DNA of 64,000 nt from Skeletonema tropicum (lineage: Eukaryota; Bacillariophyta; Thalassiosirophyceae; Thalassiosirales; Thalassiosiraceae), in the NCBI GenBank assembly GCA_037178625.1, contig CM074130.1:4650001-4714000 (forward strand), written 5' to 3'. Shown here in pieces: positions 1 through 64,000 of the stretch (position 1 is the first letter of the stretch; each line of letters begins with the position of its first letter). The translations under genes and the position numbers were made by a program. The notes below the pieces were generated by a model, which did no database searches, was not told the DNA's origin, and saw nothing but the letters and a program-made list of their open reading frames with translations.

Positions 1-1
1 T

Positions 2-493
2 GCCAACGACATCCAAAATGAGCTTGAGAAACATCCTCATCATCGGGGTCAAAAGCAGCAACATCGTGAGAGGAGGCGAGAGGATGGTGGGAATGGACCT
101 ACTCGAACATCCATGAACAATGGTGGAGGTGGTAGACGACATGGGAATAGGAATAATGATTGTTCTCGTACGCACGAGGGCAATACTACAGCGCGACACA
201 ACAAGAACAACAGCAACACAAAGACTCATCAGAGCAACTCCTGCATGGCATTTGGTGGTACTACGAGTAGAGGAGCAAGCAACACCTATTCCAACTCCAA
301 CACGCCCTCGTCTGCTGTCAGAGGACACAAGAATCTTAACTTGTCTACGGAACAAACGATTGTAGCTACGACGCCTGCTGCTTCTGCAACTGCAACTGCA
401 ACAACAACTACTTATCCTACAACAGTCAAGCTAGAATCAGCACAGATCAAGGGTCGATGGGCTGATGAAGATAGCAGTGATGATGAAGATTGA
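2..493 (+). CDS. 3' end of a disordered protein (partial)
   Basis: The frame is open from the first bases of the window to a TGA at 491-493, so this is the C-terminal ~163 residues of a gene that begins upstream. The visible part is low complexity. It starts with a basic stretch rich in Arg, Gln, Glu and His, continues with Asn/Thr/Ser-rich sequence, and ends in a compact acidic tail (GRWADEDSSDDED). No enzyme motif is visible. The acidic tail after a Gly-Arg-Trp could be a short interaction motif, but that is inference. An internal ATG at 113 is not needed as a start. Function unknown. Confidence 0.55.
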   Translation, partial: ANDIQNELEKHPHHRGQKQQHRERRREDGGNGPTRTSMNNGGGGRRHGNRNNDCSRTHEGNTTARHNKNNSNTKTHQSNSCMAFGGTTSRGASNTYSNSNTPSSAVRGHKNLNLSTEQTIVATTPAASATATATTTTYPTTVKLESAQIKGRWADEDSSDDED

Positions 494-952
494 GGTAGAA
501 AGAAAGGTAGAAGTATCTGTTCACTATGAAGCATTTTTGGATTGTAATCGTGTCTTTGATTTCGCAGTTGCATCGGTATCCCTCATACTATAGAAGTAGT
601 CTATTTAATAACTTGTCACTGCACACTAATGTATACAGCTTCGTCGTCAGCTTAGTAGCAAGTTATTTTAACTTGAATCGAAAGTATCCGGAGCCTTGGA
701 TGTATCGTAGGAGATTATTATCCGAAGGAGTCGTCGAATATTTTTGTGCAGGGGATGGAACTGTTCTGTCATTGTATATGTACGCTGGCTACAAGATTCT
801 CCAAAACGAGAAAAACTGTCATTTGAACGCATTCAAAATGATGCGACAGGACTGAATGAGAAATAAAGACACGAACTGTGCACTCTCGCCGGCCATCTCT
901 TCATTCTTCATTCTGCCACCAACAATCATCCTTGTATGTAGCCAACGACAAT

Positions 953-3900
953 ATGAGCATTGGTGGTCGATCCTCCTCACCCACCGAAGCAAACAGCGGT
1001 GGCGGCGGCGCAAGAATAATGTCGTCCACCAATAATAATGAAGATGATGCCACCAATGACAATCACCTCCCATCATCATCATCATCAAAATCGACACAAG
1101 CAGCAGCAATGCCGTCCACTCAAATGGATGTGCGCTGCCGCAATACTACTAACAATTCGTCGTCGAAACGAAGAAGATCCGTTTTATTGACCGCTTTTTT
1201 ATTCGTAGCGATAGCTTTATTTATCGGAGGTTATTACAGTGACTGGTTAGTATCCAAATTCGGTATCGGAGGCGGTAGTGATCACTTCTTGACAACTTCT
1301 GCCGCCGCTTCGTCAATCAACGAACCAAGCGATGGCAGCAGCACCGACAACAATAATGACAACGACGACGAATCGACCGACAACAACGACGACGACGATA
1401 AAAACAACAAAGGATCCCAAAAGGGAGTTCAATCGTCCATTAAAAAACACAAAAATGCCAACCGCGGCTTGGAAGGCACGGTAGTCAAAAGTATGAATCG
1501 GGGCTATCCTCTGAAGACGTATTTGGAGGAGGATTTGACCATGTATGTGGACAGTAGTGATGATGATGAGGAAGAGGAGGAGGAGGAAAGTGAAGATGAG
1601 GATAGTGAAGATGCTGAGCACGTTCTACAAGAGGAGGTGGAGGAGGAGGATGAGGGGGAGTTGAGTTTGGAGGATCATTCTTCTTCTTCTTCAACTACTA
1701 GTTCCAATAATGCCAACAAACACAGCAAACAAACACAACAACAACAGAAGCAACAGCAGCAGGAAGAAGAGGAAGAGGAAGATTTTTATGATGCAACTGT
1801 AGCATCCAAAAAGGCACAACAAATTGCCATTCAAGCCGCTGCTGCCGCTCTATCATCCTCCTCTAATAATGCCACCACGGCAGATAATATTGAAGCGGCA
1901 ACCACAGCTGCCAAGGCGATTATGGAATTGATGAAGAATAAGAAGGATGTGGAGAATCATCCGAGGCTTTGGGAGAGTGGAGAGGAGGCTGTGATTAAGA
2001 TTGTTTTGAAGGAGGAGACTGATGAGGAGGCGATAAAAGAGGATGGGGAGGAGAAGAAAATTGAGGAGATTGAAGAGTCAGTAGAGATGGAAGACAGTGA
2101 GAGTAGTGATGATGATTCGGAAGAAGAAAGTAGCAGTGATGATGATGACGACGATGACGATGATAGCAGTGATGATGAACACGAAACATCTGCTGAAGCA
2201 CCAAAGTCCAAAAAGAAATCGTCAACAAAAACCACCAAAACATCCAACGAATTATCATCAACAGCAACAACAACATCCACCAACGAACTACCCCTCCCCA
2301 ATCTATCCACCCTATCCCCCCACGACGCAGCCCAAACCATCCTAAACGGCATATCAACCAACCTCCACGAACGCATGTCCACAATGTTCACCAAGGCCAA
2401 AACACACGAATGCCGTGCCAAAATTGCCGAACACTTTGCCCTCTTTGTCAATGGTCTTGCCATGGAAACCAAATTCCCCTTTCAGGACTGGTACTACCCC
2501 AGCACTTGTACGGCGATACCCTATTATGAAAATTGGAATAATTTACCACCAGAGGTGAATGCTCATGATTTGCATCATAGGGTGTACCAGCCCCCTAAGG
2601 ATAGTGTTCCGGAGGGGACGTATATTGACAATGTGGAGGATTTGGAATTGGTCTATGTGATATTGACACATGATCAGCCGGAGGCGACGATTCGGTTGAT
2701 TGAGAGTGTGTATGTGGAGAATAGGACCAAGTTTGTGGTGCATGTGGATGGGAAGGAGCAGGCGGATGAGACGTTTGATAGGTTGGTGGAGTATGCTCAA
2801 GAGAAGAATGGGCAGCAAGAACAAGATGAATACATCCGATTGGTACCCAATGCGAATAGAGTGAGAGTGAACTGGGGAGGGTTTAGTATGGTCAATGCAA
2901 CTTTGGTAGCAATGAAGACATTGTTTGGATTGGATTACTATGCGGACCATCCAGAAGAAGAGGCACCAGGACACGATAACCCTCATGCTTTTTCTTTCCA
3001 CAAAATGATTCATCTGGCATCTACGACGTACCCCTTGGCTTCCAATACAGAGATTCGTGATACTCTGGCGTCTTATCCACTGGATGCCAACTTTATGCAT
3101 ATTCTATTACAACCCAATGATCCTACCCCACAGGTATGGAACTACTTTGTGGAATGTGACGATGCCATCCACCGCATCTACCGCTTACCACCCCTGACCA
3201 TTGACAAGGGTCACGGAATCGACATCCATACCTCCTCCCAATGGTTCATCATCTCACGAGAATTTGCATGGTACCTCGCCAACCCACCCAAGAACAGTCT
3301 CGTCGACTACCTCCGTGACTACATGGAACACGTCGTGGTGGCAGATGAATCCTTCTTTGGGACGGTACTTCGCAACACTCACTTTTGCTCTACATTACAC
3401 AATGATAACTTCCTCCATATTCAATTTGGAAGTTGGGAGAATGAGGATAAGACATCGAGTCAACGAGATCCACGAAAGTGTGTCATGAGGAATCCAGACC
3501 ACTGTGGACGATCGCCAACGACCATGACATTGGATTATTTGCCCGTGTTGGAATTGTCGGGTGATTTGTTTGCGAGGAAGTTTGATGATGTGGCGGAACC
3601 CTTGGTGAAGGATTATATTGATAGACGGAGAGAGAAGGAGGAGGAACGATTTTTGAGGGAGGAGGCATTGGCGAAGGAGATTGAGGCAAACAAGACGGCT
3701 GGTGCCGAGGTGACGGAGAAGTTGCCCCTCGAGTCGTGGGAGTTTGAAGGTGAGGGGGTGATGCTTGTCGCAAGGGAGACTGTATTTGATCAGGTCCCAC
3801 TTTGTTTGGGCCTGTCAAGAGATGGAGCAAATAGGGTTCAATTACTACCATGCTTCAAAGAGGATGTCCCTCCAACACTCGCTCCAGATTGGTACACTGG

Positions 3901-4591
3901 AGCAGTCATTATTGAAGAGATTGAACACTACAACCGATGGGACATTGGGCCGTGTAGTTCGGATGGAGAATTGCATCGCAATGCAACTACAGGAGAGCTT
4001 GAAATGACACCAGGTGACTATTCACAAACTGGGCCCAAGTGCATGCTCAAGATTGGAGATAGTATCCGTAAAGGCCGTTGTCTCGACACCGAATCTGATA
4101 GGAAGAAGCCAGGAGCATATTTGAACATTTTCCCATGTGAAGCGAAGTGGCATCAACTCTTCTCATTTGGAAATGGTGATGCTGATGTCCCAAGTGGGGG
4201 TATTCATGTCTCACTGCCCAAACTGGTTTCATCTCAGAAGCATACCACTCATTTCTGCCTAGGTGTGCAAGGACGAAGTGCCAAGGACAAGGTAGAATGG
4301 CTCCGACCGGAACACGATGATGATCCGGATGAGCTATGGCCTTGGGAGCGAGAGAATGCTACTGAATATTATGATAATGGATTCAAATCACTGAAATATT
4401 GGGATGGAATCCAATTGCAAACGACTCCGTGCTCTAATGAAGGAGCAGTTGTTGAATTCTTGTATGTACCATTCATTGTTGAAGAGTATGATGATGATGA
4501 CGGAGAATCTGCCAACGATAAATCTGATGCTGCCGTGGGTGATGAGCAGGCGGATGATGCCGAAGAGGTAGTTGTTGGTGATGAATTGTAA
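953..4591 (+). CDS. GT14 family (Core-2/I-branching-like) glycosyltransferase with C-terminal trefoil-like region
   Basis: The first ATG of the frame is at 953, giving 1212 residues; the open frame extends upstream only through a GTG. A membrane anchor lies at about residues 75-95 (LLTAFLFVAIALFIGGYY) after a basic cluster, giving a type II Golgi topology. Residues ~100-500 are Ser/Asp/Glu/Gln-rich linker. The GT14 domain starts near residue 565 with YVILTHDQPEATIRLIES and VVHVDGK, followed by NWGGFSMVNATL, TTYPLASN, SSQWFIISREFAWYL and VVADESFFGTVL. These match the order of motifs in beta-1,6-GlcNAc- and xylosyl-transferases, which add sugars to glycoproteins or glycans using a UDP-sugar. 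The last ~250 residues carry Cys-rich repeats (GRCLDTES, LNIFPCEAKWHQLFSFG, FCLGVQG) that resemble a ricin-type beta-trefoil. That part is inference. The donor and acceptor sugars cannot be read from sequence. Confidence 0.85.
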   Translation: MSIGGRSSSPTEANSGGGGARIMSSTNNNEDDATNDNHLPSSSSSKSTQAAAMPSTQMDVRCRNTTNNSSSKRRRSVLLTAFLFVAIALFIGGYYSDWLVSKFGIGGGSDHFLTTSAAASSINEPSDGSSTDNNNDNDDESTDNNDDDDKNNKGSQKGVQSSIKKHKNANRGLEGTVVKSMNRGYPLKTYLEEDLTMYVDSSDDDEEEEEEESEDEDSEDAEHVLQEEVEEEDEGELSLEDHSSSSSTTSSNNANKHSKQTQQQQKQQQQEEEEEEDFYDATVASKKAQQIAIQAAAAALSSSSNNATTADNIEAATTAAKAIMELMKNKKDVENHPRLWESGEEAVIKIVLKEETDEEAIKEDGEEKKIEEIEESVEMEDSESSDDDSEEESSSDDDDDDDDDSSDDEHETSAEAPKSKKKSSTKTTKTSNELSSTATTTSTNELPLPNLSTLSPHDAAQTILNGISTNLHERMSTMFTKAKTHECRAKIAEHFALFVNGLAMETKFPFQDWYYPSTCTAIPYYENWNNLPPEVNAHDLHHRVYQPPKDSVPEGTYIDNVEDLELVYVILTHDQPEATIRLIESVYVENRTKFVVHVDGKEQADETFDRLVEYAQEKNGQQEQDEYIRLVPNANRVRVNWGGFSMVNATLVAMKTLFGLDYYADHPEEEAPGHDNPHAFSFHKMIHLASTTYPLASNTEIRDTLASYPLDANFMHILLQPNDPTPQVWNYFVECDDAIHRIYRLPPLTIDKGHGIDIHTSSQWFIISREFAWYLANPPKNSLVDYLRDYMEHVVVADESFFGTVLRNTHFCSTLHNDNFLHIQFGSWENEDKTSSQRDPRKCVMRNPDHCGRSPTTMTLDYLPVLELSGDLFARKFDDVAEPLVKDYIDRRREKEEERFLREEALAKEIEANKTAGAEVTEKLPLESWEFEGEGVMLVARETVFDQVPLCLGLSRDGANRVQLLPCFKEDVPPTLAPDWYTGAVIIEEIEHYNRWDIGPCSSDGELHRNATTGELEMTPGDYSQTGPKCMLKIGDSIRKGRCLDTESDRKKPGAYLNIFPCEAKWHQLFSFGNGDADVPSGGIHVSLPKLVSSQKHTTHFCLGVQGRSAKDKVEWLRPEHDDDPDELWPWERENATEYYDNGFKSLKYWDGIQLQTTPCSNEGAVVEFLYVPFIVEEYDDDDGESANDKSDAAVGDEQADDAEEVVVGDEL

Positions 4592-4980
4592 TTAATGTAA
4601 TTAATAAATATTTGGGGATTGATGTCAAAAACGGACTTACACTGAAATGAATCCTGTCAATGGATGAGAATTATATGGCTCAGGTTGTTTCATCTGCCGA
4701 CAAAATGTATCCTAGGGCTACATCGATGAAGCTCTGTTACAACAAAGTCACGAAGAAGTAAACGTTACCACTCATAGAGAAGACAAGGCTGTTAATTTAC
4801 AAAATAATTCAGGACTAGTACTGTTTACAATAATTGTCTACACACAATATATCTGCATCGCTCTATATATCTGCACCCTTTCTCTCTCTATGTAGCGGGA
4901 TGCCCTCTCTCCTTTAGCCTCTCTATTTACAACAACTTTGCACACACACAAATGAATGTGTCTCTACATGATGCATGTCT
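4592..4980. other. intergenic, convergent 3' ends
   Basis: This gap lies between two convergent genes. It is AT-rich, with CT-rich simple sequence around 4875-4925. I see no ORF or structured element in it. It probably holds the 3' UTRs. Confidence 0.5.
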
Positions 4981-5505
4981 CTACAATGAATCCATAGGAA
5001 ACACTTCATCCATCAAAGATGAAGTTGGTGAAGCCGATGTTGGTGGCTCCGGCAATGAGAGCGCTCTATCTCGATGATGTGTGACCTCAAGTTGTTGTAG
5101 CTGCGATGATGATGTTTTACCACCACCAGCAGCTAAAGCGGCATTGTGAAGATCATCGTCATCATGATGATGATGAGTCGGCACGTACAACACCTTGTAG
5201 TGATGATCCCGTGCAGCTCGAAGACGTGCCGAAGTAATCAACTCAAACATCCGCCAGGTGGCCGCGTCATACACCTCCGTTGCTTCGCGGGGGGTCATTA
5301 TCATAATGTCATTGGGTGAAGAGTGTGGATCGTCCGTTCTTCGGGGGATGGGGATGGGCTTGCTTGGAATCGACATGTCGGCTACTGCTGCTTCTTCTTG
5401 TTTGCTTCGTTTATGAAGCGAGCGTGGTTGTAATTTGTAGTGAGGCATCGGTTCGATATCGAATCTCTTCTGATGACATGCAGCCAGGGCACGTGCCAAC
5501 TGCAT
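4981..5505 (-). CDS. small protein of unknown function, probably with upstream exon(s)
   Basis: A 174-residue frame starts at an ATG (5503-5505) and stops at 4981-4983. It is hydrophilic, with His/Asp-rich and Ser-rich tracts. The best-ordered part is TEVYDAATWRMFELITSARL. The pattern aromatic-x3-TWRM(F/Y)xxI is one I associate with short diatom proteins, but I cannot name a function. The frame stays open upstream of the ATG, and exon-like sequence continues to about 5930 on this strand: an ORF reading KKQLKRIMGKHMGRISG near 5630-5690, and an ATG-led stretch near 5820-5885 followed by GTACCTGCC. The gene may therefore have two more short exons. I could not place the introns without ambiguity, so only the terminal part is given. 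Confidence 0.5.
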   Translation of the reverse strand: MQLARALAACHQKRFDIEPMPHYKLQPRSLHKRSKQEEAAVADMSIPSKPIPIPRRTDDPHSSPNDIMIMTPREATEVYDAATWRMFELITSARLRAARDHHYKVLYVPTHHHHDDDDLHNAALAAGGGKTSSSQLQQLEVTHHRDRALSLPEPPTSASPTSSLMDEVFPMDSL

Positions 5506-6101
5506 GCAGTGTATTGTGTTGGAAAGAATCTCTTCGAAAGAGAGCCCAAAAAATGTGAGGAGAGGAGAAGCATTGAGGAATCTTCCTTTACGTATGGACG
5601 GAATTACTATGCTGAATCTCAGCCATCTGAAATTTTGGTCCGCTGATACGGCCCATGTGCTTGCCCATGATACGTTTCAGCTGTTTCTTGGGTTCCTCTG
5701 TTTATTGTATGTGGTGGATACGCACGAAGAAAGAAGTTCAACTATCATAGATTGAGAGATATATTAATTGGTTGGCTGTCATTCATTCAAGGCAGGTACC
5801 GAGGTGATGGGCTCAAACATTAGCTTTCGCCTTGGGGCTGGCCGCTGCCTGGGGGGATGATGATGTTTGGAGGATTGGATCATGATGCAGAGATCAATTC
5901 GTTATGACAGCATGGCTGTCTTGACGAAAACTGAAGGCAGATCTCTAGAGAGAAAGAGACTTAACAAGTGCTGCGTGCCAGCAGCTGCATCAATAAACGT
6001 ATGGTGCAAAGTCTTTACAATAGTTACATACTTTTAACCTAGCATTGCTCATTCGAGTTCAGAATGATATGTCAGCAGTATAACATCTCAATCATCATCT
6101 T
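5506..6101. other. probable 5' exons of the preceding minus-strand gene plus spacer
   Basis: Minus-strand sequence 5590-5690 reads as a basic peptide (KQLKRIMGKHMGRISGPKF), preceded by an acceptor-like aataaacag. Near 5820-5885 an ATG-led frame (MIQSSKHHH...) runs into a possible donor, GTACCTGCC. These could be exons of the gene ending at 4981. Between about 5930 and 6101 I see only AT-rich spacer, which would hold the 3' end of the aldo/keto reductase transcript. Confidence 0.25.
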
Positions 6102-8215
6102 TTAATTGTTGCTCTCGCAACTCGTCGAAGACATCATAGATGATCTCCTACGGACCAACCCACGCATACTCACAGCCTCCTTTTTCACAGTCTTGGATGG
6201 ACCAGTGCCACCTTTCAAACCCATCCTTCCAAGTAACACATTCGAAACACTCACAACTTCACCGGGGAATTCCTCCCAGGTTGTCAAATTGTACGCCTGT
6301 TTCCAACCAAGCTTCTCCTTCTCCTCATCGGATATTTTGGCAGCATCGGCCTTGAACCAATCATGTGCTTCCTGCAATTTGGCTTTCACCTGCTCTGGAT
6401 CGTAATGATCTTTCAATGCTTCCGTAAGGTCAATGCTATCATCGAAGGAACGACCCGGATTGCCAGGGCTCATTGCCTTGCGATTTTCTTCATACGTTTT
6501 GTTCTTCAACCATTTCGTCTTGAGCAACATCCCATACCTATCATTGCAAAATTCATACATGCCATATGCTTTCATACAATTGTGAATCCAGAGAATGTGA
6601 CCGAGAGCAATACCATCGGAAGATTCGTCGAAATAGGATGGAACGTTCAATAATCCCTTTTCATACCACTCCTTCCCCAACTTTTCAATGGCCAGAGCAT
6701 CCAATCGTTCCTCAGCAGCCTTGAGCAACACGCCCGCCTTTTCTGTATCGGCATAAATCTTTGCTGCCTCAATCACCTCATCCAAATCGGAACTACGGGC
6801 AAATCCCACACTCACGGTATGAATACCCTGTGTCTTCCAAGAATGCAACGCTGCAAACGCAATGGGAGATAGTTCCGGTCCAATCGCCTTGGCTACCGCT
6901 TCACTTGGCCTATACAACTTGCCACCCTTGTCAAATGGACTAAATAATAACGAGAGAAAATAAAAAATGTCAGTTGATTGAATCTGAACAACTCCTCCTA
7001 AAAATCCGTACGGGAAAAAACACATACTTACCTAATATTGAACACCCCCATATCCAACTCCAACGCACGCTTCACCGCTGCTTCATTCCCATGCCCACCA
7101 AGTCCATCCGGCGTACCCTGAGCATGATAATCACCAAAGTAATGCTTATGAATATTCACATAATCAAATTTCTCCGAATTGATCATCCTCAAAATAGTCT
7201 CGGCAGACCCATGAGTCGAGAATCCAACATGTCTCACTTTCCCCTCTGCCTTTTTACTCTCAATAAAGGCAAACAGCCCCTCCGGAGACTCATCCAACAC
7301 TGTATCAATCTGATTATCCATACTAACACAATGAAACGAAAGTAAATCCACATATTGCAATTTGCTCACATTACTCCAACTTGCATCCCACTGATCGACA
7401 AACTTCTTTTTATCCTCCATGGGGAATAATTTGGTTTGAAAGATGAAATCTTCACGTTGAATTGTCCCCTCCTCCATCAGTTCGACTAACGCATCGACAA
7501 ATTGTACCTCGGAACTCCCATAAAACCGTGCCGTTTCAAAATGATTCAATCCAAGTTTCAAACAGCATCGAATGACATCCTTGAGATTATCTTGGGAAGC
7601 GGATTTGACCACCTTGCGTTTGTTGGGTTTGAGGAGGGGGATGGTGTCGGGTATCCATGTTTCTTGGATGCGCATCCCGCCACAGGTAATGATGGGCATT
7701 TGGAGGTTGGTTTTACCAAATCGTACCGTGGGGATTTTGAAGGAAGAGGAAGATGGGGAGGATTGTTTGGACTCTTCTTCTTGGTTGTTGGAGTCATCAT
7801 TTTTTTTCTCTTCTTCCTCGTCCATCATGTCATTGAGTAATTCTTGTCGCCACGAGGCAATCTTTGCCAATCGTTCGGCCAATTCTAAAAATGACTTTTC
7901 TCCCTCACTACCATCATCATCTTGACTACCCACCACCAATTGACCATACCAAAATTCCAACTGGCGTACAATCTTTAAAAACGAATCATCATGAATATTC
8001 TCCCCATGCTCATCCAGAATAGATGCCACCTTGACACCCAAATCGGAATTTAAAAAGGTGGGCATGTCGGCAGAAGAGTAGGAGGAGAGGTTGGTAGAGG
8101 AGGAGGCATTATCATCTCCTCCTTCCTTGGATTCGTCCTCGTCAATGAGGGTGCGAGAGGAGAAGGAGAAGAGGCGGTTGGAGAGTGCTTTGGTTAGGGA
8201 GACGCGGCGGCTCAT
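6102..8215 (-). CDS. aldo/keto reductase family oxidoreductase, two exons
   Basis: Exon 1 is 7032-8215 (ATG at 8213-8215) and exon 2 is 6102-6939. The intron (6940-7031, 92 nt) has a clear donor GTAAGTATG and acceptor TTATTTAG, and joins NI-S-PFDKGGK in frame. The protein is 673 aa. Residues ~1-170 are a Ser/Glu-rich extension whose Arg-rich start (MSRRVSLTKALSNRLFSFSS) could target an organelle. The AKR barrel follows: TVRFGKTNLQMPIITCGG, GLNHFETARFYGSSE, IFQTKLF, LLSFHCVS, VRHVGFSTHG, then AVSVGF-type end motifs (GIHTVSVGFARS). Of the catalytic tetrad Tyr (FYG), Lys (QTK) and His (FHC) are present. The usual Asp of DTAxxYG is Glu here. About 250 residues follow the barrel. The family reduces carbonyls with NADPH; the substrate is unknown. 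Confidence 0.85.
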
Positions 8216-8711
8216 TATTTTGGTCTTTTGAAGTGTTGTTGACTCTAGAGTGCCGCTGTAGAGAAATGACGGTAGGTAATAATAATACTACCGAAGATGT
8301 TCGGCAGTCAAGGCAAAGAGCAAAGAGCCGATCACTCAAAATGGAACTGTTGGTGCGGTCCAGGAAGTGACGATGCCGATGATGACGATGCATGCGATGC
8401 TGGTCCAAACAGAAGTGGCGTGGTGCGACTTGCGACTGTGAAAAGAATGGGCTGCGTATCGCAGACAGACCACTCATATCATCCCGTTTGTTCTTCTTCT
8501 ATGTACGAGAGGTACAGTAGATTCGAAGTACGTACAGTTAGCTAGTAGCAGAATTCAAAATTCAAAATCGGTCGCATGTCGGAAGGCTTGCCGCTTGCCG
8601 CACTCTCTTTTGTGCAAACATTTATGACAATGCCAACGGCTCTTACACATCGAGCCAGCATCAAACACTGCACAAGTAATTCGCCGACGTCAATCCTGCC
8701 TGTGCGTCAAT
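8216..8711. other. divergent intergenic region
   Basis: About 500 bp separate the start of the aldo/keto reductase (minus strand) from the next gene on the plus strand, so it must contain promoters for both. I see no TATA-like or Inr-like site I would defend, and no credible ORF. Confidence 0.4.
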
Positions 8712-9756
8712 ATGGCGGTCACACCCGAGCCGTCGATATGTCCGATGGGGGTCTGGATGACAGAGGAAGATGTCATGGAACGTCATAACATCAATGCAAG
8801 AGTGATGAGAGTTTACAGAAACGAATCACCCCCGGGAAATATGCACTTTGAAACTGGTGTGAAAGTGGGTGCTTCTAATCCCTACAACCAGCACCGGTTT
8901 GTCTACATATCACCAGAGGGCACCAAAGCACACTATGGTAACATAACGTTACTGATTTGGTCAAGAATGTGTCATTACTTTAGCAACAACACTATCCAAA
9001 CTGATGCCGCCGCCGATGATAAAGACACCACCACCTTCCGTCAACATTTCGAAGTTTATACAACGTTGAAAGCAACTCCTGCCAATATCACTGCCGCTTT
9101 TGAGAAGGGAGTAATGAAGTGTTTGTGATCTTGAACTAATAATTTGTTACTCTCTCATTGAAGGCACGAAAAGCAAGTGAAGCTGTCTCTTGAGTACTTC
9201 CATCGATTGTGTTCGAAGCAGCAAGAGCGGAGGAAAAGTGGCGACAAGAACTGGGAAGCACAATTCCTTGCTTCTGAGACATGGAAGAATCTGAGAATCA
9301 CATGTCGTGGATTCTATTTGTACTGCCGCAGCGTCATAGATTATGCCCGCAGACACACCAACATCAAATTCTATGCAGTGTCTCCTGCACATGCCAACTC
9401 CAATTGTGTGAGGGGCGATAGAGGAAGTGTACCAAATTATTCTTCGGAAGATGATCCACTCTAGGTTTGCAGTTGTATTTCGTCGGTGGAAGGAACAACA
9501 TTGTCAAAAGCATGACATGTCTCTGCGATCAAATTTGAAAGCATGCGTGGACAAGAACAAGAAGAGCAAAGAGACCAAACAACCGGCAACCCCACATCCC
9601 GCAGGCGTTGAGAGGAAGCTAAGCAACGATACTAAGAGACCAGCAACACCGCATCCCGCTCCAGCAGGCGTCGACAAGAACAAGAAGAGCAGAGAGACCA
9701 AGCGAGAGGCAACCCCAAATCCCGCAGGGTTGGCATTGCGTCATGTACACTCTTGA
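8712..9756 (+). CDS. unknown protein, probable three-exon gene with very short introns
   Basis: The start is the ATG at 8712. The first frame ends soon after FEKGVMK, and a new frame with protein-like content (YFHRLCSKQQERRKSGDKNW) begins downstream. A 45-nt intron (9119-9163, GTGTTTGTG..CATTGAAG, with a branch-like CTAAT) joins them in frame. A second candidate intron, 9427-9472 (GTGTACC..TTTGCAG), would join the third exon, FRRWKEQHCQKHD. That exon ends in three degenerate repeats of (K/R)xPATPHPAG separated by Lys-rich spacers. The model gives 317 residues, and its total length divides by three. No family is recognised; the middle has several aromatic and Cys residues. The exon 1 to 2 join is fairly convincing, the second is a guess. 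Confidence 0.4.
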
Positions 9757-10925
9757 ACTCACCCTCTCTCTAAGTATTATCTTGTGTTCAAAATTAGTTT
9801 TACGGAATACCCACTGCAATTAACACCCCCCCCCCCCCCCTCTTCAAGGCACTAACGCAGATTCGCTACTCTCCAATACTAAGTAATGAAGAACCAGTCA
9901 TTAGTTGTTGCTGGGATGCGTCAACATGGGCTGTACAAATAATAATGATCCCAACACCCACACATTATTTTTGCACCATTACTTGTCACTGTAAACGGCC
10001 GCCATTAATAAATAACAAGCCTTGTCGAGCAGAATATTTCACCAATAGTGGATATTATTTTTGATGTCGGTTCGGCGGAGTTGTTCGGTGTTCGTCGACG
10101 GCGATGGTGTTGTCATTGACATGGTAGGAATATAATTGCATCATCCGACCAACTCGACGATGATGGTTATGTTCATAGTCATTTTCACAACAGACGATGC
10201 CCCATTAGGAAAATAAACGGCGGTTCGGAGATCCTATGCCATAATAGGGGAGGGGAATGTCGATTATTAGCCTAATAGAAGCATATTCATTGACCTCATT
10301 TTTACTAGTAGTCCACCATGGTGAAGGCATTTTGAGGATTTTGAGAGGTGGGGGGCCTCATGGGTGATGTGATTGAAGAACAAACAACTTACTATTAGGG
10401 GATCACCCAAAACAGCCTTTCTTGCATTGCATATCTAGATTTTTCTTCTACCAAAATCAAATAGGGGATAACCTAATCAAATCGATACGCAGCCCATTCT
10501 TTTATGTGCCCTGACTTTAGTGGTGTGTGTGAAGAAGTGACGAGCTAAGCCACAATGACGTCACGCTTAATTCGAACTTCGTGGTCATAATAAAATTCAG
10601 AAATATATCGCTTCATTCACCCCTATTACCTTCAATGCTCTACGAATCCTACAGAGCTCAATGCGAATGCCTTTCTTACAGTTGAAATGACGTGTTCACA
10701 TCGTATTTGCATAAAATTCGACTTTGCCGCCGAGAGCTTTGCCGTCGAAATCGAGAGCAACGCAGGAACGCTTTCATGTTCATGACCAGCAGTAGCACGC
10801 CAGTCATTCATTCATTCACTGCAATCCAACCGTTGGAGAACTCCATAAATAACACAGCGTAACAATAATATAATATAATAAACATAGTCAATCAATCTAT
10901 CGACGACCATCATAATCATATCATC
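9757..10925. other. intergenic region upstream of the NADH dehydrogenase
   Basis: No convincing ORF is present. Visible items are the 15-C run at 9826-9840, a direct tcattcattcattcac repeat near 10804-10820 and the AT-rich leader (taataatataatataataaac) just before the start codon at 10926. This gap should hold the promoter of the dehydrogenase gene. Confidence 0.4.
9826..9840 (+). repeat. poly-C run (15 nt)
   Basis: Fifteen consecutive C residues. Similar C or G runs occur at 24839-24848, 29148-29158 and 30060-30068. Their length is a likely source of sequencing or slippage error. Confidence 0.9.
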
Positions 10926-12608
10926 ATGGGAATCTTGGACTTTACAATCAAACGAGCTCTGCCCGCCGCAGCCGCCACCTCCATGACAGCATGGGCAGGC
11001 ATCACCACTGCCAATGATGACTGGGACGATTACTTCCCTTCATCATCAGCGTCCGCCAATCACGGACAGGAAGAAAAAATCGTCATCCTCGGCTCGGGCT
11101 GGGCAGCTCTCAACGCCCTCCGCAAATGCGCCTCACCTCACAAATCCGTCGTCATCGTGTCACCCCGCCCTCACTTTCTCTACACACCACTCCTAGCCTC
11201 CAGCTCAGTCGGGACCATAACACTCCGATCGGCCTGCGAGCCACTCCGAGCACTCGTCGAAACTGCCGCCTCCAAGGCCACCAGTGCCACCTTCGTACGG
11301 GCCGATGCACGAGAGATTGACGTGCACAATAAAAAAGTGTATGCTACCACCGATTCCGATGGGATGGGGTTGGAACTGACCTATGACAAATTGGTCATTG
11401 CCGTGGGAGCGCAGCCCAACACCTTTGGTATTCCGGGAGTGCAGGAGCATGGGCTGTTCTTGAAGGAGGCGGAGGATAGTGCCAAATTGCATGCCAAGTT
11501 GTTATCCAATCTTGAAAAGGCGGCGGCGCTATCTCATCAGGTCAACAGGAACAAGTATGCTGCGGAGATTGATCGATTGCTCAAGGTGGTGGTGGTGGGT
11601 GGTGGACCAACTGGTGTGGAGCTGTGTGCCGAGTTGGCCGACTTTAAGAATCATGATGTTGCCAAGCGGTATGGGACGGATATATCTGATCGGATTCAGA
11701 TTATTTTGGTGGAGGCCATGCCGCGTATATTGATGCCGTTTGATGAGAGTTTGGCCAATGTTGCCAGGGAGCATTTGGTGAGTAAGGGGGTGGAAGTGCG
11801 AACTGGGTGTGGTGTGACCTATGTGGAGGGGCAGGATGTTACCATGCAACCCAGTACTCCGCGAACTGCCACTGCGGATCAAAAGGCTGAGGCTGCGTCA
11901 AAGGCCAAGAGTGAAGAGGTTGGTGCATTAGTATGGGTGGCTGGAATAGGCGCACGTCCCTTGGTGAAGAAGTTGGCCAAGCAATTGGGGCAGACGGATA
12001 TGCGTGGATTAAAGGTAGACGAAACACTCAAGGTTCAGGGTACCGACGATGTTTATGCTATTGGTGATTGTGCATTGAGTGGCAGTCCCCCCACTGCTCA
12101 GGTAGCCGCACAGCAAGGGAAGCATATTGGACGTGCCCTTCGTGATGGTGTTGACTCTCCATTCAAGTACAATCACATGGGATCACTCATTTGCTTGGGA
12201 AGTAACAATGGCATGGCTCAATTCCCCGATTCGGGTAAGTTCAACGTGTGGGATGCCATTGGTGCATCCAATCTTGGTGCCGATGCCAATGACCAACGAG
12301 GATTGACTGGATTACCCGCCTTTGTGATTTGGAGGTCTACCTACTGGACCAAGTTGCTCAGTACATCGAGCCGATTGAGTTTGGCATCGGATTGGGTTAA
12401 GGCCAAGTTGAATGGGCGTGATGTTGTGGAGCCAGTATTGAAGCGTGCTGCCACGCTCAAGGCTCCCGTGGAGTCATTTGGGACAGAGTTGAAGAGGAAC
12501 AATACTATCAGATTGGTGAAGAATGCCGGTGCAATTGCCACAGATCCTGTTGCAGCTGCTGATAATGATAAAGGAGAGAAGAAGAAGAAGAGATTTTGGC
12601 TGTTTTAA
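10926..12608 (+). CDS. type II NADH dehydrogenase (alternative NADH:quinone oxidoreductase)
   Basis: A single-exon 560-aa frame starts at the ATG at 10926. Two nucleotide-binding folds are visible. The first is KIVILGSGWAALNALRKC near residue 50 (FAD, a GxGxxA form), followed by the NDH-2 hallmark FLYTPLLASSSVGT. The second is VVVVGGGPTGVELCAELAD near residue 225 (NADH). VWVAGIGARPLVKKLAKQLG and DDVYAIGDCALS complete the flavoprotein pattern, and AQVAAQQGKHIGRAL matches the quinone/FAD region. The C-terminal LSLASDWVKAKLNGRDV corresponds to the amphipathic anchor of the family. NDH-2 enzymes pass electrons from NAD(P)H to quinone without pumping protons, on organelle membranes. The N-terminal ~45 residues are Ala-rich and could be a targeting peptide. 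No EF-hand insertion is seen. Which organelle is not decided by the sequence. Confidence 0.9.
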   Translation: MGILDFTIKRALPAAAATSMTAWAGITTANDDWDDYFPSSSASANHGQEEKIVILGSGWAALNALRKCASPHKSVVIVSPRPHFLYTPLLASSSVGTITLRSACEPLRALVETAASKATSATFVRADAREIDVHNKKVYATTDSDGMGLELTYDKLVIAVGAQPNTFGIPGVQEHGLFLKEAEDSAKLHAKLLSNLEKAAALSHQVNRNKYAAEIDRLLKVVVVGGGPTGVELCAELADFKNHDVAKRYGTDISDRIQIILVEAMPRILMPFDESLANVAREHLVSKGVEVRTGCGVTYVEGQDVTMQPSTPRTATADQKAEAASKAKSEEVGALVWVAGIGARPLVKKLAKQLGQTDMRGLKVDETLKVQGTDDVYAIGDCALSGSPPTAQVAAQQGKHIGRALRDGVDSPFKYNHMGSLICLGSNNGMAQFPDSGKFNVWDAIGASNLGADANDQRGLTGLPAFVIWRSTYWTKLLSTSSRLSLASDWVKAKLNGRDVVEPVLKRAATLKAPVESFGTELKRNNTIRLVKNAGAIATDPVAAADNDKGEKKKKRFWLF

Positions 12609-13044
12609 AGTGTGCTCTTGATGAGATGTTGCCCCTTTGCAGAAAGTAATCTATGTCTAGGTCTAAAGTTTGTTCAACATATTTACTATTATCAGCATGT
12701 CCATTTCAGTTATAATCGCTGTTTGGCTCTCACTTTCACGGAAGGAATACTTTTTAACGAGATGACATACATCTGGGACTGACGAAATAAGATGTAGTGA
12801 ACCTGATTCTAATTCGAATCTGAAGTAAACCTTGAAGGAACTTGGCTCTGATCAACTACAGGACGTGAAGAAACAGCCACACTTCCGCTTGATACACATC
12901 TGAACTGAACTTGTACCAAGCCTTGCTAGTAATCCCTAATTAAACATTTACTTATCCTATAAAAACCTGCTACGTTACAACTCTATCACGTTCAGATATG
13001 TTTACACAGACTCGGATGGTGTACATGTAATGGACTCCTCGGAT
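12609..13044. other. convergent intergenic gap
   Basis: About 440 bp lie between the dehydrogenase stop and the stop of a minus-strand ORF. I see no feature beyond what 3' UTRs would explain. Confidence 0.4.
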
Positions 13045-13362
13045 TCATTCTGTATCAGAGGGTATTCTAATCTCCTCCTCCTCCTCCCGATGAAGGTATA
13101 AACCTCCGGAAGCTAAGTCTTCAGAGTCATTCACTAGACCATCATTCTCTGAATCCCTCTCCGAAATACGACCATCCACTTCGGATGTATGCGCAGTCAC
13201 GCTTTCGTTAGAAGGGCTTTGAGGGATAGATCCGGCTGATGCAGCAAGAGTATCCTGCATTGTTTGCACAGTATCGCGGAGCATTGCAATCTCGCCAGTT
13301 TGTCTTGCCAACGATGATAATTCAATTTTCCACATGTACATACTGAACATTACACTACTCAT
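13045..13362 (-). CDS. small acidic unknown protein
   Basis: A 105-residue frame starts at an ATG (13360-13362). The first ~45 residues could form a short helix or coiled coil (ELSSLARQTGEIAMLRDTVQTM). The remainder is acidic and Ser-rich, ending EEEEEIRIPSDTE. On this strand an acceptor-like cctctagag lies just upstream of the ATG, so it may be a last exon of a longer gene. No family is recognised. Codon-level composition looks more protein-like than the random ORFs nearby, but a chance ORF cannot be excluded. Confidence 0.35.
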   Translation of the reverse strand: MSSVMFSMYMWKIELSSLARQTGEIAMLRDTVQTMQDTLAASAGSIPQSPSNESVTAHTSEVDGRISERDSENDGLVNDSEDLASGGLYLHREEEEEIRIPSDTE

Positions 13363-14039
13363 AGCAAGGGAACTCTAGAGGTTAGCTTTGGCTGCACGAT
13401 CTTGTTACTTATTATCATTCTTCTACTGCTTCTTTGAGAGCTTGGAACAATTCTCTTCTACATCGCTGGCTTCATAAGTAGCGATTGCAATCTCGTTTCC
13501 CTGCGCTGACCGTAGATATTCTTGACGGTATTATCCACATCGACGACCGACAGCGCATCCACACAAACGATGATGAACTGCTTGAGCTATGTAAGTACTT
13601 ATCGTACTTAGTGATCTGCATCATCGTTTCGTACTGAGAAGGTGGTGCCGCTTGCTTTTAAATCAAGATGCCATCTCAATCTGAAAAGGAACAAGAAGTC
13701 TTCTCATCCATCAATCACACAACATCCGAGCGATGCCCGCATTGATCCGGGACTTTCATTATCAACAATAAGTAGATAGTATCATGGTCATGAGCAGATG
13801 CGGGATCATCATAACAACTGTTCGGTGAAGGAGCAATGGCTGAGTTACAATAGGAGTTGACTGCATCATAGTCATAGATCAAGCAGCGAGGATCATCGAG
13901 ACCAACAGTAGACAAACTTCCTGCGTCTCCATATCACTATTCATTCAGCTCACACATCATCATCTACAATCTTCAATCTGGCTTTCGTTCCTCTCTCTCC
14001 TCACAAAACAAACAAACAAACAAACAAACAACATACATC
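13363..14039. other. intergenic, promoter side of the chorein-like gene
   Basis: No credible gene. A caaacaaacaaacaaacaaac simple repeat (about 14007-14030) sits immediately before the start codon at 14040 and probably lies in the 5' UTR. Confidence 0.4.
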
Positions 14040-15130
14040 ATGATCAAAGGCCCAAAAGCAATCCTCTCCTCAGCCATCGCCAACGCTCTCTCCGAATATT
14101 TCATCCTCAATAATCCAAGCACCAACATCGAATCGAATCTTTTGCACGATGCCAAGATTGTATTGAAGAATGTTCAGTTGAAACCGCAGCACTCGATTAT
14201 ACCGCTTGGTAACACCACCACTGCTACTTCTACTACTAACAATGGCGCCACTACCACTGCAGCGACAATTGCCACCACCACCGGAAGTGTCGACAAGGTT
14301 ATATTCAGCTGGACATGGAGCGTCGGCGGCAGCGGAGAAACTGGAGAATGGATCCGAAATGCACTTTTGGTGATTGAGGGGGCCAACTTTCAATGCTGTT
14401 TGGAGAATCAGCAGCAGCAGCTTGATGATAATATTGGTAGTGATGATGGTGGTGTGCAGGAACAATCGTCTTTCAGCAACCATACTACGAAGAATATTGA
14501 TGGTAAAAGTACCACAGCTTCTTCATTGACATCATCCTTTGTCAACCCATCGACAATTGATGCGAAATCCGCCAAAACGATCAAGTCAACTCCCGGTGGT
14601 ATAGCTGGATTTGTATCAAGGCAGATTGAAATGGTCATTGATAATTTGACGTTGCGGATGGTGGATTTTGAGTTGAAGATTGTGATGGTTGGTGTGCCTC
14701 CTCCTCCTCCTCCTCCTTTGAAGAGTGGTAGTGGTGATGATTGTCCAGCAGAAACAACAACAGCAACAACAACAACAAGATCGTTTTTGATTGGGGTGGA
14801 TCAAGTGGAACTGTTATCATTCGGTAGAAAAAAAACGACTCCATCAAAATCATCAACAAATGATGAGATAAACACAAAAACAACAACAACAACAGCAACA
14901 ACAATGTTGAAGCAACGAATCAATTTACGATCCTTTCGATCAAGTGTATTAATCGGAAGTAGTAGCAAAGAAGAGGAAGGGGGCAGCAGCAGCAGCAAAC
15001 TAACAACGAATGGTGTTGAGAACGACAATGACGTCAAGAATTTGATTCATGAACTTGCATTCCTTCCAACCAATAATATAATATCCTCCACTGGTGGAGA
15101 AGAATGTAAGAGCGATATCAACAACAACAA

Positions 15131-15161
<31 letters not shown>

Positions 15162-17099
15162 GATGTCAAACAGGATGGGTATCATCATCATCTGATTGAA
15201 CCATTTAGCTACAGCGCCGATGTAACGAGAATGGGCAGTAAACGATTTAGTGGATTAATGACTGGAGTGGAGGTGATTGGAATTGTACCTTCGTCAGAAG
15301 AAGATGATGACAATAAGGGTGCTGCTGGTGGAATTGTGGTACACATGGGAAAGACGCAGGTGGAATCACTTGAGTTGTTGGGTACGATGATACTTGCCCC
15401 TACCACTCCAAATAATAGTAGTGGTACTTCTAGCAATATTATTAGTGAGGAAAGTACAGAAGTTGTTACCACGACAATGTCGTCCTCTTCTTCATCATCA
15501 GTGGTTGTGAGCACCACCGAAGAAAACGATGAAGCCAAACCAAACGTCGCCGGTAGCGAAAATAATAATGATCCATCCTCATTCACAATTCCACTCTCAT
15601 TTGCAACTCTCGTTGCAGATGACAAAAAGTTCTCTGTTTCGGGAATATCCATGAGATACAAAGCAGACGGGACAATTTGTCAGTTTGATGCCAAGAAAGT
15701 ATCCTATGAGAGCACCGACGGTGGTCAAGCAGAGGCATCTAATGTATACGCGTCAATGAGGCCCTCTGTGAAGATGATCATTGACAGCATTGACACGCTA
15801 CATATTCCAGATGTTGTATTATTAGAGAAGCCTGTAGAGTTTACGGAACTCAAGTATGTGGGGAATGCACTGACGGCACGGTTTCATGAAATTGAGGTGA
15901 TTACATTTGAGAAAGGGCAAGATTCGTCGCACGAAGGCTCCCCCCCGGCAAAACCTACCACAAAGCAGCAGTCTCCGAAAGTCTCTTCTATATCCAAAGT
16001 CAAACCCAAACCAGAACCAGCCAGTGCGATCACTGCACCTAAGCTCCCGTTCTCTTTAGATGTTAGTGTAAAAGGCTGTCACATCAAAAATAGCGCAGAC
16101 GGATCGTCAATGGAAATGGGCAACTTTCAATTATTCTGCAACGAAAACAAGATGGGGAATAACTCCGATGTTGCACTCAACATTGGCCATTTCAAGAATC
16201 ATTTGGCCTCAGTATCGGATGTCTACCTGTGTGCATCGATACCTTTCGATGCAGTGAATTGTATCAATGCTCTTAACTTGTCAGTGCGAGATGCTGCGAT
16301 CGTGAGTGGTAAATCGGTAGAAGATTGGCAGGAATCGTTCCAGCCCAAGTACAAGGCGAAATCTGCAAAGTCGGCGGCGGCGGCGACTCCCTCTCCTGTG
16401 ATCAAATTGCCGTATGCAGCAATTGCAGACATGAAATTAGTCATTGTAGTCAAGACGAAAGTGGGAGTGAAGGTAAAGCAGACCCCGCTCATAATCAAGG
16501 CTTTCAATGGAGGAGAATCTACCACATCCAGAGATGTCATCAGCTACTATACCATTGCATGTTTGTCGAGAGTACCCGAATTCATTAGCAACGCGGAAGT
16601 ATTAGGTCTCAACGTAATTGACAATACCGCAGCAACATGGGGTAATTTTGCAGGCCTTGCAACACCTTTTGGTGGCTTAGCTGGTCTTGCAGCTGTCGTT
16701 GGTGTGGATGCCGTCAAGAATACTGTCAGCGCAGGTAAACGGGGTCGAGGAAAAACCGATGGCGACAGCTACGAAGCTAGCGATGTTGCGAGAGGATTGT
16801 TCCAAGCTGCCAAAGAAGCAACCCATCGAGGTGCAACAATGAGAGGGAAGAATGATAACCAAGGGAATCTAATCGATTGGGCTGTCGGGGCAACAACGAC
16901 TACAACTGAATACGTCGGGGAAAACAAAACGAGACTTGGGGGTGCAGCTGCGGGTGGTGGTGGATTTCTCGTTGGTATGGCATTGGGCGGTCCTGTCGGT
17001 GCTATTATTGGTGGGTTGGTGGCTACAGCAGCGACGGGGAAAACGCTGGAAACGATAGATGGGCACCACCAAAAGAAGAAGATCGAGCAACCAAAGTAA
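14040..17099 (+). CDS. chorein-N-like protein, possible VPS13-type lipid-transfer relative
   Basis: A 1019-aa single-exon frame starts at the ATG at 14040. The N-terminus (AIANALSEYFILNNPST, then LLHDAKIVLKNVQLKPQHS) follows the pattern of the chorein N domain of VPS13/ATG2-type bridge proteins: a helix ending in a Tyr-Phe/Tyr-Ile, then a strand with LKNVQLK. Near residues 195-220 another strand-like segment, MVIDNLTLRMVDFELKI, fits the repeating beta-groove idea. Much of residues 60-510 is low complexity (poly-Thr, poly-Asn, Pro7, Ser runs). The C-terminus has a glycine-zipper hydrophobic segment (GGGFLVGMALGGPVGAIIGG, residues ~975-995), which could insert in or oligomerise at a membrane. 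Known family members move lipids at contact sites. The assignment here rests on pattern only, and the protein is far shorter than VPS13 (about 3000 residues). Confidence 0.5.
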
Positions 17100-17239
17100 A
17101 AGCAAGCCAATGAGTAAATAATGTTTCGCATTTTTTGTGAAAATTGTACCACTCCATCTCCATCCTCCATCAAGCAATTCTGGTGTGGTATGCAGCTCAT
17201 TGAAGGAACGGTGAAATAATTTCTTTGCCTCTCTTTCTC

Positions 17240-18676
17240 TAGATATGAAGATCGACTGATTGTGTCAAAGACAATCTTGTACATGTCATCTCTGTCACTG
17301 AAATTAATAAGGACCTCCAAGCCCTTTCAATTCCGCCTGAAGAGTTGTCTGAGTTCTCGTCTGCGAATGGAGAAGCTCTTCGCATGATGGAACAAATCAC
17401 AAATGGTGATCCTTTAGTATGAAGACTCCAATTGTTGGTTCAATGATGTCTAGGTAGCGATAATGCAACATTTACCTAATTTCCTAAGTGGAAGTGATAA
17501 GATATGGTGATCCTTTCGAAATCCGCAAAATCCTTGAACGCATGTTGTTAGAACTGCAACTCCCATGCAAGAAGATTCGTCTTCCTTTCACGAATGAATT
17601 CCTTCCTGTTCCTGAAGGAAACGATACTGAGTCAGAGCCTCCGAGCTCGTCAGCTACTGGTGCCCCGGGCTACTCTGTTGAGAGCGCAATCAAGGGGAGG
17701 TAGTGTCGCCGACGATGTGCCGGAGGACATCCCTGTTTGAGACCTAACTTCTCCCCCACTTCTCCTGTAGTTGGTGGGGAAGTAGGCGAAATGGCTACAG
17801 ATAGAGCTGCTACTGGTCGTCATAGATGCAACGGGTCCAGGCGACGAGCTACCATCCGTCGACAGCACGCAGTTCGTGAGATTAGACATCTAGGGAGTTC
17901 ATCTCAGGGAAATATAACATGTTACAGTTACAAGATGGGGATAAACTTCGTTATGATACAGTTACGAAGTATATACGCGATAGAATGAGTCGTCGCAATC
18001 AGGTAGTCTCAGCAACCGATATAGATAATTTCTTGGAGGCTATCAAAGATGACTTGCATATAAATCTTGCCGGTACTGAAATAGTTGATAGGAAAGTAGC
18101 AACATTACTTGAGGAGAAAGCGAAGTATCATGTTCCTCATATTGGGGACCTGTCTAAGCAGAAACCGAGTGGCGTGTTTAGGTTCATGGCCTGTTAGTTC
18201 AACAATATGGCTGTCTTGTCGGAGATTGCTTCAGTTCTAACGAATTCTGCTGCAGAATGCTGGAAGGTTGTGGATCCACCGGAGCCTTCGTCGCAACCCT
18301 CTTCAAAACCCTCCAAACGACCCACTTTGAAACCTTCGTCACGGCCCTCCGAACGACCCCCATCGCGGCCCTCCGAGAAGATAATTCCAACCCTCGAAAG
18401 AGAGAATTCGATCAAGTCGCGGGCAAGAATCCGTACCGTAATGTCAACGCTATATTGGTACCACCTCAAGCAAGTAGTACTGCTCGTGATGAATCCTTAT
18501 GGTCGTGGAGGACACAGTATAGGCTTTGGGTGCTTTAGCCAATGCTCGCAGGAGGATATTGACGAGTTTGTAGCGTTTGTAGATGAGTTGATCCCGACAA
18601 ATCCGAAATGGAAAATAAGGAAGTCATTCACGGAGTCATCAACAGATGATGATAAAGACAAATGCAGTGCGTATTA
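17240..18676 (+). pseudogene. decayed coding region with Pro-Ser repeats
   Basis: Several protein-like pieces occur in different frames with stops between them: KDLQALSIPPEELSEFSS near 17310, FEIRKILERMLLELQLPCKK at 17515-17575, DIDNFLEAIKDDLHINLAG at 18020-18080, a PSSQPSSKPSKRP-type repeat at 18285-18380, and SQEDIDEFVAFVDELIP near 18545-18600. The last two share one frame (18207-18676). I do not recognise a family. The short Pro-Ser repeat resembles the one in the secreted gene at 25974. Either this is one decayed gene or it has introns I could not resolve. Confidence 0.3.
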
Positions 18677-18944
18677 GTAGAATAAGAGTACCTAATAGCT
18701 AAGTTTCAAGTAGCACTTTAGCTTTAGATTGGCAATAGATCCAGATCCTTGTAAAATAATAGACCGTGTTTGAGCTTCTGGAGGCTTTCTTCTTTAATGA
18801 AAATCGCAAGAAGCTCTTTGACGCTTGATGCATGGGTACTTCTACTTATCATCTGGCTGGTTGAGAGTTGAGAACGCACTCGGGCGCACTTGTCACATTT
18901 TTAACGAGGTGCAAGCTGATGACAGAGTAGCATGATCTCGAGAT

Positions 18945-19286
18945 ATGGAAGAGGAACTGGTGGTCTCTCTCGTTCTATCGCGAATTATTCAAAATGCAGA
19001 TAAGCCAAGCTTATCGATCCTCATCTATACTTTCAAATGCAACACAGCAAGTATCAGCAAGGAGGTGAGCAAGCTGACGTCTCTCTCTCTCTTCTTGCTC
19101 TATGTATGCTCATTCCGTGTCAATGCGGCGATATTACATGACAATGACATCACATCACCATTAAATTTTGTATTGTACTTCCTTCTTCATCTCCAGGATG
19201 AATACTCAATGCCAATTCGTTGTGGAGAGATTGTCCAATCTTACGAAGGGATACAGGGTCAACAGGTATTCGTACTTAGGGAGTGA
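18945..19286 (+). CDS. small unknown protein with a probable in-frame intron
   Basis: The ATG is at 18945. The frame is open through 19286, but 19065-19196 looks like an intron: donor GTGAGC after an AAGGAG exon end, and a pyrimidine-rich acceptor (CTTCATCTCCAG). It is 132 nt, a multiple of three, so retention does not break the frame. Spliced, the protein would be 69 residues, ending DEYSMPIRCGEIVQSYEG..; unspliced it would be 113 residues with a hydrophobic middle encoded by the intron. No family is recognised. Confidence 0.35.
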   Translation: MEEELVVSLVLSRIIQNADKPSLSILIYTFKCNTASISKEVSKLTSLSLFLLYVCSFRVNAAILHDNDITSPLNFVLYFLLHLQDEYSMPIRCGEIVQSYEGIQGQQVFVLRE

Positions 19287-19542
19287 AAAGAACGTGGATA
19301 ACAATACACATGTTGTCATGTAGATAAAATGTGATAGAATAAGTGTGTCGTGTCAGAACATCATGCTCTCTATCTCTAGAGAGAGTAATGAATGTTGATA
19401 CTATATCATGTATGTTAAACTTTTGTTACTCTATTTTTTGTACATTTGCATGAGATGATTGCCCTACATGCATGCGCCCATCGAATACAATAGCAATCGG
19501 AGCAGACTCTAAAACGGACCAGATGGAAACTATTACAATCCT

Positions 19543-19928
19543 TTATTTGCCAGACTTCTTGGGAAGAAGCACAGCATGAATATTCGGAAGAACCCCCCTC
19601 CAGAAGCGATGGTAACTCTCCAAGCAACTTGTTCAATTCTTCATCATTCTTCACCGCAAGAGTGATGTGACGGGGCACAATACAAGCCTTCTTGTTATCG
19701 CGGGCTGTGTTTCCAGCAAGCTCTAGAATCTCGGCACAGAGGTACTCAAGTCTCAAGTACAGCGGCAAGGTAGACAGGCGCTCCCGCTCCCATACGAGTT
19801 GCGTATTTGCCCTGACCCTGACGGAGGTAACGGCCGATACGACCGACGGGGAATTGCAAGCCAGCCTTGGCAGATGAGCTGGCGGTGGACTTCTTTTCGC
19901 CGCGGCCTCCTTTTCCTTTTCCAGACAT
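19543..19928 (-). pseudogene. histone H2A, frame broken at several places
   Basis: The ATG at 19926-19928 begins [14 protein letters not shown].., followed by [16 protein letters not shown] and [13 protein letters not shown], which is canonical H2A. A perfect 7-bp tandem duplication (ctcaagt twice, 19745-19758 on the plus strand) then shifts the frame. [20 protein letters not shown] and [18 protein letters not shown] follow in the new frame. A base is missing near 19616 before the VTIASGG part. A six-C run (19593-19598) changes frame again before [15 protein letters not shown] and a TAA at 19543-19545. A two-residue QG duplication precedes KYATR, and ACIVPRH replaces the usual TRIVPRH. Together these say decayed copy more than sequencing error, although the homopolymer lesion alone could be an artefact. 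Normal H2A packages DNA in the nucleosome core. Confidence 0.85.
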
Positions 19929-21394
19929 GGTTGATTAGTAGTTAATTGGTAGTAACCAGTGGTTGATGACATGAACATCAACAACACTACCTACACATAA
20001 AATTAGACACAGCAACTCACTCTCCAATAGCCTTTCTATGAAGTGATGTTCTCAGGTGGTCATCAACCGACGCCATCGCTGCTTATTATTACACCAAAGT
20101 AGAGGTGTCGGAAAATTGCGCTTTGACATCAGTGTGATGATGCACTTCCAATATGGTCTTCAGATGAATAGATGGAGCTACTCTGCCACCGAACTGGCTT
20201 GCACACGCCAACTATATGCTATTAAGCGGCGATCAATCTCCTCTAGAGTGTGCCTGGGCGTTCTATGACGCATGCAGTGGCATGATGAATATAGGTGGTG
20301 AAAATGGATGATTTCCACAAAATACATCAAAAAGGAGAATGCATATATCTGACAGTAGAATACACGAGATGTAGAGGTGCCAAAACTCAATTAGGTGATG
20401 ACTATTACATAACAATCAACACTGTTCGACCAGATTTCTCTATTTCATTGCGGCTACAACATTATTGGACTGGTTGGAATATAGCATACTTTGGAGGAAA
20501 TGAGAAGCCCTACCCCGTCACATAGACGAGTATTTGAAGTGATATTGAGTGTATTCATTCTGCAAAATAGGGGACCTTTCACCACACAACACCAATGGTC
20601 ATCTGTTGCGAGCATTATACAGTGGTTTCAGGGTATCATATGACTCCTAACAGCACCATTCCTACCAGATGGCATCAAAGCAACAGCAGATATGATTCGG
20701 CCTACTACTCCATTATTAAGGGTCACCTTCTTGAGCATAGCGACAATCGCATCACTAACTTCGGCGGGCAGAGTGGCGGTCGCAACACTCACCAAAACGG
20801 CATAGCAGCAGATCACAACGCTAACCAATGCACCATGAAACTGTCCCGTTATTGATCATTCAATCCTAGAGAACATCGTTTCGGCAGCAGGAGCCTGTAA
20901 CATCGGCAATGAGGATCATCCGTTCAACACCAACACGATACCTCTTCAATTTAACCAACCAAAGGGATCTCGACACTGTTCCAGAAGCGTCTGAAGTTTC
21001 CCTTATCGAGCAATTAATCCGAAATCATTATTCTTACCGAGTGAAGTTTTCAATTGCTACTGCAATCGTGAATTGCTCGAGAATCTCTGCTGTGCAATGT
21101 GTTGCTATTGAAGGAGCAAAATGCTGCGCAGAAATGAGTGACCGTGGGCTGATGGTTTTCGAGTAGCTTGCGAGATCGAGCGATTATTGGCGGGCCAAGA
21201 TTTCATTAACACATATATTATTTCATTGGAACGTGTATGTCTCAATGACTATGTCTCAATGACGTGTCGGGGAAAGTCTTTCTCACTGAGTGGCTCAATC
21301 CTAAGGAGTCCCGATAGTATTGAAAGTGCGCGACGAGGCAAATGGAAGAAAGAGACGGAAGTACCTAGCCATAAGCCCAGACAGACCTCAAATC
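19929..21394. other. gene-poor spacer
   Basis: Only short ORFs (under 90 codons) in inconsistent frames are present. I see no motif, no repeat and no supported gene here. Confidence 0.4.
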
Positions 21395-21839
21395 CGTCGG
21401 CCGGGCCCATTTTTTAGAGACCTCCACCATGGCAGCCGCCTAACTAGCCCTTAAATTTTATTTCTACTATAAGAGAGATATATGCTAAACCATTCATGAA
21501 GACCTTTAGAGTATGTTCAGTAGAGTGTATGGTATCCAAGAATCGTAGTAATATCTTATTTTCTCGTCGAGATATGCATTTTGGGGTTCACTATGGGCTT
21601 GTCTAACTTTATTCATGGACAAATTTGGCAGGAAAGCCCATAGTGAACCCCAAAATGCATATCTCGACGAGAAAATAAGATATTACTACGATTCTTGGAT
21701 ACCATACACTCTACTGAATATACTCTAAAGGTCTTCATGAATGGTTTAGCATATATCTCTCTTATAGTAGAAATAAAATTTAAGGGTTAATTAGGCGGCT
21801 GCCATGGTGGAGGTCTCTAAAAAATGGGCCCGGCCGACG
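21395..21839. mobile_element. fold-back element: two ~205-bp inverted arms around a 35-bp loop
   Basis: The left arm (21395-21599) and right arm (21635-21839) are near-perfect reverse complements; I count about three mismatches. The loop is 21600-21634. The arms begin CGTCGGCCGGGCCCATTTTT. No ORF of note lies inside and no target duplication is obvious. Traces of inverted similarity (cccagacag at 21376 and ctgtctggg at 21861) continue outside. A single-stranded copy or transcript would form a ~200-bp hairpin. It may be a foldback or MITE-type element; the superfamily is not decided. Confidence 0.8.
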
Positions 21840-21916
21840 AATTGGTGGCGGGAACGGAGACTGTCTGGGTTTATTGACAGCACCAACCCGACATCTGCGT
21901 GTACATTGGCAAGAGG

Positions 21917-22135
21917 GTTGGCGTTCACGCCCAATCACGACCGTTCACGCCAGTTCACGCCCCAATCTGATGGCGTGACGCCCGGCGTGAATGGCGTCTT
22001 GGCGTGACGCCCGGCGTGAATGGCGTTCATTGGCGTGACGCCGGCGTGAATGACGTAAATTGGCGTGACGCCCTGACGCCATTCACGCCGGGCGTCACGC
22101 CATCAGATTGGGGCGTGGTTGGCGTCACGTTGGGT
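21917..22135. repeat. left subterminal array of GGCGTGA/TCACGCC motifs
   Basis: Repeated units resemble TTGGCGTGACGCCCGGCG followed by TGAATGGCGT. The array contains a perfect 39-bp inverted repeat: 21960-21998 pairs with 22075-22113. It belongs to the CACTA-like element. Confidence 0.8.
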
Positions 22136-22437
22136 GTAACATTGGGAGCGGGGCGGTGGAGGAGTAAACTGACAACATCATAGTCGAGTACTGAGGTGTT
22201 CACTTGTCGAATAAATAAATACAAAGTTGTTAATCTGATCATTATGATTAATTTGAGGGTATCATCTTAATTTAACTCTTTAGATACTACATCTACATCA
22301 TAAGTATCGGCCGGGCAAAATCATCATCATGCCCATTTCTAGAGGGGCAGTATCAAGATATCACCGTACCCCTCTTCTGCGATCAATCAAACAAACAATC
22401 AAAAAGTGCACACAAATACTGCACAGGTAAAGCCCAT

Positions 22438-22998
22438 TCACTTTGCACTTGGGCTAAAACGTTGTGGTGGCCTGCTGCTGCGACGCGATATATGACGACG
22501 ACCCACATCAAAGTCGTCACTCAAGTCACGGCCCAACCCCAACACGCGAGAGGCAGCAGATCGGGCAGCAGCCATGAATCTCTCACCGGGAGACCCACTC
22601 GGAGATGATTCTCCACGTTCTTGGGGCATGGGGATAGGATTAATCTCATCACTCTCAAAAGATCCAGAGTAGCCCACTTCTTCACCATTTGCTCCCTCTT
22701 CATAACCAATGTCAGGAAAGTTGTTCATGGAAAAGTATCCGTCAGCAACATTGCTGTAGTCACTCTCATACTCCGGACTCATTCCATCTCCAGCGCTACC
22801 GAGTTCACCACTGCCTCCTTCATTATCGTACAAATCCTCAACTTCAACACTTCCAACTTCGTCGCCATTCTCGCCAAGAATGTCTCCTCCGTCGTTGTAG
22901 TCCTCAGCACTTTCCACTTCGACGACCTCAGCGCTTTCCACTTCGTCCTTGTCCTCCTCCTCGGCTCACTCCACTTCATCGCCTTCATCCTCCTCGGC
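22438..22998 (-). pseudogene. acidic gene fragment captured in a mobile element
   Basis: On the minus strand an acidic frame (VESAEEDEGDEVE, a TGA at 22966-22968, then AEEEDKDEVESAEVVEVESAED) runs to a stop at 22438-22440. It ends with a basic tail, GRRHISRRSSRPPQRFSPSAK. There is no ATG at its 5' end; the coding sequence simply starts where the GGCGTGA repeat array stops. The fragment therefore looks truncated and carries a nonsense codon. The parent gene is not recognised. Acidic repeat content suggests a disordered nuclear-type protein, which is inference. Confidence 0.55.
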
Positions 22999-23009
22999 GC
23001 TCTCCACTT

Positions 23010-23205
23010 GGCGTCATGAATGGCGTACATTGGCGTGACGCCCGGCGTGAATGGCGTGCATTGGCGTGACGCCGGCGTGAATGGCGTAAATTTGCGTGAC
23101 GCCCGGGCGTGAATGGCGTATTGGCGTGACTCCCGGCGTGAATGGCGTGGATTGGCGTCACGCCGCTGCTGACGTGGTTTGGCGTGACACAACGTGAATA
23201 GGCGT
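23010..23205. repeat. right subterminal array of GGCGTGA motifs
   Basis: Repeats of ggcgtgaatggcgt and ttggcgtgacgcc are similar to those of the left array, with small variations. They reach to within about 30 bp of the right inverted end of the CACTA-like element. Confidence 0.8.
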
Positions 23206-23650
23206 GAACCAAAAACCCTGAGCTTGTGTCACTAAAATGTCGGGTTGGTGCAGGCTGTTTTAGTGTGTTAAGAAAAATCTTGAATGGCTGCGGACTCGTC
23301 AACTACTAATTCCACCGTACGGCATTCTATTGGAGAGAAATGCTTTTGACCAAAAGGTAGCACTCACGTACTTAGCGCATACCACAAAGCTACTATAGGA
23401 ATTCGCGCCCAAAATCAAGCCCCTCTGCAGCTATTATTTGTATCAGATTAGATAAATAAGTGTGTAGGACGACACAGATGATAACTTCTTTACTTTGAGG
23501 GTCAAAATCCAACCTTTCGTAGCAAGTTCAAATCAAATCTGTGCAAAAAGGAAGGATTTGTACGCTTTTGTATGGGGGCTTATATGTATAGATATAGGAG
23601 TAAAAATTACTGGTAGCCCTTGTACTTTGGCCCACGTGGGCCGACCTGGA

Positions 23651-25488
23651 AGCAAGGGAATAACTATGGGGATAGATACGACAGGCCGTTCCCGCCAGAA
23701 TGATTTGTTCAGAGTCGATTTCGTCACAAAAATCGAGAATTTTTGCTCTGCTAGCTTTCACCATGTTAAATGATCATTCGTAATGCCCTAGTAGATCGAC
23801 GAGATTGATTCCATTCACCAGTAACAGACTGCAGTTGTGTTCTACACCCATAGCCCCACCACTTGAATGCTGGTTTGACGTCGAAATTCGCTATACTCGC
23901 TGAGAACGAGCTCTCGCAAAATCACCCATCGACACAAAACGCCGAAATCAGCATATCTTGACTCCTCCCGATCGTGAGCATGCTATCAGTCAACGATCAT
24001 GGCAGCACACTCCAGGGTTGTGAGAGGTTGAGGAAGGAGATCTTGAATTCTTCGTGGTCCTTGTTTTGGTCAATGTGTAACTAAAAATTCATGCCGAATG
24101 CGATGGATCTGAGCCGCAACAAAGATGAAGTGAACAATCTTCTCATTACAATAGACAACGATACCGGACGAATTCTCATCTTGTATTGGAACCAAGTGAA
24201 TCAACAACATATGCTGAAGAGTAATCCAAAACCTAAGCAATGATCATGCGGTGATGAGATCACACAGTGCTCCTCTAATGTAACTCGGCTGGTGGAAATG
24301 AGAAGCGATTCTTTGGAAACGGAGGATTGATGCCGGTCATGCTCCGCAACGAAGCAGAGTATTGAAAGTGACACAGAATAAAGTATACAATATGACATTT
24401 AATTATATTCATTCATTCGTTCACCTCATCTCTATTATTTAATTGAGCCAAACATAGCTGCGCTACACGAATCAGCTGCTAGAAGTCATGTACATCATCC
24501 CCTCCTCTTCTTCTTCGAACTGACTCTGTTCATTTTATCCTCTTTTGACTTCAGTGCCTCAGTGTCATTACGTAGACGTAGGTGATCCATTAATTGACCC
24601 CTATTTCTACAGACACTTCGTCGTAATGCACATCACTTTGCTTGTTCCTCGTTTTCTCAAATGCTGATTCATCCTCCTTCTTTTCGTATCCTTAGCACAT
24701 TCTATGTCGTTTCCACAGATGAAGCGGTCTCTACTTTCCTCTCGATCATTGTGCGATATTGGAGCCGCTTGATCACATGTGCCTTCTTCCCCCTCGTGCT
24801 GCAAAAAAATATTGCATCGTATTTCCTTGCATAGTCTTCCCCCCCCCCACCAGTTTCCAAGATAGATGGCACTTCCTTGTGTAACTATTATCAACCCATA
24901 CACCCACAATAGCTTTCATCCCATCATCGTTCCTACTCAAAAGTGTGCCGGTTTGTTTCAACAGTCATTCACTACTTATTCACCAACTTCGTTTAGCGAG
25001 GTGTGATAGTACAGCACAACGACTCTGCTTCTTTTTGAATCGTTTCACGGCATCATGCTTCTTGATTGCAGCCAGCGTCTCGTCCAATCCTTGGAATCTA
25101 TCCAAAAGATTGAATAGGATGACATATTCATCGTCATCGGAGTCGATTCGACTATTATTGTGGTGTGATGTCAAGATATGCTGATTTCGGCGTTTTGTGT
25201 CGATGGGTGATTTTGCGAGAGCTCGTTCTCAGCGAGTATAGCGAATTTCGACGTCAAACCAGCATTCAAGTGGTGGGGCTATGGGTGTAGAACACAACTG
25301 CAGTCTGTTACTGGTGAATGGAATCAATCTCGTCGATCTACTAGGGCATTACGAATGATCATTTAACATGGTGAAAGCTAGCAGAGCAAAAATTCTCGAT
25401 TTTTGTGACGAAATCGACTCTGAACAAGTCATTCTGGCGCGCCCCGCGTAAAATGACCCTGTCGTATCCCCATAGTTATTCCCTTGCT
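23651..25488. mobile_element. element with ~315-bp terminal inverted repeats
   Basis: The left repeat (23651-23962) starts AGCAAGGGAATAACTATGGG. The right repeat (25170-25488) is its reverse complement, with a few differences near the outer end. Both pass through GTCGATTTCGTCACAAAAAT and TTGACGTCGAAATTCGC. The 1.2-kb interior has no transposase. The only protein-like part is a 64-codon minus-strand ORF, 24980-25174 (YVILFNLLDRFQGLDETL), which partly overlaps the right repeat. GGA flanks both sides (23648-23650, 25489-25491) and could be a 3-bp target duplication, but that is weak. Long inverted ends recall Mutator-like or foldback elements; no 9-bp duplication is present. Confidence 0.75.
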
Positions 25489-25973
25489 GGAAGCTTATAA
25501 AAACAGTTTGGGCCTTAAGTATTACCTGAGCCCTCCTCTCTACCTACGATCCTTTCATTCACGAATTCACATCAAAAATACATACCTGAGCCCTGCACTT
25601 GCTGCGCCCGCCAAGCGAGCAGAAGTAAGCATCAGCCCTTGCCCTCGCCACGCACATTATTTTATGTTGCAATTGGCAGACAAAAGGAACTACTCCTACA
25701 ATTCGCGTCTTCAAGCTACCATCTCGTTGCTCGTTGCACATCCGCAGACCCGCCCATTGAGACTATTCTCTCACAATTTGCATCGTAAGTGAAGGCCCGT
25801 CGTTCTGTCAACTCAGTGTGTAAATAGGAGAAATAGTTCTTCGTCGGCCATGACAACTAACTTTTGTCCTGACATCATTATCATCCATTCGCTCTCCAAA
25901 TTCAAAACCCAACTAACGTTGCTCTGTCATTCATTATCAATTGAAGAACATTCTGAAATAAAAACAAATCATC
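25489..25973. other. promoter-side spacer of the secreted Cys-rich gene
   Basis: There is no supported ORF. The ~50 bp before 25974 are A-rich (gaaataaaaacaaatc) and probably a 5' UTR. Confidence 0.35.
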
Positions 25974-27383
25974 ATGAGGTTCGCTGCTGCTACACGAGCA
26001 CTTCTTATTGTAACTGCAGTTGGTCGCGTTGCTGCACAAACTCCTGAGCCATCATCCATGCCATCGTCTCAACCTTCTTCGGATCCCTCTGAACAACCCT
26101 CTTCAGAGCCTTCTTCGGATCCTTCTGAACAACCCTCTTCGGATCCCTCTGAACAACCCTCTTCACAGCCTTCTTCGGATCCCTCTGAACAACCCTCTTC
26201 ACAGCCTTCTTCGGATCCTTCTGAACAACCCTCTTCAGAGCCTTCTTCGGATCCTTCTGATCAACCCTCTTTGGATCCCTCTGAACAACCCTCTAAATCT
26301 CAAGAGCCTTCTTCAGCGCCGTCTTCGGATCCCTCTGAACAACCCTCTTCCGAACCCTCTGAACAACCCTCTTCCGAACCCTCTTCAATGCCTTCGTGTT
26401 CACCATCCTTTTCACCAACCGAATCACCCTCGACGAAATATGGCACTAACATGTTCTATCCCATTTGGGAACAAAACTATAACGGGTGCAGGTAAGATCA
26501 TTACTCTCTCTCTCTCTCCTATGTGTGTGTGTGTGTGTCTGCGATTGCGCACGCGTTGTTGGATGAATACTCGATGCTCTAACCTCAAATAATCTTACAT
26601 CCGTTGTCTCAAATAGGAATGACGGTTTGGAACCCAACTACATGGCTGCGAATCCTACAGACTGGCTAACCAGCACAAATGAAGCCTGCTGCAGCAAATT
26701 CTTCAATGGGTTCTTATATGAAGCATGTATGGGGAGGTATCCTCCGGATCATGACGATTGTATTGTAGCGCTATTTTATCCTGATTGGAGCGGATCTAAC
26801 GAAGGCTGCATTGCTGATGGTAAGTAAAAATGTTGTCCAATCTATCTTATATGTGTATCAGCTAAGGCAGCATTCACTAATGCAGAATATGTTTTCTCAA
26901 TCAATCTCTATAGGGAAAGAACCTTATTACATGCTTAGCAACTTCAACTATTTCTTTTCCAACTCTATCGAAGAATGTTGCGAAAAGTTTTACCAATGGA
27001 ATTACTATGATTGCACTGGAACGTCACCTGTGCTGACAAACGGAGAGTACTACCCTGATTGGACTGGAAGTAGCACTGCTGCTTGTCGCAATGATAATAA
27101 GATGCCCACTTACATGCTCAATGATCAAAGTTGGTACCTTTCTACCACGCTCGAAAAATGCTGCGAAAGGCATTTTTCCTGGGGGCTAAGAGACTGTCTA
27201 GGCACTACCCTCGTTGGGACCAATGAGTGGTACGTGAACTATGGAGATGAGACATGTGTTCAAGACTGCAACGGAGCGTCCCCCTGTGGTGGAATTGCGG
27301 ATTTTTGGGTCCAACTCTACAAGAGCAAGGCAGAGTGTTGTAAAGATGCTTTGCCTTGGAAACCCAGATGCCGCTTCAACTAG
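25974..27383 (+). CDS. secreted Cys-rich repeat protein with Pro-Ser-Ser stalk
   Basis: There are three exons: 25974-26491, 26617-26819 and 26914-27383. Donors are GTAAGATC and GTAAGTAA; acceptors are CTCAAATAG and TCTCTATAG. The product is 396 aa. A signal peptide (MRFAAATRALLIVTAVGRVAAQ) is followed by about 120 residues of PSSDPSEQ/PSSEPS repeats. The rest consists of Cys-rich modules of roughly 60 residues built on the pattern YPDWxGS-x-C-x-D, YM-x-N, W, then ECCEKFYQWNYYDC. Each module would form several disulphides. The Pro-Ser stalk is a likely O-glycosylated spacer. Such an architecture suits a cell-wall or surface protein; family function is unknown to me. The last exon and 3' UTR have a near-identical truncated copy at 36254. 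Confidence 0.8.
26043..26396 (+). repeat. in-frame Pro-Ser-Ser coding repeat
   Basis: Tandem 12-24-nt units of the type cctctgaacaaccctcttc and gagccttcttcggatccttc encode PSEQPSSEPSSDPSEQ. Near-identical units suggest recent expansion by slippage or unequal exchange. Confidence 0.85.
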
Positions 27384-27740
27384 GTCAGCAATTTAGTTTA
27401 GCGTATTGGTATCAAGGGGAAAGAATAACGATGGGGATGGGGCAAGTCTTCACCAAAATAAGGGGCAGGGGGAAGATCCGATAAATAGGTGTGTGGATAG
27501 AGTTACCATGACGATGCGAAAGACACGAATATGCAATCCAAGTACTTGGAACTCTTTTGTAACAGAAGAAAATCAATAAGAAAAATAAAATAGAAATGAA
27601 TTAGATGTTACGAGGCAGATATTAATTAATTTGGTGTATTTCAACCGGATGAATCAGCTGAGAGTGAATTCATAGAAGATGGAGGATCAGGAGTAGCATA
27701 TTCATTCTCTTTGTGGCAAGTCGACGAGCTACTTTTTGAA
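27227..27740 (+). repeat. copy A of a duplicated 3' segment
   Basis: From GTGGTACGTGAACTATGGAG in the last exon through the stop and about 350 bp of downstream sequence, this segment is closely repeated at 36254-36760. Similarity is high in the exon and up to about 27590 and fades after 27640. The rest of the gap to 28088 contains a CT-rich simple repeat (27789-27808) and no supported gene. Confidence 0.8.
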
Positions 27741-28088
27741 GGTTCAAGCATCCTTGGAAAATCATGCGCTCTCTCTAAGTAAGTAGTACTCTCTCTCTCT
27801 CTCTCTCTAGACTCTAGAGAGACGAGCACACATCTCTTTCGTGTTTCTCGTTAAGCTCCAAAAAATATATAACCGCGCAACGGAAGGTATCAGATATTCT
27901 ACCATTCTTCACTTATGTAACAGTCATCTGATACGTCTTCAGACCGCTCGAGGATTGACGCAAATTACATTCCACACAGCATTGTTGTAAGTGTGGTGTT
28001 GATGAGAGGGGGCATTATCGGTTGATAAGTACGTTATCGTTATCAAAAGTCCAAGAAGTATTTCGATGTCGGAAAAGTCCACAGGCTC

Positions 28089-28531
28089 TCACGAGTAGTG
28101 AGGGAACATCTCGTTTTCAATTCTCAAAGGTGTGCGATGGAGAATTATTCTCAAAGAATTATGAGTGTTCGTTGGTACTTCCTCTCGCGATTCGAATAGG
28201 AGTATCTTCACATACTTCTGCTCAAGATTTGTTGGAAGCAATTGCGTGATGGGTGAGATTGTTATTGTGGTGGATGTGTCGTTGTTTCGAATTGGAGGTA
28301 GAGTTTCATACACAGCAATCGGCAACATATAACTCTTCAGAGATTCAACTTCCACGGTGATCCAACTACCGATATAGGAGCGATATAATGGACAGAACGA
28401 TAGTTTTGTGTACTTGCTGTGCGCTCCGTGTAGAAAAAGGGTGTTCCAAGAAGAAAACCTGCCTGGAGAGGTCTGAGTAGTCTGAGCGATGAGCTGTTGT
28501 GATCATCGTCAATATCGACATAAACTGGCAT
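28089..28531 (-). pseudogene. unknown ORF pair, possibly one frameshifted gene
   Basis: An ATG at 28529-28531 opens a frame (MPVYVDIDDDHNSSSLRLLR) that ends near 28337. A second minus-strand frame overlapping it (YIGSWITVEVESLKSYMLPI) continues to 28089. The two read like one protein with a shift near 28350-28370. No family is recognised, and both parts are short. Confidence 0.25.
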
Positions 28532-28851
28532 GATTAGTTGACTGAGATGATTTGCAATAACGCTTATCGACGAATAATAATATCGTGCTTGTACTTACTT
28601 GTGTGCGGAAGCGGAAAATGTGTGTTGATGGGCGCCGCTTTCAATTTGAAATAAACACATTCCCTGCAATCGGCGACACAAAATTATCCACGATGATCTC
28701 GACACTACTTAATGGAAGTCGATATGGGCGGTAAGAGGAGGCGTTGTCCTACTGACAACCGATCATCTTGGTGCTGAAAAACGGATTTTCCACTACTTAT
28801 CTACTGACAACAACATGGTTGGACTGGCGGTGCTGCGGTGCTGAAAGTGAA

Positions 28852-29045
28852 CCTCCGCGAAATAAACCCCCCCGGGGGTCTAAAAATTTTGGCTAGTCTG
28901 ATCTAGGGGGGTCTGACTTTCGGAATAGTCATATTAATTCCCTAGTAAATACTAGTAGAAACAGGGAGGGGGGTCAAAAGAGATGAGGCTGTGATTTGGA
29001 GGGGGGGTCTAAGCCGAGTAGGGGGGTTTAGTTCGGTGTAAATTA
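28852..29045. mobile_element. small G-run element, diverged relative of the one at 43857
   Basis: The ends are imperfect inverted repeats: GAAATAAACCCCCC on the left and GGGGGGTTTAGTTC on the right. Between them are four more G-runs, three followed by TCT and one by TCA. The segment AAAAATTTTGGCTAG-TCTGA at 28882-28900 is shared with 43893-43912. No TA duplication could be fixed, so the boundaries are approximate. It lies directly upstream of the DUF6824-like gene. Confidence 0.5.
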
Positions 29046-29120
29046 TATCTCCTTATCGTCATCGCCACTGCGCTGCCGCATCCATTGAGTGCAAACTGCT
29101 CGCAGCGATAGAGTGCCACG

Positions 29121-30633
29121 ATGTTGTCAGCCGCACCTAGTCATCGTCCCCCCCCCCCGCGACACCGATATTGTTCTTGGAAGAGGGTTGGCCATCGCCA
29201 GCCGGCCTGGTAACAAGTGGCTCTGTGAATTTGCTGAGGAACACGAAGATGAATATCTACAAATCAAAAGGACGAACAAGAAGGAGATGACTCGATACGT
29301 TGATAGTCTTGTGGACGAAATATACAGATGTGATAGATATTTTTGTAGGATTGAATCACACAATTACCACAAATTCACTATCTCGAAAAAAAAAACGTCA
29401 TTTTTTCTAAGCAGTTCCACCAATACTTCGCAGATGCCCTCCTCCGCTGCAACTGCACAATCTCCTAATTTCAACCGTGGTGTCATAGACGAAAAGACTT
29501 GGTGGAGATATTATAACTTCTTGCATGACAATCCTGATTTAGAACATGACATATGGTCGATTTGTGATGATTTATACATGAATCCTTTCCTCCTCCCAGG
29601 GCGATGTAAAAACAACGGTAGGGATAAGGGGATAGCTCTCACAGTGGACATACCTCGTGGTAATCCGGCTATAGCCAATTTGGATAGACCCGCCTACTTA
29701 CGACAGCAGTTCATTTACCCCGAATCATCTTGCGAAGTTAGTGGCTAGGGAAACACTATACACTGCTATCCTTATGGATTTGGGACAGGCAAAACTTCTG
29801 TGGGTACAACACCCAGGTAAGATACTTCTGTCTTCTATTTGCTCTCCATGAAACAAGTCATTTGCCTCAACAACATGAGATGTCATTTCTCATTTCAGTC
29901 AACTGGTGCTGCGTGTTTGGACTAACCCAATGCATAAGTTAGCAGATAGAGTGTACAAGTGTGTTCAGCAAAAACTTGAGAATGTCGCAGGAGTTGACAC
30001 CAGCCACCGCACCGTTTCAATAATATATCTATCATCAGCTTCAGAGGACAACAGAAGATCCCCCCCCCATAGAGATCAGATCTACGAACCAAGCATTCTC
30101 AAAAAGAGAACAGTCTCACTTGTATACTTGTTGTTGAGGACCCACGTCGGTTAAGCACTCAACTTGTACAACACAAGTCGAACCGTGGGCGACTTACAAA
30201 GGGACATATTCCACCAGTTGGTGGTAATTACTCCAAGCAGCTTTATGAAATGCGACATGGAGCTCTGTTCGTTTTGAATCCACAGTGTGAGAAACCAGCT
30301 ATGCGGAAATTCCTATATAACTCAAACCCTACGTTTTGGCTGCATGGGCAGCACAAACCCTCTCTACTCGATTGCAGTGGTATGAGTATTGGGATAGTTT
30401 TCAGAGTGTGTACCGTGGCTAGGAGCATAAATGCAGATACTGGCAAATTAGTTCTCACAGAAGAAGAGAAAGACAAAGATCTCACTTTATTCCAAAAGTG
30501 CAACACATTGCTCTCGACCATCGAAATGGATTCTCACAAACTTCGACGTCATCACATGCTTATCAAGACTGATTATTTAGCCATGAAAGATAGATGCAAA
30601 GTAACACGGTACCCGAAACGGAACACCAAGTAA
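29121..30633 (+). pseudogene. DUF6824-like plus 2OG-Fe(II) oxygenase (AlkB-like) gene, broken
   Basis: The ATG at 29121 leads into an 11-C run (29148-29158) that puts the next part out of frame by one base. There follows RDTDIVLGRGLAIASRPGN.. KKEMTRYV, the pattern of the diatom DUF6824 family (D-V-x-x-GRG..HPGN). A TAG at 29746-29748 interrupts the frame before YGFGTGKTSVGTTPS. An intron (29817-29898, GTAAGATAC..CATTTCAG) joins this to LVLRVWTNPMHKLADRVYKC. Then come SPPHRDQIYEP (HxD iron motif), RHGALFVLNP, FWLHGQHKP (second His) and GIVFRV (Arg for 2-oxoglutarate), in the order of AlkB-type dioxygenases. A frame change near 30125-30140 separates these. AlkB relatives remove methyl groups from nucleic acids; the substrate here is unknown. 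Three lesions argue for decay or a low-quality assembly. Confidence 0.55.
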
Positions 30634-30659
30634 AAACGTAAATATAATAGATTCATATT

Positions 30660-31710
30660 TTGATCTTACAATATTGATGACACATCTACATATGTAAGTG
30701 TCTTTGATGATCCCAAGAATAGTCTCTCTAATCGTATCCCAGTCATCTTCAGCATCTGAAATATCTCCAGCTGGATACTTGGCATAATGAAGAACTTCCA
30801 TCCAGATGATGTGTCTGCAAATTCTCCACCTGTTGAACATTTCACAATTGCAACACATCTTCTCACAATCACGGGTGACACACACTGTTGGTCCATCACC
30901 AAGCTCTCTCAGAAGTCGGAGCCTCTCAGACATTATCCCTTTACTGTTGAGTTCAGTCAGCTCGTCTGCATCAATGTGAAAGACATCATCCATTTTCTCA
31001 TCCTCTGTGGTGTTGGTCTGTGTGCTATCTTTCTCGATTATTCTCATTAAGTCCTTTATCTCGACATCATCACCCCATATGTCCTTCATTTCCAGAAAGT
31101 AGTCAAGATCACCTCCTTCATCGTCTTTTTCTTCACCCCATTTGTCACTCTCTAGTTTCTGGGCGCGTTTCTTGCTCGATTTTGATTTGCTCTTGTTACT
31201 CTTCTTCGTTGCCCCTCTGGACTTATCACACTTCGATGCAAATGATCACCCGCTCCTTTACCTTCAACCTCTTGGTGCTTTCCTATGGATAAACGCATGC
31301 AAATTCCGCTAGAGTGTGTATTGTCACGAAGACGCTGCTGAATACGGGCCTTCAGTTGTTTTTGGCTCGTACTACCCATCAGTGTAAGAACTAAATCTTG
31401 CTGCCTTCTTTGGACGGCCATAGCTTTGGGATATTTTCAGTGGAGAACGAGCTAGACGAAGTGGTGATGAGATGGGTGTACCATTATTAGTGGAATGAAG
31501 CGTGGTTCCTGCATGAGCATCATGACCTGTTGCTGCCACATCCATTAGATGAACCAGTTCATCAAACATCTGAGGTGATGGGACCCCACTTTTTGTTGTT
31601 GTTGTTGTTGTTGTGTCCTTCAGACTGCTGCTATGACTTTGGAGATTAGGTGTTTCTGTCACATCAGTGGTACCAACTAACTCCGGCATTGCAGTGGCAG
31701 CATCAGCCAC
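30660..31710 (-). pseudogene. SWIM zinc-finger gene remnant, possibly MULE-type transposase
   Basis: Minus-strand frames 31372-31710, 31152-31421 and 30577-31089 read as one protein with two shifts. Elements in order: Ser/Thr-rich N-terminus, SYGRPKKAARF (AT-hook-like), KSKSKSSKKRAQK basic patch, DDEGGDLDYFLEMKDIWGDD, then CNCEMFNRWRICRHIIWMEV. The last has the CxC-x8-CxH spacing of a SWIM zinc finger. A SWIM finger near a C-terminal basic region is typical of Mutator-like transposases and of FAR1/FHY3 relatives. The catalytic DDE part is not visible here, so the transposase reading is inference. It converges on the preceding oxygenase gene. Confidence 0.45.
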
Positions 31711-32085
31711 TCATAGTTTGCTCACTTTTGCTCCGCATCAGCCTCTTCTCTCATTGTTTTTACCCTATGAAATGGAGCGCTCTATCTCTAAACTTGTACA
31801 AATGGCGTGAGATTTGAGGTGGTGGTGGTGAATTGAAGTGCGGTGGCCGGCGCAGCGGGCACGCACAGCGTTGGAGAGGGTTGAGGGTTGAGGGGTTCCC
31901 GTGGTTGAGGTTGAGGTGGTGCTGTCATGTGTCACTTCAGTACCACACCACACAAACTGGAGATATTAAATGTCATCTTAAAAATATGTACTTGATTCCT
32001 ATGTATATTCGAAAAATTTTTACTCCTAATTATGGTATCGTAGATACTAGGTGTATGTACGATTTTATTTTGGAGCCAAAAAAGC
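31711..32085. other. spacer before the Mutator-like element
   Basis: No ORF I would support lies here. GA/GT-rich sequence occurs at 31815-31925. The last nine bases (32077-32085) are the left target duplication of the next element. Confidence 0.4.
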
Positions 32086-32486
32086 CGAACCGGATTCTCA
32101 GGCCCGCGGGCCTGAGGGCAAATCCAGGCCCGCACATCACACATCACATATCACAAAAAAGTACAAAACAACGCCAAATCGACCGTTACTAATGCAATCA
32201 ACCCTCTGGACCCACTCCATCGCGAAGCGAATAAATGGCCGCTCTCCCCTGGGGAGAGTTGGGGGGACTGCGCCTGCGGCAATGCGCCAGTGCCAACCAA
32301 TCACTGACTTCGTTTCACCATTTCATCGATCTTCACATGGGCCAACTCTCTGATGTACGTGGGCTCTTTCTTTGAATGTACTTCTTCTTCTGTAATTTAG
32401 TACACATAAAGGGACGCGTATGTGTCAATAACTGTGTCGCGGGCCTGGATTTGCCCTCAGGCCCGCGGGCCTGAGAATCCGGTTCG
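32086..32486. mobile_element. Mutator-like MITE with 48-bp inverted ends and 9-bp target duplication
   Basis: Left end 32086-32133 and right end 32439-32486 are exact reverse complements over 48 bp. Each contains the 18-bp palindrome TCAGGCCCGCGGGCCTGA. The element is flanked by the direct repeat CAAAAAAGC (32077-32085 and 32487-32495). A 9-bp duplication is typical of Mutator-like insertion. The 300-bp interior has no coding capacity. An exact target duplication and identical ends suggest fairly recent insertion. Confidence 0.85.
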
Positions 32487-32704
32487 CAAAAAAGCTAAAA
32501 ATTTGTGCCGGCAAGCTTTCCGAACAAAAGCTCCACCCTCTAATAATATTATATACATTGTCTTGCGGCGGCGGCAACTGGAGAAATGGCCGATTGATCA
32601 ACCAATTAATAGCAAAACTCAACCACTCCTCTGATGTCGTGCACTCATTGATGTGTTCTTCCGCGTCTGCTTCACATTGACTGTCTACCGCCAATACATT
32701 AGCA

Positions 32705-33070
32705 ATGGAACAAACAGCGACGCCCAAACGATCCTCCCCGCCAGAGGTGGGGGGATACACACCAGGGATTTTCCACAATGTCATGTCTGTTGCCGATTTT
32801 GCAAAGACACTCGATGTGGATGAAAAGGCAACAAAACTTATTGAAAAGGCAATGAAACTTATTGTACCAACCTATGAAGACTACGCCAAAAAAGATTGCC
32901 CTTTTAATGCCATTGCAGCAAATAGAGGATATTGTGTGCTTCATTGCACAGTTTGGCGTCCCAAGCCAATGTATGGTCCTAGCTTCATGCGGCAAAGCAA
33001 CCCAAATGACAAAAGATGCTATTGTGATATGAAGGCATGTTTAGAAGCCAGATACTTCCCCTCCTCTTAG
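32705..33070 (+). CDS. small unknown protein
   Basis: The ATG at 32705 opens 121 residues. Composition looks real: MSVADFAKTLDVDEKATKLI and KLIVPTYEDYAKKDCPFNAI are helical and charged, and the C-terminal half has six Cys (GYCVLHCTVW, RCYCDMKACLEA). No signal peptide and no known family. It sits between mobile elements, so it may be a remnant or an orphan gene. Confidence 0.4.
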   Translation: MEQTATPKRSSPPEVGGYTPGIFHNVMSVADFAKTLDVDEKATKLIEKAMKLIVPTYEDYAKKDCPFNAIAANRGYCVLHCTVWRPKPMYGPSFMRQSNPNDKRCYCDMKACLEARYFPSS

Positions 33071-35423
33071 TCGACTCAAGAGTCTTCTTGGCCATCCACA
33101 GATGCTTTTCTTGTTTGATGGCCATCGCTGTCCCATAAGCCCCGTCCGATCGGCCCCGTGTCAAGCAAAACGATTTTTGCGTGCTTTGCGCGCTAACAAA
33201 AAAATCCGTCTAAATTAGCAAACTACTAACAAAAAGATCAAAATCTAAAAATAATGAGAGGAGCTCTGTCGTTCTGTCGTTCTGTCGGTCGGTCGTTCGT
33301 TCTGTCGTTCTGTCGTTCTGTCCGGGCCCTTTGGCGTGTCCTTTGGCCTTCACGGGCATTTTCGATCGACTCTTTCTTTGATTGGCTTGACTAATTTTTG
33401 CTGATGGAGGTGTCCACAAGCTCGCCCGGGGCGTTTCGAAAAAGCCCGCTTCGCGATTTTTTCTCACGGGGTAAGAGAGGTAAATAAAAGTGTAGGCAAC
33501 TAGAGTTTTGTACGTCTTTCTCCTCTATTTTGGTGCTTTAACCCGCGTAGCGGGCTAGCACGAGCGCCAGCGAGGCTAGTAATTACTGAAAGTGATATTC
33601 TTCCTAACTCGGCTATGTTGAGGTGGAGAAGGCAGTTTGATGAAGCCTATTTGCATCTATGCATATGAAGATCCTATGTTGAACTGGGTGGTAGAAAATT
33701 CGGCCAGGAAAAGTTACCTCAAATGTGGCCCTAGTTAATTTGTTAGTGTGAAATGTGGGGTCGAATACTGACTCCCACGTTGAATTTTGACCTCTGCCAA
33801 GGGGATAACCGAATTCTACATGAAATTTTGGGTCAGAAAGAGTCTTGGTTTACTTATTGCTGTCGATGATACTCTCTCTGTCAGCGCTGCCAAAATAGCC
33901 AGCGTACAGTTAGTATTTTGTGAGCATTGTCTGTTGCGACATTGATAAAAGCATGTTCCCGACCGAATTGGGTAGGAGTAGCTACAGTAGGAATCGTCCT
34001 ACTTGACGCGGGGATTGGTCTGACGGGGCTTATGCTTGAAAAGCCCCACAAGCCCCGCGCGTGGAGGAGAAGGAGGCTCCGCGCGCTAAGAAGAACCAAC
34101 CCATGTATCACCGGCGCGGAGCCGAAGGTAAAGTTTTGAGGTAGTTAAGTTAAGACACCATTAGGGTTATTATCGCAAGTATGGATTCCGTCGTTGCTTT
34201 AGGAGAAAGGGCCAGCTGTATGGAAGAAAATTGGCCTAACCTTAATGGTAAATTAAGACAACTTTAAGGATATTGCAAGCTATTTTAGTACCCACATGAA
34301 GATGGTATGAAGAAGGACCTGTGTTCTGGAGAAAACACATGCAAGGGGCAACTCACGACTCTTCCTTTTCTTCCATTCGGATACTTTTGTCAACGCCTCT
34401 CGCAATCAAAGCTTGTTAGTTTTGCTCAAATGCACAGAGTCATCACATTGCTTCCAGTAGATCTACCTGCTCCACAATGTGCACCGTGCCAAAGTCAAAG
34501 ATGTCATGCCAGCAACTTCAACAACTAAGTAGTTTGTTCTTCACTCAAATTTGAGTCGTCGGATGAAGTTAATGATGGGTTTGGATAAATTTGCGTAAGT
34601 CAATTTGAGGTCCTCGTCAAAATGGAACCAGGACTGATTAGAGAACATCAGAGAAGCAAGAACAAGGGGGGGAAGGAGAGAGAACAACAAATTTCACAAG
34701 TCAAACTCCAAGGTTCTTAAGGATGCATTCACCTCTTCTGGACTATGCAGTTAGCAGTAGTGGATCGTTAGTGCTTGATAGCAATGAGTAAGAGGATGTC
34801 ATGGCAGGCAAAAACCCTGTAACGAAATAATGCTGTGATGTAGAGTTGCGCTTGAATTACCGAGGTCGGCGAGGGCGAGTGACTTGAACAATATCGATGA
34901 AGAGAGATCAAGAAAACAAGCATGAAGCCACTTTTCTTCTCGAAACATCATATCTGCATGTACATACTTCTTCTACTACTGTGACCTGTCAAATCACATG
35001 CGCTTGATCTTGATGAGTGTATATCTTACACTTTGTATCACTTCTTTTATTCGCTACTTTGTCTCTGTAAACACATGCACGCCCGCAGTGCCAAAATAGA
35101 GATCTTCAATTCGCTACTTACTATGTTGTCAAGAAATCGCATTTTCTCAACCAAAAAGCACCAACATCTTGGACAGAGGAGCAGGGCGTCCCCAGGATGC
35201 GCAATCGCAGATACACAATACATAATTTTAATTCTTCTACACACAACAACTCCAACCTACCAAAATTACTACTGTCCCACCAGAGCTACGAAACCCACAG
35301 CAGGGCATACTCTTCGTGTTGCCCCTTGTTCAAAATACCAGTGATACGTAGTTTACCGTAGCACAGAAATAACCTAAAGCCCCTCTCACACACAGGCACC
35401 GTTCACCGTTCGAAATCAACGAT
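33071..35423. other. gene-poor accessory spacer
   Basis: There is no gene I can support. It includes a TTCTGTCG minisatellite (33263-33321), GC-rich patches around 33420-33470 and 33540-33580 (acccgcgtagcgggctag), and another at 34040-34090. These GC islands in AT-rich DNA may be fragments of other elements. Confidence 0.4.
33263..33321 (+). repeat. TTCTGTCG minisatellite
   Basis: Tandem 8-nt units ttctgtcg with shorter variants (gtcggtcg, ttcg) run for about 60 bp. Confidence 0.85.
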
Positions 35424-35431
35424 GTCCCAAA

Positions 35432-36063
35432 CAGGGCTGTGTAGGTACATACCCACCGTGGTACCCACGCCCGAAGTAACCGAAAAATGTATGGGTAGGT
35501 ACCGGGTGTGAGTTTACCCATCAAGTACATACCCGGCGGGATTTCGGAATGGGTAGATACCGATACCCACCTACCCGGTGGGTGCTGTTTGGACAATGGA
35601 TGGGTACGTCGAAAAGGGAGCAACAGGAGGCAAAAGGTGCTGGAGGAGGTGACAGGTGTAGTGAATATGTGTATTGCAAGTATATTCGATGTAGTTTCAC
35701 TCGAATTGCATACAAAATGAATGTGATATGTACTACATTCTCCTCCTCAGACCAGATTTTACAGCCGAGAGAAAAAGCCTTTTCGAAACGCTGAGGGCTC
35801 GATTTTTGCAGATGATGATCATCAAACCAGGTGCTGAACTAAAGACACACTCAAGGAAGGCGTTTGATGCACGTAGAGCTGAAATTGGCAGTACAACACG
35901 GAAGATCTATGCAGGTACCTACCCACACCTACCAAAAACCCAGCAAAGTTGGGTGGGTATGGGTAGATACCCACACCCACCTACAAATTGGGGTGAACAC
36001 TTTGGATACTACCCACACCTACCTACCCAGGGGTATTTCACGTGGGTGCACAGCCCTGGCCTG
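35432..36063. mobile_element. hAT-like MITE with 8-bp target duplication, rich in TGGGTA motifs
   Basis: The direct repeat GTCCCAAA flanks the element (35424-35431 and 36064-36071). The left end reads CAGGGCTGTG; the right end contains its complement CACAGCCCTG followed by GCCTG. The 8-bp duplication and CAGGG start are typical of hAT elements. Both halves hold many copies of TGGGTA or TACCCA, such as TATGGGTAGGTACC and TACCCACACC. The central part (about 35745-35910) reads as a short protein-like frame (SLFETLRARFLQMMIIKPGA) after an acceptor-like tcctcctcag. It could be a captured exon. Confidence 0.7.
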
Positions 36064-36253
36064 GTCCCAAATAACTCCACACTGCAGTTCCCACAACAAT
36101 CAATTTAATAGGTGAGCTATTCCTGGTTATATTTTTTCATATTCCTATTTTGAATGTAACTACTTACTTCTAAGTACAAGAATTATTACTCATTTTGTAC
36201 AGGTTACGGAGTTAGTCAACACCAACACTTTTACTTCCTACGAATTGTATCTT

Positions 36254-36412
36254 GTGTGGTACGTGAACTATGGAGATGAGACATGTGTTCAAGACTGCAA
36301 CGGAGCGTCCCCCTGTGGTGGAATTGAGGATTCTTGGGTCCAACTCTTCAAGAGCAAGGAAAAGTGTTGTGAAGATACTGTGCCTTGGAAACCCAGATGC
36401 CGCTTCTACTAG
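36254..36412 (+). pseudogene. truncated copy of the 3' end of the secreted Cys-rich gene
   Basis: The frame WYVNYGDETCVQDCNGASPC through PWKPRCRFY and TAG matches the last exon of the gene at 25974 with few substitutions (IEDSW for IADFW, EKCCEDTV for AECCKDAL). Upstream exons, signal peptide and Pro-Ser stalk are absent, so it cannot make the protein. Similarity continues past the stop to about 36620, weakly to 36760. Confidence 0.85.
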
Positions 36413-36760
36413 GTCAGCAATTTAGTATAGCGTATTGGTATCAAGGGGAAAGAATAACGATGGGGATGGGGCAAGTCTTCACCAGAAATAAGGGGCAGGG
36501 GGAAGATCCGATAAATAGGTGTGTGCATAGAGTTACCATGACGATGCGAAAGACACGAATATGCAATCCAAGTACTTGGAACTCTTTGTACAAGAATAAT
36601 AAAGTAAAAATGATTTAAATTATGTTATGAGGCAGACTCAGTGAACTTGTCTTTGTGTATTTCAGCTGCATCAGCTGCAAATGAATTCATAGAGTAGAGA
36701 GGAAGAGGATGCTTCTTTTTGTTGCAAGTTGATTCTTGGAGATGGACGCAGAGAATGTTG
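36413..36760 (+). repeat. copy B of the duplicated 3' segment (downstream part)
   Basis: The sequence gtcagcaatttagtatagcg and the following 200 bp match 27384-27600 almost base for base. Weaker similarity (gaattcatagag, ttgcaagttgattc) continues to about 36740. Confidence 0.75.
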
Positions 36761-38115
36761 GTCCAGTGAATGGAGTGGAAGACTCGAAGAAACTTACATA
36801 AGAAAGACGAGACTGCGTTTCAGACTAAGGAACAAGTTATGGGAAGCGGGATTAGAATTAGGATACCCTGTGATACAGGATGAATTTGAGGTTGGGCCGA
36901 ATCGGAATTGCAAGTAGAAGAGTAGAGATATGATTGCGGTTGCGTTCTCGCTTCTCGCCACACTATAACATACTCCAACTCCACAACCAAGCGGATAACG
37001 GGCCGCCGGCTCCCCACTTAAACAAGGAATGGGCAATCTCAAAGAAGATCTGAACGTAAATCTACCAGTGCGTGAAGTTGTTTCTCTAATGCTTGAGCTC
37101 GGCTTCTCCAGTTCCAGTAATTATTGATGATCGGTGACATGGGGAGAAGATATTCAAAAAGGTAGTTCCTTTGACTTCAACGAGATCGGCAACATGTGGT
37201 TGTTCGCGACAGACATGTCATTTGTGACTTGAACTTGAAGATGTGCTTGTTCATTTGTGACTTGAACTTTATTAAGTTGATCGTGAAGTTGACGTATTGG
37301 AACTCAAACAGAAATATGTACTTAGTCCCTGCATCGACTTAAGTACTCTCGGCTCTCGGTATCCTAGCAAAGCTATCGATATAATCCATCAAAAACATTG
37401 GATCAACAGGCCATCCTTGAGATCTCTAAGAACATCCAACGTTGAATCGGTGAACGTGTGAAGCTAAGTGATGCAACTCTGGTCACGTTTGGGGTTGCAA
37501 CTCATGTCATTCTCCGATCACGAAAGATCAAAGATGCAACTGTACTAGACGCCACGCACGAAGGAATGGTATCATATTGGCGATAGTCTTCACACAATAT
37601 TTATTTGTCGCCAAGAGCGTGAAGTTCAAATCACGGCAATTTTTTCAACCTCAAACCTGGTCACAATAAGTACCATAATATTTCAGCCCGGCGTTTCTTG
37701 AATGAAGGCTTCTTCGTATCGTTTCTGCGTCCAGTGTTGCTTTTGCTGTACTTTTGCTACACCACCGGCTAACAGCACGCCATGCATGATGCATCATACC
37801 TTACCTCCTCAGACACACAGCTTACTTAATTTTTTGCCCCACTGCGTCGAATGGGTGACCCTTGAACTGCTTTTCGTGTAGACATTTGCATTATTTCGTC
37901 CAACTTTTTGCTCCGCGCCGCGCGCAGGCCTCTCTCGGGCCTCCGTCACTCAATGTTGAGCCCAAGCTAAAGCTAATCCTGTACGAACTCAAGTATTGAA
38001 TGTAGCGCCTGTTTTGCGTCGAAGGTAACAAGATGAGCCCTTCCTTGTATCCAACTCCACCTCACCCTCTCACCATAATCATCATTATTCCGCTGACATA
38101 AAACCAGCTTTCAAC
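36761..38115. other. gene-poor spacer, promoter side of the coiled-coil gene
   Basis: Only short ORFs occur in random frames. A GC-rich spot (ctccgcgccgcgcgcaggcc) lies at 37912-37931. The 70 bp before 38116 are C/A-rich and probably a 5' UTR. Confidence 0.4.
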
Positions 38116-41100
38116 ATGTCAACAACCGCTGCAGCTGCAGCCAGAACCACGCCCTCCTCCAACTGGGACAACGATCGACTCTCCGAAACTTTCTCGGATG
38201 TGTTTTCCGACGCTTTTCAAGTACCTCTGAGGCAGGTTAGCAAGAATGTGCTTGGCCGAATGAGCGAAGTGAATAGTGGTGGTGGTGGTGGCGCTACAAA
38301 GGTGAATGATGATCAACGATTGCACATGAAGAGTTTTGACAACAGGACAAAAAATGGTGATAAGAAGTGTGTGGACAAGATCGAGCCAAGCATTGCCGTC
38401 GTTGAGCAGGTGAATAGCCTCGCCATGAGCTACTCGAGCGGCAGTGATACTACCAATGGGCGAGAGGCACGTGATGACTCTGCAGAACAGGGAACTGTGT
38501 CTAGTGAGGATACATCCACTGCTTCGCCCACCGCTGTTACTTCTGTATCAAAGACGAAGGAGGACGTCAAAGTGGAGACAGTGCAGGATTTCACTACAGC
38601 AGTTACAACGAAGGGAATGGGGGGTCTCTCGCACCGAAAGAAAGTTCATCAAAAGTACAAACTGAAAGTTACTGAAAGCCGTGCAAAGAAAAAGGAAGAA
38701 CCTGAGAACAATCCCGCTTCTGCGCAGCATGGTGTCAAGGTGTCAAGGAGGAATAAGGCATTACAACGTTTGGCCAAGAGTAGAGAAAGTTTTGCTAGTC
38801 GCCGACATGTTGTTGTTGGTGGTGGTAATGTTGAACAAGTGCCGATTAGTGTTGAACAAGCATCGATTACAAGTGATGGTTTTGAAACCATTTTTCTTCC
38901 TCCTCCGCCTCCACCACCTCGTCACTTCAACGTTGCAATAGAAGATGAAATCACTCTTGACGACATGGTGATGGTCCTCGAGGCCAATGTCGAAGCTGCC
39001 AAGATTGAAAACAGCTCTCTTCAACAACAGCTTGACGGACTGAATCGGGAACTAACCATCTCCAACGCAGAGAATCAATGTCTTGCAGATAAAATGGAAG
39101 ATTTGATTGATAAATTGACCACAGTAAAGGCGGAAAAGGCGACATTGCAATGTACAGCGAATGATGTAAATAATACCAATCAAAAACTAGCGGAAACGGC
39201 TGCAGAGTTGAAACAAAGAGCAAAGATTCTGGATGAGAAAGTGGCCATGTTAGACAGCGAGAAGAAGAGTATGGAATCTCAACTCAAGAAGAAGAAGGCG
39301 CTTGTAATTCAATTGAAAGATGCTGCTCAGAGCGTTGAAAATGAGTTGCAGTGGAAGAATTGCAAGATGGAAGAGTTGGTAGAAGCAGGTGTTATTCTTC
39401 GAGAGGAGATATATTCTCTTAAAGAATCGGTAACCACCCTACAGGAAGATGTCACCTCGAAAGAAACGGCAATTGAGGATGCTACCTCTCTTTCCAATTC
39501 ACTGAAGGAGGAAGTTTCTCGGTCAAACACTGAACTTGTGAAGGTTACCAAAGAAGCAGAGGAATTACGTGAATTAAAGGCGGATGCAGAAGCACGTATC
39601 GATTTGTTGCGAAGTACGATGAAAGACTACTCGCACCAAGTGATTGATCTTGAGGCAAGGTTGGGAGAATCACAGGCTGCTACAGCTTGTCTAGAGGATG
39701 AGAAGAATACTCTCAAGGGTTTGAATGACGATCTTGCTGAGAGACTTGCAACTGCATCTGCTGGAAACAAACAGAAGGATGTCACAATCGAAGATTTGAA
39801 GAGCCAAGCCGATTCAGCAATGAAGGCAGCAACAGCTCGAAATGAAGATCTGGAATCACAAGTTGCAATGTTACAGAGACAACTCCGTGAATCGAAGATT
39901 CAGTCATCGAAATTTGAATTGGAGAATCATGACTTAAAGAATAGGTTACACGCCGCTGAGAGAAATGAAGAAAGATTGACTCAAGAAAATACCGAGTCCA
40001 ACGACTTGGTTGCCGATCTTCAATCCAGAGTGTTGGACATGACCGTAGAGAATAGCGAGATCTCCACAACGATGGAGGAGTTACAATCCAAGGTTGACAC
40101 CGTAACAAAGGAAAGAGACTTAGCCCAATCGACTGTGGTGGAGCTGACGTCTGGCAATGAAAAGACTTACGAGATATTACAGACTTTGCAATCTGAAAAG
40201 AATGAACTTTTGACGAAGTTAGACAAAGCTGAGAATGCATTGAAGGCGTGCGAATCTGAAAAGTGCGCTTATCTCAACGCTTCAACTCTTGCAAACAGAG
40301 AGAGGGAGGTTGAGACAGCCAAATACAGCACCAAGATTGCTACCATGTCAGTAAAAACATCAGAGCTTGAAGGCAAAGTTGAATCACTCACTACCGACCT
40401 CAACTTGTCCAAATCCGAGGTGGAAGATACGAAGTCCAAGTTGGAAAGTGAACTCTCAAAGTCTAAAATGCTGGAGCTGGAGTATCGAACTACTGTGGGT
40501 ATGTTAGGAATCACCAAAGGAGACAAAGACAAGATTTCTGCTGATTTATTAGACAATTTCAACGGAGTGATTGCATCTTCCAAAGACAAAGATCGAGAAT
40601 CCACTGCTCAACTTACTGCCTTGACCACCGAAAAGGATGAATTGGCAAACAAGGTACTAACGATGAATGCAGAGCTGAACAAAATGCACTCTCTCGTGGA
40701 AACATTGAAAGCAGAAAAGAACTCGGCGTTGGCGAAGGTGAATGATCTTGTGGTGGCAAATGCAACATTATTCGAATCAATGGTAAAAGAAGTGAGTTGC
40801 CGTCTTGATTCAGAGTTTGCTCAATCTCAAGAGCAGATGGACAAACTAAATGCTGAGATTGCAGAGCTTCAAGGAGCGAATTGGGGATTGACCAAGGAGA
40901 ATGATCAACTTCATTCCAATAAGGAAATTGCAGAGGCCCATGCTGCGAAATTAGAAGAGACCCAGGATTTACTGGAAGTGTCCAATTCAGAAAGTCGTGA
41001 GGCATCTCTAAAAGAAACATCTGCAGCATTGGAAGAAATCAAGGCAACGAAACGTGTAACATGGTCGTCGTTTGCATCCGTGTCTCGAATTGATTCACAC

Positions 41101-41247
41101 GCACTTAATGAAGAACTCGCATCACCCCCTATAACTCCTGCATCGTCATGTACATCGGGTTCAGGCTTCGTGGATGCAAGCATAGCAGAGCAAGTCAACA
41201 AAGCGTTGGATTGGGCAAGGAGTAGAAGGAATCTACCCAAGGGATGA
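38116..41247 (+). CDS. long coiled-coil protein
   Basis: A single-exon 1043-aa frame starts at the ATG at 38116. Residues 1-260 are Ser/Thr-rich with basic patches (SHRKKVHQKYKLKVTESRAK). A seven-Pro run follows at about 262. Residues ~290-960 are almost continuous heptad sequence rich in Leu, Glu, Lys and Ala (ENSSLQQQLDGLNRELTISN, ENQCLADKMEDLIDKLTTVK), with no ATPase or motor domain. The C-terminus (RVTWSSFASVSRIDSHALNE) is short and polar. It would form an elongated dimer, as in Golgi, centrosomal or cytoskeletal tethers; which one cannot be told. The start fits a clean frame with no intron. Confidence 0.75.
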   Translation: MSTTAAAAARTTPSSNWDNDRLSETFSDVFSDAFQVPLRQVSKNVLGRMSEVNSGGGGGATKVNDDQRLHMKSFDNRTKNGDKKCVDKIEPSIAVVEQVNSLAMSYSSGSDTTNGREARDDSAEQGTVSSEDTSTASPTAVTSVSKTKEDVKVETVQDFTTAVTTKGMGGLSHRKKVHQKYKLKVTESRAKKKEEPENNPASAQHGVKVSRRNKALQRLAKSRESFASRRHVVVGGGNVEQVPISVEQASITSDGFETIFLPPPPPPPRHFNVAIEDEITLDDMVMVLEANVEAAKIENSSLQQQLDGLNRELTISNAENQCLADKMEDLIDKLTTVKAEKATLQCTANDVNNTNQKLAETAAELKQRAKILDEKVAMLDSEKKSMESQLKKKKALVIQLKDAAQSVENELQWKNCKMEELVEAGVILREEIYSLKESVTTLQEDVTSKETAIEDATSLSNSLKEEVSRSNTELVKVTKEAEELRELKADAEARIDLLRSTMKDYSHQVIDLEARLGESQAATACLEDEKNTLKGLNDDLAERLATASAGNKQKDVTIEDLKSQADSAMKAATARNEDLESQVAMLQRQLRESKIQSSKFELENHDLKNRLHAAERNEERLTQENTESNDLVADLQSRVLDMTVENSEISTTMEELQSKVDTVTKERDLAQSTVVELTSGNEKTYEILQTLQSEKNELLTKLDKAENALKACESEKCAYLNASTLANREREVETAKYSTKIATMSVKTSELEGKVESLTTDLNLSKSEVEDTKSKLESELSKSKMLELEYRTTVGMLGITKGDKDKISADLLDNFNGVIASSKDKDRESTAQLTALTTEKDELANKVLTMNAELNKMHSLVETLKAEKNSALAKVNDLVVANATLFESMVKEVSCRLDSEFAQSQEQMDKLNAEIAELQGANWGLTKENDQLHSNKEIAEAHAAKLEETQDLLEVSNSESREASLKETSAALEEIKATKRVTWSSFASVSRIDSHALNEELASPPITPASSCTSGSGFVDASIAEQVNKALDWARSRRNLPKG

Positions 41248-42192
41248 CTGGGGGACTGAACATGTTTCAATTGTACTGCGCATGAGCGAAAGAAGAATGT
41301 AATTATGTGATAATACATCGATAATTTAGTGTCTAAGTTAATATTGAAAGCCTAACGTGAGGAGCCAAATCGTATCAAACGTTTTCACTACCACTACAGT
41401 TAGTTACAAGCCGCTCCCGGAGGCTTATTGATACTTGACTACGTAGGCATAGAAGCATATTATTGCACTGCCCATACGGATTGCGTTTTCAGAAGCTATG
41501 CCAAGCCATGTATTCGTGCTCTTAAAGCTCGCAGCTCTCGGACGAGCATGATTTCCACCATGTCCGGAATGACATCAAATCTTCGTAACTCGGGACAGGA
41601 TAAATTCCATTGTGGAGGGATGAGGTTGATGCTCTCTCGCCAAAATCTCAACCCGGCGTACTGGTACACCACTTTTGCCAAGTTTGCACCGGCTCAGAGC
41701 CCGAGCCGCGGGCGGCAAGGACCGGCGAAGAAGCGGCAGAAATCCAGTCACACCTTTTACCAAGAGATAAGGTTAACCTGAACAAGAGAAGATGCTATCC
41801 AAAGTTAGTGTTCTGTACCTGACACGCTAAGGGTGCAAAAAAGTGAGAAGAAGAAAGGTGACGAAATTTGATGCGGTGATTGCAAATTTCTTACGAGATA
41901 TATTGATAGAGTTGATAATCACCTTATTTGCATTATAAAGCAAGATCTGATCGTGTCGTGGCGCAATTCGACTCCCGCTCCTGATACTACTCGTAAATGC
42001 TATATCTTATTCTTGAACTGATCTGGTGTGCACAGTCTCATGTAAACCGCTTGCGAAGGAGGTCAGTCACTATCTGAATCTATCAACAACGAACCAAAGT
42101 AAGGATGTAAAGAGTAGCAGTATGTAGTGTGAGCAAATAATCATGAAACGATAGGAGGGTTACAACCGCATCTGCAGCAACGTCATACTATC
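41248..42192. other. intergenic spacer
   Basis: ORFs of about 60-117 codons overlap on both strands around 41430-41820, but none has an ATG start plus motif that I would defend. Otherwise nothing seen. Confidence 0.35.
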
Positions 42193-42948
42193 ATGTCCAA
42201 CTCCAATTCTATCTACGCCATTCTTAAACTCATTTCCTCCCGAGATTGGGAGACATTTCGGTCTGTTCTATCACGACCCGCTTTGTTCCTGGCCTTCGCA
42301 AACGATGTCTCTTCGTGTTCTCGACTACACGGAATGACCCTACTGCACGCTGCAATTCGATACAATTCTCCACTAGACATTATCATCGACATAATTAAAC
42401 TTTGCCCCGACATGCCGGCTGCTACAGACTGCCTTGGTCGGACTCCTCTTCATGTAGCAGCGGGCTCAAAAGCGTCGGCTTCGCTACTAACGATCCTAGC
42501 GAATGCATGCCCGGAAGCATGCATCTTTCAAGACGACGAGGGGAAGACACCATTACACTTCTTATGTGATAGCTCCTGTGTGCTATTTGAGGGAGATAAT
42601 CGCAACGGGTCGAAGCAAGCTCCAGATTATGAAGCTGTCGTGGCCTTACTATCGTACTCAATCCATCCAACTGCACTAGAAGACGACGAAGAAATGTCCC
42701 CTCTTGAACATGCCATCATGAGTGGCGCATCATTGAAGACTGTGAAGCTGCTACAATCTGTAACAAGCAAAGGTATGCAATTGTTAAACTTAAGCTCTGT
42801 CATCACGACAACGACAAGTTGGCAGCCGACAAATGATTTCATTTCTAGCGGTGTCAGCGCTGCAACTGCAAGGCCTATCAAGAGGTATCGAAGAATAACG
42901 ATCGATCAAAACGACTCAATAGCGTGTTTGATTCAAAAGAAAATGTAG
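42193..42948 (+). CDS. ankyrin-repeat protein
   Basis: The ATG at 42193 opens 251 residues. Ankyrin repeats are visible at ~45-75 (GMTLLHAAIRYNSPLDIIID), ~80-112 (GRTPLHVAAGSKASASLLTI) and ~116-150 (GKTPLHFLCDSS), with a degenerate fourth (MSPLEHAIMSGASLKTVKLL, ~175-195). The helix-turn-helix TPLH pattern is clear. The last 60 residues are polar. Diatom genomes carry many such short ankyrin genes. They are binding scaffolds, and no partner can be inferred. Confidence 0.75.
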   Translation: MSNSNSIYAILKLISSRDWETFRSVLSRPALFLAFANDVSSCSRLHGMTLLHAAIRYNSPLDIIIDIIKLCPDMPAATDCLGRTPLHVAAGSKASASLLTILANACPEACIFQDDEGKTPLHFLCDSSCVLFEGDNRNGSKQAPDYEAVVALLSYSIHPTALEDDEEMSPLEHAIMSGASLKTVKLLQSVTSKGMQLLNLSSVITTTTSWQPTNDFISSGVSAATARPIKRYRRITIDQNDSIACLIQKKM

Positions 42949-43251
42949 TTGCATGTGATATGACATAATGTTGATGTAAACGAACCTTGTCTATCTTTTG
43001 AACTCGATGCTATCCGAGAAGCGTGTTGCCCGCTCTGCATCCTGCTCTTTTCTATTGAAAGATCACTGCATCTACTTCGAGTCATTGACAGGAATGGAGA
43101 GCATCATGAGCGATACAATGACCTTGTCATAAGTACTATATAGAGCATCAGCAGAATCTGATTAGCTTGGTCTTAGCAAATTCATTCAATTTTTATGTCA
43201 CTATGATGTCATAACACAGATAGTTCCTTCTTCTATCTACAGACTCCTGTG

Positions 43252-43677
43252 TCACTGCTTTTCTCGATGATTCAGCTGCAGCTGGCGAAACATTGAATCA
43301 AACTCATCATCATCTGCCATCTCATCAAAAAAATCTTCAAATATCAAGTCTGTGTGACATTCGAAGGAAATACAGCTCCGCCTCTCGACCTTGGTAGTTG
43401 CAGTAGACTCAGTTTGTCTTGAAGGTGAAGGATAAGACGCCCTACGAGAACACCGGCCCCGGCCATTCTTCAGAGACGACATTTCTACATCTCTATTGAG
43501 AAGGGTTGCGGTGCGAACTACTGGTATCGAGAAGTAGAGGAAAGGGTCTTGCTTCTTGAGCCTTTTGAGGTCGTCTTCAGTCAGGTTTCGGGTGTCAACT
43601 ATCTTCTTCTGAGCCGACGGCTCGTCTTTCATCGGGATGGCGAAGGAGCTCATGGTGGAGCTCGTGTTCGTACTCAT
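43252..43677 (-). CDS. small unknown protein with a DPFLYFSIP motif
   Basis: I start it at the ATG at 43675-43677 (MSTNTSSTMSSFAIPM); the open frame extends a little upstream only through a TTG. The product is 141 residues. The ordered core is DTRNLTEDDLKRLKKQDPFL and YFSIPVVRTATLL. A later segment, RRSCISFECHTDLIFEDFF, and an acidic end (MADDDEFDSMFRQL) follow. I associate the DLKxLKxxDPFxYxSIP pattern with a diatom-restricted group of short proteins, without known function. Confidence 0.55.
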   Translation of the reverse strand: MSTNTSSTMSSFAIPMKDEPSAQKKIVDTRNLTEDDLKRLKKQDPFLYFSIPVVRTATLLNRDVEMSSLKNGRGRCSRRASYPSPSRQTESTATTKVERRSCISFECHTDLIFEDFFDEMADDDEFDSMFRQLQLNHREKQ

Positions 43678-43856
43678 CAGCAGTGTTTCGTTTATCTCGT
43701 GCAACGCTACATATCTGGCCGCCGTTTGGTTTATCGTACTTACTTATGGGAGAAAATATAAGTGCTGAGCGAGCGTCGCACAATCAAGGGAATAACCTCC
43801 TTCAACATGAAGTTTTCAATCGAGTGTGGCTTCCGACTTCCGATAAAATAACAGTA

Positions 43857-44415
43857 CAGTGGAATAGGTCGAACTGTCCCCCCCGGGGGGACAAAAATTT
43901 TGGCTAGCCTGAGATCCAGGGGGGGACAGTCCAAATCGACAACCCATCATTCCACATCGACAGCCACCTATGTACCTACCTCGTGCGTGAGCGGAACAGC
44001 ATCGCAATCGATGAGTACATGTCATGTGCGTGCTGTAGCTGCATCTTGTGCATAAACGAATTAGATGAATTTGGCTGAACTACTGCTCTCTCCCATCTTC
44101 ACCACCGGTAGAGCGGAGGCAAAAAAAATTAATTTCAACCATCGTGCAGGGAACAAGATATGTGCAAACAAAATGTATAGACAATGCTGTTTGCAACATG
44201 GAGCTCCCTGTACTGCTACTTCCCATAGGGAAGAGAAATAAGTTCTCGATAAGATACAATAATATGTACATGTTTTCACAATACATAGTTCCCATTAGGT
44301 ACCTACAAAGACCCCTACTGGGCCAGTGAGGGGGGGACAAAACTTCAGCACTAGGCTGAGATTTTGAGGGGGGGGACAGGCAAAGTTGGGGGGGACAGTT
44401 CGACCTATTCCACTG
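43857..44415. mobile_element. Tc1/mariner- or pogo-like MITE with G-run motifs
   Basis: The ends are CAGTGGAATAGGTCGAACTG (43857-43876), continuing into a C run, and the exact complement at 44396-44415. TA flanks both sides (43855-43856 and 44416-44417). A CAGTGG end with a TA duplication fits the Tc1/mariner/pogo group. Inside are six G-runs, each followed by ACA in one orientation. No transposase is present. It sits exactly at the TA bordering the palindromic element that starts at 44418, so it inserted next to or into that element's target site. Confidence 0.8.
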
Positions 44416-44417
44416 TA

Positions 44418-44779
44418 TCCCAACCATTTTGAAATCTCCTTTTGAAAGGAGATTTTCTGTTAGGCTCATAACCCCTTAGATCTGAAATCTCCTTTCAAAA
44501 GGAGATTTGCTACTCCGACTTGTTAGTGATGAAAGCTAGCGAGTAGAGTACAGCTCCTTTTGTGTTTTCCCCTCAAAAACCTGTAGCCCTTCTATGCAAT
44601 AATTGACCTAAAGGCCACACAAAGCGCTGATATTTAGCGAGAACATGTTACTTATTTGCACGAGGCCTACGAGTATATTTGAAATCTCCTTTCAAAAGGA
44701 GATTTGCCTCTCACGCAGAAACATACCAGAGCTCTACGTAAATCTCCTTTCAAAAGGAGATTTCAAAAAATGGTTGGGA
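44418..44779. mobile_element. palindrome-bearing TIR element, unit 1 (core TCCTTTCAAAAGGA)
   Basis: The ends are inverted: TCCCAACCATTTTG then a palindrome, and a palindrome then CAAAAAATGGTTGGGA. TA flanks both sides (44416-44417, 44780-44781). Four copies of a 24-bp palindrome, AAATC-core-GATTT, lie at 44432-44455, 44485-44508, 44682-44705 and 44740-44763. Copy 1 has the core inverted (TCCTTTTGAAAGGA) relative to copies 2-4. No ORF is present. Each palindrome could form a hairpin or bind a dimeric protein. Confidence 0.8.
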
Positions 44780-44781
44780 TA

Positions 44782-45152
44782 TTACCGATTTGCTGTTGGG
44801 CCCAGTACCCGTAGGGCTTGAAATCGGTACCTCGGTACCGATTTGCTACTCCGACTTGTTAGTGTCAAAGCTAGCGAGTAGAGTACAGCTCCTTTTGTGT
44901 TATTCCCTCAAAAAACAAGTAGCCCTTCTACGCAATAAAGTAACTAAAGGCCACACAAACGCCTTACTTTGTTCTCACATTTTGCACGAGGCCTACTGCC
45001 TATTTTGAAATCGGTACCGAGGTACCGATTTGCCTCTCACGTATAAGTAGAAACATACCAGAGTTCTACACAAATCGGTACCGAGGTAGGTAAATGTACT
45101 TTAAAATTTCTGTTACATAGAGGTAGGTACCGATTTCAAAAAATGGTTGGGA
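44782..45152. mobile_element. palindrome-bearing element, unit 2 (core GGTACCGAGGTACC), left end missing
   Basis: The backbone is the same as unit 1 (TTTGCTACTCCGACTTGTTA, GCACGAGGCCTAC, TTTGCCTCTCACG, and the right end CAAAAAATGGTTGGGA before TA). The palindromes have a different core: 44821-44844 (inverted core, GGTACCTCGGTACC), 45008-45031 and 45072-45136. The last is split by ~41 bp flanked by the direct repeat GAGGTAGGTA. The first palindrome survives only as TACCGATTT at 44783-44791, and the left inverted end is gone. Confidence 0.8.
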
Positions 45153-45154
45153 TA

Positions 45155-46143
45155 TAGGAGCACCTTTTTTGTTGTACTAGTTCCTATCTCCATACGGTAC
45201 TCACATCGAGCAACCTCAAATGACAAATGGTAAAAATGAAAAATGGCTTCCTACGACCCTCAATACATATTAATTCAGTAGCTAGAAGGATTTTGACCTT
45301 ACTTGCAGTGGTAATATTCATCCCTTGGCCATTAGGATCTTATCGATATTACTTGCCACCATCAGCCTTTAATTCGACTTGCAAACTTAACTCAAGAGTA
45401 CGGTAGCTTCTATCTATCACGTATTATAGTCGTGACATGCAGGATCAATCCCAATCCCCTGACTAACTTGTCCCTTAAAACTCCTTTGGTTGCAGTTCTC
45501 GTCCATTGTCCCTTACTTGAACTTACAAATGTAGCTAAGTAGGTAGGTCTTAGATAGGTATGCAGACTGCTATGTAACAAGAACCGCTGGCTCAACAGAC
45601 GTATGAGCCATTCAAATCGATTTGCAGTTGCAGTTCTCGTTCGTTGCCCCTCACGCTTGAACTTACGTAGTTTGAGGTCTTTTAGGTCTTTCTTAAGGAC
45701 GATTACATAATTTACATATTTCTTTTACACCTGTGAATTGGGGGATGGACCGAACCAGCTCGGCTATCCGCTAGCCAAAGAAAGAGGAAGTGACCGGGAA
45801 AGAAAAGTCCCCACCTTGCTTACATACACCGAGAGGACGAATGCAAGAGCAGTTCAGGGGATAGCGGAGTTCTTAAGGTGATAAAAGGCCAGCCACGACA
45901 ACGTACAGCTTCAAGCAACCTACTCTCTAGGGAGAGATAACTTTTGATGTGATGAGCGCCCTTCAAAGTACTACTTGCCGCACGTGTAAATCGTCTCAAA
46001 TTTGCCCCAATAATTCTCTGGAGCTCGGCTTTCAGTCAAAAGGAAAGAAGTGAAATGTCAGCTACGTCTGATTAATTTACCATCGCTACCGCTACACCAT
46101 GTTTGCATCTACCATCACACTGCAGTCTCTCCAATTGTACACC
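45155..46143. other. intergenic spacer
   Basis: No supported gene lies between the palindromic elements and the 3' end of the ABC transporter. Two related stretches (ttgcagttctcgtccattgtccctta at 45491 and a similar one at 45628) are a local repeat. Confidence 0.35.
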
Positions 46144-49100
46144 CTAATGCCCTTGCTTGGTCCACAGCGAGTGGTAAATGCCTTCCATTTTCAACAGCTC
46201 GTCATGAGTACCTTGTTCCTTCACGCCCCCACCATCCAACACAACTATCTTGTCACACTTCTTCACAGTCTCGAGTCGATGTGCCACCACCAAAGTTGTC
46301 CTCGCATTTGTTTCTTGCATATTATCCAAGACTGCTTGCACAACTCTCTCCGACTCATTGTCGAGTGCCGCCGTTGCTTCGTCACAGACGAGGATCTTTG
46401 GATCTTTGACAATAGCCCGAGCTATAGCCAACCGCTGCCGTTGCCCCCCACTTAGTAAACTACCACCTACACCAATATCAGTCTTGTATCCTTCTGATAG
46501 CTCGAGAATGAAATCGTGGGCATTCGCTGCCTTTGTTGCAGCGATGATTTCAACATCTGTGGCATCAGGCTTTCCGAGTTTGATGTTATCGGTGATGCTT
46601 CCAGCAAAGAGCGTAGGCATTTGCCCTACGTAGCCAATCTGATCGCGTAGCCATCCGATGTTCAACTCTGAAATGTCCTGACCGTCAAGCTTAACCGTTC
46701 CTTTGTCCACATTGTAGAATCGCAGTAAGATTTGAAGAGCAGTAGATTTCCCACATCCAGATCTACCAGTAAAAGCTACGGACTGCCGGCAATCAATATC
46801 TAGCGAGAATCCATCAATGTCACCATTGGAGTAATAGATCATATTATTCTTCCTCGTAGGGTAAGCAAAATGGCAGTTGTTGAATGAAATATTGCCATCA
46901 AGACAGCTCGGTTTGTTGCCTACATCAGACGATGGATCGTTTCCATCTTCCATTGCCATTGAGCCATCTGCAACTTCAAAAAGACGAGCCGCTGATTCAA
47001 GCCCTCTCTTCCTTTAACTAAAATCTGCCCCACATTGACCGGCTCCGAAAGATGAGAACATTACAGAAAGAAGTGCGACAAAGAAGTCTGTAAATTGTAA
47101 CTTCGCAGAGAGCATCAGCTTGACACCCGCATAGAAGACCAATGCAAACGTTCCAAACACTGCAAACTGGGACATTCCGAAAGCCAATCCCACATATGCT
47201 GCACTTTTTTTCTTGAAATTAGCGTCTGGTTCGAGAGCCAAGTCATACTTCCGCGAGGTATTGTCTCGTAGACCATATGCCTGCAATACAACAATGTTCG
47301 CAAGTGAACGCTCCAGTAATGTTTCGGGTGAGATCAAGCTGTGGACTGAAGGGTCGCGTGATGCATATTTTGATTGCAGGAGAGACGCTCCAAGCATCAA
47401 GGGAACGCAAGCGATTGCAATCAAACCAATTTGCCAAGCATAAGCGAGTGCGACGACCATTCCTGCGATCAAACATGTAAATACCTGAACACGCTGCCCT
47501 TGCTGCAAGCCAGTTACATTTCCAACAGCATCTGTATCCTCATCCAACATGGTCGTGAGCTCGCCAACAGAATGAAAGTCAAAATAGGGGATGCTGTAGC
47601 TCATTATTTTGTCAAAAACAAGTACGCGCACTCTCCGCTGAAGGCGGCTACCTGAGACTCCGAACCCAATACCCATGCAAACATTTCCTACAAAGCTGCA
47701 CGCTGCAAGCAAGATAAACCAGAGACAAATGGGCAAGTTTACAGCAAGCAGATCCTCTCCAATGTCATATTTGTAGAAGTTGCCAGTGATCAGTCCAAAA
47801 AGAATCGCCTCTGCAGCTGGTAGGCAACCGGCGACAATTCCTCCGGCGTAGCCCACTATTGTGTATGCGATCTCGGGTCTGTTGTATTTCTCGAGCCTTG
47901 CAGCTACCCCTTCAATATTTGGGACTTCGTCCATATCTTCCACCTCATCGATTTTTTCAGTATTCTCTACGACTTCGGCCTTCTCTGCATCTGGTTCCGG
48001 TTGCTCTGGCACTTCAATTTTGGTCACTCCCTCCTTGGTAGTCACCAAGTCGACATCTTCCTCAATTGCGTTCAGAACATTGGCTTTACTCGTAGCATCG
48101 GCCGACAGTCCTTGTCCCTCGCACAGAGTAGTGTAAATACCTCCCAACTGATACAGCTCCCTGTGAGTGCCTGACTCCTGGATGGCTCCGTCAGCCAGGA
48201 CTACGATTTTGTCAGAATTTACAATAGTAGTCAAGCGATGTGCTACAGTAACTGTGGTCAACTTCCTTTGCTCACGTATTTTATCCAATGCATCTTGAAC
48301 TACTCGCTCCGACTGAAAATCGAGAGCAGAGGTTGCTGCAGAAGGAGAGATCAGTGAGCATGAAATATTATTCAAGATGATGTGTATCACAAGTAAAAAG
48401 TGCACAGAATTTTTCTCACCTTCATCTAGCAGCAAAATCTTTGGTGATCTTACCAGAGCTCTTGCGATAGAAATGCGTTGGATCTGACCTCCAGACAACT
48501 GAATTGAAGAACCGGAGTAAAAGGTGTCATAAGCCTCAGGTAATTCCATGATGAATTCATGCGCTGAAGCAGCTTTCGCTGCCTCCTTTACTTCTTCATC
48601 TGTGGCAACGCCACCATCTTTGCCGGCAGCAATATTATCTCTAATAGAACCCGGGAATAGGCAAGGCTCTTGAGAAACATATCCTATCTGCTGCCTCCAC
48701 CATTTGAGGTTAATATCTCTCAGAGGGGTCCCATTGACTCGAATATGGCCCCCAATAGGATCGTACAACCGCAAAAGTAGTCTGCATAGGAGTAGGAGCG
48801 CAAAGACAATGAAAAAGAGATGATATCAGTATTGTATCGTTGCGAGTAAGGATGCTTCTTTTGCTTGCAGCTTGATTCTTACCTGGAGAGAGAACTCTTG
48901 CCCGATCCACTTGGCCCCACTAGTGCAACCGCAGATCCAGCTTCAATAGACAAGTTAAAGTTGGTAAAGATGATATCATTAGGTCGAGAAGGGTAGGCAA
49001 ATACAACATTTTCGAACTCAATATTCTCCTCAAAATCCCTTCTAAGCTTTACACCCTTAGTATTGTCGCTTCCATCGATTGGAGGAGTACGTTCAATTGT

Positions 49101-50502
49101 CCCGTACACTTCAAGGGCAGCAATACGTCCTAGGTTGATGGCGTTGAGTCCAGGATCTAGAAAGTGAGGGAAGAGAAAATTATTGACACTGATGAGAAAC
49201 AAGAAGCAGAAGTCAATCAACAATGTATCTTTCGTAGGACTCACTCATTAGCGCAAAGAATTGAGCGCAAAGAATTACTCCGTAAATACAGACCATCACC
49301 TCAGAACCCGTGATTCCACAATCAATTGGGCGTGTTTGGCCACGTAACGTAATACCCCAACATGCAAATGGACTAATGTACTGATTCTTCATGTCAATAT
49401 TATCCGCCGCCTGAGTCGTTCCGAAGGCAAAGGCAAACGTGTAGATCAAATAGAACAGCAGTCCCATCAGTCCACTGGCAAGCTTGCCACAAAATACTGT
49501 CAATACAGAATACCTTTGTGCCCTCTCGACATGACCAGCATATCTCTTACTAGCCCATCCTTCCGCCCTCAAACTAGCAATTGTCTTGATTCCAGTAAGT
49601 ACCTCACTCGCAAAACTTCCCGCAGACGAAAACTCCATCAACGCCTTTCCACTATACTTCCTCATAAAGCACGACAGCACCCCCACACAAATCCCAATCA
49701 CCGGCAACGTCAGCAACATGAACAACGCCAAGGGAAAATCCAACCCAAACGCCACCAACAAACTTCCCACACTCGCCAACAGGTTCGCCAGGGTATCGGG
49801 TATGCTCCTTTTCAAACTCATCTCAATCCTCAATATAGAATTACTAGCCAATGAAGACAACTCTTGTGGATCGCCCCCCGCACAATGTGTATCGAACCAT
49901 CCCATGTCTTGATTCAATGCCGATTTGACAAATTTCTTGCGGATGCGGAGTGTTTGTGCCTCACCTACATATGTCCACAGTGAGACGTAAATAGTGCCGC
50001 TGATCAAGGTTACACCGCCCACAATGGCAAAGCTGTAGATCAACTGGAGCAACTCATCCAATAGGACATCAATTGCCTCTTCCCCTTTAGTGGCGAACAA
50101 TTGCCCGATTTGATTAAAGGTGGAGAGTGATTGAGCCAAGAGGAGCAGCCATACCGGCATGCAGAGACCGGAGATGGCGGCCATGATGATACCAATGGAC
50201 ATGAGATAGCGTTCGGTTTTGGTGGAGTACTTTAGTAACGTGAATAATCCGACACGTTGCTTGTCTACTCCTTGTTCAAGTGATGGTGCTGGTGTCATCG
50301 TCGTCGTCGTCGTCGTCGTCGTCTTCTCTTCTTCCTTGGTAGTACTCGTCAAGAAGTTGGACGCTTCATTGTTTGCCACGGAAGCTTGAAAGCTCTTGAG
50401 GAATTCATCTGTAGCGGCATTTGCACCGCCACCGATGAAACCTGATCGGAGCATGGTGCTGTCTGGTTGGATTAATCGTGTGGAACTTTTGCGAAGCGTC
50501 AT
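46144..50502 (-). CDS. full-length ABCB-type (multidrug-resistance-like) ABC transporter, four exons, one in-frame stop
   Basis: Exons are 49245-50502, 48883-49156, 48420-48781 and 46144-48335; introns start GTGAGT, GTAAGA and GTGAGA. The joined frame is 1362 codons with its stop. Order is TMD1-NBD1-TMD2-NBD2. NBD1 has Walker A GPSGSGKSS (close to the exon 2/3 junction), SQEPCLFPG, LSGGQIQRISIARAL and LLLDEATSALD (split by intron 3). NBD2 has GRSGCGKST, GQMPTLFAG, LSGGQRQRLAIARAI and CDEATAALD with VVAHRLETV. Such pumps export lipids or toxic compounds using ATP. A TAA at 47014-47016, between TMD2 (FGAGQCGADFS) and GLESAARLFEVADGS, breaks the frame although both sides are in the same frame. 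It is either a nonsense allele or a base error. A GTC (Asp) simple repeat lies near the N-terminus (50298-50324). Confidence 0.85.
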
Positions 50503-51610
50503 GATGATGATGATTATTATGATGTTGTGTGGCTTCTATCTTGTAATGTGATGTTCAAGAGAAGATATTATGAAGCACCGCTGTTTCTTTGTTGATCACT
50601 GTGCGCGCTGCTGCTGGCGTTCTCTGTTGATTCGCTGTAGTAGTACTGCCTTGGATGATCTATTTCTTCGGTGACTACTTCTTCTTCACTTATGATATTA
50701 TGAATCGACTTCCTTTCGACCTACTGCCTTCAAAGGTACTTTTGTTCGAAAATTGCATGCCAACAGATAGATTTGAGAAGCCTTCTTTCATTCAATTCAA
50801 CATTCGTTCCACTCCAGCAGGCCTCTCGGCTTCACGATGACGTCTAGGCCTCAAGTCACGACGGTTCACGCACAGATCCTAGCGTCTAGAGAGAGAGACA
50901 AGTCTCAAAAAGTCTCACTATATATGTGACACATTCACTGTGACGAACTTGCTCAATTAATTACCTATCTTTATGCGTCGTACAACTAAAATGTGACAAA
51001 AGAGAAGAAAAATGAGGAGAGACGTTAACCGTCAAATTACGTGAGGCGTGAACCGTTGTGAAGTACTATGGGGACAGAAAAGAGATGTGTATCAGATTTT
51101 CTACGCGATCAAATAATGATGTGGTGGGTGCCGGACAGTCAAAAATGGTGTCGCAACATCAAGATGTCCGTCTTATATTGTCCCGCCAGCGAGCCGGCCA
51201 CATTTTGAATTTTGGAGTTCTCCAACGTGCTCGTGTTGCGTTGAATCGATCCATTATCTTCTACAACATAGAGTTAGTACTGTACGATCTATCGTCTATT
51301 GTACGATGAGCTTGAGCATTGTAAGCACGATGAGGTGGTAGTGTTATTTTCTCTGGTAAGTTGGTTGTAGTTGCTGTTTGAGTAACGGAGGTATCAAATT
51401 ATGAACATACAGAGATAGATATTCTACATGTCTATTCAAAAGAATGAAGAATGATTGACGTGAGATGGAGAGACATAAGGGTCGAGCTGATGACGATCTC
51501 ATTCATTGAAAACGTATCGCTCATATTATATCTATTGATTCTTTTCTTTCAGAGCACTCCAGGCAACGCAGCGCAGCCAGATTCGCCTATCATAACCACC
51601 ACTTAATAAA
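50503..51610. promoter_or_regulatory. shared upstream region of two divergent transporter genes
   Basis: About 1.1 kb separates the ABC transporter start (minus) from the SulP gene start (plus), so both promoters must lie here. I see CTAGAGAGAGAGAC-type purine tracts (50885-50900) but no defendable core promoter motif. Shared regulation is possible but not shown. Confidence 0.35.
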
Positions 51611-54600
51611 ATGAGCACCAACAATAATTACAGCAAAAAAGATGACGACGCAGCGGATACTAATAATAATAATATCATCACTAATCCACCGCTGCCGCCA
51701 CATTCACATCGTCCAGCTCCCCATACGTCAGATCCAACCACCATGGCAGTTCCAACGCTACTGCCAAAAAAACTGCCAGCCGGTACTTCTCAACAGCAGC
51801 AGCAGCAGCAGCATAATCGAAATGTAACGCCGCACACCGCTTCATTAATGAGCTTATTCGCTCGACCAGTTAGCACTCCACTAACTCCACTAACTCCACC
51901 TTCTGATTCTTCTTCAGAGATGGCGGCACCGAATGATGATGATAATATGAGGACTTCTTCTAATGTCTATGGCTCATTGGCTCGTGTAGATTCTGCTCCG
52001 TCGTTACCCGAAGAAGAAGAAGGTAGTGACGATGATCAATCGATCGTATCAACAGAAGAGGATGCAACAACACCCAAAAATAACAATCATAGCTACACTA
52101 CTACAGCGATTCATCATCCTACTGCTGCCAGAGGAGAAAAGGCACCATTGTTACCATCACCACCGCTTGCTTCATCGCTTGGTGGACAAAAGACGGAAGT
52201 TACCTGTAACAGAAGAACGTTGCCTGATATTTCTTCTTCGTCGTCGTCTACAAAAACAACAACAACAACAATATCTGATGATTGGTTTTCGACAATAAGT
52301 CACAAACGTGATGATACTCAGTTGATTGATAACTTGTCAAGTAGTAATTATCGACAACACGAGCAGCAGCAGCAGCAGCAGCAGTCTTGGCCGTGGGGGA
52401 ATGATGAGCTCAGTCCACAACTTCAATGGGGGAAACAACATCCTCATTTGAGTACCATCTCGAGTAAAGAAGATGAATACGATCAAACTAATGGCAATAC
52501 TACATTCAAACAATCACCACCACCATCACACCAATCCAAAAAACATTCATCATCCTCCCTCCACTCCACCCTACTAACCAAAGCAGGTCTCAACACCCCC
52601 CAACAAATCAAAACAACACTCATCGGAGCATTCCTCTACTCCCTCTTTACCCTAGTATTCATATTCGCCGAAGCCTCGGCAATCACACGTCCATCCCACC
52701 CACCCTCGTCATCGAATATATTACTCTCACCCATGGCCAATATGGCTTGCTTTGGTAGTTTAATCGTTGTACCGATATTGATTGGTGTGTTGGGGGGGGA
52801 TTATCCGGCGTTGTATCCTGCGTTGGATATGTTTATGGCTCCGTTTTTGGCCAAGATGGCCATGGATATTGATGAGGTGTTGGTGTTGCAACAACATGAA
52901 CAACAGGGTGCAGGGTTAAATGATGATATTGATGTATTCATGGCGACCTTTGTAGCATTAAATGCATTTGGGATGGCAGTTTGTGCAGTATTGTGTGTAT
53001 TAGCAAGTCACGTCAAGCTGGCCAACTTGGCGTTATTCTTACCATATCCTGTCCTTTGTGGATTCTTCTCATCGGTTGGGTTGAGTGTATGGATGTCAAG
53101 TTTCAAGGTGGATACGGGGATTACGGTGCAGCACTTTTGGGGATCGGGATCGGAGGAGCAGCATCGGTTGTTTTTGATCCTGAAGCATATTCCGAGTATT
53201 ATTTCTGGAATTGTTTTATACTTCTTGGCACCGAAGAGTCCTATGTATTTGATTGGTATTATTGCTTGGACTATTGTGTTGGCGTATTCAATGATGATAT
53301 TGACAGGAACGAGTCTACATGAGGCGCAGGCGTTGGGCTTCTTTTGGGAAGAGAAGGAGGTTGTCATGTCCCCCCAAACACATCATTATCCAATGCACTT
53401 GTGGTCACATGGATTCTTCGAAAAGATATCTTGGGATGCATTTATGAATGGTGTACCTGACGTGATTGCAATGGGACTCATTTACTTGATTCGATGTTCG
53501 CTACAGGCCGCTGCACTTAAACGAAATCTCACAAATTATTTACGGAATAAGGAGGCTGCGGAAACTGCAGCGTCTGATGGCCAACCTTCCTTTGTGATGG
53601 ACAAAAGTATAATAAAAGACGATGAGCAGCCGAAACGAAAGCCAAAGGACGTACTAGAAGTGTTGATGCAGTTCGCCAACACGCTATTTGTTACAGCATT
53701 CACGGGTGGATATGCTATCATTCCCTCTATCGGACTCAGCAATACCTTTGTCAAGATCGGTGCAGAGAGTCGTGCACCACAACTTGTGGGTCAGCTCCTC
53801 GTGCTCGGATGCTACCTTTCTAACTTTCGCCTAATCAGCTTCGTTCCCAAATGTACGTTTTCGTCACTTTTGGTTATGGCCTCGATTGATCTCATGAATA
53901 ATTGGTTCATCAAGAGCTTTCAAAAGATAGGCTCGGAATGGTTTGTGATTCCTTTCATTGTGCTCTCTAGCCAAATGTTCGGAGTACTCCAGAGTGTTGC
54001 TATAGGAGTGGGGATTTCGACATTGGTGTTTGTGTCGTCTTTTTATAAAGCTGGAACTGTAAAGTTCATTGCTAATGGACTTACCATTCGGTCTACCATT
54101 GAACGACAATCGGAAGACAATGTATGGTTGGACAGGAATGGAGACATGATTCAGACACTTGTACTACAAAACTATCTTTTCTTTGGTAATGCAACCTCAG
54201 TTCTGAAATACATCTCTAGCATGTTTGAAGACATCGAAGTGGTAGGTGACGCATTGCTACCACCCAAACCAAAGTATCTGGTCTTGGACATGTCGATTGT
54301 CAGCGGAGTAGATACCTCAGCCGTCGATTGCTTCGCTGACGTGACGTCGCTGTGCAAAACCCAGGGATGCAAATTGATAATCTCTGGTTCGTCAAAGACG
54401 GTTCGGCAGGCTTTGATTGCTGGAAACGTGAAACCAGCTTCTCATCCTCACTTGAGTTTTGTGGATGACTTGGAGGCTGCACTGGGGATGGCAGAAGATG
54501 GCCTACTTAAATTCGTGGGCCACAACGAGGAGAGAATCCAGAATATGCATATACGAGGTGCTCACTTACGTAGAATGAGCCGCATGGATATTGGCTTGCG

Positions 54601-55252
54601 TCTTGCATTGAAACAAATAGACGAGCAACACAACCTCTCGTTTTCAAATTATCTTCAGGGATTAGCTGATTATACAACTGCCATGGATCTTAAAGCTGGC
54701 GAGCAGCTCGATCTTCCTCGTGGTCTTTATTTTGTCGAGTCGGGAATGATAAGAATGGAAGCAGACACCTCAGCATCTTTGACGAGAGGTCGTCAAAAAT
54801 TATTCGCTACACCAGTATTGGGCCGAAGTACAGATTCAATTGGCCAACTTACTGCTAGGTCTGCGACTATCGGACGAGGACAAGCTGCTCTTAAGAAAGC
54901 TCCAGGAATGATGTCACAATATTCTCATACATTTCGACTTGCTCGCGTTGGACCAGGCTTTGTGATAGGCTGCATCAGTGAGTTTACCGGTCAAGAGATC
55001 CCTGGAACGTTCATCTGTATGACGGAGAGTCGGGTTCATTATTTGCCATTTGAGACGATCGAAGAGCTTGAGATGAGCAAGCCAGTCCTCATTATGCACC
55101 TTTACAAACTGTTGGCTCATTTAGGTGCAAGACGACAAGAATTGACGATTGGGCAGCTGTCGACGTTACGATCTATCATGTCATCATCGGCTCCATCCAA
55201 GCCTATTTCGAGGAAGGCTATGGCTCATTTGTCGGAGAATTTCCAGCCATGA
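51611..55252 (+). CDS. SulP/SLC26-type anion transporter with STAS and cNMP-binding-like C-terminus
   Basis: A single-exon 1213-aa frame starts at the ATG at 51611. Residues 1-330 are disordered (Asn, Gln and Ser runs, acidic patches). The membrane part begins near 335 (GAFLYSLFTLVFIFAEASAI) and includes the family-like YPALYPALDMFMAP and LALFLPYPVLCGFFSSVGLS, then a charged loop at ~645-680, then further helices to ~820. A STAS domain follows at ~850-955 (LVLQNYLFFGNATSVLKYIS, YLVLDMSIVSGVDTSAVDCF). The end (~1025-1190: LDLPRGLYFVESGMIRMEAD, FVIGCISEFTG) looks like a degenerate cyclic-nucleotide-binding fold. This SulP-STAS-cNMP layout matches the fungal YGR125W/Vsb1 group better than plasma-membrane sulfate transporters. 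The substrate is uncertain. Confidence 0.8.
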   Translation: MSTNNNYSKKDDDAADTNNNNIITNPPLPPHSHRPAPHTSDPTTMAVPTLLPKKLPAGTSQQQQQQQHNRNVTPHTASLMSLFARPVSTPLTPLTPPSDSSSEMAAPNDDDNMRTSSNVYGSLARVDSAPSLPEEEEGSDDDQSIVSTEEDATTPKNNNHSYTTTAIHHPTAARGEKAPLLPSPPLASSLGGQKTEVTCNRRTLPDISSSSSSTKTTTTTISDDWFSTISHKRDDTQLIDNLSSSNYRQHEQQQQQQQSWPWGNDELSPQLQWGKQHPHLSTISSKEDEYDQTNGNTTFKQSPPPSHQSKKHSSSSLHSTLLTKAGLNTPQQIKTTLIGAFLYSLFTLVFIFAEASAITRPSHPPSSSNILLSPMANMACFGSLIVVPILIGVLGGDYPALYPALDMFMAPFLAKMAMDIDEVLVLQQHEQQGAGLNDDIDVFMATFVALNAFGMAVCAVLCVLASHVKLANLALFLPYPVLCGFFSSVGLSVWMSSFKVDTGITVQHFWGSGSEEQHRLFLILKHIPSIISGIVLYFLAPKSPMYLIGIIAWTIVLAYSMMILTGTSLHEAQALGFFWEEKEVVMSPQTHHYPMHLWSHGFFEKISWDAFMNGVPDVIAMGLIYLIRCSLQAAALKRNLTNYLRNKEAAETAASDGQPSFVMDKSIIKDDEQPKRKPKDVLEVLMQFANTLFVTAFTGGYAIIPSIGLSNTFVKIGAESRAPQLVGQLLVLGCYLSNFRLISFVPKCTFSSLLVMASIDLMNNWFIKSFQKIGSEWFVIPFIVLSSQMFGVLQSVAIGVGISTLVFVSSFYKAGTVKFIANGLTIRSTIERQSEDNVWLDRNGDMIQTLVLQNYLFFGNATSVLKYISSMFEDIEVVGDALLPPKPKYLVLDMSIVSGVDTSAVDCFADVTSLCKTQGCKLIISGSSKTVRQALIAGNVKPASHPHLSFVDDLEAALGMAEDGLLKFVGHNEERIQNMHIRGAHLRRMSRMDIGLRLALKQIDEQHNLSFSNYLQGLADYTTAMDLKAGEQLDLPRGLYFVESGMIRMEADTSASLTRGRQKLFATPVLGRSTDSIGQLTARSATIGRGQAALKKAPGMMSQYSHTFRLARVGPGFVIGCISEFTGQEIPGTFICMTESRVHYLPFETIEELEMSKPVLIMHLYKLLAHLGARRQELTIGQLSTLRSIMSSSAPSKPISRKAMAHLSENFQP

Positions 55253-58200
55253 GTGATTGAAAATACTGCTGTAGGTACTTAAATAGATTGCATAGAGTAA
55301 AAATAGAGCCTCATTTTCATCTTTGTACCAAGTAATGCAGGAAGTATTTAACTGCCCCTTTGCCTTTCTACCAAAGTACGGCTTTGGCTTTGGTTGCATG
55401 CTTTCATGCCCTTGCTTTCTCAACATGAACATAGAGAGAGAGAGAGAGAGAGAGAGCATGGAGCAAGATTATAGTATGCATGGAAGTTAGAGGCCAATAT
55501 TTTGTCTTCGAACGTAGGCAGTAAGTAGCGAGGCCTGCTATATTATACTTATTGTATTTCTCGAAGAAGTAAGATTGGCGCGCGGCGGCGGGGCAAGCTT
55601 CTCCCGGCTTTCGTGCTTCTATTCTTTGCTGCACGAAATATCGTACTCTTTCTGCACAAATGAAAATAAGAGCGGTATTAAGAACTTGTTTTCTGTCATA
55701 TTCTGCTAAGCAGCTTCTTCTTTATTTCTCTATGAATTCTTTCTCATTACTTTCGTAGGAAAGGGGTTAGACGTCCAAAGGCAGGGGCTCTATTGGATAA
55801 AAAGGTAACATACATCAAGGAAATGACGCATAAGGCGCACGCTACTTCACCGAATGCGTACTTCTATGGCTAAGTGCAGGGTCAGCCTAGCCAGGATGCT
55901 CGTTCTCAGCGAATATTTGTGCTGTGAACAAATGGGGTACAGATGTGAAAAGCTGAGAGCGAGCAGCGAGCTGAGCTCAAATCCGCAGAGAGATATAGCT
56001 GTCTCATCTCCTTGACTCCATGACGTGGATTTTTTGTCTACGTAGGAATCGTCCAAGAAGCGGTACCAAAGTGGCGCCAACGATCATCGAGCACATCACC
56101 ACCATGGGATTTCCGCCCGAGTAGCGTACTGTACTGAGCGTGGTGCCGTTATATAAAAGATACAATGCTCGAGACGTTTATATAGACACATATGATGCAT
56201 GTAGCAACTTTATATGTACTAATTTTTACAAATGATGTAAAATAAAAGCCAATTTGTGCACATGAATGTGTATCCTCAACTCTCATGAGCAATGAACGAT
56301 GGTGTTATAACAAATATTTCGGCACTAACGACACCAAACACTGCTAAAATAACGCTTGTAGAGTTATGAAAACAATGTTTGCATCTTTTTAATGCGGTAA
56401 TAATAATTTATGAGGCCCACAGATCCTTGTCATTCAACACAAACACTTCTGTATGCACATCCATCTACTACAAGAGAATCACTTTGTGCATTCCAATGAT
56501 GTCAGTAGTGATCATATGCAGCTCTATCCGTCGAACATTACTTCATTGAAACCAAAGGGCCTTAACAAGTCGTTGAAGATTCCACTCCGATCAATTCAGA
56601 GCAATGTAGCGCCGTAACAATAGCCTTCTTCGGAGACAAAATGTGCACCTATTCCACCCTAATCGAGCTTTAAGTCACCCAACTACGACCTTATCTCTTC
56701 AATCAAATACAATAGTTGTTGTGTCATTGTTGTCAGATGGTAATGTTGATTTGAATAACGAATCCATTGGAATTTGTTCGAGGAATGGCCATGTGTTGGG
56801 CGATGGTGATACCAAGGCTGAGTTCGCCGATGGTGGTGTAGGCAGTGAAATCGATCTCAATTGTCAACTTCACGGTACAAAGCGATCCTTACATATTATT
56901 GAGAGCTCATTTGTCGTGTTTAGTTGTCTCGTCATGATTAGAGGTCGGAATAGAACAACGAAATGGGTGACATTTGTTTGTAATTGATGATGTGATGTGT
57001 AGCAGCAATGTTGGTGCCCGACGGAGTGCTATGGCCATATGAAGTCACTAACAATGAACCACACCGACACTAGATGTCTATATGTAGAAGTAGCGGTGAT
57101 AATTGGCGGAGAGAGGACGATCTCCGAGGTGTTACAGGCGTAATATCGGACGACACATCGGGAGATTCGGCTTCTTCTGGTTGACTTTTTCTCATGTGAC
57201 GCTTAGATGGGGTACCAAAAAGTGCATTACGTGGCCTAGCCAGTAAGTTTCCTCATAGCTTCAGCTGCATACAGTTATATAGCACGAAATGCAAATCTGT
57301 GTACTTCAGGAGATACGATTTTTACCGCTATGCCATCAACATGGTGTTTTGGTTCACTTCCTCATGATGTGTGATGATGTTTTTGCTGCGAAATCGTGCA
57401 TGGAGCAAAAGAGGCGGGATTTTTTGTGAAATATTTTATTTTTCTAATTTCGGCGGAAAGGGAGTGCCGTTATCTATCTTGTATGACATATACGTAGGAA
57501 TCAATTTGACGGAGTCGAGGAGATGAGACAGCTATAAGCTTTGTTTTGATTTGAGAAAAATAGTTTTATACGTGCGTAGGAACTCATACGAATTTGGGCG
57601 GGAGGGTTCTCATCCTCCATCATCAACAAGACCACCACATGGCCGGACATATAATAGATTAAATTGTCCCCGCCTAATCTACAGTGAAAAAAAATTATCC
57701 AGGATATTTCAATTTGAGGGGCCGAACAGCGAACAGCTGCTACCTTCTTGGAGTCGAAGAGCGCAAGCCCCCCTAACGCCAACCCAATTAAGACTCGGCA
57801 AACAAAATATCCTAAGGGATATAATTATATAAACTATAGAGTGTGGAAGAGAAAGGTGTTAAAATTATGCTCAACACAAATTTCACCCCACAGTTTTTGT
57901 ATTTGCCCCAGTCTATTCTCACATTATCCAAAGTTTGAACTAACCAAAAAGCGAGAATGAGGCCTATTTGGTGGGGAACATCATAACCCTCTATGTACAA
58001 AAAATCTGGCTATCTGATTCCTACCCATGCTAGTCTACGCGCCATTCGCCGCATGCGGCGATGCGGCGCCGCACGGATAGAAAAGCCGATATCGAACACA
58101 ACAAACGTCATTTTGGATATAAACAGGTATTTTTCACCCCAACACCCAGCCAAATCTTGTTGCGTCGCAGAAAATCTGGCATACTACGCCAATATTGGCC

Positions 58201-61200
58201 AATAATATGCCGATGCTTTAAGTTGAAAGACCAATAACTTTCTATTTATATCGTTTGGAATGTATCTTGTACGGCTGGTGTTGGTGCTCCGTTCAATTGC
58301 TGCGATATTTGAGGTACTCATGCACGAAAAGTAAAAAAATCTTGAAAAAGTGCATCTGACATGACGAATCCGAAGGCAAACCATAGCATTATCGATCCCA
58401 TATACCCTCCATCAACACTAAGAAGACACTCCCTAATCCAATTTTTCACGCTGATTCCAATTATGTAAGCTGCAGCGTCTAATTCAAAGTAGTTTTGATG
58501 ATAATTGCGGGTGACGCACACACACATGAAAATCTGCACATACCAGGCATGTCATGAGATGCTCATGTTTATGTAATTTAGACAACATAATAGTAGCAGA
58601 TCATTAATAACTCCTTCTATATGCTATGATACTTGTTCACTTCACTCGGATTTATTAATTGCACGCAATATCTACGCCATCATGGAGTTTTATGTCGATC
58701 ATCCGGCCTCTCATTTCATGAGACTTTGTAGGTAAGGCACTGATAACAGTTATAATGTTGTCTCCAACCACAGCAAAAGGCGCACAATAGATGGCTGTTG
58801 ATTTGATGAGGTGACAGATTTCCAATTGTACATGGAGGAGACGTCAATATTATGCCACAACACTCGTGTAGGCGACTGCAGGTGGGCTTCTCATAACCCA
58901 CAATCAGTAGTTTCCCAGGAAACCAAGAGTTGCAGTAGTCACTGTGATGATATGGAGCAGTCCAGCTTCACAATCTTGATTATCATATAGTAGACAAGAC
59001 CTCTATGATCCATGGTGTGGTTCCAGCATGTTTTGTGTCAGATATATACCCACTATTGATGGAGATACATTGTGGAAATCTTTCTAACTCGACTTCATAG
59101 ATTTGATATGTTGGATAGGCGTTGCATGAGACCCACAACCGGTCATTCAGCGCATATTCCGCCCATATATATAATATTGGTCGCCCCTACAACCTTACTT
59201 GCTGTTTCATTGACCGAAACGACGCCTTGGTGCTACTGGCTACATGTGCTCTGCGGCGGAGGGGATGAAAATCACCATTGCTATTGTGGCGGTCAAACGT
59301 CTCTTTCTGCTGAATATGGCGAGCCGCCGATAGAACCATTGATTTCAGCGTCAAAAAATGGTCTACAACCTACATTGTTACTTTGGAATGTCGACATTTA
59401 GGTGTGTAATGAGGGTAGTAGGAGGGAGGCCGTCATGGTGCGGCTCTTTTTTTGTGTCGCAAATTGTGATTTTAGATTTGCGGCGAATGGCGCCGGTGCG
59501 CGAATAGCGCGCCGACTAGCATGTACTGCCCACGTACAGAAACGTTACATACTGACGCGCCACGCGCCCACGCTATCTACGCTAGAGCTCGTCAGATTTC
59601 CGCAATAACTCTAAGCTTTGTCGAAGCTTGGACAGGCGCAAATAAAATGAGCTACTATGACGTTGACCAGTAACTTCGCCTCTAGCATACGATTTCTACG
59701 TGAGCTACGTAGGAATTCCTATATCATACACACCTATCTATAGTGTCGATAACTTCTTCCCCAACTATTGGAAATGGCCATTCTGTATTCATCATTGAGT
59801 TGGGCATACGGAATGGCCATTCCCAATAGTTCGGGCAATGGAATAGAGGAGCACTGCTTACTCAACTGAAGTAGTTGGAGAGATGATTTGTAGGGGTACC
59901 TAAAAATAATGGCGGGCTCTAACAAAAAGCCACTTTTCGCATGCTTTCTTCCTTCCGACCAATACACAAAAAATGCCGATCTTATACGATTGGTCGACTT
60001 CGACACCAGTTTGTACTATCACCACGGACACCGGCCGCCGCCAGTAACTCCCTTGGGATACATTTGAGATCAACATTGTTGCTGCTACTTTGGATCTGGA
60101 CTCATATTTTGGCATAGACAGAGAGCAACACCTGCAAGACATCATTTTTTGGAGAGCAGAATCCGTCATCCGCTACACAGCAAATATCACCAAACACAAT
60201 AACAATGGTTATCTACACCCCATCATCGACTGTAAATGAGTTGATCTCGTAAAAGTGATGGAGAATATGCATGTAAAACTTGAATAGGCATTATACTACA
60301 CTTCACAGGCATCACTTGTAGTGATTTATGCGGGAAGAAGGATGCGATGCCATTGATGTAATCATGTTGCAATGTGTTGAAAAGGATGATTTGGAAACAA
60401 AAAAGGATTCAGGACGGATTCATTGCACTCGGTATTGTTGTCGTGTCTGATTTATTAGATGAATAGCAGCGCAATGCAATAAATATATTTCATCGCAACT
60501 AGTGGGAAATATGAGAAGTTCAAACTTGAAGAATGTATCATCTGCCGAACCTCGATGGTTTCCTGCGGATACTCTTCTCGCTGACATGAAGACACAAGAT
60601 GAAACTGTCGATGCAATGATAAACAATCAAGATGGATTGGAATGTAGTATCTCATATACAAAATGGTCGAAACAGATGATGGCAGTAAGTGTGATGAAGG
60701 ACATGATGATGTTGTGATGCAAGCTGTCAAATGCAATGAGTAGTATAAATCCAGACTATACACGCAGCAAATATTCAAATACTGGGCGATAGAAGGCATC
60801 GTATATATATTATATATATGCAACAAGCGAAAGATTTGAACGGTGAAAAGTAGAGCAAATGAATGAATTAGATGTAAACCTTTCAAACCTTGCTTCTATA
60901 TCAGCACAACAACTCAATGTACCTAACAAATACCTCCACAAATACCTCCAATCATCAATAGATAAAGTTGCATGGTCTATTTATACAAATAACCTTCGCT
61001 AGTTTAATTATTGATGCTTACTGTTCACAGTCATTTATCCAGGCGTTCTAGACAATTCATACATTGTTGCAACAAGAATGAGCGACGACTGTAGCTTAGT
61101 ATGACTTGAACTCTATTTCATTTGACTCTATTCCAGTCCATTAGCTTTCGCTCACAATTGGGAAACATATATATTTACCACTACGACAATAAGATCTTGT

Positions 61201-64000
61201 TTGCTTACGAATGCAGTTCCATTTTTGTACATTCTACACAACATGTCCTGTAAATAGTTGAATAGTATATCCATATGCAGCACACTATTCAGCCTCCACC
61301 ATCGCCATAATGATCAAAATATCATAGATACTCCATTCTTATTTTTTGTTGATGGCGTGCCTGATGAGATGTTACTTCTTGTTACGTGCAGATGCATTGT
61401 CTACGAGATGTGTCCTCTTCCATGTGCCAGCAAACAATGTACGAGCGGTGCATGTTACGCACTGTAGTGACATTTAGCGGCGCATCCCTTTGTACATACA
61501 TCAATATTCTTCATCCCGCGGCGTTTTCACAGCGATGATGGGCAACGGCGTTGGCCATCGTATGTATTCTGATTGTTGTGGAATGATGCTTCAGTGTCGG
61601 CATCTTGTGTTATGCTCTTCTTTATGCTTTCAGGCGCGCATCCAGACGGGAATCCAACCGCACCACTTCAGAAGTAGATTCACCATGGGAATAAGAATAC
61701 ATTTGCACGTTGATTGCAGTGGATAGTCCTGCTGCGGCTGCTAAAGCGAGTGCCCGAGAATCTCATGTGAATTTTGAGATGAGATGTCAAAACGTCTTGT
61801 ACATAGGAATTAGTATATTTTCTGTAGAGTTCTCATCTTCCGTCAAACATAAATCCACCACTAGAGGCATGCTAGTCCGTCTATGTCGCCTAGCCAATAG
61901 AACGTTATGATCTTCGAGCCGATAGCTTGCGTATGCACTACCAATACACGTTGGAAAGGTATGATGCACTTGGAACGGTGAAAATCGGTCGTTTATTTTG
62001 TTATTTATGTACTTTTCAGCGGAGGAAGATCAAATAATCACTTTTTGATGATGATGTGCCCGACCTGATTTTGTGGTGTTGATATCTCGATGAATATATA
62101 TATTCAGAAAAAGATAGTGTCATTCCCATCATCCTCAAACTCTATTATCGATATATGCACATAAAGTAGAATATTAAAATTTTTGCCACTTAGTGCATTT
62201 ATGGCTCGTCAAGTTCATAGCTACCATAGGGTAATTTAAAAATATCTAGCGGCGTGCAGAACAAAATTTACCCAAGCACATTTTATTTGCGCTGGTCTTA
62301 AGTGATCGCTCTGGTGAGATCATCGGTACTGAAAAGGACACATCCAGTACCGCATAATCCTCCTTAAAAAATGCGCTAAGTAAGGAAGTATTGCACTTAC
62401 TACACTTGCGATCCATCCAAAGTCGGCTCTACGAAGGAACTCTGCCTATCGCAGATCTTGAATGAGAGGAATGGCGCAGCTAAAGTGCACAATGATGCAA
62501 TAAATTTACATTCACACTCTGTAGCTTTTGGCTGCAGCAACTGCTGCAACTGAACCACGGGACAATCCTTATCCTTATGCTTATGCAGACGATTGATGTC
62601 AAGAGAACGAAGAAGAAAACAAAAGATGTTGCAGAGGTAGAGATTTGAGTTGGATATCAAGGTGAGATGCACCCCACGGGAGAGTACCTAAGCAAGTAAG
62701 TACCCAAGCAGGTTTGGAAAGAAAAGCATGTACCTATACCTGTACGCGTTCGCTTGGTAAAGAACACTCACTCCTCTCAATCATTTGAATAGAGGATAAA
62801 GGCTGCGAACGGACCGGATAATGCCAAGGAAGTAATGAAAAAGACCTTGAGATTGAGAGAATTAGATGCATAAAGATAATTCAAGACATAGCTGGCTACA
62901 CTTGATCTCGATTTTGAAGACTGAGATCTCAATCTCAACCTATCTCTCCAAAGGAATCAAGTCAACCAGCTGCTCCATCCAATAATGTCGGCCAGCTGCA
63001 TCCATCCGAGCAAATGATGTACCGAATAGTCAAGCTTGACTATGTCGATTGTTGGTTTCCACTTCCTCTCGAGAGAGGAAAGCGTACTCATCCCCATTGC
63101 CACGTAAAGGCCTCCGACAAATAATGGGGTGGCGTGGAACCCGAAGGAACCAGGGTAGACTTATGGTTTAGCGTGGTACCCCCAAGGTACCTGCCTGGGA
63201 ACTTTGCCCGGTCTTTGCCAGTGGTTCTGAACCATTGCCTTCCACCTCCAGATGCTAACCATCTCTAGGAGTACCAGCCCGACGCTGGATTTAGAGTAAT
63301 GTACGAAAAAATGACGAAGCATGAAAAGCAAACTGAGACACGTACCCCTCTCCTCTCCTAGCTGGCCAAGCTAAGAGACGAGGACAAGACCCACAGAGCT
63401 TCCTTCACCGTTGAATAGAACTCTCCTGTACCCGAAATGTATTAAGTAAGAGAGAAAGAGAGGCAACATTGAAAGCGTTAGTACAGAGAATGAATGATGA
63501 CGAGCAAAACAGACAGAGCACTCCTATCCGAAGGCGAAGAACGATATTCTGAAAACTCCATCGGGACAAAGACAACAAATTGCATCCAGTACTGAAACGC
63601 GGCTGAGTAAACGAGAACGAGTCTTCCTCTGCATCCGGCGCTTATTTGATGACTTCTCCAATGCCTTCCCAACTCTGAGCAAACGCTGTCGATTCCTTTC
63701 ATGTCTTCCACGATGACCGCATTGCGTCCAGCAAGGTCCTGGCTCAGAGTGTAGCCTTACGAATTCAACTGTGACTTCGAGCGTAGAGACTCGTTTGCTA
63801 GTAGCTTGCTTCCAACCCAGCTAATGTCAACCAGGTGCCGCCACCAACACTTCAACTTGATCAGGATCTCTTCAAAAGCCTGCAAAATGATGACATAAAC
63901 AGCTGTTGCTATAGGTGTCTCAAACTCAATAATCCTTCTTACACCCAGCGGAAAATAGTAGTAGTAGGATTGAAGTACAAGCAAGAATAATGCCACTGCA
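55253..64000. other. 8.7 kb without a defensible gene
   Basis: ORFs are short, overlap on both strands and mostly lack ATG starts. Items seen: an AG dinucleotide repeat (55435-55456), GC-rich gcggcgatgcggcgccgc at 58055-58072, a protein-like plus frame at 60502-60717 (SAEPRWFPADTLLADMKTQD) and a minus frame at 61787-61969 (YRLEDHNVLLARRHRRTSMP). The last could be a retrotransposon scrap. Minus-strand frames at 63478-63996 may be the end of a gene lying outside the window, but no motif supports this. Confidence 0.4.

Follow-up and report, generated by a model that had tools for sequence, protein, structure and literature searches.

How do all palindromes of one mobile element come to carry the same core, when a related element beside it carries a different one throughout? 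This question is raised by two abutting units in a 64,000-nt stretch of the Skeletonema tropicum genome (C4:4650001-4714000 in an assembly of 78.4 Mb and 125 contigs), hereafter called the window. Both units are MITEs from a large group of related MITE families. Below, the members of this group are compared with regard to their palindromes, their backbones and their target sites, and the possible origins of palindrome uniformity are weighed.

Two abutting MITEs of different families

The features of units 1 and 2 are as follows (window positions):

44418..44779 (+), unit 1, a complete class-A MITE of 362 bp with inverted tips, four palindromes and TA flanks
44419..44431 (+), left tip of unit 1, CCCAACCATTTTG, common to the aligned classes
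44432..44455, palindrome P1 of unit 1, arm AAATCTCCTT, centre TTGA
44485..44508, palindrome P2 of unit 1
44682..44705, palindrome P3 of unit 1
44706..44739 (+), P3-P4 spacer of unit 1, conserved across classes
44740..44763, palindrome P4 of unit 1
44764..44778 (+), right tip of unit 1, CAAAAAATGGTTGGG
44779..44782, single copy of the target ATAT separating units 1 and 2
44782..45152 (+), unit 2, a class-B MITE with a truncated left end
44782..44791 (+), remnant of P1 of unit 2 (part of the right arm), TTACCGATTT
44821..44844, palindrome P2 of unit 2, intact, arm AAATCGGTAC, centre CTCG
45008..45031, palindrome P3 of unit 2, intact
45032..45071 (+), P3-P4 spacer of unit 2
45072..45136, palindrome P4 of unit 2, split by a 37-bp insertion at 45089-45125
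45137..45151 (+), right tip of unit 2, CAAAAAATGGTTGGG

In unit 1, all four 24-bp palindromes are intact and read AAATCTCCTTT-TG/CA-AAAGGAGATTT with identical arms, as an earlier note on this DNA had claimed. The inverted tips are perfect over 13 bp, or 15 bp if the flanking TA is counted, and copies with 96% identity are present on C20. Unit 2 is 97% identical to C9:2254171-2254470. Its left tip and the left arm of P1 are missing. Four matching palindromes had been proposed here, too: The surviving sequence indeed contains the other arm only, but it comprises two intact palindromes, a split one (pieces 45072-45088 and 45126-45136) and a remnant. Most of the 37-bp insert in P4 is bordered on either side by GAGGTA.

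The right tips of both units are exactly alike (CAAAAAATGGTTGGGA). This part of the proposed common framework holds, but the backbones of classes A and B differ by 18% and each class forms its own clade, so that the two units are not close sisters. For this reason, the change of core belongs to family history, and a recent swap of cores between the two neighbours is ruled out. A tandem duplication is ruled out as well, as the classes differ and one ATAT is shared.

On the left, unit 1 is adjoined by a 559-bp element (43857-44415) with 28-bp perfect inverted tips (CAGTGGAATAGGTCGAACTGTCCCCCCC) and TA flanks, which looks like a Tc1/mariner-type MITE inserted at the TA next to unit 1. Near the units, a sulfate-permease-like protein is encoded. 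Among 7992 candidates scored, its closest named relative over the full length is from Cyclotella cryptica (54%), and metagenome proteins reach up to 92%.

Ten arm classes on a common plan

In the genome, 179 sites match the tip pattern (86 + 93), and none match its reversed control. Elements are built according to one plan: tips CCCAACC...GGTTGGG, two 24-bp palindromes at each end, usually at positions 15, 68, about 254 and about 312, and a conserved P3-P4 spacer. They have the features of MITEs, i.e. about 350 bp, non-coding, with inverted tips and in many copies. The layout of the units recurs in dozens of genome copies and, with 179 tips versus none in the control, is far beyond chance.

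Patterns for the terminal palindromes, which require each palindrome to start with AAA and finish with TTT, retrieved 74 left-type and 78 right-type ends. Two of these 152 were not classable and were dropped; the other 150 fall into ten classes of 10-nt arms:

arm class A, AAATCTCCTT
arm class A', AAATATCCTT
arm class B, AAATCGGTAC
arm class C, AAATCGGCAC
arm class D, AAAACGGCAC
arm class E, AAAACGGTAC
arm class F, AAAACGGCAG
arm class G, AAAACTGTAC
arm class H, AAAACGTTAC
arm class I, AAAACGGCAT

This list was drawn up after inspection of the data, and a two-armed variant tends to become a class of its own (e.g. I). Left and right ends facing each other within 4 kb belong to the same class in 43 of 44 pairs; when right ends were shuffled, 10.4 pairs agreed on average and 20 at most (10,000 trials). 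The sole discordant pair, C18:1665565-1667303, combines an I end with a D end. Four of originally 48 facing pairs were excluded, since they consist of two left or two right ends (one F/F pair alike, three different); they are taken for neighbouring elements or fragments.

Uniformity extends to the interior. From 54 extracted elements and fragments, one exact duplicate and 14 with fewer than three readable palindromes were removed. In 38 of the remaining 39, a single arm class was found; the exception, C6:2272828-2273744, has the arms I, D, I, I. Most elements were recovered by searches that included the palindromes, which may favour intact ones. The prediction of numerous core classes, with a single class inside each element, is thus borne out by ten classes, 38/39 uniform elements and 43/44 concordant pairs. 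Mixed cores, named beforehand as the refuting case, do exist but are rare (the two elements on C6 and C18).

The uniform part is smaller than originally described. For the palindromes AAATC-14nt-GATTT, uniform cores had been claimed; what is uniform within elements is the two 10-bp arms, while the 4-bp centre often varies. By raw count the centre is uniform in 21/39 elements. Class-A TTGA and TCAA are one centre on opposite strands, and after strand merging the number is 23/39. This leaves 16/39 elements with more than one centre, 3 of these 16 by single private changes. Centres run left-left-right-right in B, C, D2, E, F, G and I; in D1, and in A as judged from the printed sequences, the P2 centre is reversed. 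In most classes, the centres are pyrimidine-rich on a fixed strand at each end. The AAA/TTT anchors are also found in class consensuses obtained from similarity searches, except for A' P3 and G P1; a truncated copy distorts the G consensus in P1 and in the left tip.

At C3:4299568-4300262, a D1 element adjoins a D2 element (C3:4299921-4300262), tail to tail. The P3 centre of the D2 element is AAAA as in D1, not CGAG; local conversion between the neighbours is possible. A class-G end faces a class-A' end in the same manner at C12:104247-105386 and at C106:78435-80460, probably a duplicated composite of two elements. Two identical class-A elements lie 20 kb apart at C20:487516-487884 and 507414-507782, and each is accompanied about 1.4 kb away by the same hAT-like match. 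They probably result from a segmental duplication.

When the first T of the tip was not required, 86 tips were counted in the extracted loci, and ATAT precedes 77 of them; given xTAT, the expected share of ATAT is 35%. TA is present on both sides in 30/35 elements. An insertion can be written either as TA + TCCC...GGGA + TA or as ATAT + CCC...GGG + ATAT. Since both readings yield the same string, the length of the duplication (2 or 4) is inferred from strictness, and the strict outer bases favour the 4-bp reading. In the flanks of 35 elements, no 8-bp target duplication, the hallmark of hAT elements, was seen by eye. Six further tip-to-tip junctions GGGATATCCC occur in the extracted loci, which suggests that abutting units like 1 and 2 arise by insertion into the ATAT beside an older copy.

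The history of the backbones was traced on a tree of 46 sequences with masked palindromes (255 columns; no H, one sequence each for I and E1). Each of the classes A, A', B, C, F and G forms a clade. Two backbones with a difference of 0.336, D1 and D2, carry the D arm, and the E arm is found both on a branch beside D2 (E1) and on one outside G (E2). The single I sequence is nested within D1 and its backbone is 97% identical to D1. On the way from D1 to I, one position was altered in 6 of 8 half-sites; the changed palindromes are symmetric and P2 is unchanged. Apart from I, class backbones are 10-34% apart, and divergence within families is low (D1 mean 2.3%). Arm changes on the class tree amount to at least 13 steps in seven positions. 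Shuffled class labels need 17.4 steps on average and 13 or fewer in 3% of cases, so the arms track the backbone tree only loosely. The most radical change, A versus B or D1, affects five or six of eleven letters at a backbone difference of 18-22%. Arm positions 1-3 are constant across classes; 4 and 8 alternate between the same two bases, and all four combinations of them occur among B, C, D and E. The mean difference between class consensuses is 0.293 in the P2-P3 interior and 28% in the P1-P2 spacer, compared to 0.082 in the P3-P4 spacer and 2.5% in the right tip. The ends are, therefore, composed of conserved parts and one class-specific part, the arms.

Proposed dimer sites, possible copying and private variants

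Private arm substitutions number five, all one-armed and none two-armed, a count that is weakened by the post hoc class list. Two of them are located in element palindromes (C15:447309 P4, C17:1367737 P2) and three in terminal ends (C9, C10, C19). For the element palindromes, the raw number of one-armed deviations was 5 in 144, three of which represent one inherited change in A' P3. These numbers refer to substitutions; palindrome insertions and deletions were tallied in a separate list of non-consensus sites. Two or more such sites are present in 11 elements (truncations included), and in one of these elements the identical variant appears twice: In the class-B element C20:1754511-1754843, P1 and P4 both read AAATGGTACCGATTT, a 15-nt product of the same 9-nt deletion. 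The two deletions are the same on one strand and not mirror images of each other as the ends are.

Palindromes vary less than the backbone in D1 (4/1516, i.e. 0.26%, vs 48/4080, i.e. 1.18%), B (2/640 vs 26/1776) and A (1/364 vs 11/1034), whereas A' shows no contrast (16/529 vs 53/1557, counted on columns without gaps). Low palindrome variation fits both purifying selection before insertion and copying repair.

To explain these data, it is proposed that the palindromes are dimer sites of family-specific transposases working in a manner similar to the piggyBac superfamily, and that selection keeps the sites matched. The chances of this proposal are judged to be about even. MITE families would be moved by cut-and-paste into ATAT sites. 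Each palindrome would be a dyad-symmetric site for a transposase dimer, composed of two 10-bp half-sites and a free 4-bp spacer. A conserved part of the enzyme would read the tips and the P3-P4 spacer, and a DNA-binding domain differing between families would read the arms. As all eight half-sites must fit one protein, selection on mobile copies would keep them identical, and a lineage with a new specificity would found a new arm class. Judged from the sequences, the arms behave like a recognition code: They are two-fold symmetric, nearly uniform per element, free in the centre and anchored by AAA/TTT. Tips and P3-P4 spacer behave like a shared chassis. Since no cognate transposase was found in the long tip pairs examined, the mechanism is inferred.

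The proposal is in accordance with the ten arm classes, the 43/44 concordant end pairs and the 38/39 single-class elements, as well as with the five private arm substitutions that affect one arm each. Varied centres in 16/39 elements are predicted by a site with an uncontacted spacer and not by copying of whole palindromes. At least 13 arm steps have accumulated while the P3-P4 spacer differs by 8% and the right tip by 2.5%, and the low palindrome variation in D1, B and A and the ATAT at 77/86 tips agree with the proposal, too. The unsuccessful search for a cognate transposase and several other observations speak against it. A' lacks the contrast between palindromes and backbone, the target is ATAT and not TTAA, and the arm class does not simply follow descent (D on D1 and D2, E on E1 and E2). 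The 9-nt deletion shared by P1 and P4 of C20:1754511 is not explained by selection. Furthermore, a route by selection only through eight half-sites needs intermediates, and only two mixed elements have been seen. Among the three mechanisms put forward in the earlier note, co-evolution with a changed transposase is nevertheless the best fit, again at roughly balanced odds; gene conversion between the palindromes has gained some direct support from the C20 deletion without being preferred.

The main rival is concerted evolution by copying, a tentative alternative with an appreciable chance of being correct. Here, the arms within an element would template each other by gene conversion or by hairpin/template-switch repair in the course of replication or transposition: A mutation in one arm would spread, and the arm sequence would then drift neutrally or be sorted by selection. 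Identical arms within an element are expected from copying, and the step from D1 to I, with 6/8 half-sites changed on a 97% identical backbone, resembles an intermediate converted palindrome by palindrome. The same private deletion product AAATGGTACCGATTT at two sites of C20:1754511 gives weight to copying at the expense of selection. The D1-type P3 centre in the D2 element that abuts a D1 element (C3:4299921-4300262) and the low palindrome variation in three of four classes tested point in the same direction. However, more than one centre in 16/39 elements, exclusively one-armed private substitutions and the same variant twice in only 1 of 11 elements with at least two non-consensus sites (truncated ones included) speak against copying. 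In addition, the C20 deletions are not mirrored like the ends, and fixed positions 1-3 together with positions 4 and 8 flipping between two bases do not resemble free drift. In its strongest form, copying would be an internal rule: The half-sites of the four palindromes would template one another during transposition or repair, and a mutation would be rewritten everywhere. This is considered rather unlikely. If it were true, a ready-made new recognition specificity could arise in few steps, and new families could escape the old enzyme or titrating MITEs of the old family.

Two other explanations were weighed. The palindromes might act as single-strand hairpins with a 10-bp stem and a 4-nt loop recognised by a transposase or a host factor; the stems would have to be identical because a pairing or guide step depends on them, as in REP/RAYT or IS200/IS605. 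Symmetric arms, varying 4-nt centres (TTTT, TTCG, CTCG) that are pyrimidine-rich on a fixed strand in most classes, and REP palindromes that vary by lineage along with the RAYT enzyme (PMC2817692), agree with hairpins. This is improbable in view of the inverted tips and the duplication of the ATAT or TA target, which are marks of double-stranded cut-and-paste and not of HUH single-strand transposition. Alternatively, there might be no link at all between the palindromes of an element, the founders of young families having had identical palindromes by chance. Most classes are clades and divergence within families is low (D1 mean 2.3%), as expected in this case, but I arose within D1 by changes in 6/8 half-sites. 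Moreover, the founders are themselves related (10-34%), so that at least 13 changes would each have to be repeated at nearly all half-sites, which renders chance founders highly improbable.

Related systems and candidate partners

The tips of piggyBac begin with CCC. Its ends contain identical 19-bp palindromes bound by the C-terminal domains (CRDs) of the dimer, and the CRD of piggyBat reads a palindrome unrelated in sequence to that of piggyBac (PMC11707139). The diatom elements resemble this system in their strict 4-bp palindromic target, in a tip motif adjoining a palindrome and in identical palindromes repeated within the ends (here four per element, near the tips). As between piggyBac and piggyBat, relatives differ in the palindrome; there, the C-terminal domain differs as well (PMC11707139). 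In contrast to piggyBac, the target is ATAT instead of TTAA, and each end has two near-perfect 24-bp palindromes. By analogy, the diatom elements may be functionally piggyBac-like, with a core domain reading the tip and C-terminal domains reading the palindrome. Membership in the superfamily is not claimed because of the ATAT target and because no piggyBac transposase was found. As to diatoms, a transposase weakly related to piggyBac is reported in Phaeodactylum with a homolog in Thalassiosira (PMC2806351), and PiggyBac is listed among the superfamilies of Cyclotella cryptica (PMC7466962).

With MITEs of the TA-targeting Tc1/mariner/IS630 group, the elements share a size of about 350 bp, lack of coding capacity, inverted tips and a possible TA duplication. 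They differ in that ATAT at 77/86 tips is stricter than a TA duplication requires and in that the 13 genome matches to DDE_3 (PF13358, Tc1/IS630) lie outside the tip pairs known; for this comparison, 100 of the 179 tips were listed and supplemented by the palindrome-pattern ends.

REP/RAYT systems use a single-strand HUH mechanism. They are bacterial, and their REPs are short and without inverted cut-and-paste tips. They are similar in one respect: REP palindromes differ between lineages together with the cognate RAYT (PMC2817692), as the palindromes here differ between classes. By eye, no conserved head of the GTAG type was seen beside the diatom palindromes. The earlier statement that no element with such cores has been described was too strong, as piggyBac/piggyBat (PMC11707139) and REP/RAYT (PMC2817692) both have palindromes that differ between relatives along with the enzyme reading them. 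For a series of MITEs with palindrome classes, no description was found in the titles and abstracts retrieved from the open-access literature.

The families look alike, except that most possess a palindrome version of their own, as if each had its own lock for a different mobilising enzyme. How a transposase and its several end sites change specificity jointly is an open question for DNA transposons. Here, one genome contains at least ten related types of ends built on a common chassis as well as rare mixed elements resembling intermediates, so that this question can be tested directly on natural variants. The end-types could also serve as orthogonal transposon ends for genome engineering.

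The search for a partner covered the long elements. The coding inserts in the long A, B and G elements were rejected, as they belong to other transposons. Nested hAT-like inserts with 8-bp duplications were found in A (C12), B (C11) and G (C11:358052), in differing orientations relative to the host element. For the hAT-like protein, 150 genome matches were scored; among 20 loci (L070-L089), a tip pair surrounds it only at L070, which is the C11 element itself, and L071 and L089 each contain a single 8-mer resembling the tip but no palindrome with it. The 3.0-kb B element houses another transposon whose two ORFs match 110 and 119 genome sites, and the 3.2-kb A element on C15 is broken up by other inserts. 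In the long D1 element on C20 (1 kb of 2.8 read), the ORFs have no Pfam match above cut-off; the longer one matched no database protein, and the other has three weak relatives in the genome. In viral contigs, the tip pattern matched 50 stretches once each, and in no case did a palindrome follow.

The hAT-like inserts lie within three elements of different classes (C11:723548-724666, C12:2460297-2462000, L091), with 8-bp duplications that read, by eye, CTTTGTTC, CTGTAGCC and TACAGTTT. The insert in L091 sits at a palindrome edge, and a fourth hAT-like match is located inside the class-E pair C14:2409132-2411168. The nesting of hAT-like inserts in these elements may reflect a target preference.
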